Below are positions 1 to 64,000 of a DNA stretch of 64,000 nt, piece by piece. The notes beneath the pieces are model-generated. The model was not told the origin of the DNA, did not search any database, and saw only the letters and a program-made list of their open reading frames with translations. Location: assembly GCA_027483445.1 (NCBI GenBank), contig JAIXUS010000042.1:124001-188000 (forward strand), in the 5' to 3' direction. Numbering within the stretch: the stretch's first letter is position 1; each line of letters opens with the position of its first letter. This stretch comes from Bacteroidota bacterium. GTDB lineage: Bacteria > Bacteroidota > Bacteroidia > M30B66. Made by a program: the position numbers and the translations under genes.

Positions 1-1191
1 CCGACTTACAATTTTGGCTTCGTGCCAACCAAGCTTTTGATAGTGGTGGTGCAGTGGGGCCATTTTGAAAATGCGTCGGCCTTCTCCAAATCGTTTTTTG
101 GTATATTTGAAATAGCTCACCTGAAGCATTACACTAAGGTTCTCAACCAAATAGATTCCGCAGAAAATTGGAATGAGTAATTCCTTGCGCAGCGCAATAG
201 CTACAACGGCCACAATGCCTCCAATAGCTAAAGAGCCTGTGTCTCCCATGAAAATTTGAGCCGGAAAGGAGTTGTACCAGAGAAAACCGACACATGCGCC
301 TACAAATGCGCTCATGTAAACCACAATTTCACCCGAATCGGGTATGTACATCACATTGAGATAGTCGGCAAAAAAGATGTTTCCTGAGATGTATGCGAAA
401 ACAGCCAATACAAACCCGATAATAGCAGTTGTTCCAGCCGCTAGGCCATCAAGGCCATCGGTCATATTGGCGCCATTCGAAACAGCGGTGATGATAAAAA
501 TCACAACTGGAATAAAAATCAACCAAGCATAATCCTGAAGGCCATCCCCAAAAACACTTAAGAGTTTAGCATAATTGAATTCGTGGTTCTTCACGAAAGG
601 AATCGTGGTAATGGGGGCTTTCGCATCAACATACCGTGCCGAAGGACCTGGATTGTAGCTCAATTCTACATTTTGGTAGGTTGCCGTTGCTTCACTCTTT
701 CCAATGATTTCGCGACGAATCGTAACATCAGGGTGGAAGTATAGCGCTGCGCCAACAATCAACCCAATCCCCACTTGTCCAACTATCTTAAATCTTCCGG
801 CTAAACCTTCTTTGTTCTTTTTAAACACCTTAATGTAGTCGTCTAAGAAGCCAATCAAGCCTAACCAAACAGTTGCAATGAGCAGAATAACGACATATAC
901 GTTGTGCAGCTTTGCAAACAGCAGGGTCGGAATGATAATACAAGCCAGAATAATGAGGCCACCCATTGTAGGTGTTCCCTGCTTGCTTAATTGTCCGGCA
1001 AGACCAAGGTCGCGGATGATTTCGCCCACTTGCTTCAATTGGAGATAACGGATAATGCGTTTACCGAGCACCAGCGAAATCAACAGTGAGGTAATCAAGG
1101 CCATGGCCGCCCTGAAAGAGATATAATTGAATACACCTGCACCTGGAAAGTCGAAGGCTGAATCGAGGTAGCTGAAGAGGTAGTAGAGCAT
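1..1191 (-). CDS. mraY: Phospho-N-acetylmuramoyl-pentapeptide-transferase, 3' end cut by window
   Basis: Integral membrane enzyme that transfers phospho-MurNAc-pentapeptide from UDP to undecaprenyl phosphate, forming lipid I on the inner face of the membrane. Reading leftward from an ATG at 1191 the frame is open to base 1 (397 residues). Visible family motifs are the GFLDDY aspartate pair, [19 protein letters not shown] and the late [11 protein letters not shown] histidine cluster. Only the last few residues should be missing, because the HHH motif lies close to the C-terminus in this family. The start overlaps the murE stop (TGATG), so the two are translationally coupled at the end of the dcw operon. 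Identification is secure. Confidence 0.97.
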
Positions 1192-2654
1192 CAGGCCTTG
1201 GATTGATTAAACAATTGACGGAGTTCCTCCATGTCGTCAAAAGGGTGTTTCACCCCTTTGATTTCCTGGTAGTTTTCATGGCCCTTTCCGGCCACGAGAA
1301 TGATATCGCCCGGCGAAGCCATCAAGCACGCAGTGCGAATAGCCTCTCTGCGGTCTGTTATGCTAATGACCTTTCGGGTATCTGCCGGATCTATGCCTTC
1401 CCGCATTTCTGCAATGATGTTTTCAGGCTCCTCGGAGCGAGGATTGTCTGAAGTGAGAATGACTTTATTACTCAAGGCTGCAGCAATACGGGCCATTTCA
1501 GGGCGTTTAGCCTTGTCGCGATCTCCTCCGCAACCTACTACTGTGATTACCTGTTCATTGCCTGTTCGGATGTCGGTAATCGTTTGAAGTACATTCCTTA
1601 AGGCATCTGGCGTGTGAGCATAGTCGACAATAGCCGTTAGGTTTTCTGATGACCTTACGTATTCGAATCGACCTTCAACCGCACCTAGATTGCTTAGTGC
1701 CGTTAACACTGATATAGAGTCCTCACCCAACAAGACTGCAGCGCCATATACTGCCAGTAAATTGTAGGCATTGAAGGTTCCAATCAGCCTTGTCCAGCAT
1801 TCCTGATCATTAATGCGGAGCAACATGCCGCTGAGTTGCTTCTCTAAAATCCGTACAACAAAATCTGCGGCTTGCATCATGCCGTAGGTGTGTACTTTAG
1901 GACGAAGCTCAGCGCACATCTGCTCGCTATGCTCATCGTCCATGTTGATTAAAGCAAAGGCCTCTGAGCTTAGTGCAGTAAAAAAGCGATGCTTGGCTTC
2001 GAAGTAATTCTCGAAAGTGCCGTGATAGTCAAGGTGATCGTGAGTAATGTTGGTGAAGATTCCACCTGTGAAACGCATTCCTGCAATGCGATGCTGCGCA
2101 ACAGCATGCGAACTCACTTCCATAAATACGTGTGTACAACCCGCTTTAACCATTTGGTCGAGCAGATTTTGCAGCTGTAAAGGGTCGGGTGTAGTATGGG
2201 TTGAGGGGATGGCCTGACCTGCCACCTTATTAACTACTGTCGAAATTAAACCGCAAGGATACCCCAGCGAACTAAACAAATCATAGAGCAACGTAGCGGT
2301 TGTGGTCTTGCCATTTGTACCGGTAACACCAACCACTTTCATCTTTTCTGAAGGGTTGTCGTAAAAATTAGACGCAATTACGGAAAGGGCTACAGCCGAA
2401 TCCTTTACAACAACATAGGTTACTTTTTCTGCAATGGTTTCTGGAAGCTTCTCGCAAACAATGACCAGGCAGCCCGATTCAATTACGGTTGAGATGAAAT
2501 CGTGGCCATCTGAGCGTGTTCCGCGAATGGCTACAAACAATCCATTCTTTTGCCCTTGACGAGAGTCGGCGGTTACCGACATAATGGCCAAATGCGTTGT
2601 TCCGAGAATTTCAATGGCCCCGGCCTTGTAGAGTAAGTCTTTGAGCAGTCTCAT
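1191..2654 (-). CDS. murE: UDP-N-acetylmuramoyl-tripeptide synthetase (MurE ligase)
   Basis: Cytoplasmic ATP-dependent ligase that adds the third amino acid to UDP-MurNAc-L-Ala-D-Glu. The 487 residues show the Mur ligase order: a small N-terminal UDP-binding domain, a central ATPase domain with P-loop TGTNGKTTT at about residues 111-119, and a C-terminal domain with YAHTPD. The DNPRSEEP motif near residue 404 matches the DNPR signature that binds meso-diaminopimelate, so mDAP rather than lysine is the expected third residue. It lies 1 nt downstream of ftsI and overlaps mraY by 1 nt, inside one tightly packed operon. Confidence 0.97.
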
Positions 2655-2655
2655 G

Positions 2656-4749
2656 TTAGGCCAGTTGAAGGATTATTGTTGCATACTTCGACAGCGAGCT
2701 GCCCGGACTAACAGATTGCCGTACCACACGACCTTTGCCGCTGGCTTTCACCCTGAGCCCTAAATTTTCAAGAAGGTATATGGCATCGCGAAGGCCCATG
2801 CCTTGAACGTTGGGAACAACAATTTGACCTGAACTTCCCTCTGAGATTCGCATGGGACGCCCCGACTGTGTCCAATCTGCTGGTGAAGAAGGCTTTCCAA
2901 CTTTGATGGCCGTTGCTATGGTTTCGTAGTCTTCGCTATATCCATCGCCCTGTACCGTCTTAACCACTATACTGCGTTTGCGGATATACTCTTTTTGCAT
3001 CTCCACATCACGGGCAAATACCTTTTCGGCAATTTCTTTGAACACCGGGCCTGCTACTACGTTGCCATAAATTCCAGCGCGGTTGGGATTATCAACCACC
3101 ACAATACAGCTATACTGTGGGTTGTCGTAGGGGAAGAATCCGGCGAAAGAGGCCCTGTAGCTCGGTACATATTTGTCGGGCGATCGTGGATCTTTCTTCT
3201 TTCCCTTTGCTGTACCGGTTTTTCCAGCAATGTCGAAGTACGGATTTTTTAAATTCGTTGCCGTGCCGCGTTGCACAACACCCTTGAGCAAAGGCATTAC
3301 AATCGCCAATGCTCTTTTCGAGCAAATGGCAGTATCGGCAACCGAAGGTGGGAACGACTTAACTAACGTACCCTTGTTTCTGATTTCCGAAACCAATTGT
3401 GGGCGTAAATACTTGCCTTGATTGGCAATGGCGTTGTAGAAAGCCAGAATTTGAAGCGGCGTGAGTGTTGATTCGTAGCCAATCGAAAGGCTCGGAAGGC
3501 TCGATCGCGACCATTTATCATGGTCGGGGTGATAGAAGTATCCGGATTTTTCCCCCGGAACCCTAACTCCAACCGTTTGACCGAAACGGTACTTTCTCAG
3601 TTTGGCGATGAATTTTCTCGGATCGCGCTGGTAGGCCTTCAGCACAGCTTTGATGATGCCTACATTAGACGATTCAACAAAGGCTTCAGCAAGAGGAATT
3701 TTGCCGTAACCACCGGGCTTAGAGTCGTGAATTACCTGCGACCCAAAACGAATGACTCCGCCTTGAGTATCAACAATGTCTGAAGTGTCGGCCAGTCCAT
3801 CCTCAACCATGGCCAATACCGAAGCCAGTTTAAATGTGGAGCCGGGTGCCCAGGTTGCCGAAAAGGCATTATTGTAGCTTTCTTCGTACAGGCTGGAATC
3901 TTTAAGGCTTCGGGCAAGATTAGCCACAGCTTTGATGTACCCGGTCTTTACTTCCATCACAATCACACAGCCACGGTCGGCATCGTTAAGCTGCATTTGC
4001 TTCCTCAAAGCGCTTTCTGCAACGTCTTGAAGCTGAACATCCAATGTGGTAACAATGTCGTTGCCGGCAATCGGTTCAATTCCATCGGCCCCCTCAACCG
4101 GAACCCGCAACGACTGTGAAAGCCCTTGCATAAGCACAAGCCCGTCTTTGCCGCTGAGTTCATTGTTAAAACTCAACTCTAAACCGAAGCGTTGCCCAAC
4201 GTCGTTTATACCACCGATGGTGTACAAGGCCAAATTGTCGAGGGTCGAGATGCGCTTTTCGGCCGTATCGATGATTAATCCTGTTTTACGCTTATCGTTT
4301 AGCAACGGAAGTTTCAGCAATTGCTGCATTTCCTCATAATCGAGGTTTCTCCGAATGGTTGGGTGATAACTGGGGTTTTTATAACCACGCTTTAAGTTGG
4401 CGCGCAGCTCAGCCACATCAGTATTGGGAAATAAGGCTTTTACGCCTTGTACAAGGCTATCGACCCTCGTTGGGTAGTTGTTGCGGATTTTGTCAAAGCT
4501 AAAATCCAGTCTAACAATGTATTGAACAATCGAAACAGAAAGCGGTGTTCCATCAGCGGCCAGAATACTCCCCCTTGGCGCCTTAATCTTTTCTAGTTTC
4601 GGATTAATGATTTTCTTCCGTTCATTCAGCCACTTTTCACGCTGAACCAATCCAATGGTAACTGCCTTACCCAAAACGGCCATCCCGAGCATTACTGCGC
4701 AGAAATAAATAACCCTCAATCGGGTTAATATTTGACCGGATGGACTCAT
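2656..4749 (-). CDS. ftsI: Division transpeptidase (FtsI/SpoVD-type penicillin-binding protein) with C-terminal PASTA domain
   Basis: Septal peptidoglycan DD-transpeptidase, 697 residues. One N-terminal membrane anchor (about residues 13-33) is followed by a PBP dimerisation domain and the transpeptidase domain with STFK (Ser304 nucleophile), SSN near 363 and KTGT near 515. The last about 55 residues form one PASTA repeat starting at VVPNVQG, a domain that binds cell wall fragments. It is longer than the E. coli protein and resembles the PASTA-bearing FtsI of Bacteroidetes and SpoVD of Firmicutes. It overlaps ftsL by 4 nt (ATGA). Confidence 0.95.
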   Translation of the reverse strand: MSPSGQILTRLRVIYFCAVMLGMAVLGKAVTIGLVQREKWLNERKKIINPKLEKIKAPRGSILAADGTPLSVSIVQYIVRLDFSFDKIRNNYPTRVDSLVQGVKALFPNTDVAELRANLKRGYKNPSYHPTIRRNLDYEEMQQLLKLPLLNDKRKTGLIIDTAEKRISTLDNLALYTIGGINDVGQRFGLELSFNNELSGKDGLVLMQGLSQSLRVPVEGADGIEPIAGNDIVTTLDVQLQDVAESALRKQMQLNDADRGCVIVMEVKTGYIKAVANLARSLKDSSLYEESYNNAFSATWAPGSTFKLASVLAMVEDGLADTSDIVDTQGGVIRFGSQVIHDSKPGGYGKIPLAEAFVESSNVGIIKAVLKAYQRDPRKFIAKLRKYRFGQTVGVRVPGEKSGYFYHPDHDKWSRSSLPSLSIGYESTLTPLQILAFYNAIANQGKYLRPQLVSEIRNKGTLVKSFPPSVADTAICSKRALAIVMPLLKGVVQRGTATNLKNPYFDIAGKTGTAKGKKKDPRSPDKYVPSYRASFAGFFPYDNPQYSCIVVVDNPNRAGIYGNVVAGPVFKEIAEKVFARDVEMQKEYIRKRSIVVKTVQGDGYSEDYETIATAIKVGKPSSPADWTQSGRPMRISEGSSGQIVVPNVQGMGLRDAIYLLENLGLRVKASGKGRVVRQSVSPGSSLSKYATIILQLA

Positions 4750-5171
4750 TGAGCGTTGTCGAGAAAGGGCTTTAAATCGTTTTGAGTGTAGAAAACAGTT
4801 CCTCCTATGGGTTCTTTGGATTCGGCAATACCAGAATTTTGGAGTTTGATGGCCATTTTACTGGCCGTTGAGCTTGTCGACAGTTGCGATTCGAGGCTCA
4901 TGTATTCACTTTTGAGGTTATTTATCTCCTTCTTTATAGCCGCTGTTTGGCGTATCCGTTTTTCTGCATTGTGAGTGTTGGCCACGTACAATACGGTAAG
5001 CATGAATGCGAATAGAAAGAAGGGTACCCGTTTGAGTGTTCTGTTCCCTGAAAGAAAACTACCATCCATCAGCGATTTGATGGCACGCAATACCAATGAA
5101 GGTTTTGCACCCATCGACTGCGTCTCGGCCTGTTGCTCCAAAGGAGTTTCTTTCTTCTTCAGTCGGTTCAT
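4746..5171 (-). CDS. ftsL: FtsL-like division protein
   Basis: Small bitopic membrane protein of the divisome (141 residues). A charged cytoplasmic N-terminus rich in Lys and Glu is followed by one hydrophobic segment (about residues 49-66, VPFFLFAFMLTVLYV) and an extracytoplasmic heptad-like coiled coil (residues about 72-110). Sequence similarity in this family is weak. The call rests on size, topology and position between rsmH and ftsI, where FtsL sits in dcw clusters. It overlaps both neighbours by 4 nt, so expression is probably coupled. Confidence 0.85.
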   Translation of the reverse strand: MNRLKKKETPLEQQAETQSMGAKPSLVLRAIKSLMDGSFLSGNRTLKRVPFFLFAFMLTVLYVANTHNAEKRIRQTAAIKKEINNLKSEYMSLESQLSTSSTASKMAIKLQNSGIAESKEPIGGTVFYTQNDLKPFLDNAQ

Positions 5172-6073
5172 ATATCGGTTCGCTCTGCAATGCGCAATAC
5201 TGCACTGCGTGATCGGTTATTTTCTAATTGTTCCGCTTCGGATGGCCGAATGGGTTTCCGGGTTATCGCCCTAAAGGGCAGATGGCTTCTACCAAAAAGG
5301 TCTTTTTCCGGCTCTCCTTCGAACTTCCCACTACGGATGAAATTCTTTACCAGTCTGTCTTCAAGGGAATGGTAGCTGATGATAACCAGTCTGCCGCCGG
5401 GGCGGAGTACATCAACGCTTTGTTCGAGCAGCGCTTTGAGGGCATCTATCTCCTCATTTACCGCAATCCGAAAGCTTTGAAAGACACGCGCCGCAAACTG
5501 ATGCTCCTGACCTCTTTTCATAAAAGGGCGAATGAGTTCCATCAGTTTAAAGGTGGTGTCGGGCTTCCGGTCGGCACGGGCGTTTACAAGGTGACGGGCG
5601 AGTTTTCCGGCTTCTGGTAGTTCTCCATAATTTCGAAGCATCTCCTTGAGCTGTGCTTCCGACGATTCCATCAATAGTGCATAAGCTGTTCTGCCACCTG
5701 ATGGGTTCATTCGCATGTCTAATGGAGCATCGAAACGGAGCGAAAAGCCCTTTTCCGCAGTGTCGAACTGATGCGACGAAACCCCAAGGTCGCCGAGTAT
5801 GCCATCCACCTGTAGGTGGCCATACATGCGAAGGAAATTTTTTAAAAACCGAAAATTCCCACGAACAAGGGTAAAACGCTCATCATTCGGAACATTGGCC
5901 TGTGCATCGGGGTCTTGGTCAAATCCCAACAACTTTCCTTGCGGACCAAGATGCTTGAGGATTTCCCGGCTGTGACCGCCGCCTCCGAAAGTGACATCTA
6001 CATACACCCCGTTTGGCTTCAGTTCCAGTCCTTGAATACAATCATGTAAAAGAACGGGAGTATGATAGGTCAT
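5168..6073 (-). CDS. rsmH: 16S rRNA (cytosine(1402)-N(4))-methyltransferase
   Basis: S-adenosylmethionine-dependent methyltransferase (MraW/RsmH) that N4-methylates C1402 in the decoding centre of 16S rRNA. The 301 residues begin MTYHTPVLL and carry the SAM loop DVTFGGGGHS at about residues 26-35, the GDLGVSSHQ motif, and the C-terminal SYHSLEDR and RSAVLRIAER signatures. It is the second gene of the dcw operon and overlaps mraZ and ftsL by 4 nt each. Confidence 0.97.
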   Translation of the reverse strand: MTYHTPVLLHDCIQGLELKPNGVYVDVTFGGGGHSREILKHLGPQGKLLGFDQDPDAQANVPNDERFTLVRGNFRFLKNFLRMYGHLQVDGILGDLGVSSHQFDTAEKGFSLRFDAPLDMRMNPSGGRTAYALLMESSEAQLKEMLRNYGELPEAGKLARHLVNARADRKPDTTFKLMELIRPFMKRGQEHQFAARVFQSFRIAVNEEIDALKALLEQSVDVLRPGGRLVIISYHSLEDRLVKNFIRSGKFEGEPEKDLFGRSHLPFRAITRKPIRPSEAEQLENNRSRSAVLRIAERTDI

Positions 6074-6549
6074 GAGCCGGCCGATAAGGTTCCTGAACTG
6101 CCGTCGGAAAGGAACTTTTTGGCGAGCTCCGAACGCAAACTGCGGCTATGACTTCCCATTTCCTGATCGTAAACCTCGGGCGACCAAATCTTATAGGTGT
6201 TTAGACCGGGCATAAGGATGGCATCCGAAACCAATGAGGCTTTGCTTGACAACGAACGAGGAATGTTAATCCGGTTCGCTGTATCCAAATCCAAGGTTGA
6301 GGCATCACCCAAAACCATGTCGATAAACACCTCCACTTCCGGGTCGTGTTGATTCAAACTCCGGATTCGGTTCATGAACTGATTCCAGGCATCCATTGAG
6401 TATAACTCCAGGCAAGGTTTGTAGAGCCCAATGTTGACCACAAACTGCCGGCGCTGCGACTCCGGTAACTGCTTGAGCAGCCCCGAAGGCAACACGATGC
6501 GGCCTTTGGCATCAACCTTACACTCGAACTTACCGGTGAAGTTGTACAT
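6070..6549 (-). CDS. mraZ: MraZ transcriptional regulator of the dcw cluster
   Basis: DNA-binding protein with duplicated SpoVT/AbrB-like domains that controls the dcw operon. The frame is open from an ATG at 6615, but I chose the internal ATG at 6549 (159 residues). The family starts almost directly at the motif seen here (MYNFTGKFECKVDAKGR), and the 22 extra codons would run through a tandem 10-bp repeat that looks like the MraZ operator (6585-6614). The first AbrB half holds DAKGRIVLP and the second half holds LDTANRINIPRSL. It is the first gene of the operon and probably autoregulates. Confidence 0.92.
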   Translation of the reverse strand: MYNFTGKFECKVDAKGRIVLPSGLLKQLPESQRRQFVVNIGLYKPCLELYSMDAWNQFMNRIRSLNQHDPEVEVFIDMVLGDASTLDLDTANRINIPRSLSSKASLVSDAILMPGLNTYKIWSPEVYDQEMGSHSRSLRSELAKKFLSDGSSGTLSAGS

Positions 6550-6584
6550 CCCTGAGATTACGATTTGGGAGGTAAAAATACTAT

Positions 6585-6614
6585 TTCTATGACATCTCAT
6601 GACACTTTGCCCCA
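6585..6614 (-). promoter_or_regulatory. Tandem 10-bp repeats, candidate MraZ operator upstream of mraZ
   Basis: On the minus strand three 10-mers follow without gaps: TGGGGCAAAG, TGTCATGAGA and TGTCATAGAA. The 10-bp period matches the TGGGN-N5 direct repeats bound by E. coli MraZ, and the AAAGTGT at 6602-6608 matches the AAAGTG[T/G] boxes described for Mollicute MraZ. The position just upstream of the preferred mraZ start supports an autoregulatory operator. Confidence 0.55.
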
Positions 6615-6699
6615 TAATGTTAATAAAAAGGCTGATTAAATCTTACAAAGGGCTATTTTGATTATATATTATGCTGATAATGAATGTTTTAATGAGTGG

Positions 6700-6719
6700 T
6701 GTCATAAAGTGGGGCAAGT
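6700..6719 (+). promoter_or_regulatory. Second, oppositely oriented pair of the same 10-bp repeats
   Basis: On the plus strand TGTCATAAAG is followed directly by TGGGGCAAGT. These are the same two 10-mer types as at 6585-6614 but pointing toward the divergent hydrolase gene. AAAGTGG at 6706-6712 again fits the AAAGTG[T/G] box. The pair lies about 65 bp upstream of the hydrolase -7 element. Confidence 0.45.
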
Positions 6720-6786
6720 TTTTGATTTTAATCCTCCTTCGACCCCAACGATTTACTCCCGGTTCGTCCTGTTTGCTAGAAAATGT

Positions 6787-6794
6787 TACTTTTG
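6787..6794 (+). promoter_or_regulatory. -7 promoter element for the alpha/beta hydrolase gene
   Basis: TACTTTTG matches the Bacteroidetes -7 consensus TAnnTTTG and ends 25 nt before the ATG at 6820. No clear -33 TTG stands at the usual distance. A six-codon upstream frame (ATG at 6810, stop 6828-6830) overlaps the hydrolase start in another frame. Confidence 0.55.
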
Positions 6795-6819
6795 GCCATT
6801 CAGATTCGCATGAAACGCT

Positions 6820-7590
6820 ATGGAGTATGAACTGAAACACGATGGGGAGTTCAAGTACCTCGAAGACGGGCAAGGTCCCGTATTACTGATTCTTCACGGC
6901 CTCTTTGGTGCTTTGAGCAACTTTAAGGATGTATTCGAAGAGTTCAAAAGCCGCTTCAGGGTTGTCATTCCGATGATGCCTATTTACGATTTGCCGGTTG
7001 ATGAAACACATGTGAAAAGCTTGGCTGCCTTCATCTACAGGTTTACCGAGTATAAAAATCTGGACTCCATAAACCTGCTGGGCAATTCGCTTGGTGGGCA
7101 CGTTGCCCTGGTTTATGCTTTGGAGCACCCTGAAAAGGTAAACTCAATGATTTTGACCGGAAGTTCAGGGCTTTACGAAAATGCAATGGGTGGCTCTTTC
7201 CCGCGTAGGGAGGACTACGAATTCATCAAAGCTAAAGTAGCATACACATTTTACGACCCCCAAACCGCAACCAAAGAGCTTGTAGATGAGGTGTTTGAGA
7301 TTGTGAATAATAAAGATAAGCTCATCCGGATTTTGGCCCTCGCCAAATCGGCCATACGACATAATATGGCTGAAGAGCTGCATACCTTCCGCATGCCTGT
7401 TTGCCTTATTTGGGGCAAGAACGATAACATTACCCCTCCAGATGTGGCCGAAGAATTTCACCGCCTGCTCCGGCATTCAGAACTTTTCTGGATTGATCAG
7501 TGTGGACATGCGCCTATGATGGAACGCCCAAAAGAGTTTAATGCGATTCTGAGCCCTTGGCTTAAAACACTTTATGCAGAAAAAGTATGA
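6820..7590 (+). CDS. Alpha/beta-hydrolase
   Basis: Probable cytoplasmic serine hydrolase of the alpha/beta fold, 256 residues, no signal peptide. An oxyanion HGLFG motif lies near residue 26, the nucleophile elbow GNSLGG near 88-93, a likely catalytic Asp in WGKNDNITP and the catalytic His in QCGHAPMMERP near the C-terminus. Substrate cannot be told from sequence; esterase, lactonase and C-C hydrolase are all possible. It is divergent from mraZ and overlaps gatC by 4 nt (ATGA), so the two are co-transcribed. Confidence 0.85.
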   Translation: MEYELKHDGEFKYLEDGQGPVLLILHGLFGALSNFKDVFEEFKSRFRVVIPMMPIYDLPVDETHVKSLAAFIYRFTEYKNLDSINLLGNSLGGHVALVYALEHPEKVNSMILTGSSGLYENAMGGSFPRREDYEFIKAKVAYTFYDPQTATKELVDEVFEIVNNKDKLIRILALAKSAIRHNMAEELHTFRMPVCLIWGKNDNITPPDVAEEFHRLLRHSELFWIDQCGHAPMMERPKEFNAILSPWLKTLYAEKV

Positions 7591-7880
7591 CCGTTGATGC
7601 TCAACTAATCCAGAATCTTGCGCACCTCTCACGGCTTGGGTTCGATGCCGAGAGTGAAGTTACTATGGTAAATGACCTTAACAGGATGCTTAGCTTCGTA
7701 GAGAAGTTGAATGAAGTTGATACAGAGGGGGTTGCGCCACTCATTTATATGGTAGATGAGGTAAATGTACTGCGCGATGATGTTGCAGTTCAGGAAATAA
7801 GCCATGCCGATGCGCTTAAAAATTCAGCACGCCACGATTCTGATTATTTCCGGGTTCCGCGCTTTGTGGAAAACGAGTGA
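7587..7880 (+). CDS. gatC: Asp-tRNA(Asn)/Glu-tRNA(Gln) amidotransferase subunit C
   Basis: Small stabilising subunit of the GatCAB transamidase, which converts mischarged Glu-tRNA(Gln) or Asp-tRNA(Asn) to the correct aminoacyl-tRNA. The 97 residues show the GatC pattern: an N-terminal helix with LAHLSRLGF, then the MLSFVEKLNEVDTEGVAPL segment, then the RDDV tail and the FRVPRFVE C-terminus. gatA and gatB are not adjacent, which is common. It is coupled to the hydrolase by a 4-nt overlap and followed by a strong terminator. Confidence 0.93.
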   Translation: MTVDAQLIQNLAHLSRLGFDAESEVTMVNDLNRMLSFVEKLNEVDTEGVAPLIYMVDEVNVLRDDVAVQEISHADALKNSARHDSDYFRVPRFVENE

Positions 7881-7896
7881 AGAGAGAATGAATCTC

Positions 7897-7927
7897 AAAA
7901 AAAAAGCGGCCATAAGCCGCTTTTTTT
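7897..7927. terminator. Bidirectional intrinsic terminator between gatC and brxA homologue
   Basis: GCGGC (7906-7910), loop CATAA, GCCGC (7916-7920), flanked by nine A on the left and seven T on the right. The A/T tracts extend the stem and give a U-run in both directions, fitting the convergent genes on either side. Confidence 0.9.
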
Positions 7928-7942
7928 GATTTCTACAGTGGG

Positions 7943-8359
7943 TTAGCAGAACTGTTCAAAGGCCATTTTCAGGTTTTCTGCAATCATTTGTGCAGAACGC
8001 CCTTCGATGTGATGCCGTTCAATAAAGTGAACCAATTTGCCATCCTTAAACAAAGCCATTGCAGGTGAAGAAGGTGGATATGGCGCAAAATAAGAGCGTG
8101 CTCTTGAAGTGGCTTCTGCATCATTTCCGGCAAATACGGTTGTTAAGCGACTTGGCTTTTTTGCACTATGCTCCAAAGCCATGCGAACTCCCGGACGAGC
8201 CGAACCGGCTGCACATCCGCATACCGAATTCACAACTACCAACACGGTGCCTTCTGGAGCATTTAATGCTGCGTCTACCGCATCTGCTGTGCGAAGCTCC
8301 TCAAAGCCGGCGTTAACCAACTCCTGACGCATCGGAGCAACAATCTGTTCTGGGTACAT
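7943..8359 (-). CDS. Bacilliredoxin (BrxA/BrxB, YphP/YqiW family)
   Basis: Thioredoxin-fold protein that removes bacillithiol or similar thiols from mixed disulfides. The active-site CGC motif lies in NSVCGCAAG. The frame extends upstream to 8395, but the family starts MYPEQIVAPMRQEL, so I use the ATG at 8359 (138 residues). The invariant central segments VFAGND and YFAPYPPSSPA and the C-terminal HHIEGR fit BrxA/B. Bacillithiol genes are not in the window. It is convergent with gatC. Confidence 0.9.
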   Translation of the reverse strand: MYPEQIVAPMRQELVNAGFEELRTADAVDAALNAPEGTVLVVVNSVCGCAAGSARPGVRMALEHSAKKPSRLTTVFAGNDAEATSRARSYFAPYPPSSPAMALFKDGKLVHFIERHHIEGRSAQMIAENLKMAFEQFC

Positions 8360-8381
8360 ATATATGAGGTTTTGAACGAAA

Positions 8382-8389
8382 CAAAAGTA
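8382..8389 (-). promoter_or_regulatory. -7 element upstream of the bacilliredoxin gene
   Basis: On the minus strand TACTTTTG matches TAnnTTTG and lies 22 nt before the preferred start at 8359. It falls inside the longer open frame, which further supports the shorter start. Confidence 0.55.
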
Positions 8390-8407
8390 CAACAAAAGGG
8401 TTCGCGC

Positions 8408-9382
8408 CTACTTCTTTCGGTTTACTGTATAATGAACCAAATTAATAAACGACTGCCTGTAATCGCTCTCCGGAAACTCCGATAAAGCATCTAAAGCTTT
8501 GTCGCGGTATTCATACATTTTTTCCTCTGCATAACGGATCCCATCGCTTGCATTCACCCAAGCAATCACTTCATCTACCTTGGCAGGCTCTGTATTGTGA
8601 TTTTTAATGATATTGATAATCTTTCGTTTTTCCGATTTTTCGGCTTGCGACAAGGCGTGAATCAACGGTAAGGTCATCTTTCGCTCTTTGATGTCGATGC
8701 CTGTTGGCTTTCCAATCGAAGAACCTCGCTCATAGTCGAACAAGTCATCCTTTATTTGAAAGGCGATACCAACCCATTCACCAATCTGACGCATACGCTC
8801 TGTTTTTTCGGCGTCGGAACCTGCCGAAGCCGCCCCTGAAGCGCAACACGAAGCAATTAGGGTTGCTGTTTTTTGCCTAATGATATCGAAGTAAATCTCT
8901 TCCTGAATGTCGAGTCGTCGCGCTTTCTCAATTTGAAGCAATTCTCCTTCGCTCATCTCCCTCACCGAATTGCTCACTAAGCGTAAAACGGTGAATTCGC
9001 TATGATCCACTGAAAGCAAAAGACCTCTTGAAAGGAGATAGTCGCCCACAAGTACTGCGATTTTATTCTTCCAAAGGGCGTTTACCGAAAAAAAACCACG
9101 ACGTTCGTTGGAGTCATCCACCACATCATCATGCACCAACGTTGCAGTGTGAAGCAGTTCAATTAACGAAGCCGCTCGATATGTGCTTTCCGTAATGCCA
9201 CCGCAAATACCGGCCGATAAAAACACAAACATGGGCCTAACCTGCTTACCCTTACGCTTTACAATGTAATATGTGATCTTGTCAAGCAGTGGCACACTCG
9301 ACTTCATCGACTCTCTGAAACGCTGTTCAAAAGCGTCCATCTCTTTGGCAATAGGTTTTTTCAGATCGTCGATTCCCGGCAT
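8408..9382 (-). CDS. Polyprenyl diphosphate synthase (long-chain trans-prenyltransferase)
   Basis: All-trans polyprenyl synthase that condenses isopentenyl diphosphate, probably for the menaquinone side chain. The 324 residues show the first Asp-rich motif DDVVD at 85-89 followed by ERRG, and the second motif DDLFDYE near 216. The size and the small residues before the first DDxxD fit IspB/HepT-type octaprenyl or heptaprenyl synthases; chain length cannot be read safely. It is divergent from dnaG with only 58 bp between the starts. Confidence 0.93.
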   Translation of the reverse strand: MPGIDDLKKPIAKEMDAFEQRFRESMKSSVPLLDKITYYIVKRKGKQVRPMFVFLSAGICGGITESTYRAASLIELLHTATLVHDDVVDDSNERRGFFSVNALWKNKIAVLVGDYLLSRGLLLSVDHSEFTVLRLVSNSVREMSEGELLQIEKARRLDIQEEIYFDIIRQKTATLIASCCASGAASAGSDAEKTERMRQIGEWVGIAFQIKDDLFDYERGSSIGKPTGIDIKERKMTLPLIHALSQAEKSEKRKIINIIKNHNTEPAKVDEVIAWVNASDGIRYAEEKMYEYRDKALDALSEFPESDYRQSFINLVHYTVNRKK

Positions 9383-9389
9383 GGCGGCT

Positions 9390-9397
9390 CAAAAATA
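9390..9397 (-). promoter_or_regulatory. -7 promoter element, probable leaderless start of the polyprenyl synthase gene
   Basis: Minus-strand TATTTTTG is a perfect TAnnTTTG and ends 7 nt before the ATG at 9382. Transcription should begin at or next to the start codon. Confidence 0.6.
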
Positions 9398-9426
9398 GGG
9401 CATTTCGATATCCAATAGGCATTGCG

Positions 9427-9434
9427 TACTTTCG
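9427..9434 (+). promoter_or_regulatory. -7 promoter element, probable leaderless start of dnaG
   Basis: TACTTTCG, one mismatch to TAnnTTTG, ends 6 nt before the GTG start at 9441. The spacing is almost the same as for the divergent gene. Confidence 0.5.
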
Positions 9435-9440
9435 TAGGCC

Positions 9441-11414
9441 GTGATTTCTCGTAGGACCATAGAACTTGTTAACGATACCGCCCGCATTGAAGAAGTGGTT
9501 GGTGATTTCGTTTCTCTCAAACGGAGAGGGAGCAGTTTGCTCGGTTTATGCCCTTTTCATAACGAAAAAACGCCCTCCTTTAACGTAACACCGGCCAAAG
9601 GAATCTTCAAGTGTTTCGGTTGTGGTAAAGCCGGAAATGCCGTACGCTTCATAATGGAGCATGAGAAATTAGCCTATCCTGAAGCCATTCGATACCTCGC
9701 CAAAAAGTACCAAATAGACGTTGAGGAAGAGCAACAAAGTGAAGAGGTTAAGCAAGAGTTAGCCGAGCGCGAGTCGATGCTGCTGCTCAACGAGTGGGTG
9801 GCCTGTTTCTTCGAAGAACAACTCTGGAATACCGAGCCGGGACAAGCCATTGGGTACAGCTACTTTAAAGAGCGGGGCTTTACAGATGATACTATTCGTA
9901 AGTTTCGTTTGGGCTTGCACCCTGATGGCTGGTCGGCTTTAACTGATGCTGCGGTTCAGCAAGGTTATCGCAAAGAGTATCTCGTAAAAACCGGACTTTC
10001 AATAGAACGAGAAAATGGAAGCCTAATCGACCGATTCCGCAACAGGGTTATGTTTCCCATTCAGAACTTGTCGGGCAGGGTAATCGGCTTTGGAGGCCGA
10101 ATTCTCACCAACGACAAAAAGATTGCGAAATACCTAAACTCTCCCGAGTCGGAGGTTTACCATAAAAGTGCGGTGCTCTATGGCATTTTTCACGCTCGAA
10201 AAGCCATAGCCGAAAAAGATGAAGTGCTGCTGGTTGAGGGTTATACCGATGTTATTTCTTTACATCAGGCTGGGGTGGAAAATGTGGTTTCATCTTCGGG
10301 AACCTCTCTCACCGCCGATCAGGTTCGCATTATTCGTAGGTACACTCAAAATGTGACCATTCTTTACGATGGCGATCAGGCAGGCCTGAAGGCATCATTT
10401 CGAGGAATCGACATGATTCTCGAACAGGGCATGAATGTGAAAATCGTGCTCTTCCCCGACGGTGAAGACCCCGACTCATTTGCCCGGAAAAACTCGCCTT
10501 TGTATATTCAGGATTACATTCGATCCGAGGCACAAAACTTCATTACTTTCAAAACCTCGGTTCTTTCTGCCGAGGCTGGAAGCGACCCCATCCGAAGAGC
10601 CGGAATGATTCGGGAAATCATCAGCTCTCTGGCCTTGATTCCCGACCCTGTTATCAGAGCCCTCTATCTCAAGGAATGTTCCCGTGCAGTTGACATGGAG
10701 GAGCAAACCCTGCTCCTCGAATTGAATAAACAGCTGCGGTCGCTCCACGACAAGAAACCCTACCGCACCGAGCAGCCCCCTGATGCTCCGCCCGATGACC
10801 TGTTTGCCGGCGATGATGGTGAAACAAGTCTTCCATTTCGTGAGGTTCAAAATGATACTACAACGGCCCAGGAACGCGACATCATTAGATTGTTGGTACG
10901 ATTTGCCAATAAAGAACTTGTTTTTCCCGAACTCGACGAGCAAGGCAATAAAGTAGAGCACCTCATGCGTGTAGGAGATTTCATTCTCTCTGAGCTAGAA
11001 GCCGATGAAGTGCGCCCGCTCGACCCTGTGTTTTTAAAATTCTATTTACTCTTTCTTGAGGCATCAAACGATGTGTATCTAACCGATGCACAGTTATTTA
11101 ACCATGAAGATGAGGCCATCTCTTCTACAGCTATAGACCTGTGTACCGACGCACATGAGCTCAGCGAAATGTGGCATAAGCACCATCAAATTTACATCAC
11201 CATGGAAGAAGACTTACTCAAAAAATCAGTGCATACCGCTGTTTATGCTTACAAATTGCGACACGTCCAGCATATGCTTAAAGAAGCAGGTGAGGCGCTC
11301 AAGCAAATGGGGCCTGGTGAAGAAGAAGAACAAATTCGCCTCCTTGAAAAGTGCATGGCTCTTCAGAAAGCGAAAATGGAAATTGCACGTCATCTTTCCT
11401 ACATATTCATATAA
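9441..11414 (+). CDS. dnaG: DNA primase
   Basis: Synthesises RNA primers at the replication fork. The 657 residues start with GTG. The N-terminal CHC2 zinc-binding domain shows Cys37, His40, Cys58 and Cys61 (CPFH...CFGC). The catalytic core has FGGRIL, and the TOPRIM fold has LLVEGYTDV near 263 and YDGDQAG near 313. The C-terminal third is charged and helical, as expected for the DnaB-interacting region. It stands alone, without rpoD or rpsU as neighbours. Confidence 0.96.
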   Translation: MISRRTIELVNDTARIEEVVGDFVSLKRRGSSLLGLCPFHNEKTPSFNVTPAKGIFKCFGCGKAGNAVRFIMEHEKLAYPEAIRYLAKKYQIDVEEEQQSEEVKQELAERESMLLLNEWVACFFEEQLWNTEPGQAIGYSYFKERGFTDDTIRKFRLGLHPDGWSALTDAAVQQGYRKEYLVKTGLSIERENGSLIDRFRNRVMFPIQNLSGRVIGFGGRILTNDKKIAKYLNSPESEVYHKSAVLYGIFHARKAIAEKDEVLLVEGYTDVISLHQAGVENVVSSSGTSLTADQVRIIRRYTQNVTILYDGDQAGLKASFRGIDMILEQGMNVKIVLFPDGEDPDSFARKNSPLYIQDYIRSEAQNFITFKTSVLSAEAGSDPIRRAGMIREIISSLALIPDPVIRALYLKECSRAVDMEEQTLLLELNKQLRSLHDKKPYRTEQPPDAPPDDLFAGDDGETSLPFREVQNDTTTAQERDIIRLLVRFANKELVFPELDEQGNKVEHLMRVGDFILSELEADEVRPLDPVFLKFYLLFLEASNDVYLTDAQLFNHEDEAISSTAIDLCTDAHELSEMWHKHHQIYITMEEDLLKKSVHTAVYAYKLRHVQHMLKEAGEALKQMGPGEEEEQIRLLEKCMALQKAKMEIARHLSYIFI

Positions 11415-11555
11415 AACAGTCATATCAAATACATCTTGTAATCAATCATTTTCCAAAGAAATTCTTAAGATTACTGTAGCGTGTGACTACGTAAGCCTGT
11501 TCTCTAATGACCGAGTATCCAGGTGGTTTTCGCCAGCATAACAAAAAGAGGCTTA

Positions 11556-11797
11556 GGGCTTAATGGGAAGGTCAGAAATGCGGCATATGCGACCCGACAA
11601 GGCGAAACTGCATAGTGAACATTGCGAGCCACGGGTAACAAAGCAGATGCTCTATTTATGGCTAGTAAAATATTGACCTTTAAAATTCAGTAATGCATGG
11701 ATTTTAAAAAGCCTGCCGAAAAAAACTTACCCACGCTCCATTCAAATTGGGCTTAATGTGCCAAGGATGAAACTATGGAGTGTTTTTCAACAGGCCC
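11556..11797 (+). repeat. Decayed copy of a MITE-like inverted-repeat element
   Basis: The left end GGGCTTAATGGGAAG and the right end TTTTTCAACAGGCCC are degenerate versions of the perfect ends at 13439-13623. Internal blocks are shared in the same order: GTCAGAAATGC, AGCAGATGCT, TGGCTA, CATGGATTTT and ATTCAAAT. At about 242 bp it is longer than the intact copy because of extra sequence near its left end. It carries no open frame. No clear target duplication remains. Confidence 0.65.
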
Positions 11798-11833
11798 AAC
11801 TTACTCGCCTTACAACTTTATTACATTTGAATG

Positions 11834-11848
11834 TTTTTCAGCAAGGCC
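11834..11848 (+). repeat. Isolated right-end fragment of the same element family
   Basis: TTTTTCAGCAAGGCC differs at two positions from the intact right end TTTTTCAGTAAGCCC. It lies 36 bp after the decayed copy and just upstream of the orphan gene. Confidence 0.45.
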
Positions 11849-11867
11849 TCATTAAGCCTGTATACTT

Positions 11868-13439
11868 ATGCCCTCTTCGACTCACTCAAGGCTTATCGAT
11901 TCACAGTCAAGTCCAAAGCCTCAGTTTTTAACCATTCAAAAGGTGGTGAAACTGATGTCGCCTTTCCATAAAGCCGAGTTTTGCGAGTATTTGAAAGAAA
12001 TTAAAGCGATAGTGCCCTTGCGCCTGGTAGAGGCCATCGACGAGAGCATGTTAAATGGGGTGAGTTCAGACGATTTATGTGAAACTGTATATGGAAAAAA
12101 AGATGCCCAAACCCGGAAGAGCTTCAACCAATTGGCTTCTCACACCTTCAAATTAACCGCATACCTTAGCCGTAATTACCCTTCATACCTGCTCCACAAC
12201 GTCGAAAAAATGGAGCAGTGGATCAATGCAGCAAGGATTCGTGAAGCCAATATTCTGGCCGACATCACACTTGATATTGCAGAAAAAATTGAAGATTTCC
12301 AAACGCAACAACTGGTTTTGCGATTCTTCAGTCAGCAGGCTCATTTGCAAAAGTCGCATGCCGAAATGGTACGCTATACTTCCAAACTTGTCGAAGCCAG
12401 TGAGTTTGAGATGATCTACAACCAAATCAACCTTTACTTAAGAAAGAATTTTAACATCTCGGTAAAAGACGATTCTGTGCTCCATTCCTTAGATGTACAC
12501 TTCCAGTATTTTCGAGGTTTCCACGAACATCCATCCGCCAAAATTCGGATCCTCAGTAAGTTTGCCAATTTTTATCTATACTATTACTACCGGCCAACCG
12601 AATTTCTTACCGAACGCATTCAGCAAGAATTAATCGACTTCGATGAGGATTTTCAAAAACATGCCGTTGTGGCGTTTCCGTTTATGGAAGACATCTACAG
12701 CAAAGTCATGTTCTATCGGCTCAACCTAAGTACAACCGATTTAAGCTCCAAAGATGGGAAAAGCGAATATCAAAAGTTGCTCAGCCATAACCGGTTCTTG
12801 AAGTTTTGGCAAAACTATGTTAACATTCCAGAACTCTACGCCATCACCATAAAGAGTACATTTTTTCTTACGCGATATCACAGCATTAATCATCGCCTCG
12901 ATTTCCGACAAGTCATCCCTTTGGAAGATAAACAGGAAATTTCAAGACTTGCAGCACGTTGTGAAGAGCTTATCAGTAAGGATATTTGGGAACCCGACCA
13001 TGTGAGCGATTTGATTCATTTCAGGCTTGCCTGGTCTGCACTTTTGCTACTTGGAGAACGCAGTGAGGTTCGAAAAGGCGTCGATAACCTGGAAAAGTTA
13101 ATGACCACCTTTCAGCAAATTACGTTTAGCGAAAGTTTAGATTCTATCTTCATTTGCCTCATGATTGGGTATTTTGCATTAGACGATTACAAATCCTGTG
13201 TCGATACATTTAAGCGATATACCAAGCTGTCTAAGGGTAGGGTAGTGTATGCCGAAAATGATTTGGAGATTCACACGTATTATTATGTGGCCCAATGGCT
13301 TTCTTCGCAGAGGCAACAGTATTTGCGAAAAATCGAAGACAATTACCGCCGTGCCGGTCAACACAGCAGCAGTAAGGTAATTCAGCAAACAATACTTGAG
13401 TTGGTCAATTATTTTAATATTCCCGTTAGCCTTATCTAG
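11868..13439 (+). CDS. Hypothetical protein, 523 residues, helical
   Basis: I do not recognise this family. The protein is soluble, without signal peptide or membrane segments, rich in Leu, Phe, Tyr and Lys, and looks all-helical with TPR-like spacing of aromatic and Leu residues. This pattern resembles uncharacterised Bacteroidetes proteins, but I cannot name one. No catalytic motif is visible. It is flanked by two same-orientation copies of an inverted-repeat element; the downstream copy starts within the stop codon (TAG, where the G is the first base of the element). It is monocistronic and convergent with hrpB. Base composition resembles the housekeeping neighbours. Confidence 0.75.
   Translation: MPSSTHSRLIDSQSSPKPQFLTIQKVVKLMSPFHKAEFCEYLKEIKAIVPLRLVEAIDESMLNGVSSDDLCETVYGKKDAQTRKSFNQLASHTFKLTAYLSRNYPSYLLHNVEKMEQWINAARIREANILADITLDIAEKIEDFQTQQLVLRFFSQQAHLQKSHAEMVRYTSKLVEASEFEMIYNQINLYLRKNFNISVKDDSVLHSLDVHFQYFRGFHEHPSAKIRILSKFANFYLYYYYRPTEFLTERIQQELIDFDEDFQKHAVVAFPFMEDIYSKVMFYRLNLSTTDLSSKDGKSEYQKLLSHNRFLKFWQNYVNIPELYAITIKSTFFLTRYHSINHRLDFRQVIPLEDKQEISRLAARCEELISKDIWEPDHVSDLIHFRLAWSALLLLGERSEVRKGVDNLEKLMTTFQQITFSESLDSIFICLMIGYFALDDYKSCVDTFKRYTKLSKGRVVYAENDLEIHTYYYVAQWLSSQRQQYLRKIEDNYRRAGQHSSSKVIQQTILELVNYFNIPVSLI
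13433..13438. repeat. Left target-site duplication TATCTA
   Basis: TATCTA directly precedes the element and is repeated directly after it at 13624-13629. The next base outward differs on the two sides, so the duplication is 6 bp. Confidence 0.75.
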
Positions 13440-13623
13440 GGCTTACTGAAAAAAGTCAGAAATGCAGCAGATGCTGTATTTCTGGCTAACGAAAGATTGA
13501 ACTTCATGAATTTACGACTTCATGGATTTTTAAAAGCACGACTAAAAACCCTTGCACTAGGTCTAATTCAAATAGAGGCTAAAGCGGTAGCAATAATACT
13601 ATTGAGGGTTTTTCAGTAAGCCC
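13439..13623 (+). mobile_element. Intact MITE-like element, 185 bp, perfect 15-bp terminal inverted repeats
   Basis: It starts GGGCTTACTGAAAAA and ends with the exact reverse complement TTTTTCAGTAAGCCC (13609-13623), flanked by TATCTA direct repeats. It has no internal coding frame, so it would need a transposase from elsewhere. Without the element the upstream gene would read ATC TAA; with it the stop is TAG, so insertion left the protein unchanged. The transposase family cannot be named from this window. Confidence 0.75.
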
Positions 13624-13734
13624 TATCTAATTCAGGTTTTGGGGCGATGACATTAACTGTGCAAGTGGCTTTTGGGAAATAGCCTTCAGTGCTTCCTGCA
13701 CACGACACTTTCCCGGTGATTTATTGAAATTAAC

Positions 13735-16218
13735 CTACTTCTGCGGCCTCCCTTTAGCCACTGGCGATGCCTTCAGCGGATCTTCAGGCCACGCATGTTT
13801 AGGATATCTGCGTTGTAACTCCTTCTTAACCTCAAAGTATGTTTTCGACCAAAAACTTCGCAGATCGGTTGTTACTTGAACCGGTTTATATCCGGGCGAT
13901 AGCAAATGCAACACCACCGGAGTTTTTCCGCCGTTGATTCGAGGCGTATCAAGCATGCCAAACAATTCCTGCAAGCGCACGGCCAGTATTGGCGCTCCAC
14001 CAGCAGGCTGATATTGAATGCTTATCTTCGAACCCGTAGGAACCGCCAATTTTTCGGGGGCAAGCGCTTCAAGCAGTTGTTGTTGATTCCAATCTAAAAT
14101 TCCATTCAAAACGGTCTTCAATGGCAGTCCCTTGAAATCTTCCGGTTTACGTATCCCTTTCAAAACATCATCTGACCAAAGTGTATGATTGTTTAGCAAT
14201 GAAACAGTATCACTGAGCGGCCAGTTGGGGTCGGAATTCCAAATGCGAAGCGCTTCGATTCTCCATTGCCATTGCTGAATGGAATCGTCGAAATTAAGAA
14301 TGCTTGCACCCTCACTCGCAATTACCTTTCTAAACAACCGGCCTAGTTCCTCAACCGATGGAGATTGCATTGGCTTCGATTGCAATACAAGACTTCCAAT
14401 ACGAAGTTCTCTTTGACACAACAAACCGCCCTTTCGGGTGTCCCATTCCAGCACATCGCGCGTTTTCACCAAAGGCCTCAAATCGCTGGGGCGCAATGGA
14501 GCCGCCAAGAAGATTTTTCCGTTTCCGTCGCGCTGGTCAACATGAGCAACCGAAAGCCAGCTCTCATGAGCCAGATCATCATCATGGCTTGCCCGCGCCA
14601 GTTTGCCGTTGGCCATCATAAATTGGGCATTGTTACCGGGTCTCGCCGATGCAATCCTTTCAGGATAAGCAAAAGCAAGCAATAAACCGGCTTCATAGGG
14701 GTCAAACCCATCTTTACCCACTTCAATTTTTAAAAGGCGGGCGTACGATTGCGATTGTTTATCAATTCGCTGAAACCTGCGGCCAATACTGTTCCTGCTT
14801 CGATCGCGCCGCAATTGTTCAATACGCCGATTGATATCGATACCCGATTCTTTGCCTAGAGGGTCTTTCTCCTCTAACAATGCGGCTATATCACATGCCA
14901 GTTGCCGCATCTCGCGATTTTCGGCCATCAACAACATATGCGCTATGCGCGGATGACATGGAAGTGCGTTCATGGCCTTTCCGTGGTCCGTTATCTTTTT
15001 GTTTTCAAGTGCATCTAATTCATGGAGTATTTCCGATGCATAATTTAAGGCTGCACTGGGTGGATGGTTTAGCCAAAACAATTGGCTAACATCATAGATT
15101 CCCCATTGAGCCAATTCTAACATTAATGCACTTAAATCGGCTTCCAAGATTTCTGGCCGTCGGTGCTCTTGCAAACGCTGATGGTCGGCCAACGACCAAA
15201 GTCGCACGCATAAACCTGCACTCAAGCGGCCAGCTCTTCCAGCCCTTTGGTCGGCCGCGTCATGAGTAACCGGAAGCGTTATCAGTCTGCTCAAGCCCGA
15301 AGAGGGATCGAACACCGCAGTTCTGCTAAACCCCGAATCAACCACAACTCGAATTCCCTCAATTGTAAGACTGGTTTCTGCTATTGATGTGGCGAGCACC
15401 ACCTTCCGCAGCCCATTCGGATTGGGCAGAATGGCTTGCATTTGCTCCGAGGGAGGCAGTTGGCCGTAAAGTGGATGAATCTTCACTCCATTTACGTTCT
15501 TGTCGAGCAATTCTGCACATTGCCTGATTTCTCCTTCCCCGGGAAGAAACACAAGCACATCACCCGCTTCTTCTCGAATCACTTCAAGGGCGGCTTTGGC
15601 TGCCTGCTCGGCAATAGACACTTCGTTTAAGTGGCCCCGATAGCGGATTTCAACCGGAAACAATCGACCTTCACTCTCAACCACTTCCGCATTCAAAGCT
15701 TTGCTCAGACCGGGCAGGTTGAGCGTCGCCGACATGATTAAAATTCTGAGGTCGCCACGTAAAATTAGCTGACATTCTCGGCAAAGTGCAAGCGCAAGAT
15801 CGGCGTGGAGGCTTCGCTCATGAAATTCATCAAAAATCACCAACCCAACACCTTCCAATGCCATATCTCGTTGCAACATTTTGGTGAGAATCCCCTCTGT
15901 TACAACTTCCAGGCGAGTTTTAGGCCCCGTTTTGCTTTCAAACCTCACGCGATATCCAACCGTTTCACCAACCTCTTCGCCCAACAGCGAGGCCATCCTT
16001 AATGCAATTGTTTTTGCCGCTAATCGCCGTGGCTCAAGCATAATTATCTTTTGACCATTCAGGAAAGTGGCATCCAGCAATGTGAGCGGCAGTAATGTGC
16101 TTTTTCCGGCCCCCGGCGGAGCGCTAACAATCAGGGTTGATTGGGTCTCAAGTTTTTGGGCTAAATCTTTAACAATGGCCGCAACCGGTAGTGTAAACGC
16201 GTCTTGATGTATACCCAT
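13735..16218 (-). CDS. hrpB: ATP-dependent RNA helicase HrpB
   Basis: DEAH/RHA-family helicase of unknown cellular substrate. The frame opens at 16302, but I use the ATG at 16218 (827 residues) because a perfect -7 box lies 7 nt upstream of it, inside the longer frame, and the product then begins close to the helicase fold. Walker A is [11 protein letters not shown], Walker B the DEFH box in FDEFHERS, motif III MSATL, and motif [11 protein letters not shown]. The C-terminal HrpB-specific region includes the [11 protein letters not shown] segment and [11 protein letters not shown]. It is divergent from gmd. Confidence 0.94.
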
Positions 16219-16225
16219 ATTCAGG

Positions 16226-16233
16226 CAAAGGTA
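16226..16233 (-). promoter_or_regulatory. -7 promoter element, probable leaderless start of hrpB
   Basis: Minus-strand TACCTTTG is a perfect TAnnTTTG and ends 7 nt before the ATG at 16218. Confidence 0.6.
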
Positions 16234-16287
16234 GCGATTGCCATGAGGTCGACCGATTGACCAGCCCGACGACTTCGCAGAAATTTG

Positions 16288-16294
16288 TATTTTG
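16288..16294 (+). promoter_or_regulatory. Possible -7 element for the gmd-fcl operon
   Basis: TATTTTG resembles the -7 consensus with one base fewer. It lies 22 nt before the TTG chosen as gmd start and inside the longer frame that opens at 16257, arguing against the longer start. Confidence 0.35.
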
Positions 16295-16316
16295 CGGCAC
16301 ATTTAACGTTTGCCAA

Positions 16317-17423
16317 TTGAAAACAGCGCTCATTACAGGGATTACAGGTCAGGACGGCGCATATCTTGCCGAATTTTTGCTCAATAAAGGCTATAAAGTG
16401 CACGGAATTAAGCGAAGGGCATCTTTGTTTAACACGGATAGAATTGATCACCTGTATCAGGATCCACACATCGACAACGCGAACTTTATCCTCCACTATG
16501 GCGATCTAACCGATTCATCAAACCTCATTCGCATCATTCAAGAGGTGCAGCCCGACGAAATTTACAACCTTGGGGCCATGAGCCACGTGAAAGTGAGCTT
16601 TGATGAACCTGAATATACCGCTAATGTTGATGGTCTAGGAACATTACGCATTCTAGAAGCCGTTCGTCTCTTAAACTTAACAACCAAAACCCGCATTTAT
16701 CAAGCTTCAACCTCGGAGCTTTATGGGTTGGTACAAGAAGTTCCTCAAAAAGAAACTACTCCATTTTACCCGCGAAGCCCTTATGCTGTGGCTAAGCTCT
16801 ATGGTTACTGGATTACAGTGAATTACCGCGAGGCCTATCAAATGTACGCCGTAAATGGCATCCTGTTTAACCACGAAAGTCCCAACCGAGGTGAAACATT
16901 CGTAACCCGGAAAGTAACAAGAGGCGTCGCACAAATCGCTTGGGGCCTGAACGATAAACTCTACATGGGTAATATTGATGCTAAAAGAGACTGGGGCCAT
17001 GCAAAAGACTATGTCGAAGCAATGTGGCTTATGCTCCAACAAGATACCCCTGAAGATTTTGTGATTGCCACCGGCGAAACTCGTACAGTGCGAGAATTCA
17101 TTCAACGCGCTTTTGCAGAAGCCGGAATTGATATCGAGTTTAGAGGCTCAGGAATCGATGAAAAAGCATTCATTACCGCAGTTCACAATGGCAACTACCT
17201 GTGTCAGGTTGGTCAGGAAGTAATGAGCATTGATGCCGATTATTTTAGGCCTACTGAAGTTGAACTGCTGATTGGTGATCCTACTAAAGCGCAAACAAAA
17301 CTCAACTGGAAGCCTCGCTACAGCTTTGATGGCCTTGTAAAAGATATGGTAAACAGCGATTTAGAGCTTTTCCGAAAAGAAAAGCACCTCAGCGAATTGA
17401 ATACCGGAAAGGTTGCAGGCTAA
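16317..17423 (+). CDS. gmd: GDP-mannose 4,6-dehydratase
   Basis: Extended SDR enzyme that converts GDP-D-mannose to GDP-4-keto-6-deoxy-mannose, the first step to GDP-L-fucose. The product from a TTG at 16317 is 368 residues and begins (M)[19 protein letters not shown], exactly the family N-terminus. An upstream TTG at 16257 would add 20 unrelated residues. The Rossmann loop is GITGQDG, the active site has STSELYG and YAVAKLYGY, and [15 protein letters not shown] is a Gmd signature. The stop overlaps the fcl start (TAATG). Confidence 0.95.
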
Positions 17424-18364
17424 TGGAAAAAAACAGTCGCATTTTTATCGCCGGACATAGAGGCATGGTAGGTTCTGCCATCCATCGGCTGCTGCTTGCA
17501 GAGGGCTTTACAAATCTGATTCTAAGAACATCCTCAGAACTCGATCTGCGCAATCAACAAGCTGTTAGCGACTTCTTCGAGACCGAAAAACCCGAGTACG
17601 TTTTCCTCGCTGCAGCCAAAGTGGGAGGCATTCAGGCAAACAATATTTACCGCGCCGACTTTCTGTTCGATAATCTAGCTATCCAAAACAACATTATTCA
17701 CAGCAGCTGGCGCACCGGTGTAAAGAAACTCCTCTTCCTGGGGTCATCCTGTATTTACCCCAAAATGGCTCCTCAACCGCTTAAGGAAGAATATCTGTTG
17801 AGTGGTTTGTTGGAGCCGACCAATGAGCCTTATGCCATTGCTAAAATTGCAGGCATCAAACTCTGCGAAAGCTTCAGACGGCAGTACGGTTGCAATTTCA
17901 TTTCGGCCATGCCAACCAATCTGTATGGGCCTAACGACAATTATGATTTGAACAACTCGCATGTTCTGCCAGCATTACTGCGGAAAATGCACGAAGCCAA
18001 ACAGAAAAATTCGCCTTCGGTAAGCATTTGGGGCACGGGTTCTCCCATGCGTGAGTTTTTGCATGTGGATGACCTCGCGAAAGCTTGTTTATTCCTGATG
18101 TTGAACTACAGCGAAGAGTTATTTGTAAACGTTGGTTTTGGCTCCGACGTAAGTATAAAAGCATTGGCTGAATTAATCAAAGAAGTTGTCGGGTTTGAAG
18201 GCGTATTGGAATTCGACCATTCTAAACCCGACGGAACTCCCAAAAAACTCATGGATTCATCTCGTCTGTTGAGTTATGGCTGGAAGCCTGAAATAGACCT
18301 CCGTCAAGGCATATCAAGTGTCTATGCTGAAGTAAAAACAATCTTAGATCAGACCGCAGTTTAA
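17423..18364 (+). CDS. fcl: GDP-L-fucose synthase (epimerase/reductase)
   Basis: Bifunctional 3,5-epimerase and 4-reductase (WcaG) that completes GDP-L-fucose. The 313 residues carry [11 protein letters not shown] at the N-terminus, GSSCIYPK, the YAIAKIAG catalytic Tyr/Lys pair, and the [10 protein letters not shown] and [13 protein letters not shown] family motifs. Its product should feed the two family-11 fucosyltransferases at 34371 and 39203. Confidence 0.95.
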
Positions 18365-18429
18365 GTCTAAGGCGTTTTCAGCATGAGAGTCCTTAAGCAA
18401 AATCTTCATTTTTTTTTGAGTGGCGATTG

Positions 18430-18475
18430 TTGCATCAGCCTTCCATCAATTTCTGACCTGATAGCATTGATGCAA
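18430..18475 (+). promoter_or_regulatory. Inverted repeat ending on the antiterminator start codon
   Basis: TTGCATCA (18430-18437) and TGATGCAA (18468-18475) are perfect reverse complements with a 30-nt spacer, and the last A of the right arm is the first base of the ATG. In RNA this could partly hide the start. A nested ATCAAT/ATTGAT pair exists. A role is inferred only from position. Confidence 0.35.
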
Positions 18476-18969
18476 TGAACGAATACTGGCATGTATTCTA
18501 CACTGCATCGCGCCAGGAGAAACTGTGTTGTGAACGCCTTGAAAAGTCAGGTTTTAACGTCTATCTTCCAATTGTAGAACAGCTCCGCCAATGGAGCGAC
18601 CGAAAGAAAAAGGTGAAAGTCCCACTTTTTTCAGGTTATCTATTTGTGAACTGTTCGGATGCTCAGGTAGCGAAGGTTTCCAGTTTTGCTGGCATTGTTG
18701 GCCCATTGCGATTTGCTGATGGCTATGCAAAGGTGAGAGACCAGGAAATTAAAACCATCCAATTATTGATTTCAACTGGTGCATTTGCCGAAGCGATTGC
18801 CGGCGAAGTAACCATCGGGGATAGAGTTGTAATCGATGATGGCCCACTGAAAGGCATTGAAGGTAAGTGTGTTATGGAAGGAGGCAGCAATTATATGTAT
18901 GTCGAAGTGGCCTCAATCAATCAAAGTATCCGGTTTAAGCTACCTGCCGGTTTGTTAAGAAAAATTTGA
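18475..18969 (+). CDS. NusG-like transcription antiterminator (UpxY/RfaH-type)
   Basis: Specialised NusG paralogue that binds elongating RNA polymerase and lets it read through long polysaccharide operons. The 164 residues hold an NGN domain (YWHVFYTASRQEKLCCERL at the start, then VPLFSGYLFV) and a C-terminal KOW domain (GDRVVIDDGPLKGIEG). Its position at the head of the glycan locus matches UpxY proteins of Bacteroides, known to act on their own capsule operon. The general NusG is not in the window. Confidence 0.9.
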   Translation: MNEYWHVFYTASRQEKLCCERLEKSGFNVYLPIVEQLRQWSDRKKKVKVPLFSGYLFVNCSDAQVAKVSSFAGIVGPLRFADGYAKVRDQEIKTIQLLISTGAFAEAIAGEVTIGDRVVIDDGPLKGIEGKCVMEGGSNYMYVEVASINQSIRFKLPAGLLRKI

Positions 18970-19013
18970 ATTCCTGTTTGCATCAATTCACCTCATCTGA
19001 AACAATTATTGAG

Positions 19014-19021
19014 TAAATTTG
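19014..19021 (+). promoter_or_regulatory. -7 promoter element, probable leaderless start of the wHTH gene
   Basis: TAAATTTG is a perfect TAnnTTTG and ends 7 nt before the ATG at 19029. Confidence 0.55.
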
Positions 19022-19028
19022 CTACTCA

Positions 19029-19592
19029 ATGTTGGACGCTCTCATTACCTCTAAAACGCGTATTCGCCTGTTGGTGAGGCTGTTTCTTAATCCAGCCATG
19101 AGCTCCTATCTCCGCGAATTGGCCGATGAGTTTGGTGAAAGTTCCAATGCTGTCCGAATCGAACTGAACAGACTCACCGAGGCTGGAATATTAGAAAGTG
19201 AGTCTAAAGGGAAGCTGGTGCTGTATAAAGCCCGAACTTCTCATCCGCTTTTCCCGGAAATCAGAAGTATAGTTGGAAAAATAACCGGAATTGATCAGCT
19301 TCTGGAAGAGGTAATTTCTAGACTTGGTCAGCTCAAAAAGGCTTATCTGATAGGCGATTATGCCTCAGGTCGCGATAGCGGAATTATTGATATCCTTTTA
19401 GTGGGTGAAGTAAATAAAACCTACTTGGCCGAATTAATTGAAAAGGCCGAAAAATTAATTAATCGTAGAATTCGCAGTTTGATTATGATGGAGGATGAGT
19501 TTATTAATTATATCGATAAAACTCAAAGTCCTATTGTGTTACTGTGGAATGCAAATCAGCAGGAAACAAACACTTTGGGCACGCTTAAATAA
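19029..19592 (+). CDS. Winged-helix regulator with degenerate nucleotidyltransferase-like domain
   Basis: 187 residues in two parts. Residues 1-75 form an ArsR-like winged helix (SYLRELADEFGESSNAVR followed by LNRLTEAGILES). Residues about 100-180 resemble a minimal nucleotidyltransferase fold: GDYASG at 109-114 and DILLVGE from Asp121 stand where GSxAxG and DxD occur in active enzymes. The usual Ser is Asp110 and the second Asp is Leu123, so catalysis is unlikely. It sits between the antiterminator and the exporter genes, suggesting control of the polysaccharide locus. The ligand is unknown. Confidence 0.75.
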   Translation: MLDALITSKTRIRLLVRLFLNPAMSSYLRELADEFGESSNAVRIELNRLTEAGILESESKGKLVLYKARTSHPLFPEIRSIVGKITGIDQLLEEVISRLGQLKKAYLIGDYASGRDSGIIDILLVGEVNKTYLAELIEKAEKLINRRIRSLIMMEDEFINYIDKTQSPIVLLWNANQQETNTLGTLK

Positions 19593-19611
19593 TAGGTCTT
19601 TGGTTGTGTTT

Positions 19612-19625
19612 CTAAGTTAACTTAG
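19612..19625. promoter_or_regulatory. Perfect 14-bp palindrome, candidate operator
   Basis: CTAAGTTAACTTAG lies 19 bp after the stop of the wHTH gene and about 94 bp before the exporter operon. It could be the target of the dimeric regulator next door. No second copy was noticed. Confidence 0.35.
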
Positions 19626-19718
19626 CAACCTGAGTCCTTTTGAATCATTAGCCCGCTCACCCATCTTTGGGACTGAGGAGGCGAAGCTCTGAAAATACCG
19701 CAACAACGCTTTTAACAG

Positions 19719-20567
19719 ATGAATCAATCCACAGATTCTTGGTCTAAAGTAATCCAACCTAAATCAAGTCTTCTCGATTTGAAATTAAAAGAGGTCTGGG
19801 AATACCGCGACCTTATCATGATTTTCGTACGCCGCGATATTGTTGCCGTGTATAAACAAACCGTGCTAGGCCCGCTTTGGTTCTTCTTAGGCCCACTATT
19901 TACCGTAGTAACCTTCACATTTGTTTTTCGAAACATCGCCAATATCTCCACTGAAAATATTCCTGCCCCAATTTTTTATCTTGCCGGTACAACGCTATGG
20001 AATTATTTTAGTGCTTCTTTTAATGGCACTTCAAATATTTTCGTTGCAAATGCAAGTATTTTCGGCAAAGTCTATTTCCCACGACTAGTCGCCCCAATTT
20101 CACAAATCATCTCTAACCTTTTAAAATTCTTCATTCAGTTATTGATGTTTTTTGTTTTTTGGGTGTATTATTATTTAAACGGACAAATTTCAATAAATAG
20201 TTATGCGTTGCTATTCCCGCTTCTAGTGGTCTTAATGGCTTTGATGTCGCTCGGAATTGGAATAATCATTTCTTCTATGACTACTAAATACCGTGATTTG
20301 CAGAATTTTATTGGTTTTGGGCTCACACTTCTGATGTATGCCACACCCGTTATTTATCCGATTTCTGCCATCCCGGAAGCATACCAACCATTCATACAGT
20401 TTAATCCACTTTCCCCAATTATTGAAACATTCCGATATGGATTTACCGGAGCCGGAACATTTAGTTGGGGCGCTTTAGCCTATTGCTCAGGGTTTACTGC
20501 TGTAGTTCTGTTAATTGGACTTGTAATGTTCAATCAAACCGAACGTACCTTCATGGACACAGTTTAA
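19719..20567 (+). CDS. Polysaccharide ABC transporter permease (Wzm/ABC-2 family)
   Basis: Membrane subunit of an O-antigen or capsule exporter, 282 residues. An N-terminal cytoplasmic segment with the LWEYRDLI-type amphipathic helix (here VWEYRDLIMIFVRRD) precedes about six hydrophobic segments. The family motif QTVLGPLWFFLGPL lies near residue 48, and the NPLSPIIETFRYG stretch is typical near the C-terminus. It is followed 27 bp later by the ATPase gene. Confidence 0.93.
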   Translation: MNQSTDSWSKVIQPKSSLLDLKLKEVWEYRDLIMIFVRRDIVAVYKQTVLGPLWFFLGPLFTVVTFTFVFRNIANISTENIPAPIFYLAGTTLWNYFSASFNGTSNIFVANASIFGKVYFPRLVAPISQIISNLLKFFIQLLMFFVFWVYYYLNGQISINSYALLFPLLVVLMALMSLGIGIIISSMTTKYRDLQNFIGFGLTLLMYATPVIYPISAIPEAYQPFIQFNPLSPIIETFRYGFTGAGTFSWGALAYCSGFTAVVLLIGLVMFNQTERTFMDTV

Positions 20568-20594
20568 TGTAATTCATTAAAAAAAAACAGCGTA

Positions 20595-21896
20595 ATGTCG
20601 ACAGTTATAAAGGTAGAAAACCTCGCAAAGCAATACCGGCTAGGGCTTGTTGGAACCGGAACGCTTCGTGATGACCTCATTGGGTGGTGGTACAATCTAC
20701 GCGGAAAAGAAAATCCAATTCATAAAATCGGTGAAGTAAACGACAGAACTCAAAAAAGCCAGTCCGATTATGTTTGGGCGCTTCAAAACATCAATTTTGA
20801 GGTACAACAGGGCGATGTAATGGGTATCATTGGTCGCAACGGAGCCGGAAAATCGACGCTTCTGAAATTGCTCTCACGGGTTACTGCTCCAACAACCGGA
20901 AGCATTAAACTAAAGGGGAGAATCGCCTCGCTGCTTGAGGTTGGAACCGGTTTTCATCCTGAATTAACTGGAAAAGAAAACATCTTCTTGAATGGTGCCA
21001 TTCTCGGAATGCGTAAGCATGAAATAAAGCGACGGTTTGATGAAATTGTGCACTTTGCCGGTGTTGAACGCTACATCGATACTCCGGTTAAACGCTACTC
21101 CTCCGGCATGTATGTGCGACTTGCATTTGGTGTAGCGGCCCACCTCGAGTCTGAAATTCTTATCGTAGACGAAGTACTCGCTGTTGGCGACGCAGAATTC
21201 CAAAAAAAATGTTTGGGCAAAATGGGCGATATCAACAAAGGTGAAGGTCGTACCATCCTCTTTGTTAGCCACAATATGGCCTCAGTTCGCGAATTGTGCA
21301 ACCGGGCCATGATTCTCGAAAAAGGTACCGTTGCGCAAATTGGACCAGTCGAGAAATTGGTGCGATCCTATGTTCAAAACCCATTGCTCGTAAAAAGCGA
21401 AAACGATTTGATCGATGACGCAAAGAGCCGTCGGGGCCATGGCGAAGTTCGTTTTACAAAAATCGAAATCAATAGTGGGCAAACATTCTTAGACCCCGAC
21501 AAAGAAATTGTTATTGAATTTAGTTGCAAAGTATTTAAACCAATCTCCAGCCTGTATTGCTATATGGCAGTGAAAGGAGTCCTCAATTCTGATTTTGTAA
21601 CCTCAATAGGGCCATTGAGAATTGCCGATGCTCCGCTCTCAGAAGGGCAACTTATTCATTTTAAGATGACCATTCCGGCAGGAACACTTAGAACCGGAAT
21701 GTACCCATTGTATTTCTGGACAGGCAAGCTTAAAGAAGGACCTATTGGAGAAAATTACCCATACGATGTGATTGATTCTGTGTATTACATGAATATCACT
21801 TCTGATAAAAACGAAAGAGATTTGGGATACAATCCCGACCAACCCGGGGGCTACTTTAATATGCCCTGTAAATTGTCTGATGTAACTTTCATTTGA
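20595..21896 (+). CDS. Polysaccharide ABC transporter ATPase with Wzt-like C-terminal domain
   Basis: ATPase subunit of the exporter, 433 residues. Walker A is [11 protein letters not shown], the signature is YSSGMYVRLAFG, and Walker B is ILIVDEVLAVGD. Beyond residue about 280 follows an extra beta-rich domain of about 150 residues (RFTKIEINSGQTFLDPDKEI onward) like the Wzt C-terminal domain that binds the modified end of the glycan in E. coli O8/O9a. That suggests export depends on a terminal cap, perhaps made by a methyltransferase of the locus. Confidence 0.93.
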   Translation: MSTVIKVENLAKQYRLGLVGTGTLRDDLIGWWYNLRGKENPIHKIGEVNDRTQKSQSDYVWALQNINFEVQQGDVMGIIGRNGAGKSTLLKLLSRVTAPTTGSIKLKGRIASLLEVGTGFHPELTGKENIFLNGAILGMRKHEIKRRFDEIVHFAGVERYIDTPVKRYSSGMYVRLAFGVAAHLESEILIVDEVLAVGDAEFQKKCLGKMGDINKGEGRTILFVSHNMASVRELCNRAMILEKGTVAQIGPVEKLVRSYVQNPLLVKSENDLIDDAKSRRGHGEVRFTKIEINSGQTFLDPDKEIVIEFSCKVFKPISSLYCYMAVKGVLNSDFVTSIGPLRIADAPLSEGQLIHFKMTIPAGTLRTGMYPLYFWTGKLKEGPIGENYPYDVIDSVYYMNITSDKNERDLGYNPDQPGGYFNMPCKLSDVTFI

Positions 21897-22903
21897 TGCT
21901 GAATAACAAATCCATACTCATTACCGGAGGAACAGGCTCCCTCGGTAAGGCGCTAACAAAGCGAATTTTAACTGATTGGCCCGACGTAAAACGATTGGTC
22001 ATCTTTTCCAGAGATGAACAAAAACAATTTCTGATGGAACAGGAATTCCCGGCTTCAAAATATCCCGCAATTCGCTATTTTATTGGTGATGTACGTGATT
22101 ATGAGCGTCTAAAACGGGCATTCACCGGAGTTGATTACGTAATTCATGCGGCGGCAATGAAACATGTGCATATTGCTGAATACAATCCGGATGAGTGTGT
22201 TAAAACCAATGTTGGAGGTGCCGAGAATGTCATCAGAGCTTCGCTCGAAACCAATGTCGACCGCGTTGTTGCATTATCAACCGATAAAGCCTGTGCACCA
22301 ATCAATTTATATGGAGCCACTAAACTTACCTCCGATAAACTGTTCATCTCAGCCAATAACATCAAAGGCGTTAACCCAATCCGATTCTCCGTTGTTCGCT
22401 ATGGAAATGTAATGGGCTCAAATGGTTCTGTAATTCCATTCTTCCTTAAAAAAAGAAAAGAAGGTGTTCTTCCAATTACCGACCCTTCAATGACACGCTT
22501 TAATATCTCTTTGGATGAAGGCGTAAATATGGTTCTCTACGCGCTTGAACATGCCTGGGGCGGAGAATTATTCGTGCCCAAAATACCTTCATACCGATTG
22601 ATAGATGTGGCCGAAGCCATTGGTCCTGAATGCGAAAAACCAATTGTTGGAGTGAGACCGGGAGAAAAAATTCATGAAGAAATGATTACGTCTTCCGATA
22701 GCTATAACACCTACGATCTCGGGAAATATTTTGTAATTCTTCCTTCTGCGCTTTCTAAGTGGAAATTGGATGACTTTATCAAACAATTTGGTGCAAAGAA
22801 AGTACCTATTGGTTTTAGCTACAATTCAGGAGAGAACACTGAATGGGAAACAGTGGATTCACTGCGGGAGTTGATAAAACAACACGTTGATGCTGATTTT
22901 TAA
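21896..22903 (+). CDS. pseB: UDP-N-acetylglucosamine 4,6-dehydratase (inverting), PseB-type
   Basis: First enzyme of pseudaminic acid synthesis: it dehydrates UDP-GlcNAc and inverts C5. The chosen ATG at 21896 overlaps the ATPase stop (TGATG) and gives 335 residues; a TTG 3 nt upstream is also open. Motifs are TGGTGSLGKAL, HAAAMKHVH, ALSTDKA and NLYGATKL (with Lys at the catalytic position), then RYGNVMGSNGSVIPFF. This is the short soluble type rather than the long membrane CapD type. Next comes the matching aminotransferase. Confidence 0.92.
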   Translation: MLNNKSILITGGTGSLGKALTKRILTDWPDVKRLVIFSRDEQKQFLMEQEFPASKYPAIRYFIGDVRDYERLKRAFTGVDYVIHAAAMKHVHIAEYNPDECVKTNVGGAENVIRASLETNVDRVVALSTDKACAPINLYGATKLTSDKLFISANNIKGVNPIRFSVVRYGNVMGSNGSVIPFFLKKRKEGVLPITDPSMTRFNISLDEGVNMVLYALEHAWGGELFVPKIPSYRLIDVAEAIGPECEKPIVGVRPGEKIHEEMITSSDSYNTYDLGKYFVILPSALSKWKLDDFIKQFGAKKVPIGFSYNSGENTEWETVDSLRELIKQHVDADF

Positions 22904-22912
22904 TTCCCACTT

Positions 22913-24097
22913 ATGATACCATACGGAAAACAATACATTTCGCCCGACGATATTCAAGCGGTTGTTGATACCCTACAGTCTGATTTTCTCACGCAGGGCC
23001 CCAAAATCGCAGAGTTTGAAGCGGCTTTTGCAAATTATATCGGGTGTAAATATGCCGTTGCACTGGCCAATGGTACAGCAGCACTCCACCTTTGTGCTCT
23101 GGCACTTGATCTTAAGCCAGGCAATAAAGTAATTACCTCTCCAATTACCTTCGCAGCTTCAGCAAATTGCGTCAGATATTGCGGTGCTGATGTGGTTTTT
23201 GCGGATATAGACCCAGAAACATATCTCCTCGATATCAATAAAGTAAGAGAATTATTGGAGGCTTCGCCCAAAGGAACATACCAAGGCATCATTCCCGTAG
23301 ATTTCGCAGGAAGGGCAGTTGATCTTGAGGCATTTCGGAAACTCGCTGATGAATTCGATTGTTGGATAATTGAGGATGCCTGTCACGCTCCAGGTGGGTT
23401 TTTTGTGGATTCAACAGGAGCTAAGCAAAGCTGTGGAAATGGGAATTTCGCCGACCTCGCCATTTTCTCTTTCCATCCGGTAAAACATATTGCCTGTGGC
23501 GAAGGTGGAATGATTACTACCAATAACGAAGCGCTGTACAATAAGTTAATCAAACTCAGAACACATGGAATTACACGTGATTCTAACTTGTTTACCAACA
23601 CGCTAGATACAGCCTACGGTTATTCCTCTTCCAATATAGCCTTTCCAGCTTGGTACATGGAAATGCAAGAGCTCGGTTTCAACTATCGGCTTACAGATTT
23701 TCAAGCCGCTCTTGGATTATCACAATTAAGCCGTGCGAATCAAGGTCTAACCCGAAGAATTGAAATTGCTCAAAAATATTCAACAGCATTTGAAAACGAA
23801 AAGTCAATTGTGTCTCAGTCTGGCCTAATCGAAGGACATGCCTACCACCTTTATGTGATTTGCGCAGAAAATAGGGCCGAATTATACAACCATTTAAGAT
23901 TGAAAAAGATTTTTTGTCAGGTACATTACATACCTGTTCATTTACATCCTTATTACCAATCTTTTGGATGGAAACAGGGCGATTTCCCAAATGCGGAGCA
24001 GTATTATAAGAATTGTCTAAGTCTACCTATGTTTCCTACGCTTACTCATGATGAACAAGAGTTTGTTATTGGAGAAGTAAAAGCATTCTTCAATTAA
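22913..24097 (+). CDS. pseC: UDP-4-amino-4,6-dideoxy-N-acetyl-beta-L-altrosamine transaminase, PseC-type
   Basis: PLP-dependent aminotransferase of the DegT family that aminates C4 of the PseB product. The 394 residues begin MIPYGKQYISPDDIQAV, typical of PseC. Visible are FLTQGPKIAEFE, the EDACHAPGG aspartate motif and the PLP lysine in FSFHPVKHIACGEGG, followed by RTHGITRD. It lies 10 nt after pseB. The downstream 341 bp break the tight operon spacing. Confidence 0.92.
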   Translation: MIPYGKQYISPDDIQAVVDTLQSDFLTQGPKIAEFEAAFANYIGCKYAVALANGTAALHLCALALDLKPGNKVITSPITFAASANCVRYCGADVVFADIDPETYLLDINKVRELLEASPKGTYQGIIPVDFAGRAVDLEAFRKLADEFDCWIIEDACHAPGGFFVDSTGAKQSCGNGNFADLAIFSFHPVKHIACGEGGMITTNNEALYNKLIKLRTHGITRDSNLFTNTLDTAYGYSSSNIAFPAWYMEMQELGFNYRLTDFQAALGLSQLSRANQGLTRRIEIAQKYSTAFENEKSIVSQSGLIEGHAYHLYVICAENRAELYNHLRLKKIFCQVHYIPVHLHPYYQSFGWKQGDFPNAEQYYKNCLSLPMFPTLTHDEQEFVIGEVKAFFN

Positions 24098-24438
24098 ATA
24101 AGAGGAAATCTTAATTTCTTTATTGTGGAAATTGTTTTAAATCAAAACAAGTCCTGCATGGAAAGCCAGAATCACTATAGTGAAAAATCAGCAGACGAGC
24201 TTCGTATATTGTTGATGAGATGTCAGAAGTATGAACCCGAGGCTGTATTTCCGACCATTTAACTGTTTAGTTTACAATAAAACAAAAGTGCGCAGACTTC
24301 AGCAAACCGAATATAAGTGTTGTGTATCACGGTTCACTCTGGCATAAGTTAAGGCATCTAAAATAAATCCATAGAATACTTTCATTTAGTAATAATTGCG
24401 CGTTTAATGTTTAGCTCGAATTCATTGTTGTTCCTTCT
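24098..24438 (+). other. Intergenic stretch between pseC and the aldo/keto reductase gene
   Basis: It contains one 34-codon frame (24158-24262, described separately) and otherwise AT-rich DNA without a clear promoter box or hairpin. Confidence 0.5.
24158..24262 (+). pseudogene. 34-codon frame, possible gene remnant
   Basis: An ATG frame encodes 34 residues ending in a TAA. Its middle (YSEKSADELRILL then YEPEAVFPTI) resembles the segment with a helix plus YxPEAV that recurs in short Bacteroidetes proteins, where it normally continues with an alanine- and charge-rich helix. Here the frame stops right after that motif, so it looks truncated. It could also be a chance frame. Confidence 0.3.
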
Positions 24439-25269
24439 GTGAGCAGTTTATCAAAAATCGGATTAGGAACTGTTCAGTTCGGTATGGATTACGGAATTAG
24501 TAATGCTCAAGGAAAAACGTCGTTCACGGAGGTTAATAAAATTTTGTCTATTGCGACCACCAATCATATTCATGTTCTCGACACGGCAAGTGCATACGGA
24601 GAAAGCGAATCTGTTCTGGGCCAAGCAGGAGTGCAGCAATTTAATATCATAACCAAATTTCTAGCTAAGTCACCTAATGAATGTGCCTCACAATTATCGA
24701 ACAGCTTGGAAAAATTAAATTGCGAGAATGTATATGGATTTTTGTCTCATAATTTCACCCAATTATTGCAGAACCCATCGATATGGGACACAATGTTAGA
24801 GCTAAAACAGCAAGGTAAAGTGAAGAAGATAGGATTCTCATTTAACTCCGTACAAGAAATTGATATCGTTGTTAAGTCGGGTTGGTTACCCGATTTAATT
24901 CAAATACCATTTAATCTTCTGGATTATCGCTTCGCAGATGTTGCAAGATTCTACAAAGAGAAAGGAACTGAAATCCATTCCAGATCTGCCTTTTTGCAAG
25001 GTTTGTTTTTTTGTAAACCTGATAGTCTGAGTAACCACTTTAACCCAGTTAAGTCTTTTATTCGACAGCTCCAAGCATGCTCCTGTAATTTAGCCGGTGA
25101 TTTATTAAGGTTTTGTTCCGACAACTCTTTTATTGATAAAGTAATTATCGGCGTCAATAACTCAATTCAATTACAAGAAATTATCGTGGGATACGAAAAT
25201 GCAACAAGGCTTGAGCTTGAAATTCCGCATCTCGATGAATCAATTTTAGCACCTTCTAATTGGAAATAA
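24439..25269 (+). CDS. Aldo/keto reductase
   Basis: 276-residue TIM-barrel oxidoreductase starting with GTG. It begins MSSLSKIGLGTVQFGMDYG, the typical AKR N-terminus of sugar clusters. The catalytic Asp/Tyr pair fits DTASAYGESE, and the usual active-site histidine may be LSHN. NADPH-binding residues cannot be assigned safely. Members of this group often lie next to nonulosonate genes; substrate unknown. It is coupled to the next gene by TAATG overlap. Confidence 0.85.
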   Translation: MSSLSKIGLGTVQFGMDYGISNAQGKTSFTEVNKILSIATTNHIHVLDTASAYGESESVLGQAGVQQFNIITKFLAKSPNECASQLSNSLEKLNCENVYGFLSHNFTQLLQNPSIWDTMLELKQQGKVKKIGFSFNSVQEIDIVVKSGWLPDLIQIPFNLLDYRFADVARFYKEKGTEIHSRSAFLQGLFFCKPDSLSNHFNPVKSFIRQLQACSCNLAGDLLRFCSDNSFIDKVIIGVNNSIQLQEIIVGYENATRLELEIPHLDESILAPSNWK

Positions 25270-26045
25270 TGCTACCGATGTTTGATTTATCTGGTAAGAA
25301 TGCAATAGTTACCGGTGGGTACGGCCACCTTGGTGCTGCAATGGTTAACGCCTTGCGTTCTGTAAACGCCACAGTAATTGTAGCCGGTAGAAGCAAAGAT
25401 AAATTTGACCATACCTTCGGTTCTGATTCAAAAATCATTTTTACACAATGTGATATTACCTTAAGTGACGATATCAATCACTTAGTATCGAATACAGTAA
25501 ATCAATTCGGTTCAGTAGATATCTTGATAAATAATGCAGCTACTGTTGCAGGAAATAGCATTGAGCAGATGCCGGATAATGATTGGTCAAACACTTTAGA
25601 GGGTGTTTTAGGTTCTGTTCACAAAGGTATCAGGGCGGTAATTCCGTACATGAAAAAACAGGGTTCAGGAAAGATTGTAAATATCGCTTCCATGTACGGT
25701 GTTGTGAGCCCTAATTTTGATTTGTATGCAGATTTGGAAGAATTTACCAATCCTCCGCATTATGGAGCCGCCAAAGCGGCAATCATTCAACTCACAAAGT
25801 ATTATGCCGCTTACCTAGGTAAATACAATGTACAGGTCAATGCAATTTCGCCTGGTCCTTTCCCTACTGAGAGCGTTCAAAACAGAAGTGACCGCTTTAC
25901 GCACCGCTTAGCAGAGAGAACGATGTTAAAGCGTATTGGCGAACCTGAAAACATCAAAGGCCCGGTAGTTCTGCTAAGCAGTAAAGCTTCAGATTTTATA
26001 ACTGCGCATAATTTAATTGTCGATGGAGGCTGGACAGCCTGGTAA
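25269..26045 (+). CDS. Short-chain dehydrogenase/reductase
   Basis: Classical SDR, 258 residues from the ATG at 25269, which overlaps the previous stop; a TTG at 25260 and an ATG at 25278 are alternatives. The nucleotide loop is TGGYGHLG, the NAA motif is LINNAATV, the catalytic Ser lies in IASMYGV and the Tyr/Lys pair in YGAAKAAI. With the preceding aldo/keto reductase it probably acts on a keto-sugar intermediate or a nonulosonate side chain; the exact reaction is unknown. Confidence 0.88.
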   Translation: MLPMFDLSGKNAIVTGGYGHLGAAMVNALRSVNATVIVAGRSKDKFDHTFGSDSKIIFTQCDITLSDDINHLVSNTVNQFGSVDILINNAATVAGNSIEQMPDNDWSNTLEGVLGSVHKGIRAVIPYMKKQGSGKIVNIASMYGVVSPNFDLYADLEEFTNPPHYGAAKAAIIQLTKYYAAYLGKYNVQVNAISPGPFPTESVQNRSDRFTHRLAERTMLKRIGEPENIKGPVVLLSSKASDFITAHNLIVDGGWTAW

Positions 26046-26048
26046 ACC

Positions 26049-26897
26049 ATGAAAATCGGAGCCATTATTCAAGCCCGCTATGGGTCATCCCGACTCCCTG
26101 GAAAAGTGCTGATGCCTTTACCTTTTCCTGACGGTAAACCACTGTTGAAGCACATTGTCGATCGGCTTAAATCATCAAAATACATCAATTATATCGGAAT
26201 AGCCTCTTCTCTAAGAAATGAAAACCATGCTATAGAGCAATTCGCACTAAAAGAGCAAATTGATTGTTATAGAGGCAGCGAAGACAATGTGCTTAGCCGG
26301 TTCCTTGAAATTACGAAAAAAGAGCGACTAGATTATGTGATTAGACTTACCGGAGACAATCCATTGGTTGCACTCAACGAACTTGATGATGCAATTAAAT
26401 TACATATTGAAAATCAAAATGAATACACAAAATCATCTGGTTTACCTCTTGGATTGAATTATGAAATAGTAAATGCAAAGTCACTCTTATCACTTGAGAA
26501 TGAAGTGTTGTGCAACGATGATTATGAGCATGTAACAACCTATTTCTTAAAAAGTAGCCAGATTAAAAAAAAAATTGTGCATTATGAACTCTCTAGCTTG
26601 GGAAATATGCGGTGCACAATTGACTATCCTTCTGATTTTGCCATGATGTCTATACTTATGAATTATATCAATTTACAAAGCAGTGATGTAATAAGTGAAC
26701 TTAAAAAGGTCAATCTTAATTCACCATGGATCTTTGAAATTAATAAAAACAATTTTCAGAAGAAACAATATCAAAACATAATGGATGAATTTGAAGATTT
26801 GAAGAAAGTTTTAAAAGAGTATGAATTTAATTATGCTTTAAGCTTTTTGTCAGCACACTTTAGTGACACTGATACTAAACACACTACTAACCAATAG
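26049..26897 (+). CDS. Cytidylyltransferase (SpsF/NeuA-like), putative CMP-nonulosonate synthetase
   Basis: 282 residues beginning MKIGAIIQARYGSSRLPGKVL, the nucleotide-binding signature of SpsF and related CMP-sugar synthetases. RLTGDNPLV is the conserved acidic metal motif. It should activate the nonulosonic acid made by PseI as a CMP-sugar, the role called PseF. The protein ends without the fused PseG-like hydrolase domain that some SpsF/PseF proteins carry. The last about 50 residues are Lys/Asn-rich and poorly conserved in appearance. Confidence 0.82.
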   Translation: MKIGAIIQARYGSSRLPGKVLMPLPFPDGKPLLKHIVDRLKSSKYINYIGIASSLRNENHAIEQFALKEQIDCYRGSEDNVLSRFLEITKKERLDYVIRLTGDNPLVALNELDDAIKLHIENQNEYTKSSGLPLGLNYEIVNAKSLLSLENEVLCNDDYEHVTTYFLKSSQIKKKIVHYELSSLGNMRCTIDYPSDFAMMSILMNYINLQSSDVISELKKVNLNSPWIFEINKNNFQKKQYQNIMDEFEDLKKVLKEYEFNYALSFLSAHFSDTDTKHTTNQ

Positions 26898-26982
26898 TTC
26901 GAATATGCCGAATTAAGCACTCGTTAATATTTGAACACATTTACAGAAATTTTCAGCATTCAAGCCAACAAACGCGCTCAAA

Positions 26983-27885
26983 ATGGAAAACAATACTACG
27001 ACATCAAAGAATGAGTATGGGTTTTACCGACTGAACAATATTCCTTCACAAGAGGAATTAGATGAGTACTATCAAAAGAAGTATTTTCAGGAAGATCGGG
27101 CCATATACTTTCACGAATATAGTTCTGAGGAACTGCTCTATTTTAAAAACAAGAATGAGCAAAAGGCACTTATTATTGAAAAGCTCTTTCAAGCGCAAAA
27201 CGAAAAGCCCAAATTGCTGGATGTGGGTTGTGGTGAAGGCTTTACATTAGCCTATTTTCATGAGCGTGGTTGGGAGGTGAGAGGAATTGACTACAGCGAG
27301 TATGGGTGCAAACAACACAACCCTCAGATGCTTCCTTTTTTTAGTGCTGGAGACATTTACAAACAGTTAGAGGCCCTGCTTCAAGCTCAAACAAAGTACG
27401 ATTGTATTTGGTTGGATAATGTGCTTGAGCATGTCATCGATCCTGCAATCTTGCTCAAAAAGCTTACTATATTGGCACACTCTGGTACGGTGTTGATGGT
27501 TGAAGTACCCAACGACTTTTCGGTACTACAAAATAAACTGTTGGAAGAAGGTAAAATTGACAGACCTTTTTGGGTTGTAAGCCCCGACCATCTATCGTAT
27601 TTTAATCTCGATGGCCTCACCAATTTGGCGGATAGCTGCGGTTGGGATAACAAATATACAATAGCTGATTTCCCAATTGATTTCAATCTTGCAAATCCTT
27701 TTGCGAATTACGTAATGAATCGTGAAGTGGGAAAAGGCGCACATAAACAAAGAGTATTTGTTGAGAATATCATGCATTCAATTTCACCCGAACTGACAAA
27801 TCAGTATTACGCCTCAATGGCGCAACTAGGGCTAGGTCGTCAGTTAATCTCTTTCTTAACGCTAAAAAACTCAAGCAATGAATGA
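26983..27885 (+). CDS. Class I SAM-dependent methyltransferase
   Basis: 300 residues. A short N-terminal region (YGFYRLNNIPSQEELDEYY) is followed by the SAM motif LLDVGCGEGFTL, then IDYSEYG, then WLDNVLEHVIDP, which is the post-motif II acidic segment. This is a Methyltransf_12/23-type fold seen in polysaccharide clusters. A likely O- or N-methyl acceptor is a sugar of the locus. It overlaps the next gene by 8 nt. Confidence 0.85.
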   Translation: MENNTTTSKNEYGFYRLNNIPSQEELDEYYQKKYFQEDRAIYFHEYSSEELLYFKNKNEQKALIIEKLFQAQNEKPKLLDVGCGEGFTLAYFHERGWEVRGIDYSEYGCKQHNPQMLPFFSAGDIYKQLEALLQAQTKYDCIWLDNVLEHVIDPAILLKKLTILAHSGTVLMVEVPNDFSVLQNKLLEEGKIDRPFWVVSPDHLSYFNLDGLTNLADSCGWDNKYTIADFPIDFNLANPFANYVMNREVGKGAHKQRVFVENIMHSISPELTNQYYASMAQLGLGRQLISFLTLKNSSNE

Positions 27886-28624
27886 ATTTAAAGTATTAGG
27901 TGGGTCAACCGAGGCCGAAAAAGCCAATCGAAACTTTATTGTTGATCAACTTAAAAACACGCCAATTCCCGATTCGGAACTTGTTTTCAATCTTGGTCTC
28001 TACATCAATCGTCAAAGTTTATCGAGAATTCTGTTTATGACAGAATTGTATCGAAAAATTATTGATGTTCATGGTGTTGTTATGGAATTTGGCGTAAGGT
28101 GGGGCCAGAATCTGTCACTCTTCTCATCATTGAGAGGTATGTTGGAACCTTTTAATTATAATCGTAAAATTATTGGTTTCGATACATTTGAGGGTTTCCC
28201 ATCTGTAGATTCTAAAGATGGTTCTAAAGTAGCTGTGGGTGATTACTCTGTTTCAAAGAATTATAAGCAAACTTTAGAGTCTATTTTGGCATATCACGAA
28301 TCAGAAAGCCCACTTTCTCACAAGCGGAAGTTTGAGCTTGTGCAAGGAGATGCTACACTTACCGTTCATGATTATATCAAGAATAATCCTGAAACAATTG
28401 TTGCTTTAGCATACTTCGATTTTGACATTTATTCACCAACCAAAGTTTGCCTTGAGGCTATTTTACCGCGACTTACAAAAGGCAGTATTATAGCTTTCGA
28501 TGAACTAAATTGCCCTGAGTTTCCGGGTGAAACTTTGGCCGTGCTTGAGGTGCTTGGGCTTAATAAATATGCAATAAAGAGAAGCCCCCTTAACCCATTA
28601 ATTTCTTATTTAACAATAGAGTGA
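27878..28624 (+). CDS. TylF/MycF-like methyltransferase
   Basis: 248 residues. EFGVRWGQNLSLF is the SAM-binding loop, IIGFDTFEGFP and AYFDFDIYSPTK are family motifs of the TylF (macrocin O-methyltransferase) group, with Asp residues that bind a divalent metal in studied members. It probably O-methylates a sugar hydroxyl. The stop overlaps the GNAT start by 1 nt. Confidence 0.8.
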   Translation: MNEFKVLGGSTEAEKANRNFIVDQLKNTPIPDSELVFNLGLYINRQSLSRILFMTELYRKIIDVHGVVMEFGVRWGQNLSLFSSLRGMLEPFNYNRKIIGFDTFEGFPSVDSKDGSKVAVGDYSVSKNYKQTLESILAYHESESPLSHKRKFELVQGDATLTVHDYIKNNPETIVALAYFDFDIYSPTKVCLEAILPRLTKGSIIAFDELNCPEFPGETLAVLEVLGLNKYAIKRSPLNPLISYLTIE

Positions 28625-29190
28625 TGGAAGTCCTAAATCACTACTCTTGTCTGAAAACAAAAGAATTTCGCCACAAAAACTACCTTATTTGCAGCATAAG
28701 GAGGGATGATATTATGCATATACGCCTTTGGAGAAATCTTCAGATTGATGTTCTCAGGCAAAAGGGTGAAATTTCTGAGGAAGATCAGTTAAAGTATTTT
28801 GAATCAGTTGTTTGGCCTACATTTAATCAGGATAATCCCCGCCAAATTTTGATGTCCTTTTTCTATGAGGAGAAATTAATAGGGTATGGTGGTTTAGTGC
28901 ATATTTCATGGGAAGATAAGCGAGCAGAGGTTTCATTCTTGGTAGACCCTTCTCGAATTACTCCTGAGATTTATGAGCATGATTTTACTGCATTTTTGAC
29001 ACTGATCAAAATGATGGCCTTTTCTGATCTTGGCTTTGAACGCTTGTATACAGAAACTTATGATATACGAGAAAAGCACATATCAATTCTGGAAACCAAT
29101 GATTTTCAAAGGGAAGGAATTATGCGAAAGCATGTCTTAATCAATGGCAAACGCATTGATTCCATAATTCATGGATGTTTAAATGAATAA
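28624..29190 (+). CDS. GNAT family N-acetyltransferase, candidate PseH
   Basis: 188 residues from the ATG at 28624 (TGATG overlap; a GTG lies 3 nt upstream). The IRLWRN segment followed by ISEEDQLKYFE resembles the N-terminus of PseH/SpsD-like acetyltransferases; GYGGLVHISWEDKRAEVSFLV covers the central strands and IREKHISILETNDFQREG the C-terminal GNAT strand-helix. In context it should acetylate the 4-amino group of the PseC product. Identity as PseH is inferred from position. Confidence 0.72.
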   Translation: MEVLNHYSCLKTKEFRHKNYLICSIRRDDIMHIRLWRNLQIDVLRQKGEISEEDQLKYFESVVWPTFNQDNPRQILMSFFYEEKLIGYGGLVHISWEDKRAEVSFLVDPSRITPEIYEHDFTAFLTLIKMMAFSDLGFERLYTETYDIREKHISILETNDFQREGIMRKHVLINGKRIDSIIHGCLNE

Positions 29191-29192
29191 CA

Positions 29193-31097
29193 ATGCTACA
29201 GAATAAAAGAATATTTGTAAGCGGTGGGGCCGGGGTCATCGGTCAAGAGCTCATACCTAAATTGAATTCCCTTGGAGCAAAAGTTTTGGTTGGTGATCTT
29301 AAGCCTTGTCCAAGTCATTTTCCTGAAAATATTCACTACCTACAAGGCGACTTGAATTATTTAACAAGGGATATATTAGAAGAGTTTTCTCCGGATATAT
29401 TCATACATCTAGCCGCAACCTTCGAAAGATCAACAGAATCTTACTCGTTTTGGGAAGAAAACTTTTGGCATAACGTGCGACTGAGTCACCACCTTGCAAC
29501 ATTAGTGAAAGATTTACCCAGCATCACCAAGGTGATTAATGCCTCGAGTTACTTAATCTATAATCCCGAATTATATAGCTTTTCCGAGCCCCAAACTGTC
29601 CCTTACTCCTTAAAAGAGTCAGACCCCATCTACCCGCGAAATCTCACCGGTATGGCTAAACTTGCTCATGAGATAGAGATTCGCTTCCTGCAAAGCTTTG
29701 CCGGTGAAAGCAAGTCATATATAAATGCAAGAATATACCGTGGTTATGGAAAGGGTTCTCGATGTGTAATTTCCCGCTGGATTCGTTCCTTAATCAATGG
29801 GGAAGAAATTAAAGTGTATCGAAAAGAAGGAATATTTGATTACATCTATGCGGGTGATACAGCCGAAGGGCTTATTCAATTAGCCGCACATCAGAATGCA
29901 TCAGGAATTATTAATCTGGGAACTGGCAAAGCCCGAAAAGTTCAAGATGTGGTAGATGTTCTTCGGAAGTATTTTCCTGAAATGAAGTATTCTGAACATG
30001 ATTCTGACATTCCTTATGAAGCTTCCCAAGCGGATATTTCTTTGCTTAAGTCATTGACAAATTGGGAGCCAGCCAACTCGCTAGAAAACGTCATACCCGA
30101 GATTATTGAATATGAAAGAAGTCATCCAGAGTTGGCATCAAAGCCTCCTGGAAACGTTTTGCTTTCTTCAGTTTCGAAAAAAGTGCCAATGGTAAATGCG
30201 CTGAAGCAGGCCTGTAGAAAGATTAATAATGAAATCCTGCTTTTTGGTGGAGATTTAAACGAGAATGCTCTTGGAAAATATTTTTGTGATGGTTTTTGGA
30301 ATATGCCGAGAATTAATCAGCTGTCTATAAATGAATTCATTCAGTTTTGCAAGTCCCATAATATAACTGCAGTTGTCCCCAGCAGAGACATGGAATTATC
30401 ATATTTCGCAAAGCATAAATCAGAACTTTTTAGAAATGGAATCCATGCGATGATCTCTAGTCATGAAACTATTGAAATTTGCTTGGATAAATTGAGGTTT
30501 TACGATGAACTGAGTTTGCAGAAGTTTCCTGTAATTCCAACCTATAATTCAATAACCGACGATTCTATTCCTCGCTGGGTGGTAAAGGAGCGTTTTGGTT
30601 CTGGATCAACAGGTTTAGCGGTGAATGTTGAAAGCACGGAGGCTTTGCAATTCGCGCAAAAACTAGAGAATCCAATTTTCCAACCTTTTATTTCCGGTAT
30701 CGAATATAGTATAGATGCTTTTGTAAGCGCTTCCGGCAAAGTGAAAGGAATTGTTTGTAGAACGAGAGACTTAGTTGTAAGTGGAGAATCTCAAATATCA
30801 TCTACATTAAATCACCCCGGAATCGAAGAGCTAATCAACGCAATACTTACAAAATACAGTTTTTATGGTCATGTCGTATTTCAGGTGATTGAATCATTGG
30901 ATAAACAACTGCATATTATTGAGTGTAATCCACGGTTTGGAGGAGCATCATCTCTTTCATTGGCCGTCGGATTAGACTCATTTTATTGGTTTCTATTGGA
31001 GTCGATTGGGCAGAATATTGACAACTACCCATTTATTCGGTCAAAGTCTCAAAAAAGACAAGTACGTTATGCCTCCGATATGATTTTAGACCACTGA
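29193..31097 (+). CDS. NAD-dependent epimerase / ATP-grasp fusion protein
   Basis: 634 residues in two domains. Residues 1-310 form an extended SDR fold with GGAGVIG at 11-17, HLAATFE and NASSYLIYNPE. The usual YxxxK reads T152-G-M-A-K156, so the catalytic Tyr is missing. Residues about 335-634 form an ATP-grasp domain with WVVKERFGSGSTGL near 455, FISGIEYSIDAFV, and the metal motif IIECNPRFGGAS. ATP-grasp enzymes usually join a carboxylate to an amine, so the protein may attach an acyl group to an amino sugar. It lies between the GNAT and HAD genes. Confidence 0.75.
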   Translation: MLQNKRIFVSGGAGVIGQELIPKLNSLGAKVLVGDLKPCPSHFPENIHYLQGDLNYLTRDILEEFSPDIFIHLAATFERSTESYSFWEENFWHNVRLSHHLATLVKDLPSITKVINASSYLIYNPELYSFSEPQTVPYSLKESDPIYPRNLTGMAKLAHEIEIRFLQSFAGESKSYINARIYRGYGKGSRCVISRWIRSLINGEEIKVYRKEGIFDYIYAGDTAEGLIQLAAHQNASGIINLGTGKARKVQDVVDVLRKYFPEMKYSEHDSDIPYEASQADISLLKSLTNWEPANSLENVIPEIIEYERSHPELASKPPGNVLLSSVSKKVPMVNALKQACRKINNEILLFGGDLNENALGKYFCDGFWNMPRINQLSINEFIQFCKSHNITAVVPSRDMELSYFAKHKSELFRNGIHAMISSHETIEICLDKLRFYDELSLQKFPVIPTYNSITDDSIPRWVVKERFGSGSTGLAVNVESTEALQFAQKLENPIFQPFISGIEYSIDAFVSASGKVKGIVCRTRDLVVSGESQISSTLNHPGIEELINAILTKYSFYGHVVFQVIESLDKQLHIIECNPRFGGASSLSLAVGLDSFYWFLLESIGQNIDNYPFIRSKSQKRQVRYASDMILDH

Positions 31098-31098
31098 A

Positions 31099-31785
31099 AT
31101 GCCTTTTGATGCCATTATCTTTGATTTAGATGATACACTTTACAAAGAGCTAGACTTTGTGGAAAGCGGCTTTTTTGAAGTGGCTAAATTTCTTTCTCGA
31201 ACTGGGAATCATAAAATTGGTGTTGAAGTAATTCATTCCAAGATGTTGGAATCACTGCATTTGAGTGGTAGAGGAAAAGTATTTAATGATGTTTTGGAAT
31301 GGCTAGAACTTAATGTAAATGAGTATTTAAGTACCCTGCTTTACATTTATCGAAATCATTTACCTGAGAATATTCTACTTGATTCGGCAATGAAAGACTT
31401 ACTGGACGAATTAAGGAATACAAACGTCAAACTTGGTGTAATAACTGATGGAACATTTGTGACTCAAAAAAACAAAACAAATATACTTTTTCAGGACTTT
31501 AACCTTGATTGTATCATTCACACTGACTCTTTAGGGTCAAACAACTGGAAACCATCTTCTGAACCCTTCAAAGTCGCTTCAAAACTACTTGATGTTAATC
31601 CCAACAAAGCGGTATATATTGGCGACAATCCAGTTAAGGATTTTAAAGGTGCTCGAAGTATCGGTATGAAAGCAATTTGGTGGAATCCCGAATCTAAATC
31701 ATTCAACTTTGAAGATGAGGTAAGTAAACCCGATTTTACGGTAAGCAATATTCAAATGCTTCGCGAACAACTAATTGGCTGCTAA
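31099..31785 (+). CDS. HAD-superfamily hydrolase
   Basis: 228 residues. The N-terminal IIFDLDDTLY supplies the nucleophile Asp and the acid/base Asp; GVITDG gives motif II Thr/Asp, and YIGDNPVKDFKGAR supplies the acidic motif IV. A helical cap follows motif I. It is most likely a sugar phosphatase of the nonulosonate cassette. It lies 1 nt after the fusion gene. Confidence 0.83.
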   Translation: MPFDAIIFDLDDTLYKELDFVESGFFEVAKFLSRTGNHKIGVEVIHSKMLESLHLSGRGKVFNDVLEWLELNVNEYLSTLLYIYRNHLPENILLDSAMKDLLDELRNTNVKLGVITDGTFVTQKNKTNILFQDFNLDCIIHTDSLGSNNWKPSSEPFKVASKLLDVNPNKAVYIGDNPVKDFKGARSIGMKAIWWNPESKSFNFEDEVSKPDFTVSNIQMLREQLIGC

Positions 31786-31786
31786 G

Positions 31787-32854
31787 ATGATCAACGAACT
31801 TAAAATAGGAAATACACTGGTAGGAAAAAACCACCCGGTATTTATCATTGCGGAATTATCCGCTAACCACAATCAACAGTTGGATGTGGCTTTAGAAACG
31901 GTTAAAGCCGCCAAGCGATGCGGAGCCAATGCCATCAAATTGCAGACTTACACTCCCGATACAATCACTTTAAAGTCCTACCGGCCGGAGTTTAAGTTAA
32001 CTCAGGGAACAATCTGGGACGGCAAATACCTGTACGACTTATACAAAGAGGCTTACACCCCTTGGGAATGGCACAAGACTTTGTTTGATGCGGCAATTGC
32101 TGAAGGTTTGGAAGTGTTTTCTTCCCCTTTTGATCTTACAGCTGTTGATTTTCTGGAGACGTTGAATGCCCCGGCGTACAAAATAGCATCCTTTGAAATC
32201 AACGACATACCACTTATTCGTAAAGTGGCCCAACTTCAAAAGCCAATCATTATCTCTACAGGTATTGCACGCCCTGATGACATTGAGCTGGCCTTAGAAA
32301 CCTGTTTTGATGAAGGAAATCATCAAGTAATTTTATTGAAATGCACTTCTAGTTATCCGGCCCCTATTGAGGAAGCCAATATGATAATGATACCCGATTT
32401 AACCCAACGTTATCAGGTCCTGTCGGGTCTTTCCGACCATACACTCGGAATCACAGTTCCAGTAGTAGCAACAGCCTTGGGTGCTTGTGTAATTGAGAAA
32501 CACTTTATTCTTGACCGAAGTATTGGAGGACCTGATGCTTCTTTTTCTTTGGATGAAAAGGAGTTTACCGCCATGGTTAATGCAGTAAGAGAAGCTGAAA
32601 ATGCCATTGGAGTGGTCGATTATTCACTTTCGCAAAAGCAAATCAATTCACGCGAGCATTCTCGTTCTTTGTTTGTAACTGCAAATATCCTGAAGGGCGA
32701 AGTCTTTACAGTTGAAAATATTAGATCCATTCGACCGGCTAATGGTTTACATACTAAGTACTATAAAGATGTACTCGGTAAAAAAGCAGCAAAAAATCTT
32801 GAGTTTGGTGAACCACTTCAAGAAGAACACATTGAGGGGTTTTCAATCAACTGA
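31787..32854 (+). CDS. pseI: Pseudaminic acid synthase (NeuB family)
   Basis: Condenses phosphoenolpyruvate with a 6-deoxy-diacetamido-altrose to make pseudaminic acid. I use the ATG at 31787 (355 residues) rather than a TTG at 31775. The TIM-barrel NeuB domain shows FIIAELSANHNQ, AIKLQTY, SSPFD and SDHTLG, then EKHFILDRS; the C-terminal SAF domain contains the RSLFVTANILKGE segment and SIRPANGL. SANHNQ and the short KLQTYTPDTITL favour PseI over NeuB or LegI. Confidence 0.92.
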   Translation: MINELKIGNTLVGKNHPVFIIAELSANHNQQLDVALETVKAAKRCGANAIKLQTYTPDTITLKSYRPEFKLTQGTIWDGKYLYDLYKEAYTPWEWHKTLFDAAIAEGLEVFSSPFDLTAVDFLETLNAPAYKIASFEINDIPLIRKVAQLQKPIIISTGIARPDDIELALETCFDEGNHQVILLKCTSSYPAPIEEANMIMIPDLTQRYQVLSGLSDHTLGITVPVVATALGACVIEKHFILDRSIGGPDASFSLDEKEFTAMVNAVREAENAIGVVDYSLSQKQINSREHSRSLFVTANILKGEVFTVENIRSIRPANGLHTKYYKDVLGKKAAKNLEFGEPLQEEHIEGFSIN

Positions 32855-32948
32855 GTATCATTTTTTAGGCTCGGTTTCAAAGAGCTTATTTGATAGTTAA
32901 TGCTAATCCTGAATAGCCATTTTGGTGTGAAGTTAATAGAGGTCAGAA

Positions 32949-34352
32949 ATGAAGAGTAAGCGAATTGGAATTTATCCTGGGTTTAATACATCTACCCATG
33001 ATCCTATTCATAAAAGAGTCATTGAATGGTATGATGCCATCCCGTATACTTATCATGAAGCCTTACGAGAAGTGCAACTTAGTAAGTTGGAGCTTATTCT
33101 GCTTAAAATTGTAAAACTTTATTATTTTTTGATGCTCTTGTTTAAGCGAGACCGGACATCAGGGCTATTCTATAAAAATGTAAATATCCTACATTCTGTT
33201 GTAGAACTTACTGTGGTTTACAGTAAAGACGGGCGCTTTGATAGATTTTCAAAGAACGCATTCAAGTGTTTAAATACCGCAATTCAGGTAGTATATAATG
33301 CACAACGCTTGGTCAAAGACGATAGGGTAGCCATAGTAATCGGAGGAGACGAAGCTTTTGTTTATGGCTCAGTTTGGGGCCAGATTGCAGCTAAATATAA
33401 TATTCGACATTTTCACTTAAAACAAAGAGAAGGTTTTGTATCTGCTTTTCCATTGGATTTAAAAACGCTTTTCGCCGGCCCTCGTTACTATGAGTTGGAA
33501 AACAATCCCGAAGCGGTAACCAATGAAAAGTTGCTTTCAGAAATCAGAACTGTAATTGAGCACGGTAATTACACTTACATGCGCAAGGCAAGTCATGATA
33601 CTGATAAAGATTTGTCGTATTTAGAAGGGGCTTTTGTACTGTATCTTCATGACTTCCTTGACAGTCCAGGTATTTATGGTCAAGTTTTCTTTTTTGATTT
33701 GTGGGAATGGATCGACATGGCCATTCAAGCATCATTGAAACACAAAGAAAGACTTGTCATTAAAATCCACCCTAATGTTTCTGAAAAGAATCAAGTTGCA
33801 ATTGCACGCCTGAAGCGAAAAGTATCTCGATTCAAAAACGTGAGGGTAACCAATGATCACTTTTCTCTTTATACCTTTAGAGAGAAGGTTAAAGGCGTAT
33901 TAACCATTTTTGGAACAGTAATGGCAGAATCAAGGCAATTCAATATTCCTTGTCTTTCCGCGGCGATTAACCACCCGTATTTGTGTGGGAATTTGGTTCC
34001 TAAAATCCATTCTAAAGAAGATTATATCCTAAAACTAAATCAATTTTTTAAAAGTCAAAAATTGATGGACACATCGCAAGCAAGTGATCCTGCTTTAACT
34101 TATTACTTAGCCAATTATGAACCGTTCTTTAAAAATAGTCTGTTCGAAGGTTTGCCTTATGACGACATGAGCATGGAGCTTTTTAAAAAATTACATCCGA
34201 CAATTGAAAACGTCGATAGTTACGGAATTCATGAACGGAGAGCGATTTTCTTGTATTCATCTGAGACCAAAAACTATATACAGAATTATTTAGATGAGAA
34301 CGAAGAGGCACTTAAAAAGCGTTTAGATTATTTGCTAAATAGTTTTAATTAA
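32949..34352 (+). CDS. Putative GT-B glycosyltransferase of capsule-synthesis type
   Basis: 467 residues. I recognise only general features: two Rossmann-like halves, a VIKIHPNVSEKN segment near residue 270 and ILTIFGTVMAESRQFNIPCLSA-like donor-binding positions near 315, as in KpsS/KpsC and related capsule enzymes. No signal peptide is evident; a hydrophobic patch near residues 50-65 may touch the membrane. It follows pseI and precedes a fucosyltransferase, so a CMP-nonulosonate transferase is a reasonable guess. Confidence 0.55.
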   Translation: MKSKRIGIYPGFNTSTHDPIHKRVIEWYDAIPYTYHEALREVQLSKLELILLKIVKLYYFLMLLFKRDRTSGLFYKNVNILHSVVELTVVYSKDGRFDRFSKNAFKCLNTAIQVVYNAQRLVKDDRVAIVIGGDEAFVYGSVWGQIAAKYNIRHFHLKQREGFVSAFPLDLKTLFAGPRYYELENNPEAVTNEKLLSEIRTVIEHGNYTYMRKASHDTDKDLSYLEGAFVLYLHDFLDSPGIYGQVFFFDLWEWIDMAIQASLKHKERLVIKIHPNVSEKNQVAIARLKRKVSRFKNVRVTNDHFSLYTFREKVKGVLTIFGTVMAESRQFNIPCLSAAINHPYLCGNLVPKIHSKEDYILKLNQFFKSQKLMDTSQASDPALTYYLANYEPFFKNSLFEGLPYDDMSMELFKKLHPTIENVDSYGIHERRAIFLYSSETKNYIQNYLDENEEALKKRLDYLLNSFN

Positions 34353-34370
34353 TTCGGGTTAGATACTAGC

Positions 34371-35240
34371 ATGATTGCATTCAAACCAATGGGCGGCCTT
34401 GGAAATCAAATGTTCCAGTATGCAGTATCATTTGCACAAGGTCAGGATGTTTTCATTGATTTTAGCTTTTTACAAAACAACAATAAGAGTAACGAACATT
34501 TTACAGCACGCAAGTTTGAACTCGACTTGTTTCCGAACCTTAATTGGAAGTCGTTTACAAAAAGACACAGGTTATTGTATTTAAGCAACTCTGAGCACAA
34601 TCTATTGGGAAGAGTAAGGTCTTTATTGGGTGTTTATTGTAAGTTGGTGGTTCAACAGGAAAACGAATTTGTTCATCTCCCCAATCACCCAAACCTCTAC
34701 TTTGTTGGGTATTTTCAATCAGAAAAGTATTTCCAACATAAACGTGCTGAATTACTAAATACCTTCGATTTTCCGGAGCTTGATCGCCGTAACATGCCTT
34801 ATCTAAATGAAATCATGGCAGTTGAGAATTCGGTTAGCGTGCATATTCGTCGAGGCGATTACCTTAAACCCAGTGTATTGGAATACCATGGCGTTTTGCC
34901 CGATGCATACTATACAAAGGCATTGAATCACATTGTAGAACGCTATTCAGACATAAGGCTTTTTGTTTTTTCCGACGATCAGGATTATGCAAAGAGTCTA
35001 TTCGGAGATTCTGATAAGGTTATTTACATTCAGGGAAACGAATCCTCAGCATGGCAAGACATGGCTTTGATGACAAAGTGTAGGCATCACATTATTGCCA
35101 ATAGCAGCTTTAGTTGGTGGGGGGCATGGTTATCGACGGAATTGGGAATTACTGTTGCCCCTCAGAATTGGTTTAATCCACAAAGAGTCCGATTTAACAT
35201 CCATGATTTTATTCCCAATTCCTGGATAATTATTGCTTAA
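34371..35240 (+). CDS. Family 11 glycosyltransferase, alpha-1,2-fucosyltransferase-like
   Basis: 289 residues beginning MIAFKPMGGLGNQMFQYA, the GT11 signature. VSVHIRRGDY near residue 158 binds GDP-fucose, and IIANSSFSWWGAWL near 244 is the second family motif. It probably adds L-fucose in alpha-1,2 linkage, using the product of gmd and fcl. A diverged paralogue follows at 39203. Confidence 0.9.
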   Translation: MIAFKPMGGLGNQMFQYAVSFAQGQDVFIDFSFLQNNNKSNEHFTARKFELDLFPNLNWKSFTKRHRLLYLSNSEHNLLGRVRSLLGVYCKLVVQQENEFVHLPNHPNLYFVGYFQSEKYFQHKRAELLNTFDFPELDRRNMPYLNEIMAVENSVSVHIRRGDYLKPSVLEYHGVLPDAYYTKALNHIVERYSDIRLFVFSDDQDYAKSLFGDSDKVIYIQGNESSAWQDMALMTKCRHHIIANSSFSWWGAWLSTELGITVAPQNWFNPQRVRFNIHDFIPNSWIIIA

Positions 35241-35276
35241 CTCTTCATTTTCTTCGTTGCACAACAAAATTCATCA

Positions 35277-36095
35277 ATGAACCCCATTGCCTTCTTCAAA
35301 ACTACCATACTTAAAATTGTATTGAGAATACTGAAAACATCAGTGAACCAAAACGTCTGGGAGGATGTTTTTCGCTTGTCTCTGAGCAAGATGAATTTCG
35401 GTAATGGGAGCGATTTTAAAGACAGCGGAGAGCTTGGTGTTTTAACAATTATCCAAAACAAATACCCGAAGAGTGAGAGATTAATTGTATTTGACGTCGG
35501 AGGAAATGTAGGAAAGTATGCTGCAGCACTTTCTGAATTTTTTGGTCCTCAGGCCACTATCCATTCATTTGAACCCTCAGAAAAAACTTATAAATTGTTT
35601 TTGAGTAATACAAGTAAACAATCCAATATTATTCCGAATAACCTTGGCATGGGTGCAGAGCCATCAACAATTACCCTTTACTCAAATGATGATGGTTCGG
35701 GTCTTGCTTCAGTTTACCATAGGAAACTGGATCATTTTGGTCTTTCTATGGATAAAAAGGAAGTAATTAAGCTTTCCACAATTGATGTTTATTGTAAAGA
35801 AAATGAGATTAAGAAGATTCATTTTTTAAAACTTGATATTGAGGGACACGAGCTTAGTGCATTACACGGTGCGTCTGCAATGTTGGCCACTGGGGCTATC
35901 GATTTTATTCAATTCGAGTTTGGTGGATGTAACATTGATTCAAGAACTTATTTTCAAGATTTCTTCTACCTACTTAAAGATAATTATATGATTTACAGAA
36001 TATTGGAGAATGGCCTTTATGAAATCACCCAGTACAAAGAAATATATGAAGTATTTATTACAGTGAACTACTTAGCCATTAGAAAAGATTTGTAA
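35277..36095 (+). CDS. FkbM-family methyltransferase
   Basis: 272 residues. IVFDVGGNVGKYAAAL is the SAM loop, IHSFEPSEKT the acidic strand 2, and LKLDIEGHELSAL the FkbM core motif. It probably O-methylates a sugar. The N-terminal helix (FFKTTILKIVLRIL) is amphipathic and may associate with the membrane. Confidence 0.87.
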   Translation: MNPIAFFKTTILKIVLRILKTSVNQNVWEDVFRLSLSKMNFGNGSDFKDSGELGVLTIIQNKYPKSERLIVFDVGGNVGKYAAALSEFFGPQATIHSFEPSEKTYKLFLSNTSKQSNIIPNNLGMGAEPSTITLYSNDDGSGLASVYHRKLDHFGLSMDKKEVIKLSTIDVYCKENEIKKIHFLKLDIEGHELSALHGASAMLATGAIDFIQFEFGGCNIDSRTYFQDFFYLLKDNYMIYRILENGLYEITQYKEIYEVFITVNYLAIRKDL

Positions 36096-36157
36096 CAATA
36101 GCAATTAATCGACGCTTTGGCTTTCCTCATATTTAACCCTGGCTTCCGTATAATTCA

Positions 36158-37108
36158 ATGCTGATTTCGGTCATCATTCCAACATTTAACAGCGCCTTGT
36201 ACATTGAGGAAACACTAAATAGTGTGTTTAGTCAAGGGTGGAGAGATTTGGAAGTAATCGTAATGGATGATGGTTCTACAGACAATACCATTTCGATTTT
36301 AAACCGACTCGCTGAGCAAGAGAGCCGACTTCGTGTTTTTCAACAGCCTAATGGTAAACCTGCTAAGGCCAGAAACAATGCAATTCGCTTGGCTAAAGGA
36401 GAATGGATTGCATTTATGGATTCCGATGATATTTGGTTACCCGGAAAGTTAGAGTATCAGGTTACAGAGACCATAAAATTCAATGCGGATTTGAGCTTTA
36501 CCAACGGTTATATTTGCTTGAACAACAATATGAATTTGCGTGATTATTTATTCAAGGTAGAGGAAAAAGTATATGAAGGTGATGAAGGTGTTCAGCTGTT
36601 CCATAAGCAAAACCGAATTCCAACATCATCTGTGATTGTGAAAGCTGAAGTCTTTAAAATTCATGGATTTATGCCAGAGTATCCGGAATATCCCATGTAT
36701 TGCGAAGATTACTTGTTTTGGACGCGCTTACTCGACAAAGGCTGCAAATTCGTAGGCCTCGAACAACCTCTGCTTCTATACAGAGTGCATAGCGAATCAA
36801 CAATCGGAGATGAAATCAGATTGCTTCCTCCACTCATTCAAGTCTTGTTCCTTCTTCCCGGAAAAAGAGAATTACCATGGAAGCAACATCTAGAGAAAAC
36901 AGCTCAACGGTACATTGAACTCCTCATTGAACGCAATCAATTACAAGACATTGGCCCTTTCGTATCTCCAATCGTTAAAGCGCTTTATTCTAACTGGCAA
37001 GCACTTGTTTTGTCTATCTCTTGGAGAATCTCAAATCGTTTGTTTGTAAGTTTGTTTTGGAGATTGAGGCAGTATAGCGCCCAAATCCAACAGCACTCAC
37101 TCAGGTAG
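36158..37108 (+). CDS. Family 2 glycosyltransferase
   Basis: 316 residues with a GT-A fold. VIIPTFNSALYIEETL at the start, VMDDGSTDNT for nucleotide binding, WIAFMDSDDIW for the DxD metal site, and an EDYLFWTRLL motif for the catalytic base. The C-terminal 70 residues are helical and basic without a clear membrane span. Donor and acceptor are unknown. It is the last gene before a 263-bp gap with two hairpins. Confidence 0.88.
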   Translation: MLISVIIPTFNSALYIEETLNSVFSQGWRDLEVIVMDDGSTDNTISILNRLAEQESRLRVFQQPNGKPAKARNNAIRLAKGEWIAFMDSDDIWLPGKLEYQVTETIKFNADLSFTNGYICLNNNMNLRDYLFKVEEKVYEGDEGVQLFHKQNRIPTSSVIVKAEVFKIHGFMPEYPEYPMYCEDYLFWTRLLDKGCKFVGLEQPLLLYRVHSESTIGDEIRLLPPLIQVLFLLPGKRELPWKQHLEKTAQRYIELLIERNQLQDIGPFVSPIVKALYSNWQALVLSISWRISNRLFVSLFWRLRQYSAQIQQHSLR

Positions 37109-37151
37109 TATGTTGATTTACTCGTTCAGGGAACAGATACGTATAAAAAAA

Positions 37152-37184
37152 TTGAAGCGGGACCTGTGAAGGAACCCGCTCCAA
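37152..37184. terminator. Hairpin after the GT2 gene, possible terminator
   Basis: AGCGGG (37156-37161) pairs with CCCGCT (37175-37180), extended by TTG/CAA across a one-base bulge. No U-run follows. A second short repeat, ACGCTA (37201-37206) and TAGCGT (37224-37229), lies just downstream. Together they suggest a transcript boundary. Confidence 0.4.
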
Positions 37185-37374
37185 TACCTAAATCAAACTA
37201 ACGCTACGCTTATCGAACAGGCATAGCGTCTAATTGTTTCGGCTACCCAATAAAAATTGATTCAATATTTCGTAAAGTGTTCAAAATCAATTGAAAAAAA
37301 TACATTCATCTGTTAATCTTCTTTAGTTTCCTTCTAATCCACCCATTCCCCTTCACTGTGTTCAATCTCAATTG

Positions 37375-38280
37375 ATGAAGAACCTCTTACGCAAAGTAAT
37401 TCTCAGCATCCCTTTCGCTGAAAGTTTAATTATCAAGCCTTTAAGGAACTACCGCTTGAGGAACTACTACCTGTCTCTCCTCCCGCTCAATGAGTTGGAT
37501 GAGAAAAGCAAGCAAATGTGGCTAGAACGAATAAGGCTGGTTAAGCTGAGTAGCGATAATGCGCAGATTGCAGCTATTGAAACTGCAGGTACGCTTGTTA
37601 ATGGACGTTTAGTCATGCACAATGGACTTCAAATTGACCCCTTGAGCTATTATGGAGCACCTGTGATGCGCATGCTCATGGAAAATAGAGCGATTCATGA
37701 ACCTCAGGAAGAGTATGTGTTTCAAGAGGTACTTAAGTTCATCCCTCAAGGTGCTGTTATGGTTGAGCTGGGATGTTATTGGGGTTTTTATTCAATGTGG
37801 TTTGCTTCAAAAATTAAGAATGCAACCAATGTACTCATTGATAATTCTGACGGTATTGCTCGCGCTCAGAGCAATTTCAAGATGAACAACCTCAATGGCA
37901 ATTTTAAAGTTGGGTATATTGGTAAATCCGTTCCTGGCTCGGATATGTTATACACTAACGTGGATGACATATCGGCCGAATTTGGGATACAGTTTATAGA
38001 CATACTCCATTCCGACATTCAGGGGTATGAATTGGAAATGCTTCAGACAATGCCCCAAAAGTTAAAAAACATGGCAATTGGTTTTGTCTTCATTTCTACC
38101 CATTCTAACGATTTGCATTACTCATGCATACAGTTTTTGGAAGATGCGGGATTTATCATTTTATGTCATGCCGATCTGAATGATTCATATTCAGAGGATG
38201 GACTTATTGTAGCCCGAAATCCAAAGTATCCGGGGCCGGATAAAATCCAAATTTCTCTTCGAACAGCTGCTGGGCATTAA
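37375..38280 (+). CDS. FkbM-like SAM-dependent methyltransferase
   Basis: 301 residues from the ATG at 37375 (a TTG lies 3 nt upstream). VMVELGCYWGFYSMWF is the SAM loop and LHSDIQGYELEML corresponds to the FkbM core motif, so it is a distant paralogue of the enzyme at 35277. The N-terminal 100 residues are helical and unlike that paralogue. It probably methylates a sugar. It follows the hairpins at 37152-37229. Confidence 0.78.
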   Translation: MKNLLRKVILSIPFAESLIIKPLRNYRLRNYYLSLLPLNELDEKSKQMWLERIRLVKLSSDNAQIAAIETAGTLVNGRLVMHNGLQIDPLSYYGAPVMRMLMENRAIHEPQEEYVFQEVLKFIPQGAVMVELGCYWGFYSMWFASKIKNATNVLIDNSDGIARAQSNFKMNNLNGNFKVGYIGKSVPGSDMLYTNVDDISAEFGIQFIDILHSDIQGYELEMLQTMPQKLKNMAIGFVFISTHSNDLHYSCIQFLEDAGFIILCHADLNDSYSEDGLIVARNPKYPGPDKIQISLRTAAGH

Positions 38281-38282
38281 GA

Positions 38283-39203
38283 ATGAGCCTTCCGGAAGTC
38301 TCAATTTGTATTCCTTCCTATCGCGACACTGTTCGTCTGGAAAAACTACTAAATTCCATACGTGAGCAGGACTTTAAGGCTTATGAAGTAATCATTACCG
38401 ATGATAGTCCAGATGACTCCGTAAAGCACCTGATTGAGGCGAACCAAGATTTAGATATCAAGTATTTTAGAAACGAAATTGCAAAAGGTTCTCCTGAAAA
38501 CTGGAATTACTGCATTGGTTTAGCAACAGCACCACTCATTAAGCTAATGCATCATGATGATTACTTTTATGATTCTAAATCATTGGGTAAATTTGTTCAG
38601 TCTGCATCACTGAATAATGATGTAGACTATTTTTATTCAGGAACATTTATTGTGGATTCATCTACAGAAAATGGGGAAATTTACGATGTAGATAAGCACG
38701 TGCTTTCTCGTCTTCCCGAACAGCCAGCCTATCTGTTCCATAAAAATTTAATTGGAGCGCCAACAGTGGGGCTTTTTCGAAAGGGACTGTCTCTTCAATT
38801 CGATAGTAAATTAATTTGGCTCGTCGACATAGAATATTATATCCATGTATTACAGACCAAGAGTGTTTTTCATATTCCTGAGCCGCTTGTAACAACCGTA
38901 ATTTCCGATAGTCAATTGAGTTCGGGATTAAGAAACACCTTTGCTCATGAAGTGGGTGAATTTCTGTATTGTTACCATAAGTTGTATGATGGTTTTAATA
39001 GCTTTAATAAACGAATCATGAATTTTAGACTATTAATTTTAATAAGTAATTTTAATGTGAATTCTGAAAAGCAAATACGCGAAAATGGCGTTCAACATAG
39101 CATTCCAGTTTGGCTAAAACTATATTTTCTATTAAGTGCGATTAATCAGCGATTTGCATTTGGAGTGTTTTACAGACTGTTTAACTTTAAACCTTTAAAG
39201 TAA
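38283..39203 (+). CDS. Family 2 glycosyltransferase
   Basis: 306 residues. VSICIPSYRDTVRLEKLL opens the GT-A fold, ITDDSPDDS replaces the usual DDGSTD, and LMHHDDYF takes the place of the DxD site. It belongs to the group whose members add a hexose or amino sugar in O-antigen clusters; specificity unknown. The stop overlaps the next start (TAATG). Confidence 0.85.
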   Translation: MSLPEVSICIPSYRDTVRLEKLLNSIREQDFKAYEVIITDDSPDDSVKHLIEANQDLDIKYFRNEIAKGSPENWNYCIGLATAPLIKLMHHDDYFYDSKSLGKFVQSASLNNDVDYFYSGTFIVDSSTENGEIYDVDKHVLSRLPEQPAYLFHKNLIGAPTVGLFRKGLSLQFDSKLIWLVDIEYYIHVLQTKSVFHIPEPLVTTVISDSQLSSGLRNTFAHEVGEFLYCYHKLYDGFNSFNKRIMNFRLLILISNFNVNSEKQIRENGVQHSIPVWLKLYFLLSAINQRFAFGVFYRLFNFKPLK

Positions 39204-40087
39204 TGGTCGTTAGTGAGATTATTAGTGGTCTGGGAAATCAAATGTTTCAATATGCTGCTGGACTTAGTCTCTCAGAAAGGCTCAATGTGCCGCTTTTGCT
39301 AGAAATATCATGGTTTGATGATACTTCTAAACATCAAACTCCTCGAAACTTTGAACTGTCAAATTATAACATTGATTTAAGTTTTGCCGATGCTGCCCTG
39401 ATTGATAGAGACTTCAGATTTAAGGGGAGTAATTTAATGCAGCGTATCCGGAACAAATGGAATCGAACTCAACCTTTACATCGACAAAGAATTTATCAAG
39501 AAGCACACTTTCACTACGATACAAATTTTGATCAGCTAACAAGTCCGGTTATGATTTCAGGATATTGGCAGTCAGAGCGGTACTTCAAACCTATTGAAAG
39601 TATAATTCGGGAAACGTTTATCTTAGATATACCAAAGCATCTGGAGCATTGGGTAAGCTCAATGCAAGAGGGTATATCTGTAAGTATACACATTCGGAGA
39701 GGTGATATGATTAGCAACCCTGATGTCACTAGGGTTCATGGCTATTGCAATCTTGATTATTATCTTAGAGCTATCTCTTTTATGAATGAACGATACAACA
39801 AAGTTAGATACTTCGTTTTTTCAGATGATTTGGCGTGGTGTAAGTCGAATTTACCTGCAGAACTTGACTTGGTATTTGTTGAAGGCAATTCTGGTAATGA
39901 AGCATATTGGGACATTCAGCTTATGAGAAACTGCCATCATCATATTATTGCGAATAGCAGTTTTAGTTGGTGGGGAGCATGGTTAAACCCAACAAAAGAA
40001 AAAATAGTTATTGCACCAGTTCAATGGTTTGCCCAAAGTCCACATCAAACGCACGATTTGATACCCTCTTCTTGGGTTCGTTTGTAA
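39203..40087 (+). CDS. Family 11 glycosyltransferase, alpha-1,2-fucosyltransferase-like (second copy)
   Basis: 294 residues, clearly GT11: VSEIISGLGNQMFQYAAG, SVSIHIRRGDM near residue 161, and HHHIIANSSFSWWGAWL near 247. It matches the enzyme at 34371 in motif order but is well diverged, so the two probably add fucose to different acceptors. Confidence 0.9.
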   Translation: MVVSEIISGLGNQMFQYAAGLSLSERLNVPLLLEISWFDDTSKHQTPRNFELSNYNIDLSFADAALIDRDFRFKGSNLMQRIRNKWNRTQPLHRQRIYQEAHFHYDTNFDQLTSPVMISGYWQSERYFKPIESIIRETFILDIPKHLEHWVSSMQEGISVSIHIRRGDMISNPDVTRVHGYCNLDYYLRAISFMNERYNKVRYFVFSDDLAWCKSNLPAELDLVFVEGNSGNEAYWDIQLMRNCHHHIIANSSFSWWGAWLNPTKEKIVIAPVQWFAQSPHQTHDLIPSSWVRL

Positions 40088-40105
40088 TTAAAAAATAGCA
40101 TTGAA

Positions 40106-41044
40106 ATGGCGCGCATTTTAGTTCTTGGTGGTAGTGGATTTATTGGGAGTAATCTGATCGCTGCTCTGCTCGATAGATCCCATGTTATATTTAACTTCGA
40201 TAGACCTGGAACGTCTCCTAAGCAGTTTGAGAAATATAGCAATTATAAGTTTATTCCCGGTTCATTATCCGATTCTAGCCACGTAAGGATGGTATTTGAC
40301 CAACAGCCTTATGATAAAGTAATTTACCTTGTTTCCACACTGCTACCTTCCTCTGGCTATTTAGAATTTATCCAGGAGCGCGATATAAACCTTGTTGCCT
40401 TGTTTGAAGTGTTACGAAACATGGAATCAAACGGCTGCTCAGACATTTTATTTTTTTCAAGCGGTGGTACGGTTTATGGATTGAATGGGAAGTCTGAAAA
40501 TAAAGAAGAGGATCCATGTTTGCCATTTACCTACTATGGTTACACCAAATGGGCCCTTGAAGAGTACATTCGATTCTTAAGTCGAACAACATCAGTCAAA
40601 TATACCATCGTTCGACCATCAAATCCATATGGAAGTGGTCAAAATCTATTTGGTAAACAAGGTTTAATTGCAGTGGCATTGGGTCGTGTAATGGCCAATA
40701 AACCAATTGAAATTTGGGGAGATGGTCAGGTAATTCGTGATTATTTGTATATCGACGATTTAGTGAATGCTATTTGTTTATTGTTAGATATTCCAGCTTG
40801 CAATCAAACCTTTAATGTAGGTTCCGGTTTGGGGGCATCAGTAAATCAAATTATTGAAGTGGTAAAAGAAGCAACTGGTTTCCCTGTTCAGGTTCAGTAT
40901 TCTCCTGCTCGTAAAATTGATGTGCCAGTTAACATATTGAATATTGATAAAATTAAGTCTACAGTTTCATGGGAACCCAAGATTAATTTAGATGAAGGAA
41001 TAGTGAAACTCTGGAGAGAAATGCAATCAAAGTCAAACCTGTGA
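40106..41044 (+). CDS. NAD-dependent sugar epimerase/dehydratase (GalE-like)
   Basis: 312 residues, extended SDR. LVLGGSGFIGSNL is the NAD loop; FFSSGGTVYG and YYGYTKWALEEY give the Ser/Thr-Tyr-Lys triad (Tyr and Lys present), then RPSNPYGSGQ and GDGQVIRDYLYIDDL. The best fit is a UDP-hexose 4-epimerase of the WbpP/GalE group. It supplies a sugar nucleotide to adjacent transferases. The next gene overlaps by 4 nt (GTGA). Confidence 0.85.
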   Translation: MARILVLGGSGFIGSNLIAALLDRSHVIFNFDRPGTSPKQFEKYSNYKFIPGSLSDSSHVRMVFDQQPYDKVIYLVSTLLPSSGYLEFIQERDINLVALFEVLRNMESNGCSDILFFSSGGTVYGLNGKSENKEEDPCLPFTYYGYTKWALEEYIRFLSRTTSVKYTIVRPSNPYGSGQNLFGKQGLIAVALGRVMANKPIEIWGDGQVIRDYLYIDDLVNAICLLLDIPACNQTFNVGSGLGASVNQIIEVVKEATGFPVQVQYSPARKIDVPVNILNIDKIKSTVSWEPKINLDEGIVKLWREMQSKSNL

Positions 41045-42072
41045 TTACGATGTCAGATAAGGAGCCATTGGTTTCTGTTTTTATGCCTGTTTACAATGCC
41101 GGAGATTACCTTATCGAGGCGATTGAAAGTATACTTAATCAGACGTATACAAATTTCGAATTTGTCATCTTAAATGATGGATCCACCGATCATAGCGAAA
41201 GTATCATAAAGTCTTTTAGTGATTCTCGTATTCGCTTTGAGAATAATGAAAAGAATATTGGCCTTATTGCTTCTTTAAATAAGGGATTAACGCTTTGCAA
41301 AGGGAAGTATATAGCTCGAATGGATCAAGATGACATCAGTCTTCCTACTCGCCTTGAAAAACAAATTACATGGATGGAAAGCCACCCGGAGTATGGTTTA
41401 ATTGGTTGCTGGTTTGAAGATTTTGGAGACCAAATAGAAAGTAAAGTTGTAAGGTATAGTTCGGATGATAACTATATCAGGATACGCCATCTATATCAGA
41501 CACATATCTCTCATCCTACAGCTGTTTTTAGAACAGAGGTAATTCGTAAATATCAACTTTCTTTTGATCCGGAATTCGTTCATGGAGAGGACTATAATTT
41601 TTGGGTCTCATTATCTAGTCATGCTTTATTGTCTAATTATGAAGAAGTCTTAGTCAGAAAAAGAGACCACCCTCGAAGCATTACCAATCAGTTTGCATCT
41701 ATTATGCATGCAACGTGTACTCGAGTTAAACAGAGGCAGTTTGAAGCTATGGGAGCTCCTCTGTCTGTCGAGGAGGCCGATTTGTACACTCGATTCGCTG
41801 ATACTGAATGGAGTTTTACAGAAATTGAGATGAATCGGTTGGCTGAAATTGTTTCTAGAATTCTGATTGCGAATAGAACTTCATCCTTTATTCACGTTGA
41901 TTCTTTCGAAGATTACCTTGCTGAGAAATGGTTTCACCTCTGTTATCAAAATAAAAATATACGGATCAAATCTCAGAACTACCTTCGAAAAGTCATTTTT
42001 AAATCAGGCTTCAAACCATCATTTTTGACTTCATTTAGAATGTTTTTGAGAAGTTTCAGATTGCCTGTGTAG
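41041..42072 (+). CDS. Family 2 glycosyltransferase
   Basis: 343 residues. The GTG at 41041 overlaps the previous stop; an ATG at 41050 is an equally good start. VSVFMPVYNAGDYLIEAI, LNDGSTDHSE and IARMDQDDIS are the GT-A nucleotide and DxD motifs, and HGEDYNFWVSL is the catalytic region. It resembles EpsE-like GT2 enzymes. Specificity cannot be assigned. Confidence 0.87.
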   Translation: MITMSDKEPLVSVFMPVYNAGDYLIEAIESILNQTYTNFEFVILNDGSTDHSESIIKSFSDSRIRFENNEKNIGLIASLNKGLTLCKGKYIARMDQDDISLPTRLEKQITWMESHPEYGLIGCWFEDFGDQIESKVVRYSSDDNYIRIRHLYQTHISHPTAVFRTEVIRKYQLSFDPEFVHGEDYNFWVSLSSHALLSNYEEVLVRKRDHPRSITNQFASIMHATCTRVKQRQFEAMGAPLSVEEADLYTRFADTEWSFTEIEMNRLAEIVSRILIANRTSSFIHVDSFEDYLAEKWFHLCYQNKNIRIKSQNYLRKVIFKSGFKPSFLTSFRMFLRSFRLPV

Positions 42073-42079
42073 TTGCTTT

Positions 42080-43009
42080 ATGGATTTTCAACCATTTTTC
42101 AGCATTATCATACCGACCTATAATCGGGCTTATATTTTGCCCGAGACTATTCAATCTATACAGCAACAAACATATTCTAACTGGGAGATTATTGTTGTTG
42201 ATGACGGCTCAACCGATAATACAGCTTCTGTTATCAAATCTTTGCAACAGGTTGATGGACGTATTCGTTATGTATTTCAGACGAATGCTGAGAGAAGCGT
42301 TGCAAGAAACAACGGAGCTACCAATTCAAAAGGTAAGTATTTGCTGTTTTTAGATAGTGATGATGCATTTACCCCTTATCACTTGACCCAATTAGAGCAG
42401 TTCATTCAAGCTTCCAATTTTCCGGTGGGATTGATGTTTTCTAATATGCTTTATTTAACTGATGGTGGTTTGGAAACTGTTGATTTACCTGTAATGCAAA
42501 AAGGAAAAGAATTTGAATACATGTTACTCCAACCCATTACGCCTAGCAGAGTTTGTGTACATCGGGATGTTTTTCAAGTTTTTAATTTTGATCCTCAAAT
42601 TACAATCGTTGAGGATTTGGTGCTTTGGGTATGCATAGCATCACGATTTCCAGTTTATCAATTAATTAATCCAACTGTTTTATATAGAGTTCATCCAGAT
42701 AATTCAGTAGACTTAAGCCGGAATTCTTACGAAAAGAGATATAAAGGACTAATACGACTTTTCAATAGCAACGATTATAGAGCTATAAGTGCGATGATTT
42801 CAACAGAAATCAAAAAGCATCTTCTTGCAGAATGCACATTTAATATGGCAAGGCATTATGAATTTGTGCAGCGTTACTTTGCCATGAGTTCGATGTTGTT
42901 GCGTTCATTGTTTTATAAATTTAATTATCGAAATAAAGAAAGATTATATATGTTTTTAAGCCATTTGCCGGTTCTTGGTCTTTATTTGCGGACTCGTAAG
43001 CGAAAGTGA
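42080..43009 (+). CDS. Family 2 glycosyltransferase
   Basis: 309 residues. FSIIIPTYNRAYILPETI, VVDDGSTDNTA and YLLFLDSDDAF mark the GT-A fold; IVEDLVLWVCIA holds the likely catalytic base. The C-terminus is basic and aromatic, perhaps membrane-proximal. It overlaps the GT4 gene by 4 nt. Confidence 0.87.
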   Translation: MDFQPFFSIIIPTYNRAYILPETIQSIQQQTYSNWEIIVVDDGSTDNTASVIKSLQQVDGRIRYVFQTNAERSVARNNGATNSKGKYLLFLDSDDAFTPYHLTQLEQFIQASNFPVGLMFSNMLYLTDGGLETVDLPVMQKGKEFEYMLLQPITPSRVCVHRDVFQVFNFDPQITIVEDLVLWVCIASRFPVYQLINPTVLYRVHPDNSVDLSRNSYEKRYKGLIRLFNSNDYRAISAMISTEIKKHLLAECTFNMARHYEFVQRYFAMSSMLLRSLFYKFNYRNKERLYMFLSHLPVLGLYLRTRKRK

Positions 43010-44160
43010 AAATCGTTCATGTCATTCCCAGCTTGTTTGCTGGCGGAGCCGAAATCTTAATGTCTAATATGGCTATTGCTTCGGCGAAGCTTGGGCATAC
43101 TGTATTAATTTGTTGTTTATTTCCACCAGATGAGAGTTGGAAAAAACAACTCTTATCGAAAGAGCTGGAAGAACACTGCAATGTTATTGTTTTAAATGAA
43201 AGTATCCGGTTTAGATTTCTTCGTTCTCCCATTCTTAATAATAAAAAGTTTATTCAACTAATTTCAAGTTTTAAGCCTGATATTATTCACTCACATTTAT
43301 ATCTATCTGAACTATTGGTTTATTCCCATGTTTTTAAGGGGTGTAGGTATTTTAGTCATGGTCATGATAACATCGTTCAGTTAAATCCCATTCATATTTC
43401 CTCATTGTTTAATAAGTCGAAAATCACCAATTGGTGGGAAAAAAGATGGCTTCTGGCCCAATATGCTAAAGCTAAACCAAGTTTTATAGCGATTTCGAAA
43501 GATGTAGAGGTGTTCTTCAATAAGGTTTTACCCCGTAATAAATTTGTTATTCATTATTTGCCCAATGCAATTAATGTTGAACGATTTGCCCATAATCGAA
43601 CTTATGAAAATTTGGTAAAGCCTTTTAAATTGATTTCTATTGCGAATTTGGTGCCCAAGAAAAATCACACCTATTTAATTGATGTTGCTGCAGTGCTCGC
43701 AAGTAGGCGAATTAGTATTCGTGTGGAGGTTTTGGGTGATGGCCCGCTAATGGACGATCTTAAGTTGAAAGTTAAACGCCATGGATTGGAAGATATTTTC
43801 TTTTTTTTGGGAAGTGTTGGCGATGTTTCTGAGCGACTTAAAAGTGCGAATCTCTACGTACATCCAGCCTGGTATGAGCCATTTGGATTAGTTCTACTGG
43901 AAGCTATGGCAAGTGGTCTTCCGGTTGTTTGTTTAGACGGTTATGGTAATCGCGAGCTCATGTTCGACGGGAAAAATGGTTATATACTTCCAGTTGATAC
44001 TACTGCAGAATTATTCGCCGATAAAATAGAGTATTTTATAAATAATACCAATTTTTTAAAAGAGCAGGGATTATGGGCCGCACAATTCGCAAAGCGATAT
44101 GATATTCATCTATATGCCCAGAAACTTTGCGATATTTATCAGAAATCTATAGAAAGCTAA
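43006..44160 (+). CDS. Family 4 glycosyltransferase
   Basis: 384 residues from a GTG that overlaps the preceding stop (GTGA). It is a GT-B retaining enzyme: MKIVHVIPSLFAGGAEIL at the N-terminus, IIHSHLYLSELL, and the donor-binding motif YEPFGLVLLEAMASGLPVV with the E-x7-E glutamates. It is the last plus-strand gene before the minus-strand hisF/hisH-like pair and overlaps the end of that pair by 14 nt tail to tail. Confidence 0.9.
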   Translation: MKIVHVIPSLFAGGAEILMSNMAIASAKLGHTVLICCLFPPDESWKKQLLSKELEEHCNVIVLNESIRFRFLRSPILNNKKFIQLISSFKPDIIHSHLYLSELLVYSHVFKGCRYFSHGHDNIVQLNPIHISSLFNKSKITNWWEKRWLLAQYAKAKPSFIAISKDVEVFFNKVLPRNKFVIHYLPNAINVERFAHNRTYENLVKPFKLISIANLVPKKNHTYLIDVAAVLASRRISIRVEVLGDGPLMDDLKLKVKRHGLEDIFFFLGSVGDVSERLKSANLYVHPAWYEPFGLVLLEAMASGLPVVCLDGYGNRELMFDGKNGYILPVDTTAELFADKIEYFINNTNFLKEQGLWAAQFAKRYDIHLYAQKLCDIYQKSIES

Positions 44161-44902
44161 GTTCTTTCTCTGAAGGGTATGATATTAAAACTGCCCTGTG
44201 TTTCCCTTGAAAAACAAACATACTGCCAGCCGCTACGGCCGAGGCCCCGGCATCGATAGCTTGCTTAAAATCGCTTGTTTGAGCAGCTCCTCCGCAAGCG
44301 ATTAAAGGTATTGAAACCTGTGGTGCTATCATTTTGATAAGCCCTAAATCAAATCCCTCCATTGTACCATCTTTATCAACGGAATTAAGAAGGACTTCAC
44401 CCGCACCCCTCTCTTCTAGCATTTGAACATATTCCAACGGTGGGATATCTAGTTTTCGGCTACCGCTTTTGACAACTACACGATATTTACCCCAAAAATC
44501 TTTTTTTACATCGACTGAAACAACTGTTGCAGAGCTTCCAAATTTCTCCGAGCATCTCGTCACTAGTTCCGGGTCTTCCGCAAGTATACTGTTGAGGCTT
44601 ACTTTTTCGATTCCTGCTTTAATTACAGCTGAAATATCTTCAATGGTTCTAAGTCCTCCTCCGTAAGCCAAGGGCATGAAAGCCTCCGTAGCAACATCTC
44701 GGATGTAGCGAATGTTTGGTTTTCTGCCTTGCTGATTGGCAGTTATATCTAGAAAAATGAGTTCATCAACCTCTTTATCATTGAATATTTTCACCGCATT
44801 AACAGGGTCGCCAACATAAACCGGTTTTTCAAATTTCTTCGTCTTAACCAACGAACCTTCAAGGTTGCACAGCAAAACTGGTATTACACGAGCTCTAATC
44901 AT
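44147..44902 (-). CDS. HisF-like subunit of a sugar amidotransferase (WbuZ/HisF2-type)
   Basis: 251-residue TIM barrel resembling the HisF cyclase, but the CLDV segment that carries the first catalytic Asp reads VLLCN, while the second Asp (SVDVKK) is kept. This fits the HisF2/WbuZ proteins that pass ammonia to an N-acetyl sugar amidotransferase and do not make imidazole. YGGGLR and AVAAGSMFVFQG are phosphate-binding loops. It overlaps the HisH-like gene by 4 nt. The rest of the histidine pathway is absent here. Confidence 0.85.
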   Translation of the reverse strand: MIRARVIPVLLCNLEGSLVKTKKFEKPVYVGDPVNAVKIFNDKEVDELIFLDITANQQGRKPNIRYIRDVATEAFMPLAYGGGLRTIEDISAVIKAGIEKVSLNSILAEDPELVTRCSEKFGSSATVVSVDVKKDFWGKYRVVVKSGSRKLDIPPLEYVQMLEERGAGEVLLNSVDKDGTMEGFDLGLIKMIAPQVSIPLIACGGAAQTSDFKQAIDAGASAVAAGSMFVFQGKHRAVLISYPSEKELSFL

Positions 44903-45522
44903 TTTCCATTCCAGCTGACAAAGTTTCTCAATAAGGCCATACCAAATTTGTGGCTTTTTTCAGGGTGAAATTGTACTCCAGCAACATTGTTTCTCACAAA
45001 TGCGGAGGCGTATCGGTAACCATAATTCGACTCTAACAACTCATCTTCCTCATTAAACATTTTAAAATGATAAGAATGCACGAAATAATACCGTGGTTCT
45101 TCAGGAAGCAAATCAGTAAGTGGGTGTGGTTTCTTTTTGTGAACAAATCCCCAACCCATAAATGGAATTCTAAGTGCCTTGTTATTGGAGTCGAATTGGA
45201 AGCGTTTGACTTCTCCTTCAATAAAACGCAAGCCAGGAAGTTGACCCTCCTCCGAATTATTCAGTAACAGCTGAGCTCCCAGGCAGATGCCAAGAATTGG
45301 TACATTATCTTGTTTTATCTTTTGCTCAAGAACGTGGGTAAGGTTCATATTGTGAAGCTGTTGCATTCCGCTGTCGAAGGCTCCAACACCGGGCAATATT
45401 AGCTTTTCCGCATCAGCAATTACCTGAGGGTTCTGGGTAATTACTGCCTTTTGTCCGATCTTTTTCAACATATTGGCAACCGAACCAATGTTACCCATGT
45501 CGTAGTCAATAATTGCGATCAT
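44899..45522 (-). CDS. HisH-like glutamine amidotransferase subunit (WbuY/HisH2-type)
   Basis: 207-residue class I glutaminase. The nucleophile Cys lies in LGICLGAQLL near residue 82, and the His/Glu pair in VQFHPEKSH near 186. It should release ammonia from glutamine for the partner at 44147 and the PP-loop enzyme at 46867. Its start faces the GT4 gene at 45596, 73 bp away, so the pair has its own divergent promoter. Confidence 0.87.
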   Translation of the reverse strand: MIAIIDYDMGNIGSVANMLKKIGQKAVITQNPQVIADAEKLILPGVGAFDSGMQQLHNMNLTHVLEQKIKQDNVPILGICLGAQLLLNNSEEGQLPGLRFIEGEVKRFQFDSNNKALRIPFMGWGFVHKKKPHPLTDLLPEEPRYYFVHSYHFKMFNEEDELLESNYGYRYASAFVRNNVAGVQFHPEKSHKFGMALLRNFVSWNGK

Positions 45523-45581
45523 TATGGTTCAAAGGTAATAATTCGTTTTGCCAGAACATTCAAATCGATTCTATTAATTTT

Positions 45582-45589
45582 TAGTTTTG
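45582..45589 (+). promoter_or_regulatory. -7 promoter element, probable leaderless start of the GT4 gene
   Basis: TAGTTTTG is a perfect TAnnTTTG and ends 6 nt before the ATG at 45596. It overlaps the TTG at 45587 that would otherwise be an upstream start. Confidence 0.55.
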
Positions 45590-45595
45590 CTCCAA

Positions 45596-46870
45596 ATGAT
45601 GGGAAAGCGCCAAATCCTCTATGTCATCGTATCTGATTATCCTTATGGTTTCGGAGAGCCCTTTTTAGAGGATGAATTGGCTTATATTTCAGAGAAATTT
45701 GAGAAAGTATATCTGGTTATCCCTGAATCTCATAATATTGATAGGTCGCAGAAAAAGTTTAGGGTTCCTCCCAATGCTGAGCTATTGGAGTTTTCTATAT
45801 CAGTTACAGCAGGCGAAAAACTGAGAAGTGCTTTAAAATGGTTTTCTCCCCCATATACACTGGAACGAGAGTTTATTCGAAAACACTACAAGCATCCATT
45901 TTCCTTTCTGCATCTTAAACTGATGCTTGCATACGAAGCTTATGCAACGAAATTTGCTGAAGCACTCGAAACGCACATTTTAAAAATGAATCATCCTTTG
46001 GATGAGGTAACCTGTTACTCCTATTGGTTTAGTAATGTGTCGTTTTCAATTGCAAAACTTAAGCAAAAATTTCCTCAGCTTCGTGCAATTACCAGAGCAC
46101 ATCGATGGGATTGTTTTTTCTATGTTAATCCGGCTGATTATTTGCCATTTAGGCCTTGGATGATAAAGGTTCTTGATGGTGTTTACCCAATTTCTGATGC
46201 TGGTACAATTTATTTGAGGAATAAATTGGCTCACCTGTTTAATTCAAAAATTCACACTTACCGTTTGGGCGTTGATATTCAAAGTCAAATTCCTGAAAGG
46301 AGTAAGTTAGAAGGCCATTTGAATATAGTATCTATTGCCTTTATTTCTCGGGTAAAGCGCATTGATCGTATAATTGAAGCCCTCAGCTTAATTGAAAATG
46401 TGAACATAAACTGGACTCACATCGGTAGTGCCCCTTCAGGTGACCGGCAAGTCGAGGAACTTGCTGATAAATGCTTGGGCGCAAAGGCAAACATTAATTA
46501 TTCTTTTTTAGGCGAGCGTTCAAAACAAGAAGTTATTCAGTTTCTTCGGTCTAATCGCGTTGATGTACTGTTATGTACCAGTGAGTCTGAAGGAATCCCG
46601 GTATCTATGATGGAGGCGCTTGCAAATGGTATTCCAATCATTTCGCTCAATGTAGGCGGAATATCAGAACTGGTTAAAGACAAGCAGAATGGCGTTTTAC
46701 TTCCTGAACATGCTTCCATGCAAGACATTGCTGCAAACCTTGTGAATTGGGCTCAATTTACCGAAGCTGAATATCAGCAATACTCACAAAGAGCATATCA
46801 AACCTATTTGATGTATTTTTCGGCCCAGAAAAATTACACCACATTTTACGCTGAAACGCTACAAACATGA
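45596..46870 (+). CDS. Family 4 glycosyltransferase
   Basis: 424 residues from the ATG at 45596 (a second ATG follows at once). SDYPYGFGEPFLEDEL near the start is typical of a GT4 subgroup in Bacteroidetes glycan loci. IAFISRVKRIDRIIEAL begins the C-terminal Rossmann half, and SESEGIPVSMMEALANGIPII is the E-x7-E donor motif. It overlaps the amidotransferase gene by 4 nt, so both are co-expressed. Confidence 0.88.
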   Translation: MMGKRQILYVIVSDYPYGFGEPFLEDELAYISEKFEKVYLVIPESHNIDRSQKKFRVPPNAELLEFSISVTAGEKLRSALKWFSPPYTLEREFIRKHYKHPFSFLHLKLMLAYEAYATKFAEALETHILKMNHPLDEVTCYSYWFSNVSFSIAKLKQKFPQLRAITRAHRWDCFFYVNPADYLPFRPWMIKVLDGVYPISDAGTIYLRNKLAHLFNSKIHTYRLGVDIQSQIPERSKLEGHLNIVSIAFISRVKRIDRIIEALSLIENVNINWTHIGSAPSGDRQVEELADKCLGAKANINYSFLGERSKQEVIQFLRSNRVDVLLCTSESEGIPVSMMEALANGIPIISLNVGGISELVKDKQNGVLLPEHASMQDIAANLVNWAQFTEAEYQQYSQRAYQTYLMYFSAQKNYTTFYAETLQT

Positions 46871-48009
46871 AAAAGGATTATCAGATTTGCACTCGTTGTA
46901 TCATGGATACCAATGATTATCCGCAAATCACATTTGATTCTAGTGGGGTCTGTTCAATTTGTCACATTTATGATGACCTTGCCAAGAGAACAGTTAAAAG
47001 AGGAGATTCTGCCGAGGGAGCACTACAATCAATGATTGACGAAATTAAAACCTGGGGAAGAAAGCGTGAATATGATTGTTTAATTGGAGTAAGTGGAGGA
47101 GTTGATTCTACTTATTTGGCTTATTTGTCCAAACAGTGGGGATTAAGACCATTGATTTTGCATGTAGATAACGGATGGAATACTGAGTTATCTGTGATGA
47201 ATATTGAAAACCTGGTTAAAAAATTAGGGTATGATTTATTTACTTATGTAATTGACTGGAATGAAATCCGAGACCTTCAGCTAGCATACATGAAAGCCTC
47301 TGTTCTTGACATTGATGTTCCAACTGATAACGCTTACGCCGCAGCGGTGTTTAAAATCGCAAATGAAAAGAAAATCAAGTATATTTTAACAGGACATAAT
47401 ACAGTTACAGAAGGCTGGCTTCCTCCAACATTTACCCATTTTAAGTACGATATCATTAATATGAAAGCCATCCATAAACAATTTGGTTCAGTTCCTTTAA
47501 GGTCCTTTCCATATTTGGGTGTTACTCGTGGTTGGTATTTGATGAAAGTCAAGGGACTTAAGACTTATTCTCCTTTGAATTGGATAGATTATGACAAAGC
47601 GGAGGTAAAGAAATTTATTCAAAGCGAGTTGGGCTGGAGAGATTATGGCGGAAAGCACTATGAAAATATCTTTACACGTTTTTATCAGGGTTATATTTTG
47701 TATAAAAAATTTGGCGTTGATAAGCGAAAATCGCATCTAAGTACGCTTATTTGCAGCGGCCAAATTTCTCGGGAAAATGCACTTGAAGAAATTCAAAGAA
47801 ACCCATACCCTTCTGAAGAGCTGCTCATGGAAGACCGGGAGTATGTAATCAAGAAATTGGGAATTACCGAGCAAGAATTTGAGCGGTTGATGGCCTTACC
47901 AATTAAGGCCCATACTGATTATCCTTCGATTTTACACTGGTACGATCGCTTGAGGCCTTATGTAAGAGCAGCACGTAAAGTGAAGAAAGCCCTTTCCGGT
48001 AAACCTTAA
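46867..48009 (+). CDS. N-acetyl sugar amidotransferase (WbpG/PseA/WbuX-type)
   Basis: 380 residues. The N-terminal CTRCIMD and CSICH cysteines form a probable zinc site, then the PP-loop IGVSGGVDSTYLAYL near residue 73 binds ATP. With the HisH- and HisF-like proteins it should convert an N-acetyl group of an amino sugar to acetamidino, as WbpG-HisH2-HisF2 do in Pseudomonas O-antigen and PseA does on pseudaminic acid in Campylobacter. Given pseB/C/I upstream, an acetamidino-pseudaminic acid is the most likely product. Confidence 0.9.
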   Translation: MKKDYQICTRCIMDTNDYPQITFDSSGVCSICHIYDDLAKRTVKRGDSAEGALQSMIDEIKTWGRKREYDCLIGVSGGVDSTYLAYLSKQWGLRPLILHVDNGWNTELSVMNIENLVKKLGYDLFTYVIDWNEIRDLQLAYMKASVLDIDVPTDNAYAAAVFKIANEKKIKYILTGHNTVTEGWLPPTFTHFKYDIINMKAIHKQFGSVPLRSFPYLGVTRGWYLMKVKGLKTYSPLNWIDYDKAEVKKFIQSELGWRDYGGKHYENIFTRFYQGYILYKKFGVDKRKSHLSTLICSGQISRENALEEIQRNPYPSEELLMEDREYVIKKLGITEQEFERLMALPIKAHTDYPSILHWYDRLRPYVRAARKVKKALSGKP

Positions 48010-48041
48010 GCGCTGAAATGCTCCAGGAGGGTAGAGAATCA

Positions 48042-48064
48042 TTTTACAACCGTTTCTTGTAAAA
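48042..48064. terminator. Short perfect hairpin between the amidotransferase and rdgB
   Basis: TTTTACAA, loop of 7, TTGTAAAA. The AT-rich 8-bp stem lacks GC strength, so it may be a weak terminator at the end of the glycan locus or a protein site. Confidence 0.35.
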
Positions 48065-48084
48065 CGCTATTAATTTTCTGTTCG

Positions 48085-48672
48085 ATGGAGAAAAAACATG
48101 AACTTGTATTTGCAACGCGAAATACGCACAAGATAGAAGAAGCAAGAGCCATAGTTGGCGATCGATTTGCCATCCTAGGGCTCGATGAAATAGGATTCGA
48201 TTTGGAATTACCGGAAAACGGCAATACACTTCATGAAAACGCTTTGGAAAAGCTTCGGACATTTGTTGAAGCCACCGGAAGGAATGCAATATCTGATGAT
48301 TCAGGGTTAGAAATTGAATGTTTAAATGGTCGCCCGGGCGTACACACCGCTCACTACTCAGGAAGTCGCAATGCTAACCTGAATATGTTGCGTGTTTTAT
48401 CAGAAATGTCACAATGTACTGTTAGAACAGCTCGGTTTGTTACTGTACTCGCCTGCAATTTTCAAGGTAAAGAGTTTATCTTCGAAGGTGATGTTCAAGG
48501 AGTGATTACTCAAGAAATTCGAGGCTCAGAGGGATTTGGGTATGATCCCATTTTTATTCCGGAAGGTTACAACCAAACATTCGCTGAGTTAAGTGCACAG
48601 GTTAAGAATACGCTGAGCCACCGGGCAATTGCATTCAGAAAGTTAGCGGAATGGTTGGTTTCGGTCGATTAA
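48085..48672 (+). CDS. rdgB: Non-canonical purine NTP pyrophosphatase (RdgB/HAM1)
   Basis: Hydrolyses dITP, ITP and XTP to monophosphates, keeping them out of DNA. The 195 residues begin with VFATRNTHKIEEA (substrate loop SxNxxK variant) and carry ISDDSGLEIECLNGRPGVHTAHYSG-type motifs, then SEGFGYDPIFIP near 150 and LSHRAIAFR near the C-terminus. A TAATTTTC sequence lies 5 nt before the ATG and may be a weak -7 box. Confidence 0.95.
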   Translation: MEKKHELVFATRNTHKIEEARAIVGDRFAILGLDEIGFDLELPENGNTLHENALEKLRTFVEATGRNAISDDSGLEIECLNGRPGVHTAHYSGSRNANLNMLRVLSEMSQCTVRTARFVTVLACNFQGKEFIFEGDVQGVITQEIRGSEGFGYDPIFIPEGYNQTFAELSAQVKNTLSHRAIAFRKLAEWLVSVD

Positions 48673-48673
48673 C

Positions 48674-48681
48674 TACCTTTG
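48674..48681 (+). promoter_or_regulatory. -7 promoter element, probable leaderless start of the DedA gene
   Basis: TACCTTTG is a perfect TAnnTTTG, ends 7 nt before the ATG at 48689, and starts 2 nt after the rdgB stop. Confidence 0.55.
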
Positions 48682-48688
48682 GCCACCT

Positions 48689-49351
48689 ATGATGGAATTT
48701 CTGACCTCTTTCCTTGACTTTATTCTCCATATTAATCAGCATTTGGATGCCTTAGTGGCTGAATATGGAACGGCAATTTATGCCATTCTCTTTTTAATCA
48801 TTTTTGTGGAAACTGGATTGGTTATTATGCCGTTTCTGCCTGGAGACTCTCTGCTATTTGCCGTTGGTGCGATATGTGCTAGACCCGGTTCTGACTTAAG
48901 TATTGCAGTCGTGATTTCATTGCTATTTGTAGCTGCTGTTTTAGGTGACAACCTCAATTATTTTATTGGGCGCTTTGCTAGTAATAAAGTTGTTAATCTA
49001 AGGTTGTTTGGTAAAAGGCTTGTGAAGCAAGAATATTTAGATAGCACTCAACAGTTTTTTCAGCGCCACGGTACAAAAGCCATTATTATGGCCCGATTTG
49101 TTCCGATTGTGAGAACATTCACACCGTTTGTTGCAGGTGTTGGAAAGATGGATTATAAGGGGAGGTTTCTGCCTTACGATATTGCCGGAGGTGCATTGTG
49201 GATTTCATCCATGTCGCTCAGTGGTTATTTTTTAGGCAATCTTCCATTTTTTCAAAAGCACTTCGAAGCGGTAGTCCTTGGAATTATTGTCCTTTCTGTT
49301 AGCCCTATGGTTTTTGCATTTCTGAGGTCAAAACTCAATAGAAATAATTAA
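48689..49351 (+). CDS. DedA-family membrane protein
   Basis: 220-residue polytopic membrane protein of the DedA/SNARE-associated group, implicated in undecaprenyl phosphate or phospholipid flipping in studied bacteria. FVETGLVIMPFLPGDSLLF near residue 40, the GRFASNK region after LGDNLNYFIG, and ARFVPIVRTFTPFVAGVGKM near 135 are the family motifs with conserved acidic and basic residues. About four to five hydrophobic segments are visible. Confidence 0.92.
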   Translation: MMEFLTSFLDFILHINQHLDALVAEYGTAIYAILFLIIFVETGLVIMPFLPGDSLLFAVGAICARPGSDLSIAVVISLLFVAAVLGDNLNYFIGRFASNKVVNLRLFGKRLVKQEYLDSTQQFFQRHGTKAIIMARFVPIVRTFTPFVAGVGKMDYKGRFLPYDIAGGALWISSMSLSGYFLGNLPFFQKHFEAVVLGIIVLSVSPMVFAFLRSKLNRNN

Positions 49352-49640
49352 CAATAATACATTCCAACCGTGTAATGTTTGATATTCTTGATTGGGCTGG
49401 TGGATTTTGCAATTGAATGTTTAATCGTCATCAAAATCCATATTGACTTTTGCCATTAATATTGTGCTAATCATGTTTATTTAAACATTGAGACCCATGA
49501 AGGGAATTTGAAAGTATGTTTCATGTATGATGAATCAGTCGCATTCAATACAGTCATCCTTCAAAAAACTTAAATTTCCTCCTTGCCGCAATGTATTTCA
49601 ATTGTCTACTGCGTTCAAAGAATATTTAATTCAAATTCAG

Positions 49641-49675
49641 CCGGGTTTTTGAATGTGTACGAATCATAAACCCGG
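49641..49675. terminator. Hairpin CCGGGTTT/AAACCCGG, probable terminator
   Basis: CCGGGTTT (49641-49648) pairs perfectly with AAACCCGG (49668-49675); TTTTA follows on the plus strand. It could end the DedA transcript, although it lies about 290 bp after that gene. Confidence 0.5.
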
Positions 49676-49737
49676 TTTTACACATAACTTTAACTAGCTT
49701 ACAATTGAATAGTGGCTTATTCCTTTGGTATTGAAAT

Positions 49738-49784
49738 AATTCAAGGCTTAGAGCAGATTTGCAGTCTACTTTAAGCCTTGAATT
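49738..49784 (-). terminator. Hairpin just after citrate synthase, probable terminator
   Basis: AATTCAAGGCTTA (49738-49750) and TAAGCCTTGAATT (49772-49784) are perfect 13-bp reverse complements with a 21-nt loop. They lie 16 bp beyond the citrate synthase stop. Confidence 0.65.
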
Positions 49785-49800
49785 TACAGTGAGACCAGTA

Positions 49801-51123
49801 TTAGGAATTCGTTAATTGAGCCTGAATTCTCTTTTTCAGTCCTTCAGATGTAATACTTCCGGGGCGCTCGATGGGGAGGCCCATTGCACGGCTAATTGTT
49901 AGTTGTGCCAAAACACCAAGCGCTCTCGATACGCCAAAAAGCACAGTGAAGAAATCGTATTCTTTAATGCCGTAGTGTATGAGAAGGGCTCCTGAATGAG
50001 CATCTACATTAGGCCATGGATTTTGGATTTTTTTGATGGAGCCAAGTATTCCAGGCACCACATCATAGACTCTCCAAACAATATTGCAGATGTCGTCATC
50101 GGGCATGTATTTTTTTGCGAAATCCATCTGAGCCGTAAATCGTGGATCTGTTTTACGAAGTACAGCATGGCCATAACCCGGAACAACTTTTCCTTCTGCA
50201 AGAGTTCGATTAACGTATTGTGCTATTTGTTCGCTGGTAGGCAATCCGCCTCCAAGGTCTTTTTGCAAGTCTAAAATCCAACGTATAACTTCTTGGTTGG
50301 CTAAGCCGTGAAGCGGGCCTGCAAGCCCATTTATTCCTGCTGAGAAGGAATAAAAAGCATCGCTGAGGGCTGAACCTACTAGGTGAGTAGCGTGCGCAGA
50401 AACATTGCCTCCTTCATGATCAGCATGAATTGTAAGATATAGTCTCATCAATTCAGCAACTTCGTGCGAATCGTAACCCAGCATATGGGCAAAATTTGCA
50501 GACCAATCTAGTCCAGCTTTAGGTTCAATTTGATTATTGTTATGGTAGGTCCTTCTGTATATGTAAGCTGCCAATCGCGGCAAACGAGCAATCAAATTCA
50601 TTGAATCCTCAAACATAGGATTCCAATACTCTTTTTTGTTGATGCCTTTTTCATATTCCCGGGCAAAGACTGAATCTGTTCGCATAGCAAGAATGCCGAT
50701 GCTAAACTGCGTCATTGGATGCGTATGAATAGGCAATGCATCAATTGCTTTGTAAACATGCTCTGGAAGCACTGACCGGTTTTCCCAATCGGTGCTTATC
50801 GATTTTACATCTTCTGCGCTAGGAATTCTTCCTGTAAGCATCAAATAAAAAATGCCTTCAGGTAAGGGCTCATTGCCGTTTTCAGCCTTGGGTAATAGGT
50901 TGTATAATTCTGGAATGCTGTAACCTCGAAACCGAATGCCTTCCTCTGGGTCAAGTTTAGAAGTCTCGGTAATCATCCCAACCATCCCTTTCATACCAGA
51001 GAATACTTGAGCTGCAGTAATTTCGCCTAGTTTTACATTGCCGTGTTCTGCAATTAGATTTTTCACTTCGGCTGCATGCGGATGAATGACTTCTGAGAAG
51101 AGATTTTTTAGTTGATTACTCAT
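49801..51123 (-). CDS. Citrate synthase, eukaryote-like (mitochondrial-type)
   Basis: Condenses oxaloacetate and acetyl-CoA at the entry to the TCA cycle. The 440 residues resemble the mitochondrial enzyme far more than the usual bacterial types: RFRGYSIPE near 65, HADHEGGNVSAH and HLVGSALSDAF, NGLAGPLHGLANQEV, PGYGHAVLRKTDPRF and WPNVDAHSGALL. These hold the two catalytic His and the catalytic Asp. The allosteric NADH-type extension of E. coli GltA is absent. Such enzymes are known in some Bacteroidetes. Confidence 0.94.
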   Translation of the reverse strand: MSNQLKNLFSEVIHPHAAEVKNLIAEHGNVKLGEITAAQVFSGMKGMVGMITETSKLDPEEGIRFRGYSIPELYNLLPKAENGNEPLPEGIFYLMLTGRIPSAEDVKSISTDWENRSVLPEHVYKAIDALPIHTHPMTQFSIGILAMRTDSVFAREYEKGINKKEYWNPMFEDSMNLIARLPRLAAYIYRRTYHNNNQIEPKAGLDWSANFAHMLGYDSHEVAELMRLYLTIHADHEGGNVSAHATHLVGSALSDAFYSFSAGINGLAGPLHGLANQEVIRWILDLQKDLGGGLPTSEQIAQYVNRTLAEGKVVPGYGHAVLRKTDPRFTAQMDFAKKYMPDDDICNIVWRVYDVVPGILGSIKKIQNPWPNVDAHSGALLIHYGIKEYDFFTVLFGVSRALGVLAQLTISRAMGLPIERPGSITSEGLKKRIQAQLTNS

Positions 51124-51470
51124 GGATGGAACGGAGTTTCAGATTAGACAGCGGGTACAATATTACCAATTTAATGTGGCAACATGCACAGCGATTTGAA
51201 AAAATAGTCGCTTGTATTAACACCAATTCTGCAATTGTGTTCATGGTGTAACTGCTAAAAACTTTTGTAGAACTGAGAATTTGGTTTTTTTCTGATAATT
51301 AGATTGTTATAGGTGTCGTTGAATCCAGCAATTGTTTTAATTCAAGGTATAATCGTTGTGTGATTTCTTCATCATTTGCTTTAGCAGGGGGCATTCAGGT
51401 TTACATTTTGATTGTAAATGAATTAATTCGATGGAAAGGGTACTTTTGCATTTACAATTGCCATTAGCCG
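51124..51470. other. Divergent intergenic region between citrate synthase and the DegT gene
   Basis: 347 bp, AT-rich, no coding frame seen. It holds a good -7 box for the rightward gene (51441-51448). On the minus strand a TAATATTG near 51160 may serve citrate synthase, but it deviates from consensus. Confidence 0.5.
51441..51448 (+). promoter_or_regulatory. -7 promoter element for the amino-sugar cassette
   Basis: TACTTTTG matches TAnnTTTG and ends 22 nt before the ATG at 51471. The cassette therefore has its own promoter. Confidence 0.6.
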
Positions 51471-52550
51471 ATGATTAATGTAACCCAATCTTACTTGCCT
51501 CCAATGGAGGACTATGTAAAATACCTCGAAAAGATTTGGGACAGTAAACATCTCACTAATCATGGCCCCTTGGTTCTAGAACTCGAGGAGAAGTTGCGCC
51601 AATATTTAGGTGTAAAGCATTTCTTTTTTGTAACGAATGGAACTATAGCACTTCAGATTGCAATCAAGGCATTAGGTCTACACGACGAAGTCATCACCAC
51701 ACCATTTAGTTATGTAGCCACCACCTCAAGCTTAGTTTGGGAGTCTTGCAAGCCAGTTTTCGCCGACATCGACCCAAACACTTGTACAATCGACGTGGAT
51801 TCTGTAACCAAGCAGCTAAGCGATAAGACTTCGGGAATTTTAGCAACGCATGTTTATGGAAACCCTTGTCGCGTGGAAGAAATTCAAGCTTTGGCTTTCC
51901 AAAATGGTTTAAGTGTAATTTATGATGCTGCACATGCGTTCGGAGTTCAATACAAAGGGCGTTCTGTTTTGGAATTTGGAGATGTTTCTACGCTAAGTTT
52001 CCATGCCACTAAGTTGTTTCACACCATTGAAGGGGGCGGTATAGTCACGAACAGTGATGAATTGGCACACAAGATTTCTTACATGCGTAATTTCGGACAT
52101 AACGGCGCTGAGGCATTTTTTGGTGTGGGAATCAACGGAAAGAGTTCAGAATTCCAGGCAGCAATGGGTTTATGTATACTTCCTAACATTCCTGATTTAA
52201 TTCAAAAACGAAAAGTAGTTTCTGATTTATATACAGAACTTCTAGAGGGCCTTCCCCTTAGAAAACCTCTATTGCAGGTGGGCACAAATCATTATAATTA
52301 TGCCTATTTTCCGGTTATCTTCGATACAGAAGCTCAGTTAATTAAAGTAATGGATAATTTGAAGAACCGAGGAATAATTCCCCGGCGTTACTTTTATCCA
52401 TCATTGAATACATTAAATTATGTCGAAAATAATTTAATAAATGATTGGGCTACGGATGTTTCCTCTCGGGTGCTTTGTTTGCCCTTGTATGATAGCTTGC
52501 CACTAGGGGACGTTAGATTGATTGTTGAAGTAATTCGGGAAGCGTTATGA
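51471..52550 (+). CDS. DegT/DnrJ/EryC1/StrS-family sugar aminotransferase
   Basis: PLP-dependent transaminase of 359 residues acting on a keto-sugar nucleotide. VTNGTIALQIAIKAL near residue 54, TPFSYVATTSS, the DAAHAFG aspartate motif, and the PLP lysine in LSFHATKLFHTIEGGG. This pattern fits enzymes making 3- or 4-amino-dideoxy sugars on dTDP or UDP. The dehydratase that would supply its substrate is not next to it. It overlaps the acyltransferase gene by 4 nt. Confidence 0.9.
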   Translation: MINVTQSYLPPMEDYVKYLEKIWDSKHLTNHGPLVLELEEKLRQYLGVKHFFFVTNGTIALQIAIKALGLHDEVITTPFSYVATTSSLVWESCKPVFADIDPNTCTIDVDSVTKQLSDKTSGILATHVYGNPCRVEEIQALAFQNGLSVIYDAAHAFGVQYKGRSVLEFGDVSTLSFHATKLFHTIEGGGIVTNSDELAHKISYMRNFGHNGAEAFFGVGINGKSSEFQAAMGLCILPNIPDLIQKRKVVSDLYTELLEGLPLRKPLLQVGTNHYNYAYFPVIFDTEAQLIKVMDNLKNRGIIPRRYFYPSLNTLNYVENNLINDWATDVSSRVLCLPLYDSLPLGDVRLIVEVIREAL

Positions 52551-53176
52551 TTATTGCCGGTGCAGGCGGATTAGCCTTACAATTAATTCCGAGTTTGGAA
52601 AGATTGAAGCTAGCTCCAACATATCAGTTTTATATTGATGAACAGCATAATGCCGACCCATTAATTGAGGGAAATTATCCCATTATCAGAGGCGAAGAGA
52701 GTTTGCGAAAATTTTGGGATGGAAATCAACGAGAGTTTATTGTAGCGATTGGTGGTTCTCAAAGGGAGTCACTTTACCGTAAATTGTGTTTGTTGGGCGG
52801 TAGGCCTAAAACACTCATTGATTCATCATCTACAGTCTCTCATTTGGCCGCTGAGGTGGGCGAGGGCGTGATTATATTACAAGATGTAATTGTAGAGCCA
52901 GGAGTGTATATCGGAGAAGGTTGTCTTGTTAACTTACGCTCACTAATTACACACAGAGTTCAATTAGGTAGGTTTGTTGAAGTTTCGCCCGGTGTTCAAT
53001 TACTCGGTAATTCTTGCGTAGGAGATTATTCATTTATCGGAGCTGGAGCAGTGATTTTGCCTGGAGTAAAGATTGGAAAACACTGCATTGTTGGAGCCGG
53101 AGCTGTTGTTATTCGTGATGTTGATGATTACGAAATTGTTGGTGGTGTACCTGCAAAACAATTGATTTCAAAATGA
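52547..53176 (+). CDS. PglD/NeuD-like sugar O- or N-acyltransferase
   Basis: 209 residues. The N-terminal MIIAGAGGLALQL opens the PglD-type nucleotide-sugar binding Rossmann fold. From residue about 90 to the end run hexapeptide repeats of a left-handed beta helix (GVIILQDVIVEPGVYIGEG, then GAGAVILPGVKIGKHCIVGAGAVV). It probably N-acetylates the amino sugar made by the preceding enzyme. Overlaps of 4 nt on both sides place it in one operon. Confidence 0.88.
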   Translation: MIIAGAGGLALQLIPSLERLKLAPTYQFYIDEQHNADPLIEGNYPIIRGEESLRKFWDGNQREFIVAIGGSQRESLYRKLCLLGGRPKTLIDSSSTVSHLAAEVGEGVIILQDVIVEPGVYIGEGCLVNLRSLITHRVQLGRFVEVSPGVQLLGNSCVGDYSFIGAGAVILPGVKIGKHCIVGAGAVVIRDVDDYEIVGGVPAKQLISK

Positions 53177-54108
53177 AGAAGATATCGTTTATACTGCCTG
53201 TTTTCCGTAACGAAGGCTCCATTCAATTAACCTGTTCTCAAATTGAGACTCTCATTCGTGAGCAGCACGAAAAATTCAAACTTGAAATATTACTGGTTAA
53301 TGATGGTTCTGACGATGGATCCTGGAATGAAATACTCAAGTTATGTGAGAAAAATGATTGTATTAAGGGGATTTCATTTTCGCGCAATTTTGGCCAAGTT
53401 CCTGCTATAATTGCTGGCACTAGGCATTGTAGTGGAGATGCAGCTGTAATCATGTCAGCCGACCTTCAAGATCCTGTTTCTCTAATATCGGAAATGATTC
53501 ATGACTGGGAAAATGGGAGTGAAATTGTTATTGGATTTAGGATGGACAGAGAAGATTCGGCAGTCGCTAATTTGACTTCGGCCATTTTTTACAGATTTAT
53601 GAAGATTGCTAATCCTCAAATTCCGGTTGGAGGCTTCGATTTTGTATTGCTTGATCGAAAAGCGGTAGACGTTTTTGCCAATATTGATGAGCGCAATCGG
53701 TTTTTTCAAGGTGACATTTTATGGATGGGATTTAACATCAAGTTTATTCCATACAAACGGCTAAAACGAACCATTGGTAAATCACAATGGAGTTTTTCGA
53801 AGAAGCTTAAATACTTTATTGATGGATCACTAAATACGTCTTATCTGCCTATTCGATTTATGTCAATTGCCGGAATTGTTGTTGCAATATTGGGTTTTCT
53901 ATACGCCTTGCTTGTTGTTTACCTTCGTTTGATAAACAATGTCCCTTTTAAAGGCTATGCACCCATAGTAATTTTATTATTGGTTATTGGTGGAATGATA
54001 ATGATTATGTTAGGAATAATTGGGGAGTACTTATGGCGCATTTACGACGAAACGAGGAAAAGGCCGGTTTATTTGATCAAAGAGAAGGTTGGAAATTGGG
54101 AATCATGA
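53173..54108 (+). CDS. Membrane-anchored family 2 glycosyltransferase (GtrB/ArnC/DPM1-like)
   Basis: 311 residues. The GT-A domain shows FILPVFRNEGSIQLTC, LLVNDGSDDGSWNEIL and MSADLQDP; two membrane spans follow at about 232-255 and 268-290. Members transfer a sugar from its nucleotide to undecaprenyl phosphate on the cytoplasmic side. Here the donor would be the amino sugar from the two upstream genes, giving a lipid-linked precursor for glycan or lipid A decoration. Confidence 0.9.
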   Translation: MKKISFILPVFRNEGSIQLTCSQIETLIREQHEKFKLEILLVNDGSDDGSWNEILKLCEKNDCIKGISFSRNFGQVPAIIAGTRHCSGDAAVIMSADLQDPVSLISEMIHDWENGSEIVIGFRMDREDSAVANLTSAIFYRFMKIANPQIPVGGFDFVLLDRKAVDVFANIDERNRFFQGDILWMGFNIKFIPYKRLKRTIGKSQWSFSKKLKYFIDGSLNTSYLPIRFMSIAGIVVAILGFLYALLVVYLRLINNVPFKGYAPIVILLLVIGGMIMIMLGIIGEYLWRIYDETRKRPVYLIKEKVGNWES

Positions 54109-54599
54109 ATAAGATTCGTTGGTAGGCGATATTGCATTTCATTGATTTGAAAGACTTTACGTGGAGTCGGTATAGGCATTTGTAAAATACCCTAATTGAT
54201 TTGCATCAGTTAAATTCCCAAAGAGCTCGCCGTTACTTACTAGAATGGTATTTGCTCAATAAATTATATAAAAGGAAAGTCTAATCAGTTAAGAGAGGCT
54301 TTCAATCTTAAAGCTAAGAACGGGTTTTGTAATTCCAGCTAACAAAATGCTTAGCGACTGCAGAGTAGGTTTTGAGATTTCAGGCACCCATCCAAAAGTC
54401 TTGCGTCAAGTTTGGCAAAAGCATGATTCACGGGTCATGAGTAAAGCTTTTGAGCGTAATTCATGAGGCTCTGCCTATACGATGCAGCATAAAAGCCCTC
54501 CTAAAGAACGGATGTTCTGAATGGAGGGCCTTTATGCTTGGTCATCGAAATGCTCGAAAGCAATTTCAATAATGAAGCAGATGGTTATAACAATTCGGT
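54109..54599. other. Intergenic stretch between the GT2 and enolase genes
   Basis: 491 bp between convergent genes. No supported coding frame. A nested hairpin close to eno (54486-54538) is the only clear structure. Confidence 0.6.
54486..54538. terminator. Nested hairpin, probable bidirectional terminator near eno
   Basis: The outer arms AGCATAAAAGCCCTCC and GGAGGGCCTTTATGCT pair over 16 positions with one mismatch. Inside is a second hairpin AGAAC, GGAT, GTTCT (54505-54518). It lies 62 bp beyond the enolase stop. Confidence 0.65.
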
Positions 54600-55901
<1,302 letters not shown>

Positions 55902-55908
55902 TTAATGG

Positions 55909-57018
55909 TTAATTAAATTGACTTTTCATCAGGTTCACAAAATCGTCGAACAAATATCTGGAGTCGTGTGGGCCAGGGGCTGCTTCTGGATGATATTGAA
56001 CAGAAAATGCTGGTTTAGACTTCAGTCTGATGCCTGCAATTGTTTTATCGTTGAGGTGAATATGAGTAACTTCAGCGTCTAGATGTTTTTCAACATCTTC
56101 TGCTCGAACAGCGAAACCGTGATTTTGGGAGGTTATTTCTCCTTTTCCTGTGATTACGTTTTTAATTGGGTGATTAATGCCTCGGTGTCCGTTGAACATT
56201 TTGTAGGTGCCTATACCAATGGCCTCTGCCAGAATTTGATGTCCGAGGCATATACCGAATACTGGGATTTTCTTTTCCAATATCTCTTTTACCGTATCAA
56301 TTGCATATCCTACTGCTGCAGGGTCTCCCGGGCCGTTTGAAATCATGAAACCATGTGGTTGGAACTCCATCATTTCAGAAAAGGTTGATTTTGCCGGGAA
56401 TACCTTAACGAAGCAGCCTCTCTCTGTGAGGCAGTCCACGATATTCGATTTTACACCGAGATCGAGCAGGGCCACTCGTAACTCTGATGTTTTATTTCCA
56501 GATGTGTAGGTTAGCGCGGTAGACACGATACTGGAGAGTTCTAATCCTTGCATTTTGGGTACTGCAGCTAACTTCGCCTTTAGGGCCTCCACATCTGTGG
56601 TTTCAGTGGATAGTATAGCATTCATCGCACCTTTAGAGCGAATGTGTCGCACCAGTTTTCGGGTGTCGATTTCGCAGATGACCGGTATTTGATGGTTTTG
56701 GAAGTAATTGCTAAGAGAACCATTGGCCAACTGTCGTGAATAAGCGTCAGAAAAGTCGCGACAAACCAGTCCAGCGATTTTTATACTATCCGACTCTGTA
56801 TCATCTTCTTTGACGCCATAGTTACCGATATGAACATGAGTAGTTACAACTATTTGCCCAAAGTAGGATGGGTCAGTAAAGATTTCTTGGTATCCGGTCA
56901 TACCCGTATTAAAGCAGATTTCACCGGTGGCGGTACCTGCGATGCCGGTAGATTTTCCATGGAAGGCGGTTCCGTCTTCGAGGACTAGAATGGCGGGTTT
57001 TGCTTCAGAATATCTCAT
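55909..57018 (-). CDS. carA: Carbamoyl-phosphate synthase small (glutaminase) subunit
   Basis: Releases ammonia from glutamine for carbamoyl phosphate, used in pyrimidine and arginine synthesis. I use the ATG at 57018 (369 residues, MRYSEAKPAILVLEDG) rather than 57039. The N-terminal CarA domain has TGMTGYQEIFTDPSY; the GATase domain has GICLGHQ with the nucleophile Cys and QYHPEAAPGPHD with His/Glu. carB is not in the window. The order rplQ-carA-eno is recurrent in Bacteroidetes. Confidence 0.96.
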   Translation of the reverse strand: MRYSEAKPAILVLEDGTAFHGKSTGIAGTATGEICFNTGMTGYQEIFTDPSYFGQIVVTTHVHIGNYGVKEDDTESDSIKIAGLVCRDFSDAYSRQLANGSLSNYFQNHQIPVICEIDTRKLVRHIRSKGAMNAILSTETTDVEALKAKLAAVPKMQGLELSSIVSTALTYTSGNKTSELRVALLDLGVKSNIVDCLTERGCFVKVFPAKSTFSEMMEFQPHGFMISNGPGDPAAVGYAIDTVKEILEKKIPVFGICLGHQILAEAIGIGTYKMFNGHRGINHPIKNVITGKGEITSQNHGFAVRAEDVEKHLDAEVTHIHLNDKTIAGIRLKSKPAFSVQYHPEAAPGPHDSRYLFDDFVNLMKSQFN

Positions 57019-57043
57019 AAAGACGTGCGCGAAGATCAAAAAA

Positions 57044-57073
57044 AAAGGGATAAAACCGAAGTTTTATCCCTTT
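57044..57073 (-). terminator. Intrinsic terminator after rplQ
   Basis: The 13-bp arms AAAGGGATAAAAC and GTTTTATCCCTTT are perfect, with loop CGAA. Further A bases on the plus strand give a U-run for the leftward transcript. It closes the ribosomal protein operon before carA. Confidence 0.9.
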
Positions 57074-57095
57074 CAATGTGAGTGTTGTTTTCAAT

Positions 57096-57602
57096 TTATT
57101 CAGCAGCAGATGTATCAGCAGATGTATCAGCATCAGGTTGAGCCTGAGAGTCGGCTGAAGGTGAGGAGGTTTTCTTTGCTCCTCCACGGCCACGGCGTGT
57201 TTTTTTCTCCCCGCTTTGGGCTTTACCTTCCTTAACGTATACATCGTTGTAATCAACCAGTTCGATTAGCGCCATTGATGCATTGTCGCCTAGACGGTTC
57301 GACAATTTGATGATGCGTGTGTATCCACCGGGACGGTCGGCTACTTTTACAGAAACTTCGCGGAACAATTCAGATACCGCTGTCTTATCTTTAAGGTAAG
57401 CGAAAACTGTACGACGACTATGTGTAGTATCGTCTTTTGATTTGGTTATCAAAGGTTCTACGTAAGTGCGCAGTGCTTTCGCCTTCGCAAGCGTAGTGCT
57501 GATGCGCTTATGCAGGATCAGCGAGCTTGCCATATTGGCCAACAGGGCTTTGCGGTGAGAAGCCGTTCTGCCGAGGTGGTTGACTTTTTTTCCGTGTCTC
57601 AT
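57096..57602 (-). CDS. rplQ: 50S ribosomal protein L17
   Basis: 168 residues. The conserved core [20 protein letters not shown] through the [12 protein letters not shown] segment spans about 125 residues. The remaining 40 are a low-complexity tail, basic at first and then rich in Asp, Ser, Ala and Gln, longer than in E. coli L17 (127 residues) but common in Bacteroidetes. It is the last gene of the alpha operon. Confidence 0.97.
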
Positions 57603-57636
57603 GATCTTTGTTTATTTCGAGCCTCCCGGCTTTGAA

Positions 57637-58629
57637 TTAGTCTTTGTCGAGTTTGTATTTTGCCAGATTCATTCCGAAAGTAAGTTGCTTGCTGGCTACA
57701 AGCTCTTCCAATTCAGTAAGTGATTTCTTACCGAAATTGCGGAATTTCAACAGGTCATTTTTATTGTATGACACCAGGTCAGCCAAGGTATCCACATCGG
57801 CTGCTTTGAGGCAGTTAAGCGCGCGAACGGAAAGGTCCATGTCTACTAAGCGCGTTTTGAGCAACTGACGCATATGGAGGATATCCTCATCAAATTCTTC
57901 GGTGGTTACTTTCTCCTCTACATCCTCAGTAATTTTCTCATCCGAGAAAAGCATAAAGTGTTGAATAAGAATTTTTGAAGCTTCTTTGAGGGCATCTTTT
58001 GGATGGATAGAACCATCGGTAGTAATCTCTATCAACAGCTTTTCATAATCCGTTTTTTGTTCAACACGGTAATTTTCAACCGAGTACTTCACATTTCGGA
58101 TAGGAGTGTGAACAGAGTCAATTGCAATCTGTCCCATTTGTGGGTTAGCCGGTTTGTTTTCTTCTGCAGGAATGTAACCACGGCCTTTGTCGATGGTTAT
58201 TTCCAATCTCAAGGAAACCGAAGGATCCATATTGCAGATTACAAAATCGTGGTTGAGTACCTGGAAAGCAGAGGTAAATCGGCCAATGTCTCCTGCTGTG
58301 AATTGTGACTGACCGCTAACGGTAACAATCACTTTTTCATGTTCTGTCGCATCGATTTGGCGCTTAAAGCGAACCTGCTTCAGGTTAAGAATAATCTCAG
58401 TAACATCTTCAACTACACCCTTAACAGTGGAGAACTCATGTTCAACACCTTCAATTTTCACGCTAGTGATGGCGAAACCTTCCAGCGATGAGAGCAGAAT
58501 ACGGCGGAGTGCATTCCCAACAGTAATTCCATATCCGGGTTCGAGTGGTCTGAATTCGAACTGACCATGCTGATCAGTTGAGGTGATCATCACCACCTTA
58601 TCGGGCTTTTGAAATGCCAGTATTGCCAT
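57637..58629 (-). CDS. rpoA: DNA-directed RNA polymerase subunit alpha
   Basis: 330 residues. The N-terminal domain shows [18 protein letters not shown] and [21 protein letters not shown] for dimerisation; the C-terminal domain begins near 255 and includes [31 protein letters not shown]. It sits between rpsD and rplQ as in the classic alpha operon. Confidence 0.98.
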
Positions 58630-58665
58630 AGGATTTAAAATTTTATGGTTGGAGGTTAACCCGGA

Positions 58666-59271
58666 TTATTTAGAGTACAATTCGACGATGAGTTGCTCAC
58701 GGATGTTTTCTGGAATTTGCTCTCGTTCAGGGTAATTGAGGAATTTACCACTCAAATTGGCTGAGTCAAATTCAATCCATGAGAAACGATTTGCGTTTCC
58801 AGACACCGCGTTGGTAATTACTTCAAGCGATTTCGATTTTTCGCGAACGGCAATCACATCTCCAGCCTTAAGAGTGTAGGATGGAATATTTACAACGTTG
58901 CCATTAACGGTGATGTGGCGATGAGATACCAATTGGCGTGCAGCAGAACGTGATTGCGCTATGCCCATGCGGTACACTACATTGTCTAATCGAGCTTCGA
59001 TTAGCTTGAGGAGGTTTTCACCGGTAATACCTTTAGCACGTGAAGCGCGATCGAATATTTTTGCAAACTGACGCTCCAAGATTCCGTAGGTATATTTTGC
59101 CTTCTGCTTTTCGAGAAGCTGAACTGCATATTCCGACATTTTAGCACGCTTCTTTGACTGTCCGTGCTGACCCGGAGGGTAATTCTTTTTATTCAGGTGT
59201 TTATCCGGACCGTAAATCGCTTCGCGAAATTTACGGGCAATTTTCGATTTGGGACCGATATATCTGGCCAT
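58666..59271 (-). CDS. rpsD: 30S ribosomal protein S4
   Basis: 201 residues. [17 protein letters not shown] at the start, the NYPPGQHGQ segment, and the S4 domain with [10 protein letters not shown] and [10 protein letters not shown]. It lacks the four-cysteine zinc knuckle near the N-terminus, so it is the zinc-free form. It is a primary 16S rRNA binder and in E. coli the translational repressor of this operon. Confidence 0.98.
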
Positions 59272-59294
59272 GATGCTTCGTGTTTAAAGAGTGA

Positions 59295-59684
59295 TTATAC
59301 GCGGCGACGTTTAGGAGGACGACAGCCATTGTGTGGAACCGGAGTTACATCCACGATTTCAGAAACTTCGATTCCTGCATTATGGATTGTACGGATGGCG
59401 GATTCACGTCCACCGCCGGGACCTTTAACAAAAACTTTTACTTTACGAAGCCCCAGGTCATAGGCTACTTTTGAGCAATCTCCAGCAGCCATTTGAGCGG
59501 CATAAGGGGTGTTTTTCTTAGATCCCCTGAAGCCCATTTTACCTGCAGAAGACCAGCTAATCACCTGACCGGTAGCATTGGTCAACGAGATGATAATGTT
59601 GTTAAAGGTTGCATTGATATGCGCGTGCCCTACGGCCTCTACCTTCACAACACGTTTTTTGGTTGTTTTGGTTGTTTTCGCCAT
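59295..59684 (-). CDS. rpsK: 30S ribosomal protein S11
   Basis: 129 residues. Core motifs are [36 protein letters not shown] and the C-terminal [16 protein letters not shown]. The N-terminus is Lys/Thr-rich. Next to rpsM and rpsD as expected. Confidence 0.98.
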
Positions 59685-59722
59685 TTCTTTAAGAAATCAC
59701 TTGTTATCGTATCGGGGAAAGA

Positions 59723-60100
59723 TTACTTAGTTACCTTCTTCTTGTTGGCAACAGTTTTCTTTTTACCCTTTCTGGTCCGGGCATTGTTCTTAGTGGTTTG
59801 TCCACGAACCGGCAAGCCGAGTCGGTGACGAATACCACGGTAAGCACCAATGTCCATCAGTCGTTTAATGTTCAGTTGAACTTCAGAGCGAAGTGCACCC
59901 TCAACTTTAATTTTTTCATTGATGATTTCACGGATTTTTCCGAGTTCATCATCGTTCCATTCCGATACTTTCTTGTCGAAGCTGATTCCAGCTTCTGAAA
60001 GGATTCGTTGAGCGGTAGAACGTCCAATACCATAGATGTAGGTAAGGCCGATTTCTCCGCGTTTGTTTTTGGGAAGGTCAATTCCAGCTATACGAGCCAT
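59723..60100 (-). CDS. rpsM: 30S ribosomal protein S13
   Basis: 125 residues. [19 protein letters not shown] begins the protein, [11 protein letters not shown] is the helix-two-turns-helix segment, and [20 protein letters not shown] is the C-terminal rRNA-contact region followed by a Lys-rich tail. Confidence 0.98.
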
Positions 60101-60120
60101 ATCTTGAAAAAATTAAGGGC

Positions 60121-60237
60121 TTATCCCTGACGTTGTTTGAATTTCGGGTTCTTCTTGTTGATCACATAGAGTCTTCCCTTACGGCGTACTACTTTGCACT
60201 CCGCACTTCTCTTTTTGATGGAAGCTTTTACTTTCAT
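60121..60237 (-). CDS. rpmJ: 50S ribosomal protein L36
   Basis: 38 residues read leftward from the ATG at 60237 to the TAA at 60121. [20 protein letters not shown] then [16 protein letters not shown] matches L36. Of the zinc ligands of the C+ form only one Cys (Cys14) remains, so this is the zinc-free (C-) type. It lies between infA and rpsM. Confidence 0.96.
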
Positions 60238-60250
60238 GATTTCCTGCTGC

Positions 60251-60469
60251 TTATTTGTATCGGTAAGTGATTCGCCCTTTTGTGAGGTCGTATGGAGACA
60301 TTTCCACTTTCACTTTATCGCCTGGTAAAATTTTGATGTAGTTCATCCGCATTTTCCCCGAGATGTGCGCAATGATTACGTGCTCGTTTTCGAGCTCCAC
60401 CCTGAACATCGCATTCGACAATGCCTCAATGATGGTACCGTCTTGCTCTATGGATGATTGTTTTGACAC
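60251..60469 (-). CDS. infA: Translation initiation factor IF-1
   Basis: 72-residue OB-fold protein that binds the A site of the 30S subunit during initiation. [19 protein letters not shown] and the [19 protein letters not shown] segment, then [11 protein letters not shown] at the C-terminus, are diagnostic. It lies 13 nt from rpmJ and 15 nt from map. Confidence 0.98.
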
Positions 60470-60484
60470 TTCGGTTTATATTGG

Positions 60485-61276
60485 TTAAACAGTTTTCAAT
60501 TTATTCTCCTCCAATGCTTTTTCAACGAACTCAAAGGAAGAGAGAATATCAGCTTTGCCCTTACGTACCGCGATGGTATGTTCAAAATGCGCAGAAGGCA
60601 AACCGTCCGAGGTCGTGATGGTCCAACCATCTTTTCCATGAACAATGTTCCTTTTGCCCAGATTGATCATCGGTTCAATCGCGATTACCAAGCCTTCTCG
60701 CAGTTTTGGACCTGATCCTCGCTTCCCGTAGTTTGGTACTTCGGGTGCTTCGTGCAGGTTTTTTCCAATACCATGTCCAACTAATTCTCGAACTACAGAA
60801 AAACCATGTGACTCACAGTAATCTTGAACCGCAAAGCTAACATCACCAAGTCGGTGACCTTCAACTGCCGATTGGATACCACGGTATAGACTTTCCTTGG
60901 TTACATCGAGCAATTTTTGCACTTCATGTTTTACTTCGCCAATGGCAAAGGTGTATGCTGAATCGCCATAGAATCCGTTTTTCAGCACACCACAATCTAC
61001 AGACACAATTTCACCACTTTCATAAGGACGATTGGAAGGTATTCCGTGTACAACTTGAGCGTTTGGAGAAACGCAAAGGGTATTGGGGAATCCATTGTGT
61101 CCTTTGAAAGCCGGAACTCCTCCGTGGTCACGGATAAACTCCTCGGCAATTTTGTCCAGTTCGAGGCTGGTAACTCCGGGTCGGATGCGTTTAGCAACCT
61201 CTCCAAGAGTAAGGGCAACAAGTAAAGAACTCTCGCGGATCTTCTCTATTTCCTCTTCTGTCTTGTAAAAGATCAT
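60485..61276 (-). CDS. map: Methionine aminopeptidase, type I
   Basis: Removes N-terminal formyl-free Met from nascent proteins; 263 residues. Metal ligands fit VSVDCGV, GDSAYTF, the HGIGKNLHEAPEVPNYG His, EPMINLG and the late HFEHTIAV Glu/His. It lies between secY and infA, as in many Bacteroidetes and Firmicutes spc operons. Confidence 0.97.
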   Translation of the reverse strand: MIFYKTEEEIEKIRESSLLVALTLGEVAKRIRPGVTSLELDKIAEEFIRDHGGVPAFKGHNGFPNTLCVSPNAQVVHGIPSNRPYESGEIVSVDCGVLKNGFYGDSAYTFAIGEVKHEVQKLLDVTKESLYRGIQSAVEGHRLGDVSFAVQDYCESHGFSVVRELVGHGIGKNLHEAPEVPNYGKRGSGPKLREGLVIAIEPMINLGKRNIVHGKDGWTITTSDGLPSAHFEHTIAVRKGKADILSSFEFVEKALEENKLKTV

Positions 61277-61288
61277 TTTGGAAACAGA

Positions 61289-62638
61289 TTAGCTCTGCAT
61301 CGAAACAGGAGATGATGTTGCTCTGCCCTTGATGCGCCCGCTCTTCATCAATCCGTCGTATTGGCGCATCAGCAGGTGGCTTTCAATCTGCTGTAATGTA
61401 TCGAGAACCACTCCCACAAGAATGAGCAGTGATGTACCTCCGTAAAACTGTGCGAATTTGTTGGTAACCCCGAACAGCATCGCTAGTGCTGGCATGATGG
61501 CGACAAAGGCGAGAAACACTGCACCAGGTAAAGTAATTCTCGACATGATCGTGTCTATGAACTCGGCTGTTGGGAGACCTGGTTTCACACCTGGGACAAA
61601 TCCACCAGAGCGCTTCATTTCCTCAGCCATGTTTTTAGGATTTACTGCAATGGCTGTATAGAAATAGGTGAAAACTATAATCATTACAGCGAATGTAAAA
61701 TTGTACCAAAACCCTGTAAAGTTGGAAAACGTTGCGACGAATCCTTGAAGTGAATCTGCCCCTGAAAAGCCAGCAAGGGTAATAGGTATAAACATTATTG
61801 CCTGAGCAAAAATGATTGGCATTACACCCGCAGCATTCACCCGCAGCGGAATATACTGACGAGTGCCACCAATTTGGGTGTTGCCTTGAATTCTTTTGGC
61901 CACTTGAACGGGAACCCTCCGAACACCCTGCACGAGCAGAATAGAGAGAATAACTACAAGCAGAAGTAAAATCAATTCAATCAAGAACATCACTGTGCCA
62001 CCGCCTTGTTGAGCAATCCGTGACCCGAATTCACCTACAAGTGCCCCTGGTAATTCTGCAATGATACCCACCATGATTATCAAAGAAATACCATTTCCGA
62101 TACCACGATCTGTAATTCTTTCTCCCAACCACATAATGAACATTGTGCCTGCGATCAAGATAAGTGTAGACGATACCCAGAAGAAGGTGGAACCTCCTGA
62201 AATGGCATTTGTACCAATTTGGTTATTGAGGTTGGCCAAATAACTTGGTGCCTGCAATGCGGTAATTGCCACGGTTAAGTAGCGTGTAATTTGATTCATC
62301 TTCTTACGACCACTTTCTCCTTCCTTCTGCATTTTTTGGAAGTAAGGAACTGCAATGGTAAGAAGTTGTACTACGATCGATGCCGAGATGTAAGGCATGA
62401 TTCCCAACGCAAATATTGAAGCGTTGGAAAATGCGCCTCCGGAAAACATATTTAAAAGACCGAGAATTCCATCAGAAGTTTGCTGCTTAAGCGCATCAAG
62501 TGCTGCAGGATTTACTCCTGGGATAACTACAAACGACCCCAAACGATACACAAGTAAAAACAACAATGTGTTTCCGATCTTGTTACGGAGTTCTTCGATC
62601 TTGTAGATGTTCTTAATAGTATCGATCAATTTCTTCAT
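61289..62638 (-). CDS. secY: Preprotein translocase subunit SecY
   Basis: 449-residue channel subunit of the Sec translocon with about ten membrane spans. LGIMPYISASIVVQLL near residue 78, GIGNGISLIIMVGI near 178, the QGVRRVPVQVAKR cytoplasmic loop and RSGGFVPGVKPG near 340 are family signatures. The start overlaps the rplO stop by 1 nt. Confidence 0.98.
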   Translation of the reverse strand: MKKLIDTIKNIYKIEELRNKIGNTLLFLLVYRLGSFVVIPGVNPAALDALKQQTSDGILGLLNMFSGGAFSNASIFALGIMPYISASIVVQLLTIAVPYFQKMQKEGESGRKKMNQITRYLTVAITALQAPSYLANLNNQIGTNAISGGSTFFWVSSTLILIAGTMFIMWLGERITDRGIGNGISLIIMVGIIAELPGALVGEFGSRIAQQGGGTVMFLIELILLLLVVILSILLVQGVRRVPVQVAKRIQGNTQIGGTRQYIPLRVNAAGVMPIIFAQAIMFIPITLAGFSGADSLQGFVATFSNFTGFWYNFTFAVMIIVFTYFYTAIAVNPKNMAEEMKRSGGFVPGVKPGLPTAEFIDTIMSRITLPGAVFLAFVAIMPALAMLFGVTNKFAQFYGGTSLLILVGVVLDTLQQIESHLLMRQYDGLMKSGRIKGRATSSPVSMQS

Positions 62639-63087
62639 CAGGCAAGGATTGTAGCAGTTCCTCCTTTAGATTCGATAGCCGCTTTTGCGGATGCTGTGAA
62701 TGCATGCACTTTCACATCAAGTTTGCTGGTGAGTTCACCTCGACCCAAAATTTTGATCAGGTCGTTTTTGCCGGCTAATCCATTCGCCTGCAGTGTTTCA
62801 AAGGTAATCTCGTTCGCACTTAATTTTGTGGCCAAACTCTGAAGTGTATCCAAGTTGATACCACGATACTCTACGCGATTGATATTTTTAAAACCGAACT
62901 TAGGCAAACGACGTTGAAGAGGCATTTGACCACCTTCAAAACCGGCCTTAGAAGAGTATCCTGAGCGTGACTTGGCACCCTTGTGACCGCGTGTAGATGT
63001 ACCACCGCGACCAGAGCCTTGTCCACGACCAATTCTTTTTTCCTGCTTGATAGAACCCTTAGCTGGGGTTAGATTACTCAGATTCAT
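62638..63087 (-). CDS. rplO: 50S ribosomal protein L15
   Basis: 149 residues. MNLSNLTPAKGSIKQEKRIG then GRGQGSGRGGTSTRGHKG, the Gly/Arg-rich N-terminal extension that reaches into the 50S core, and GFEGGQMPLQRRLPKFGF. The C-terminal domain ends in KVHAFTASAKAAIESKGG. Confidence 0.98.
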   Translation of the reverse strand: MNLSNLTPAKGSIKQEKRIGRGQGSGRGGTSTRGHKGAKSRSGYSSKAGFEGGQMPLQRRLPKFGFKNINRVEYRGINLDTLQSLATKLSANEITFETLQANGLAGKNDLIKILGRGELTSKLDVKVHAFTASAKAAIESKGGTATILA

Positions 63088-63104
63088 CGCTGTTGTCTTG
63101 TTTA

Positions 63105-63287
63105 TCAGATTGACGTAACGGTAACCAGGTGACTCACCTTTTTTACCATTCCTTCAATCTGAGGAGTTAGTTCATGTTCTACAGGAACGTTCATTTTAGT
63201 AATTCCCAGTGCCTTAAGCGTGCGCTTTTGGTCGGCCGGGCGGTCAATGCCGCTTTTTATTTGCTGAATGCGAATCTTTGCCATCAC
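63105..63287 (-). CDS. rpmD: 50S ribosomal protein L30
   Basis: 60 residues; two ATGs follow each other and the second (63284) is an equally good start. AKIRIQQIKSGIDRPADQKR then TLKALGITKMN is the L30 fold. Confidence 0.96.
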   Translation of the reverse strand: MMAKIRIQQIKSGIDRPADQKRTLKALGITKMNVPVEHELTPQIEGMVKKVSHLVTVTSI

Positions 63288-63295
63288 TGATGATC

Positions 63296-63814
63296 TTATC
63301 CGTTAAACACTTTTTCCATGGTGATACCACGCTGTTGAGCAACCGTAGCCGGATCGCGCATTTGACTGAGGGCATCGATTGTAGCCTTAACCACATTGTG
63401 TGGGTTAGAGGACCCTTTTGATTTTGCCAATACGTCAGTAACTCCAACGCTTTCAAGAACAGCGCGCATCGCACCACCAGCAATTACACCAGTACCATGA
63501 GAAGCAGGCTTCAAGAACACTAATGCTCCACCGAATTTACCATACTGCTCGTGTGGAACTGTACCATTGATTACTGGTACTTTAATCAACGTTTTCTTGG
63601 CGTCATCGATTCCCTTGCTAATGGCATCTGTAACTTCTTTGGCTTTACCAAGACCATGTCCAACAATACCTTTTTCATTTCCAACCACCACAATAGCGGA
63701 GAAGGAAAAGGTACGTCCACCTTTAGTTACTTTGGTTACGCGGTTTACTGCAACCAACTTGTCTTTCAGTTCAATATCACTTGAACGTACTCGTTTAATA
63801 TTTGCGTTTGCCAT
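63296..63814 (-). CDS. rpsE: 30S ribosomal protein S5
   Basis: 172 residues. The double-stranded RNA-binding-like N-terminal domain includes [20 protein letters not shown] and [17 protein letters not shown]; the C-terminal domain has [19 protein letters not shown] and [19 protein letters not shown]. Next to rplR and rpmD. Confidence 0.98.
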
Positions 63815-63820
63815 GGTCGT

Positions 63821-64000
63821 TTAGAATTTTAATCCACCCTCACGGGCTCCTTCAGCGAGCGATTTTACTCTGCCGTGGTACAAGTATCCGTTTCGATCGA
63901 AGCGAACACTCTCCACTCCGGCTTCTTTAGCCTTTAGAGCGATGGCTTTACCCACCATTGCTGCTTTTTCAATTTTGGTCACTTTAGCCTTAGCAATTTC
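63821..64000 (-). CDS. rplR: 50S ribosomal protein L18, 5' end cut by window
   Basis: The last 59 codons and the TAA at 63821-63823 are present. [20 protein letters not shown] then [11 protein letters not shown] is the standard L18 C-terminus. The N-terminal half lies beyond base 64000. Position before rpsE in the spc operon confirms the call. Confidence 0.96.

Follow-up and report, generated by a model that had tools for sequence, protein, structure and literature searches.

A conserved SDR/ATP-grasp fusion protein in pseudaminate-type gene clusters without PseG, and its putative role in N-acylation

Described systems and how the locus compares

ATP-grasp proteins encoded in flagellin glycan loci have been proposed to act as carboxylate-amine ligases. 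In C. difficile, extension of the type B flagellin glycan towards a sulfonated peptidylamido-sugar requires the ATP-grasp protein CDR20291_0245 (PMC5207246), and the sfm flagellin-modification operon of S. oneidensis contains NeuB and ATP-grasp genes, the latter encoding SfmE (SO_3265; PMC3765264). Tannerella makes Pse5Am7Gra, and the gene responsible for its glyceroyl group "remains elusive" (PMC6388019, PMC6120980). Here we report on a gene at 29193..31097 (+ strand) of the window, the whole 64,000-nucleotide stretch of DNA analysed, to which coordinates without a locus name refer. Its single open frame encodes a protein of 634 aa in which an SDR half is fused to an ATP-grasp half. By description it resembles the C. 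difficile and S. oneidensis proteins, but these belong to different loci and an SDR fusion is not described for them. No description of such a fusion was found in our search of the literature on pseudaminic or nonulosonic acid and ATP-grasp, and searches on formyl and hydroxybutyryl Pse genes, O-antigen ATP-grasp ligases and alternatives to PseG yielded nothing decisive.

The best profile match of the ATP-grasp half (156.7 bits) is the CPSase-like PRK12767 family (2pn1; NF009405), with which it shares the fold, the ATP lysine and a Gln/Glu/Asn metal set. The fusion differs from that family in falling short of the 390-bit NCBIfam equivalog cut-off, in carrying an SDR half and in sitting in a PseG-less pseudaminate cluster. 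The other half has the fold, the GxxGxxG motif, Asp35, Ser119 and Lys156 of extended SDR epimerases (GalE, 4zrm; MoeE5, 6kv9), but with Thr or Cys for the catalytic Tyr, and Arg, Phe and Glu at three UDP contacts of GalE. With the textbook Pse pathway (PseB-C-H-G-I-F) the window has in common PseB, PseC and PseI, all above cut-off, and a cytidylyltransferase. Unlike in that pathway, PseG is absent from the window's genome, the PseH slot is occupied by a GNAT-fold protein without the CoA loop (hereafter PseH*), and acylation would fall to the ATP-grasp half. Legionaminate-type operons of the order LegB-LegC-[ATP-grasp-HAD]-LegI-LegG (L046, L049) also place an ATP-grasp protein at the N-acylation position, between the aminotransferase and the NeuB-type synthase; in these, however, the ATP-grasp protein is not fused to an SDR, shares only 23-28% identity with that of the fusion and is accompanied by a NeuC-type hydrolase.

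The fusion protein and its two halves

All Pfam matches in the fusion were above their cut-offs (Epimerase, aa 7-243; PylC-like_N, 322-418; ATP-grasp_3, 430-584). Our scan of 84,980 species genomes recovered full-length homologues in Hymenobacter, a Prolixibacteraceae MAG, a Bacteroidetes MAG, Paraburkholderia MAGs and Paenibacillus validus, and a second search, covering the P. validus family, added three genomes to make four in that family. Counting the window's own, there are 27 full-length genome copies of the fusion, 26 of them elsewhere and spread over three phyla, which bears out a reading of the gene made from its sequence only, as an epimerase half joined to an ATP-grasp half, and rules out an assembly-join artefact or chance as its origin. 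A plasmid search did not return the full-length fusion.

The extended-SDR half occupies aa 1-310 (29193..30122, +). Profile alignment to T. maritima GalE (4zrm) and MoeE5 (6kv9) places Thr152 (codon at 29646..29648) at the catalytic Tyr and Lys156 (29658..29660) at the catalytic Lys, as the sequence-only reading had it. The Rossmann GxxGxxG motif (Gly11/Gly14/Gly17) and the acidic NAD residue (Asp35) of extended SDR epimerases are present, and these residues, together with Ser119 and Lys156, are invariant in 27 of 27 full-length fusions; the Ser/Thr-Tyr-Lys set is thus incomplete only in its Tyr. Conservation of the Thr is not absolute: position 152 is Thr in 23 full-length fusions (and in one partial copy) and Cys in four, the P. 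validus family genomes, and never Tyr. The nearest stand-alone SDRs, as far as their pairwise alignments are in register, carry a Tyr at this position. Since Thr or Cys is found in all fusions and Tyr in the nearest separate SDRs, the alignments indicate that the catalytic Tyr is replaced and that the replacement is old and retained. A catalytic role for Tyr147 was rejected, as this position is variable (Leu in 17, Tyr in six, Phe in one and Ala in one of 25 sequences). Neither of the two findings that the earlier reading had named as speaking against it, a Tyr at position 152 in homologues or a catalytic Tyr147, was therefore borne out.

The UDP contacts of GalE, which we take to be Asn179, Arg231 and Arg292 in E. 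coli numbering, correspond in the profile alignment to T. maritima GalE to Arg183, Phe215 and Glu276 of the fusion, and all three are invariant in the 27 copies. These residues lend no support to the earlier proposal of nucleotide-sugar binding by the SDR half. In the AlphaFold model of the fusion the ATP-grasp half is good, while the active-site loops of the SDR half (78-83 and 121-152) have pLDDT below 50. Judged by its residues, the SDR half still looks capable of binding NAD but rewired, both at the catalytic Tyr and at the UDP contacts. Its likeliest role is to hold or alter a substrate other than a UDP-sugar, rather than to act as an ordinary epimerase.

The ATP-grasp half (aa 320-634; 30150..31094, +) scored above Pfam cut-offs for PF02655 (44.2 vs. 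23.2 bits), PF15632 (47.2 vs. 29.1) and PF21360 (43.1 vs. 27). None of the 27 fusions departs from Lys465 and the metal triad Gln564, Glu577 and Asn579. When 12 divergent ATP-grasp relatives were aligned, Lys465 was conserved in at least 90% of the alignment, and an Asp-Lys pair, Arg467, Glu504, Asp508, Arg523/525 and the metal triad were kept without exception. The closest solved sequences are 2pn1 and CPSase and the closest fold is 2pn1 (CPSase-like); the Gln/Glu/Asn set resembles the metal ligands of CPSase. By these conserved positions the ATP-grasp half is intact, in agreement with the Lys and Glu/Asn metal-binding motifs recognised in it before. Among relatives of this ATP-grasp subfamily we found none with a demonstrated substrate.

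The PseG-less gene cluster and PseH*

The fusion gene lies in a co-directional run (+ strand) that starts with a Wzm/Wzt-like ABC transporter (19719-21896), followed by PseB (21893..22903; 495 bits vs. a cut-off of 408) and PseC (22913..24097; 465 vs. 424). An aldo/keto reductase (24439..25269) and a classical SDR (25260..26045) come next, both accessory and absent from some members, and then a cytidylyltransferase (CTP_transf_3) in the PseF role (26049..26897). After an accessory SAM methyltransferase (26983..27885) and a TylF-like methyltransferase (27878..28624), which is below the Pfam cut-off and accessory but well conserved, PseH* (28621..29190) directly precedes the fusion. The run continues with an HAD-type hydrolase (31099..31785), found with most of these ATP-grasp ligases, and the pseudaminic acid synthase PseI (31775..32854; 502 vs. 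340 bits). Glycosyltransferases are encoded downstream of PseI. A 467-aa protein without a Pfam match directly follows PseI (32949-34352) and is kept in the closest relative (L021, 83%). The window's own genome also contains two more NeuB-family genes (G000:C67:153392-154348 and 163798-164769, one within a 638-aa frame) and hence further nonulosonate loci.

PseG (TIGR03590) was not found above cut-off in any of the 15 fusion genomes examined, the window's own included, and in 11 of the other 14 the sole match was weak, partial and below cut-off. Among 296 genomes of the window's phylum, 41 have PseI above cut-off and 32 of these have PseG. The same genomes were searched with a PseH* profile built from a nine-row alignment (A3), with four rows from the PseI-positive, PseG-negative set, one from the window and one from the P. 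validus family. The profile strongly matched exactly the nine genomes of the phylum that have PseI and no PseG (above 200 bits; next best, 75.7 bits), a separation that is partly by construction, as some of these genomes supplied profile rows while G254, G387, G377 and G065 lay outside it. Of 105 P. validus family genomes, 27 have PseI, 21 of these have PseG, and the four with PseH* are all without PseG. Taking the 68 PseI genomes of both phyla together and ignoring kinship, PseH* is present in 13 of 15 genomes without PseG vs. 0 of 53 with it (Fisher p ~3e-12). G266 (L111), which belongs to the genus group of the Hymenobacter carriers but is without the fusion, has PseG instead. The P. validus family search also returned two genomes, G400 and G483, with PseI above cut-off and neither PseG nor PseH*, possibly owing to another replacement or to incomplete assembly.

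PseH* was located at 28621-29190 in the window and in L022, L024, L037, L039, L102-L108 and L118-L120. The window's copy scores 31.6 bits against the PseH model TIGR03585, below the cut-off of 93.1. Its AF2 model (pLDDT 92.9) has a GNAT fold with H. pylori PseH (4ri1) as the best PDB match. The acetyl-CoA loop, (Q/R)xxGx(G/A), is absent from all 13 aligned members and from three further Paenibacillaceae-family copies, whereas the true GNATs adjoining some PseH* copies do carry it. From these patterns, PseH* may replace PseG. A divergent PseG overlooked by the HMM was also considered and rejected, as there is no unassigned ORF between PseB and PseI in L108 and L022. The PseG-less pathway around the fusion is a more unusual finding than the fusion itself; the mutual exclusion of PseG and PseH* across two phyla would close a gap in the Pse pathways as annotated and could point to a GNAT-fold sugar-nucleotide hydrolase.

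The acylation slot and the role of the fusion

Seven genomes with PseI and without PseG lack the SDR/ATP-grasp fusion, and all have PseH* (L102-L108). In L104, L107 and L108 a canonical GNAT lies beside PseH*, in L103 and L105 a GNAT is fused to it, and in L106 an ArnA-like formyltransferase is its neighbour (L103-L108 come from G254, G326, G387, G274, G270 and G184). L102, from G377, encodes a PseH*-ATP-grasp fusion without the SDR half, followed by an HAD gene. All these modules precede PseI. The slot with PseH* before PseI thus accommodates three chemistries, the common denominator of which is acyl transfer to an amine. Because the slot holds interchangeable acyltransferases in PseG-less pseudaminate clusters, the ATP-grasp half of the fusion is likely an amine acylator as well. 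The SDR half is probably dispensable for the ligation itself, since the G377 protein fills the same slot without it. Cluster L022 has the minimal set PseB-PseC-PseF-PseH*-fusion-PseI, with no HAD gene and no other canonical acyltransferase; by elimination, the fusion would acylate the 4-amine there and UDP release would fall to PseH*, provided that no gene outside the cluster takes this on. Outside pseudaminate clusters, stand-alone ATP-grasp relatives (23-28% identity) directly follow LegC and precede NeuB/NeuC-type genes (L046, L047, L049), and pairs of ATP-grasp and HAD genes are found alongside aminotransferases in Priestia and Rickettsiales plasmids. On reading the ORFs of the legionaminate-type operons L046, L047, L049 and L053, which have the ATP-grasp gene together with an HAD gene, LegH was not evident, which suggests non-acetyl N-acyl groups.

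We therefore favour, with moderate confidence, a reading in which the fusion donates the acyl group in a pseudaminate-type pathway that lacks PseG. PseB and PseC would produce a 4-amino sugar nucleotide. The ATP-grasp half would convert a small carboxylic acid to an acyl phosphate and join it as an amide to the free 4-amine, the future N7 of the nonulosonate, standing in for PseH and acetyl-CoA of the textbook route. PseH* would release the sugar from UDP, PseI would condense it with phosphoenolpyruvate, and the cytidylyltransferase would then activate the product. The adjacent HAD hydrolase may yield the acid, for instance by removing the phosphate from phosphoglycerate or a similar phospho-acid; its absence from L022 counts against the reading favoured here. 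Glycerate is the first candidate acid because the known N7 groups in Bacteroidota include glyceroyl (Tannerella). Of the earlier interpretation, ligation by the ATP-grasp half is retained and is now placed by gene context at an N-acylation in a pseudaminate-type pathway, while nucleotide-sugar binding by the SDR half is not. Non-acetyl N-acyl groups (glyceroyl, glycolyl, amino acids) on sialic-acid-like sugars alter surface glycan recognition, and, given its conservation and a clear candidate for the amine partner, the ATP-grasp fusion opens the N-acyl step to direct testing (compare the glyceroyl gene of Tannerella; PMC6120980).

ATP-grasp enzymes are able to ligate other pairs, the C1 carboxylate of a nonulosonate included, which counts against the proposed N-acylation. 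The ligase might thus act late, on the finished nonulosonate, acylating N5 or N7 after deacylation or coupling an amine or amino acid to the C1 carboxylate as an amide. Nonulosonates with an amino acid on nitrogen are indeed known (Leg5GluNMe7Ac, cited in PMC13317340). We nevertheless regard late action as unlikely, because the interchangeable GNAT and formyltransferase modules fit the step at the PseC product, and the fusion is the only candidate acyltransferase of L022. Absence of PseG from every fusion genome tested could also mean that the fusion itself replaces it, with the SDR half freeing UDP; this is highly improbable, given the seven fusion-less genomes in which PseH* is present and the missing UDP-contact residues.

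Two further possibilities concern the SDR half and are compatible with early N-acylation by the ATP-grasp half. It could be a non-catalytic scaffold or binding module, serving to present the amine substrate or as a docking site for PseH*, PseC or PseI, as its loss of the Tyr and UDP contacts amid otherwise strong conservation would fit; pseudo-enzymes, however, usually lose the cofactor loop or the Lys too, and with both invariant in 27 sequences we find a pure scaffold somewhat unlikely. Loss of the Tyr normally cripples SDR catalysis. Rather doubtful, then, is NAD-dependent epimerase or dehydrogenase activity that changes an intermediate to give a different nonulosonate isomer with Thr/Cys152, Ser119 and Lys156 as an alternative catalytic set: the invariant NAD loop, Asp35, Ser119 and Lys156 and the hydroxyl or thiol residue kept at 152 speak for it, while the replaced UDP contacts and the G377 relative, which lacks an SDR half, speak against it. 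Combining the parts, it is conceivable, and we put it forward tentatively, that a GNAT-fold protein which lost acetyl-CoA binding is a new PseG replacement that frees UDP from the amino sugar and works alongside one of several interchangeable N-acylation modules (GNAT, formyltransferase or ATP-grasp); in the fusion variant the SDR half, a rewired Thr/Cys SDR, would act on a substrate other than a nucleotide.

As to the surroundings of the clusters, those of the Paenibacillaceae family with Cys152 (L039, 14939-16930; L119, 1403-2968) adjoin ORFs that read like flagellar FliD/FliS. The context in the window is one of polysaccharide export, unlike these flagellar-like neighbours.
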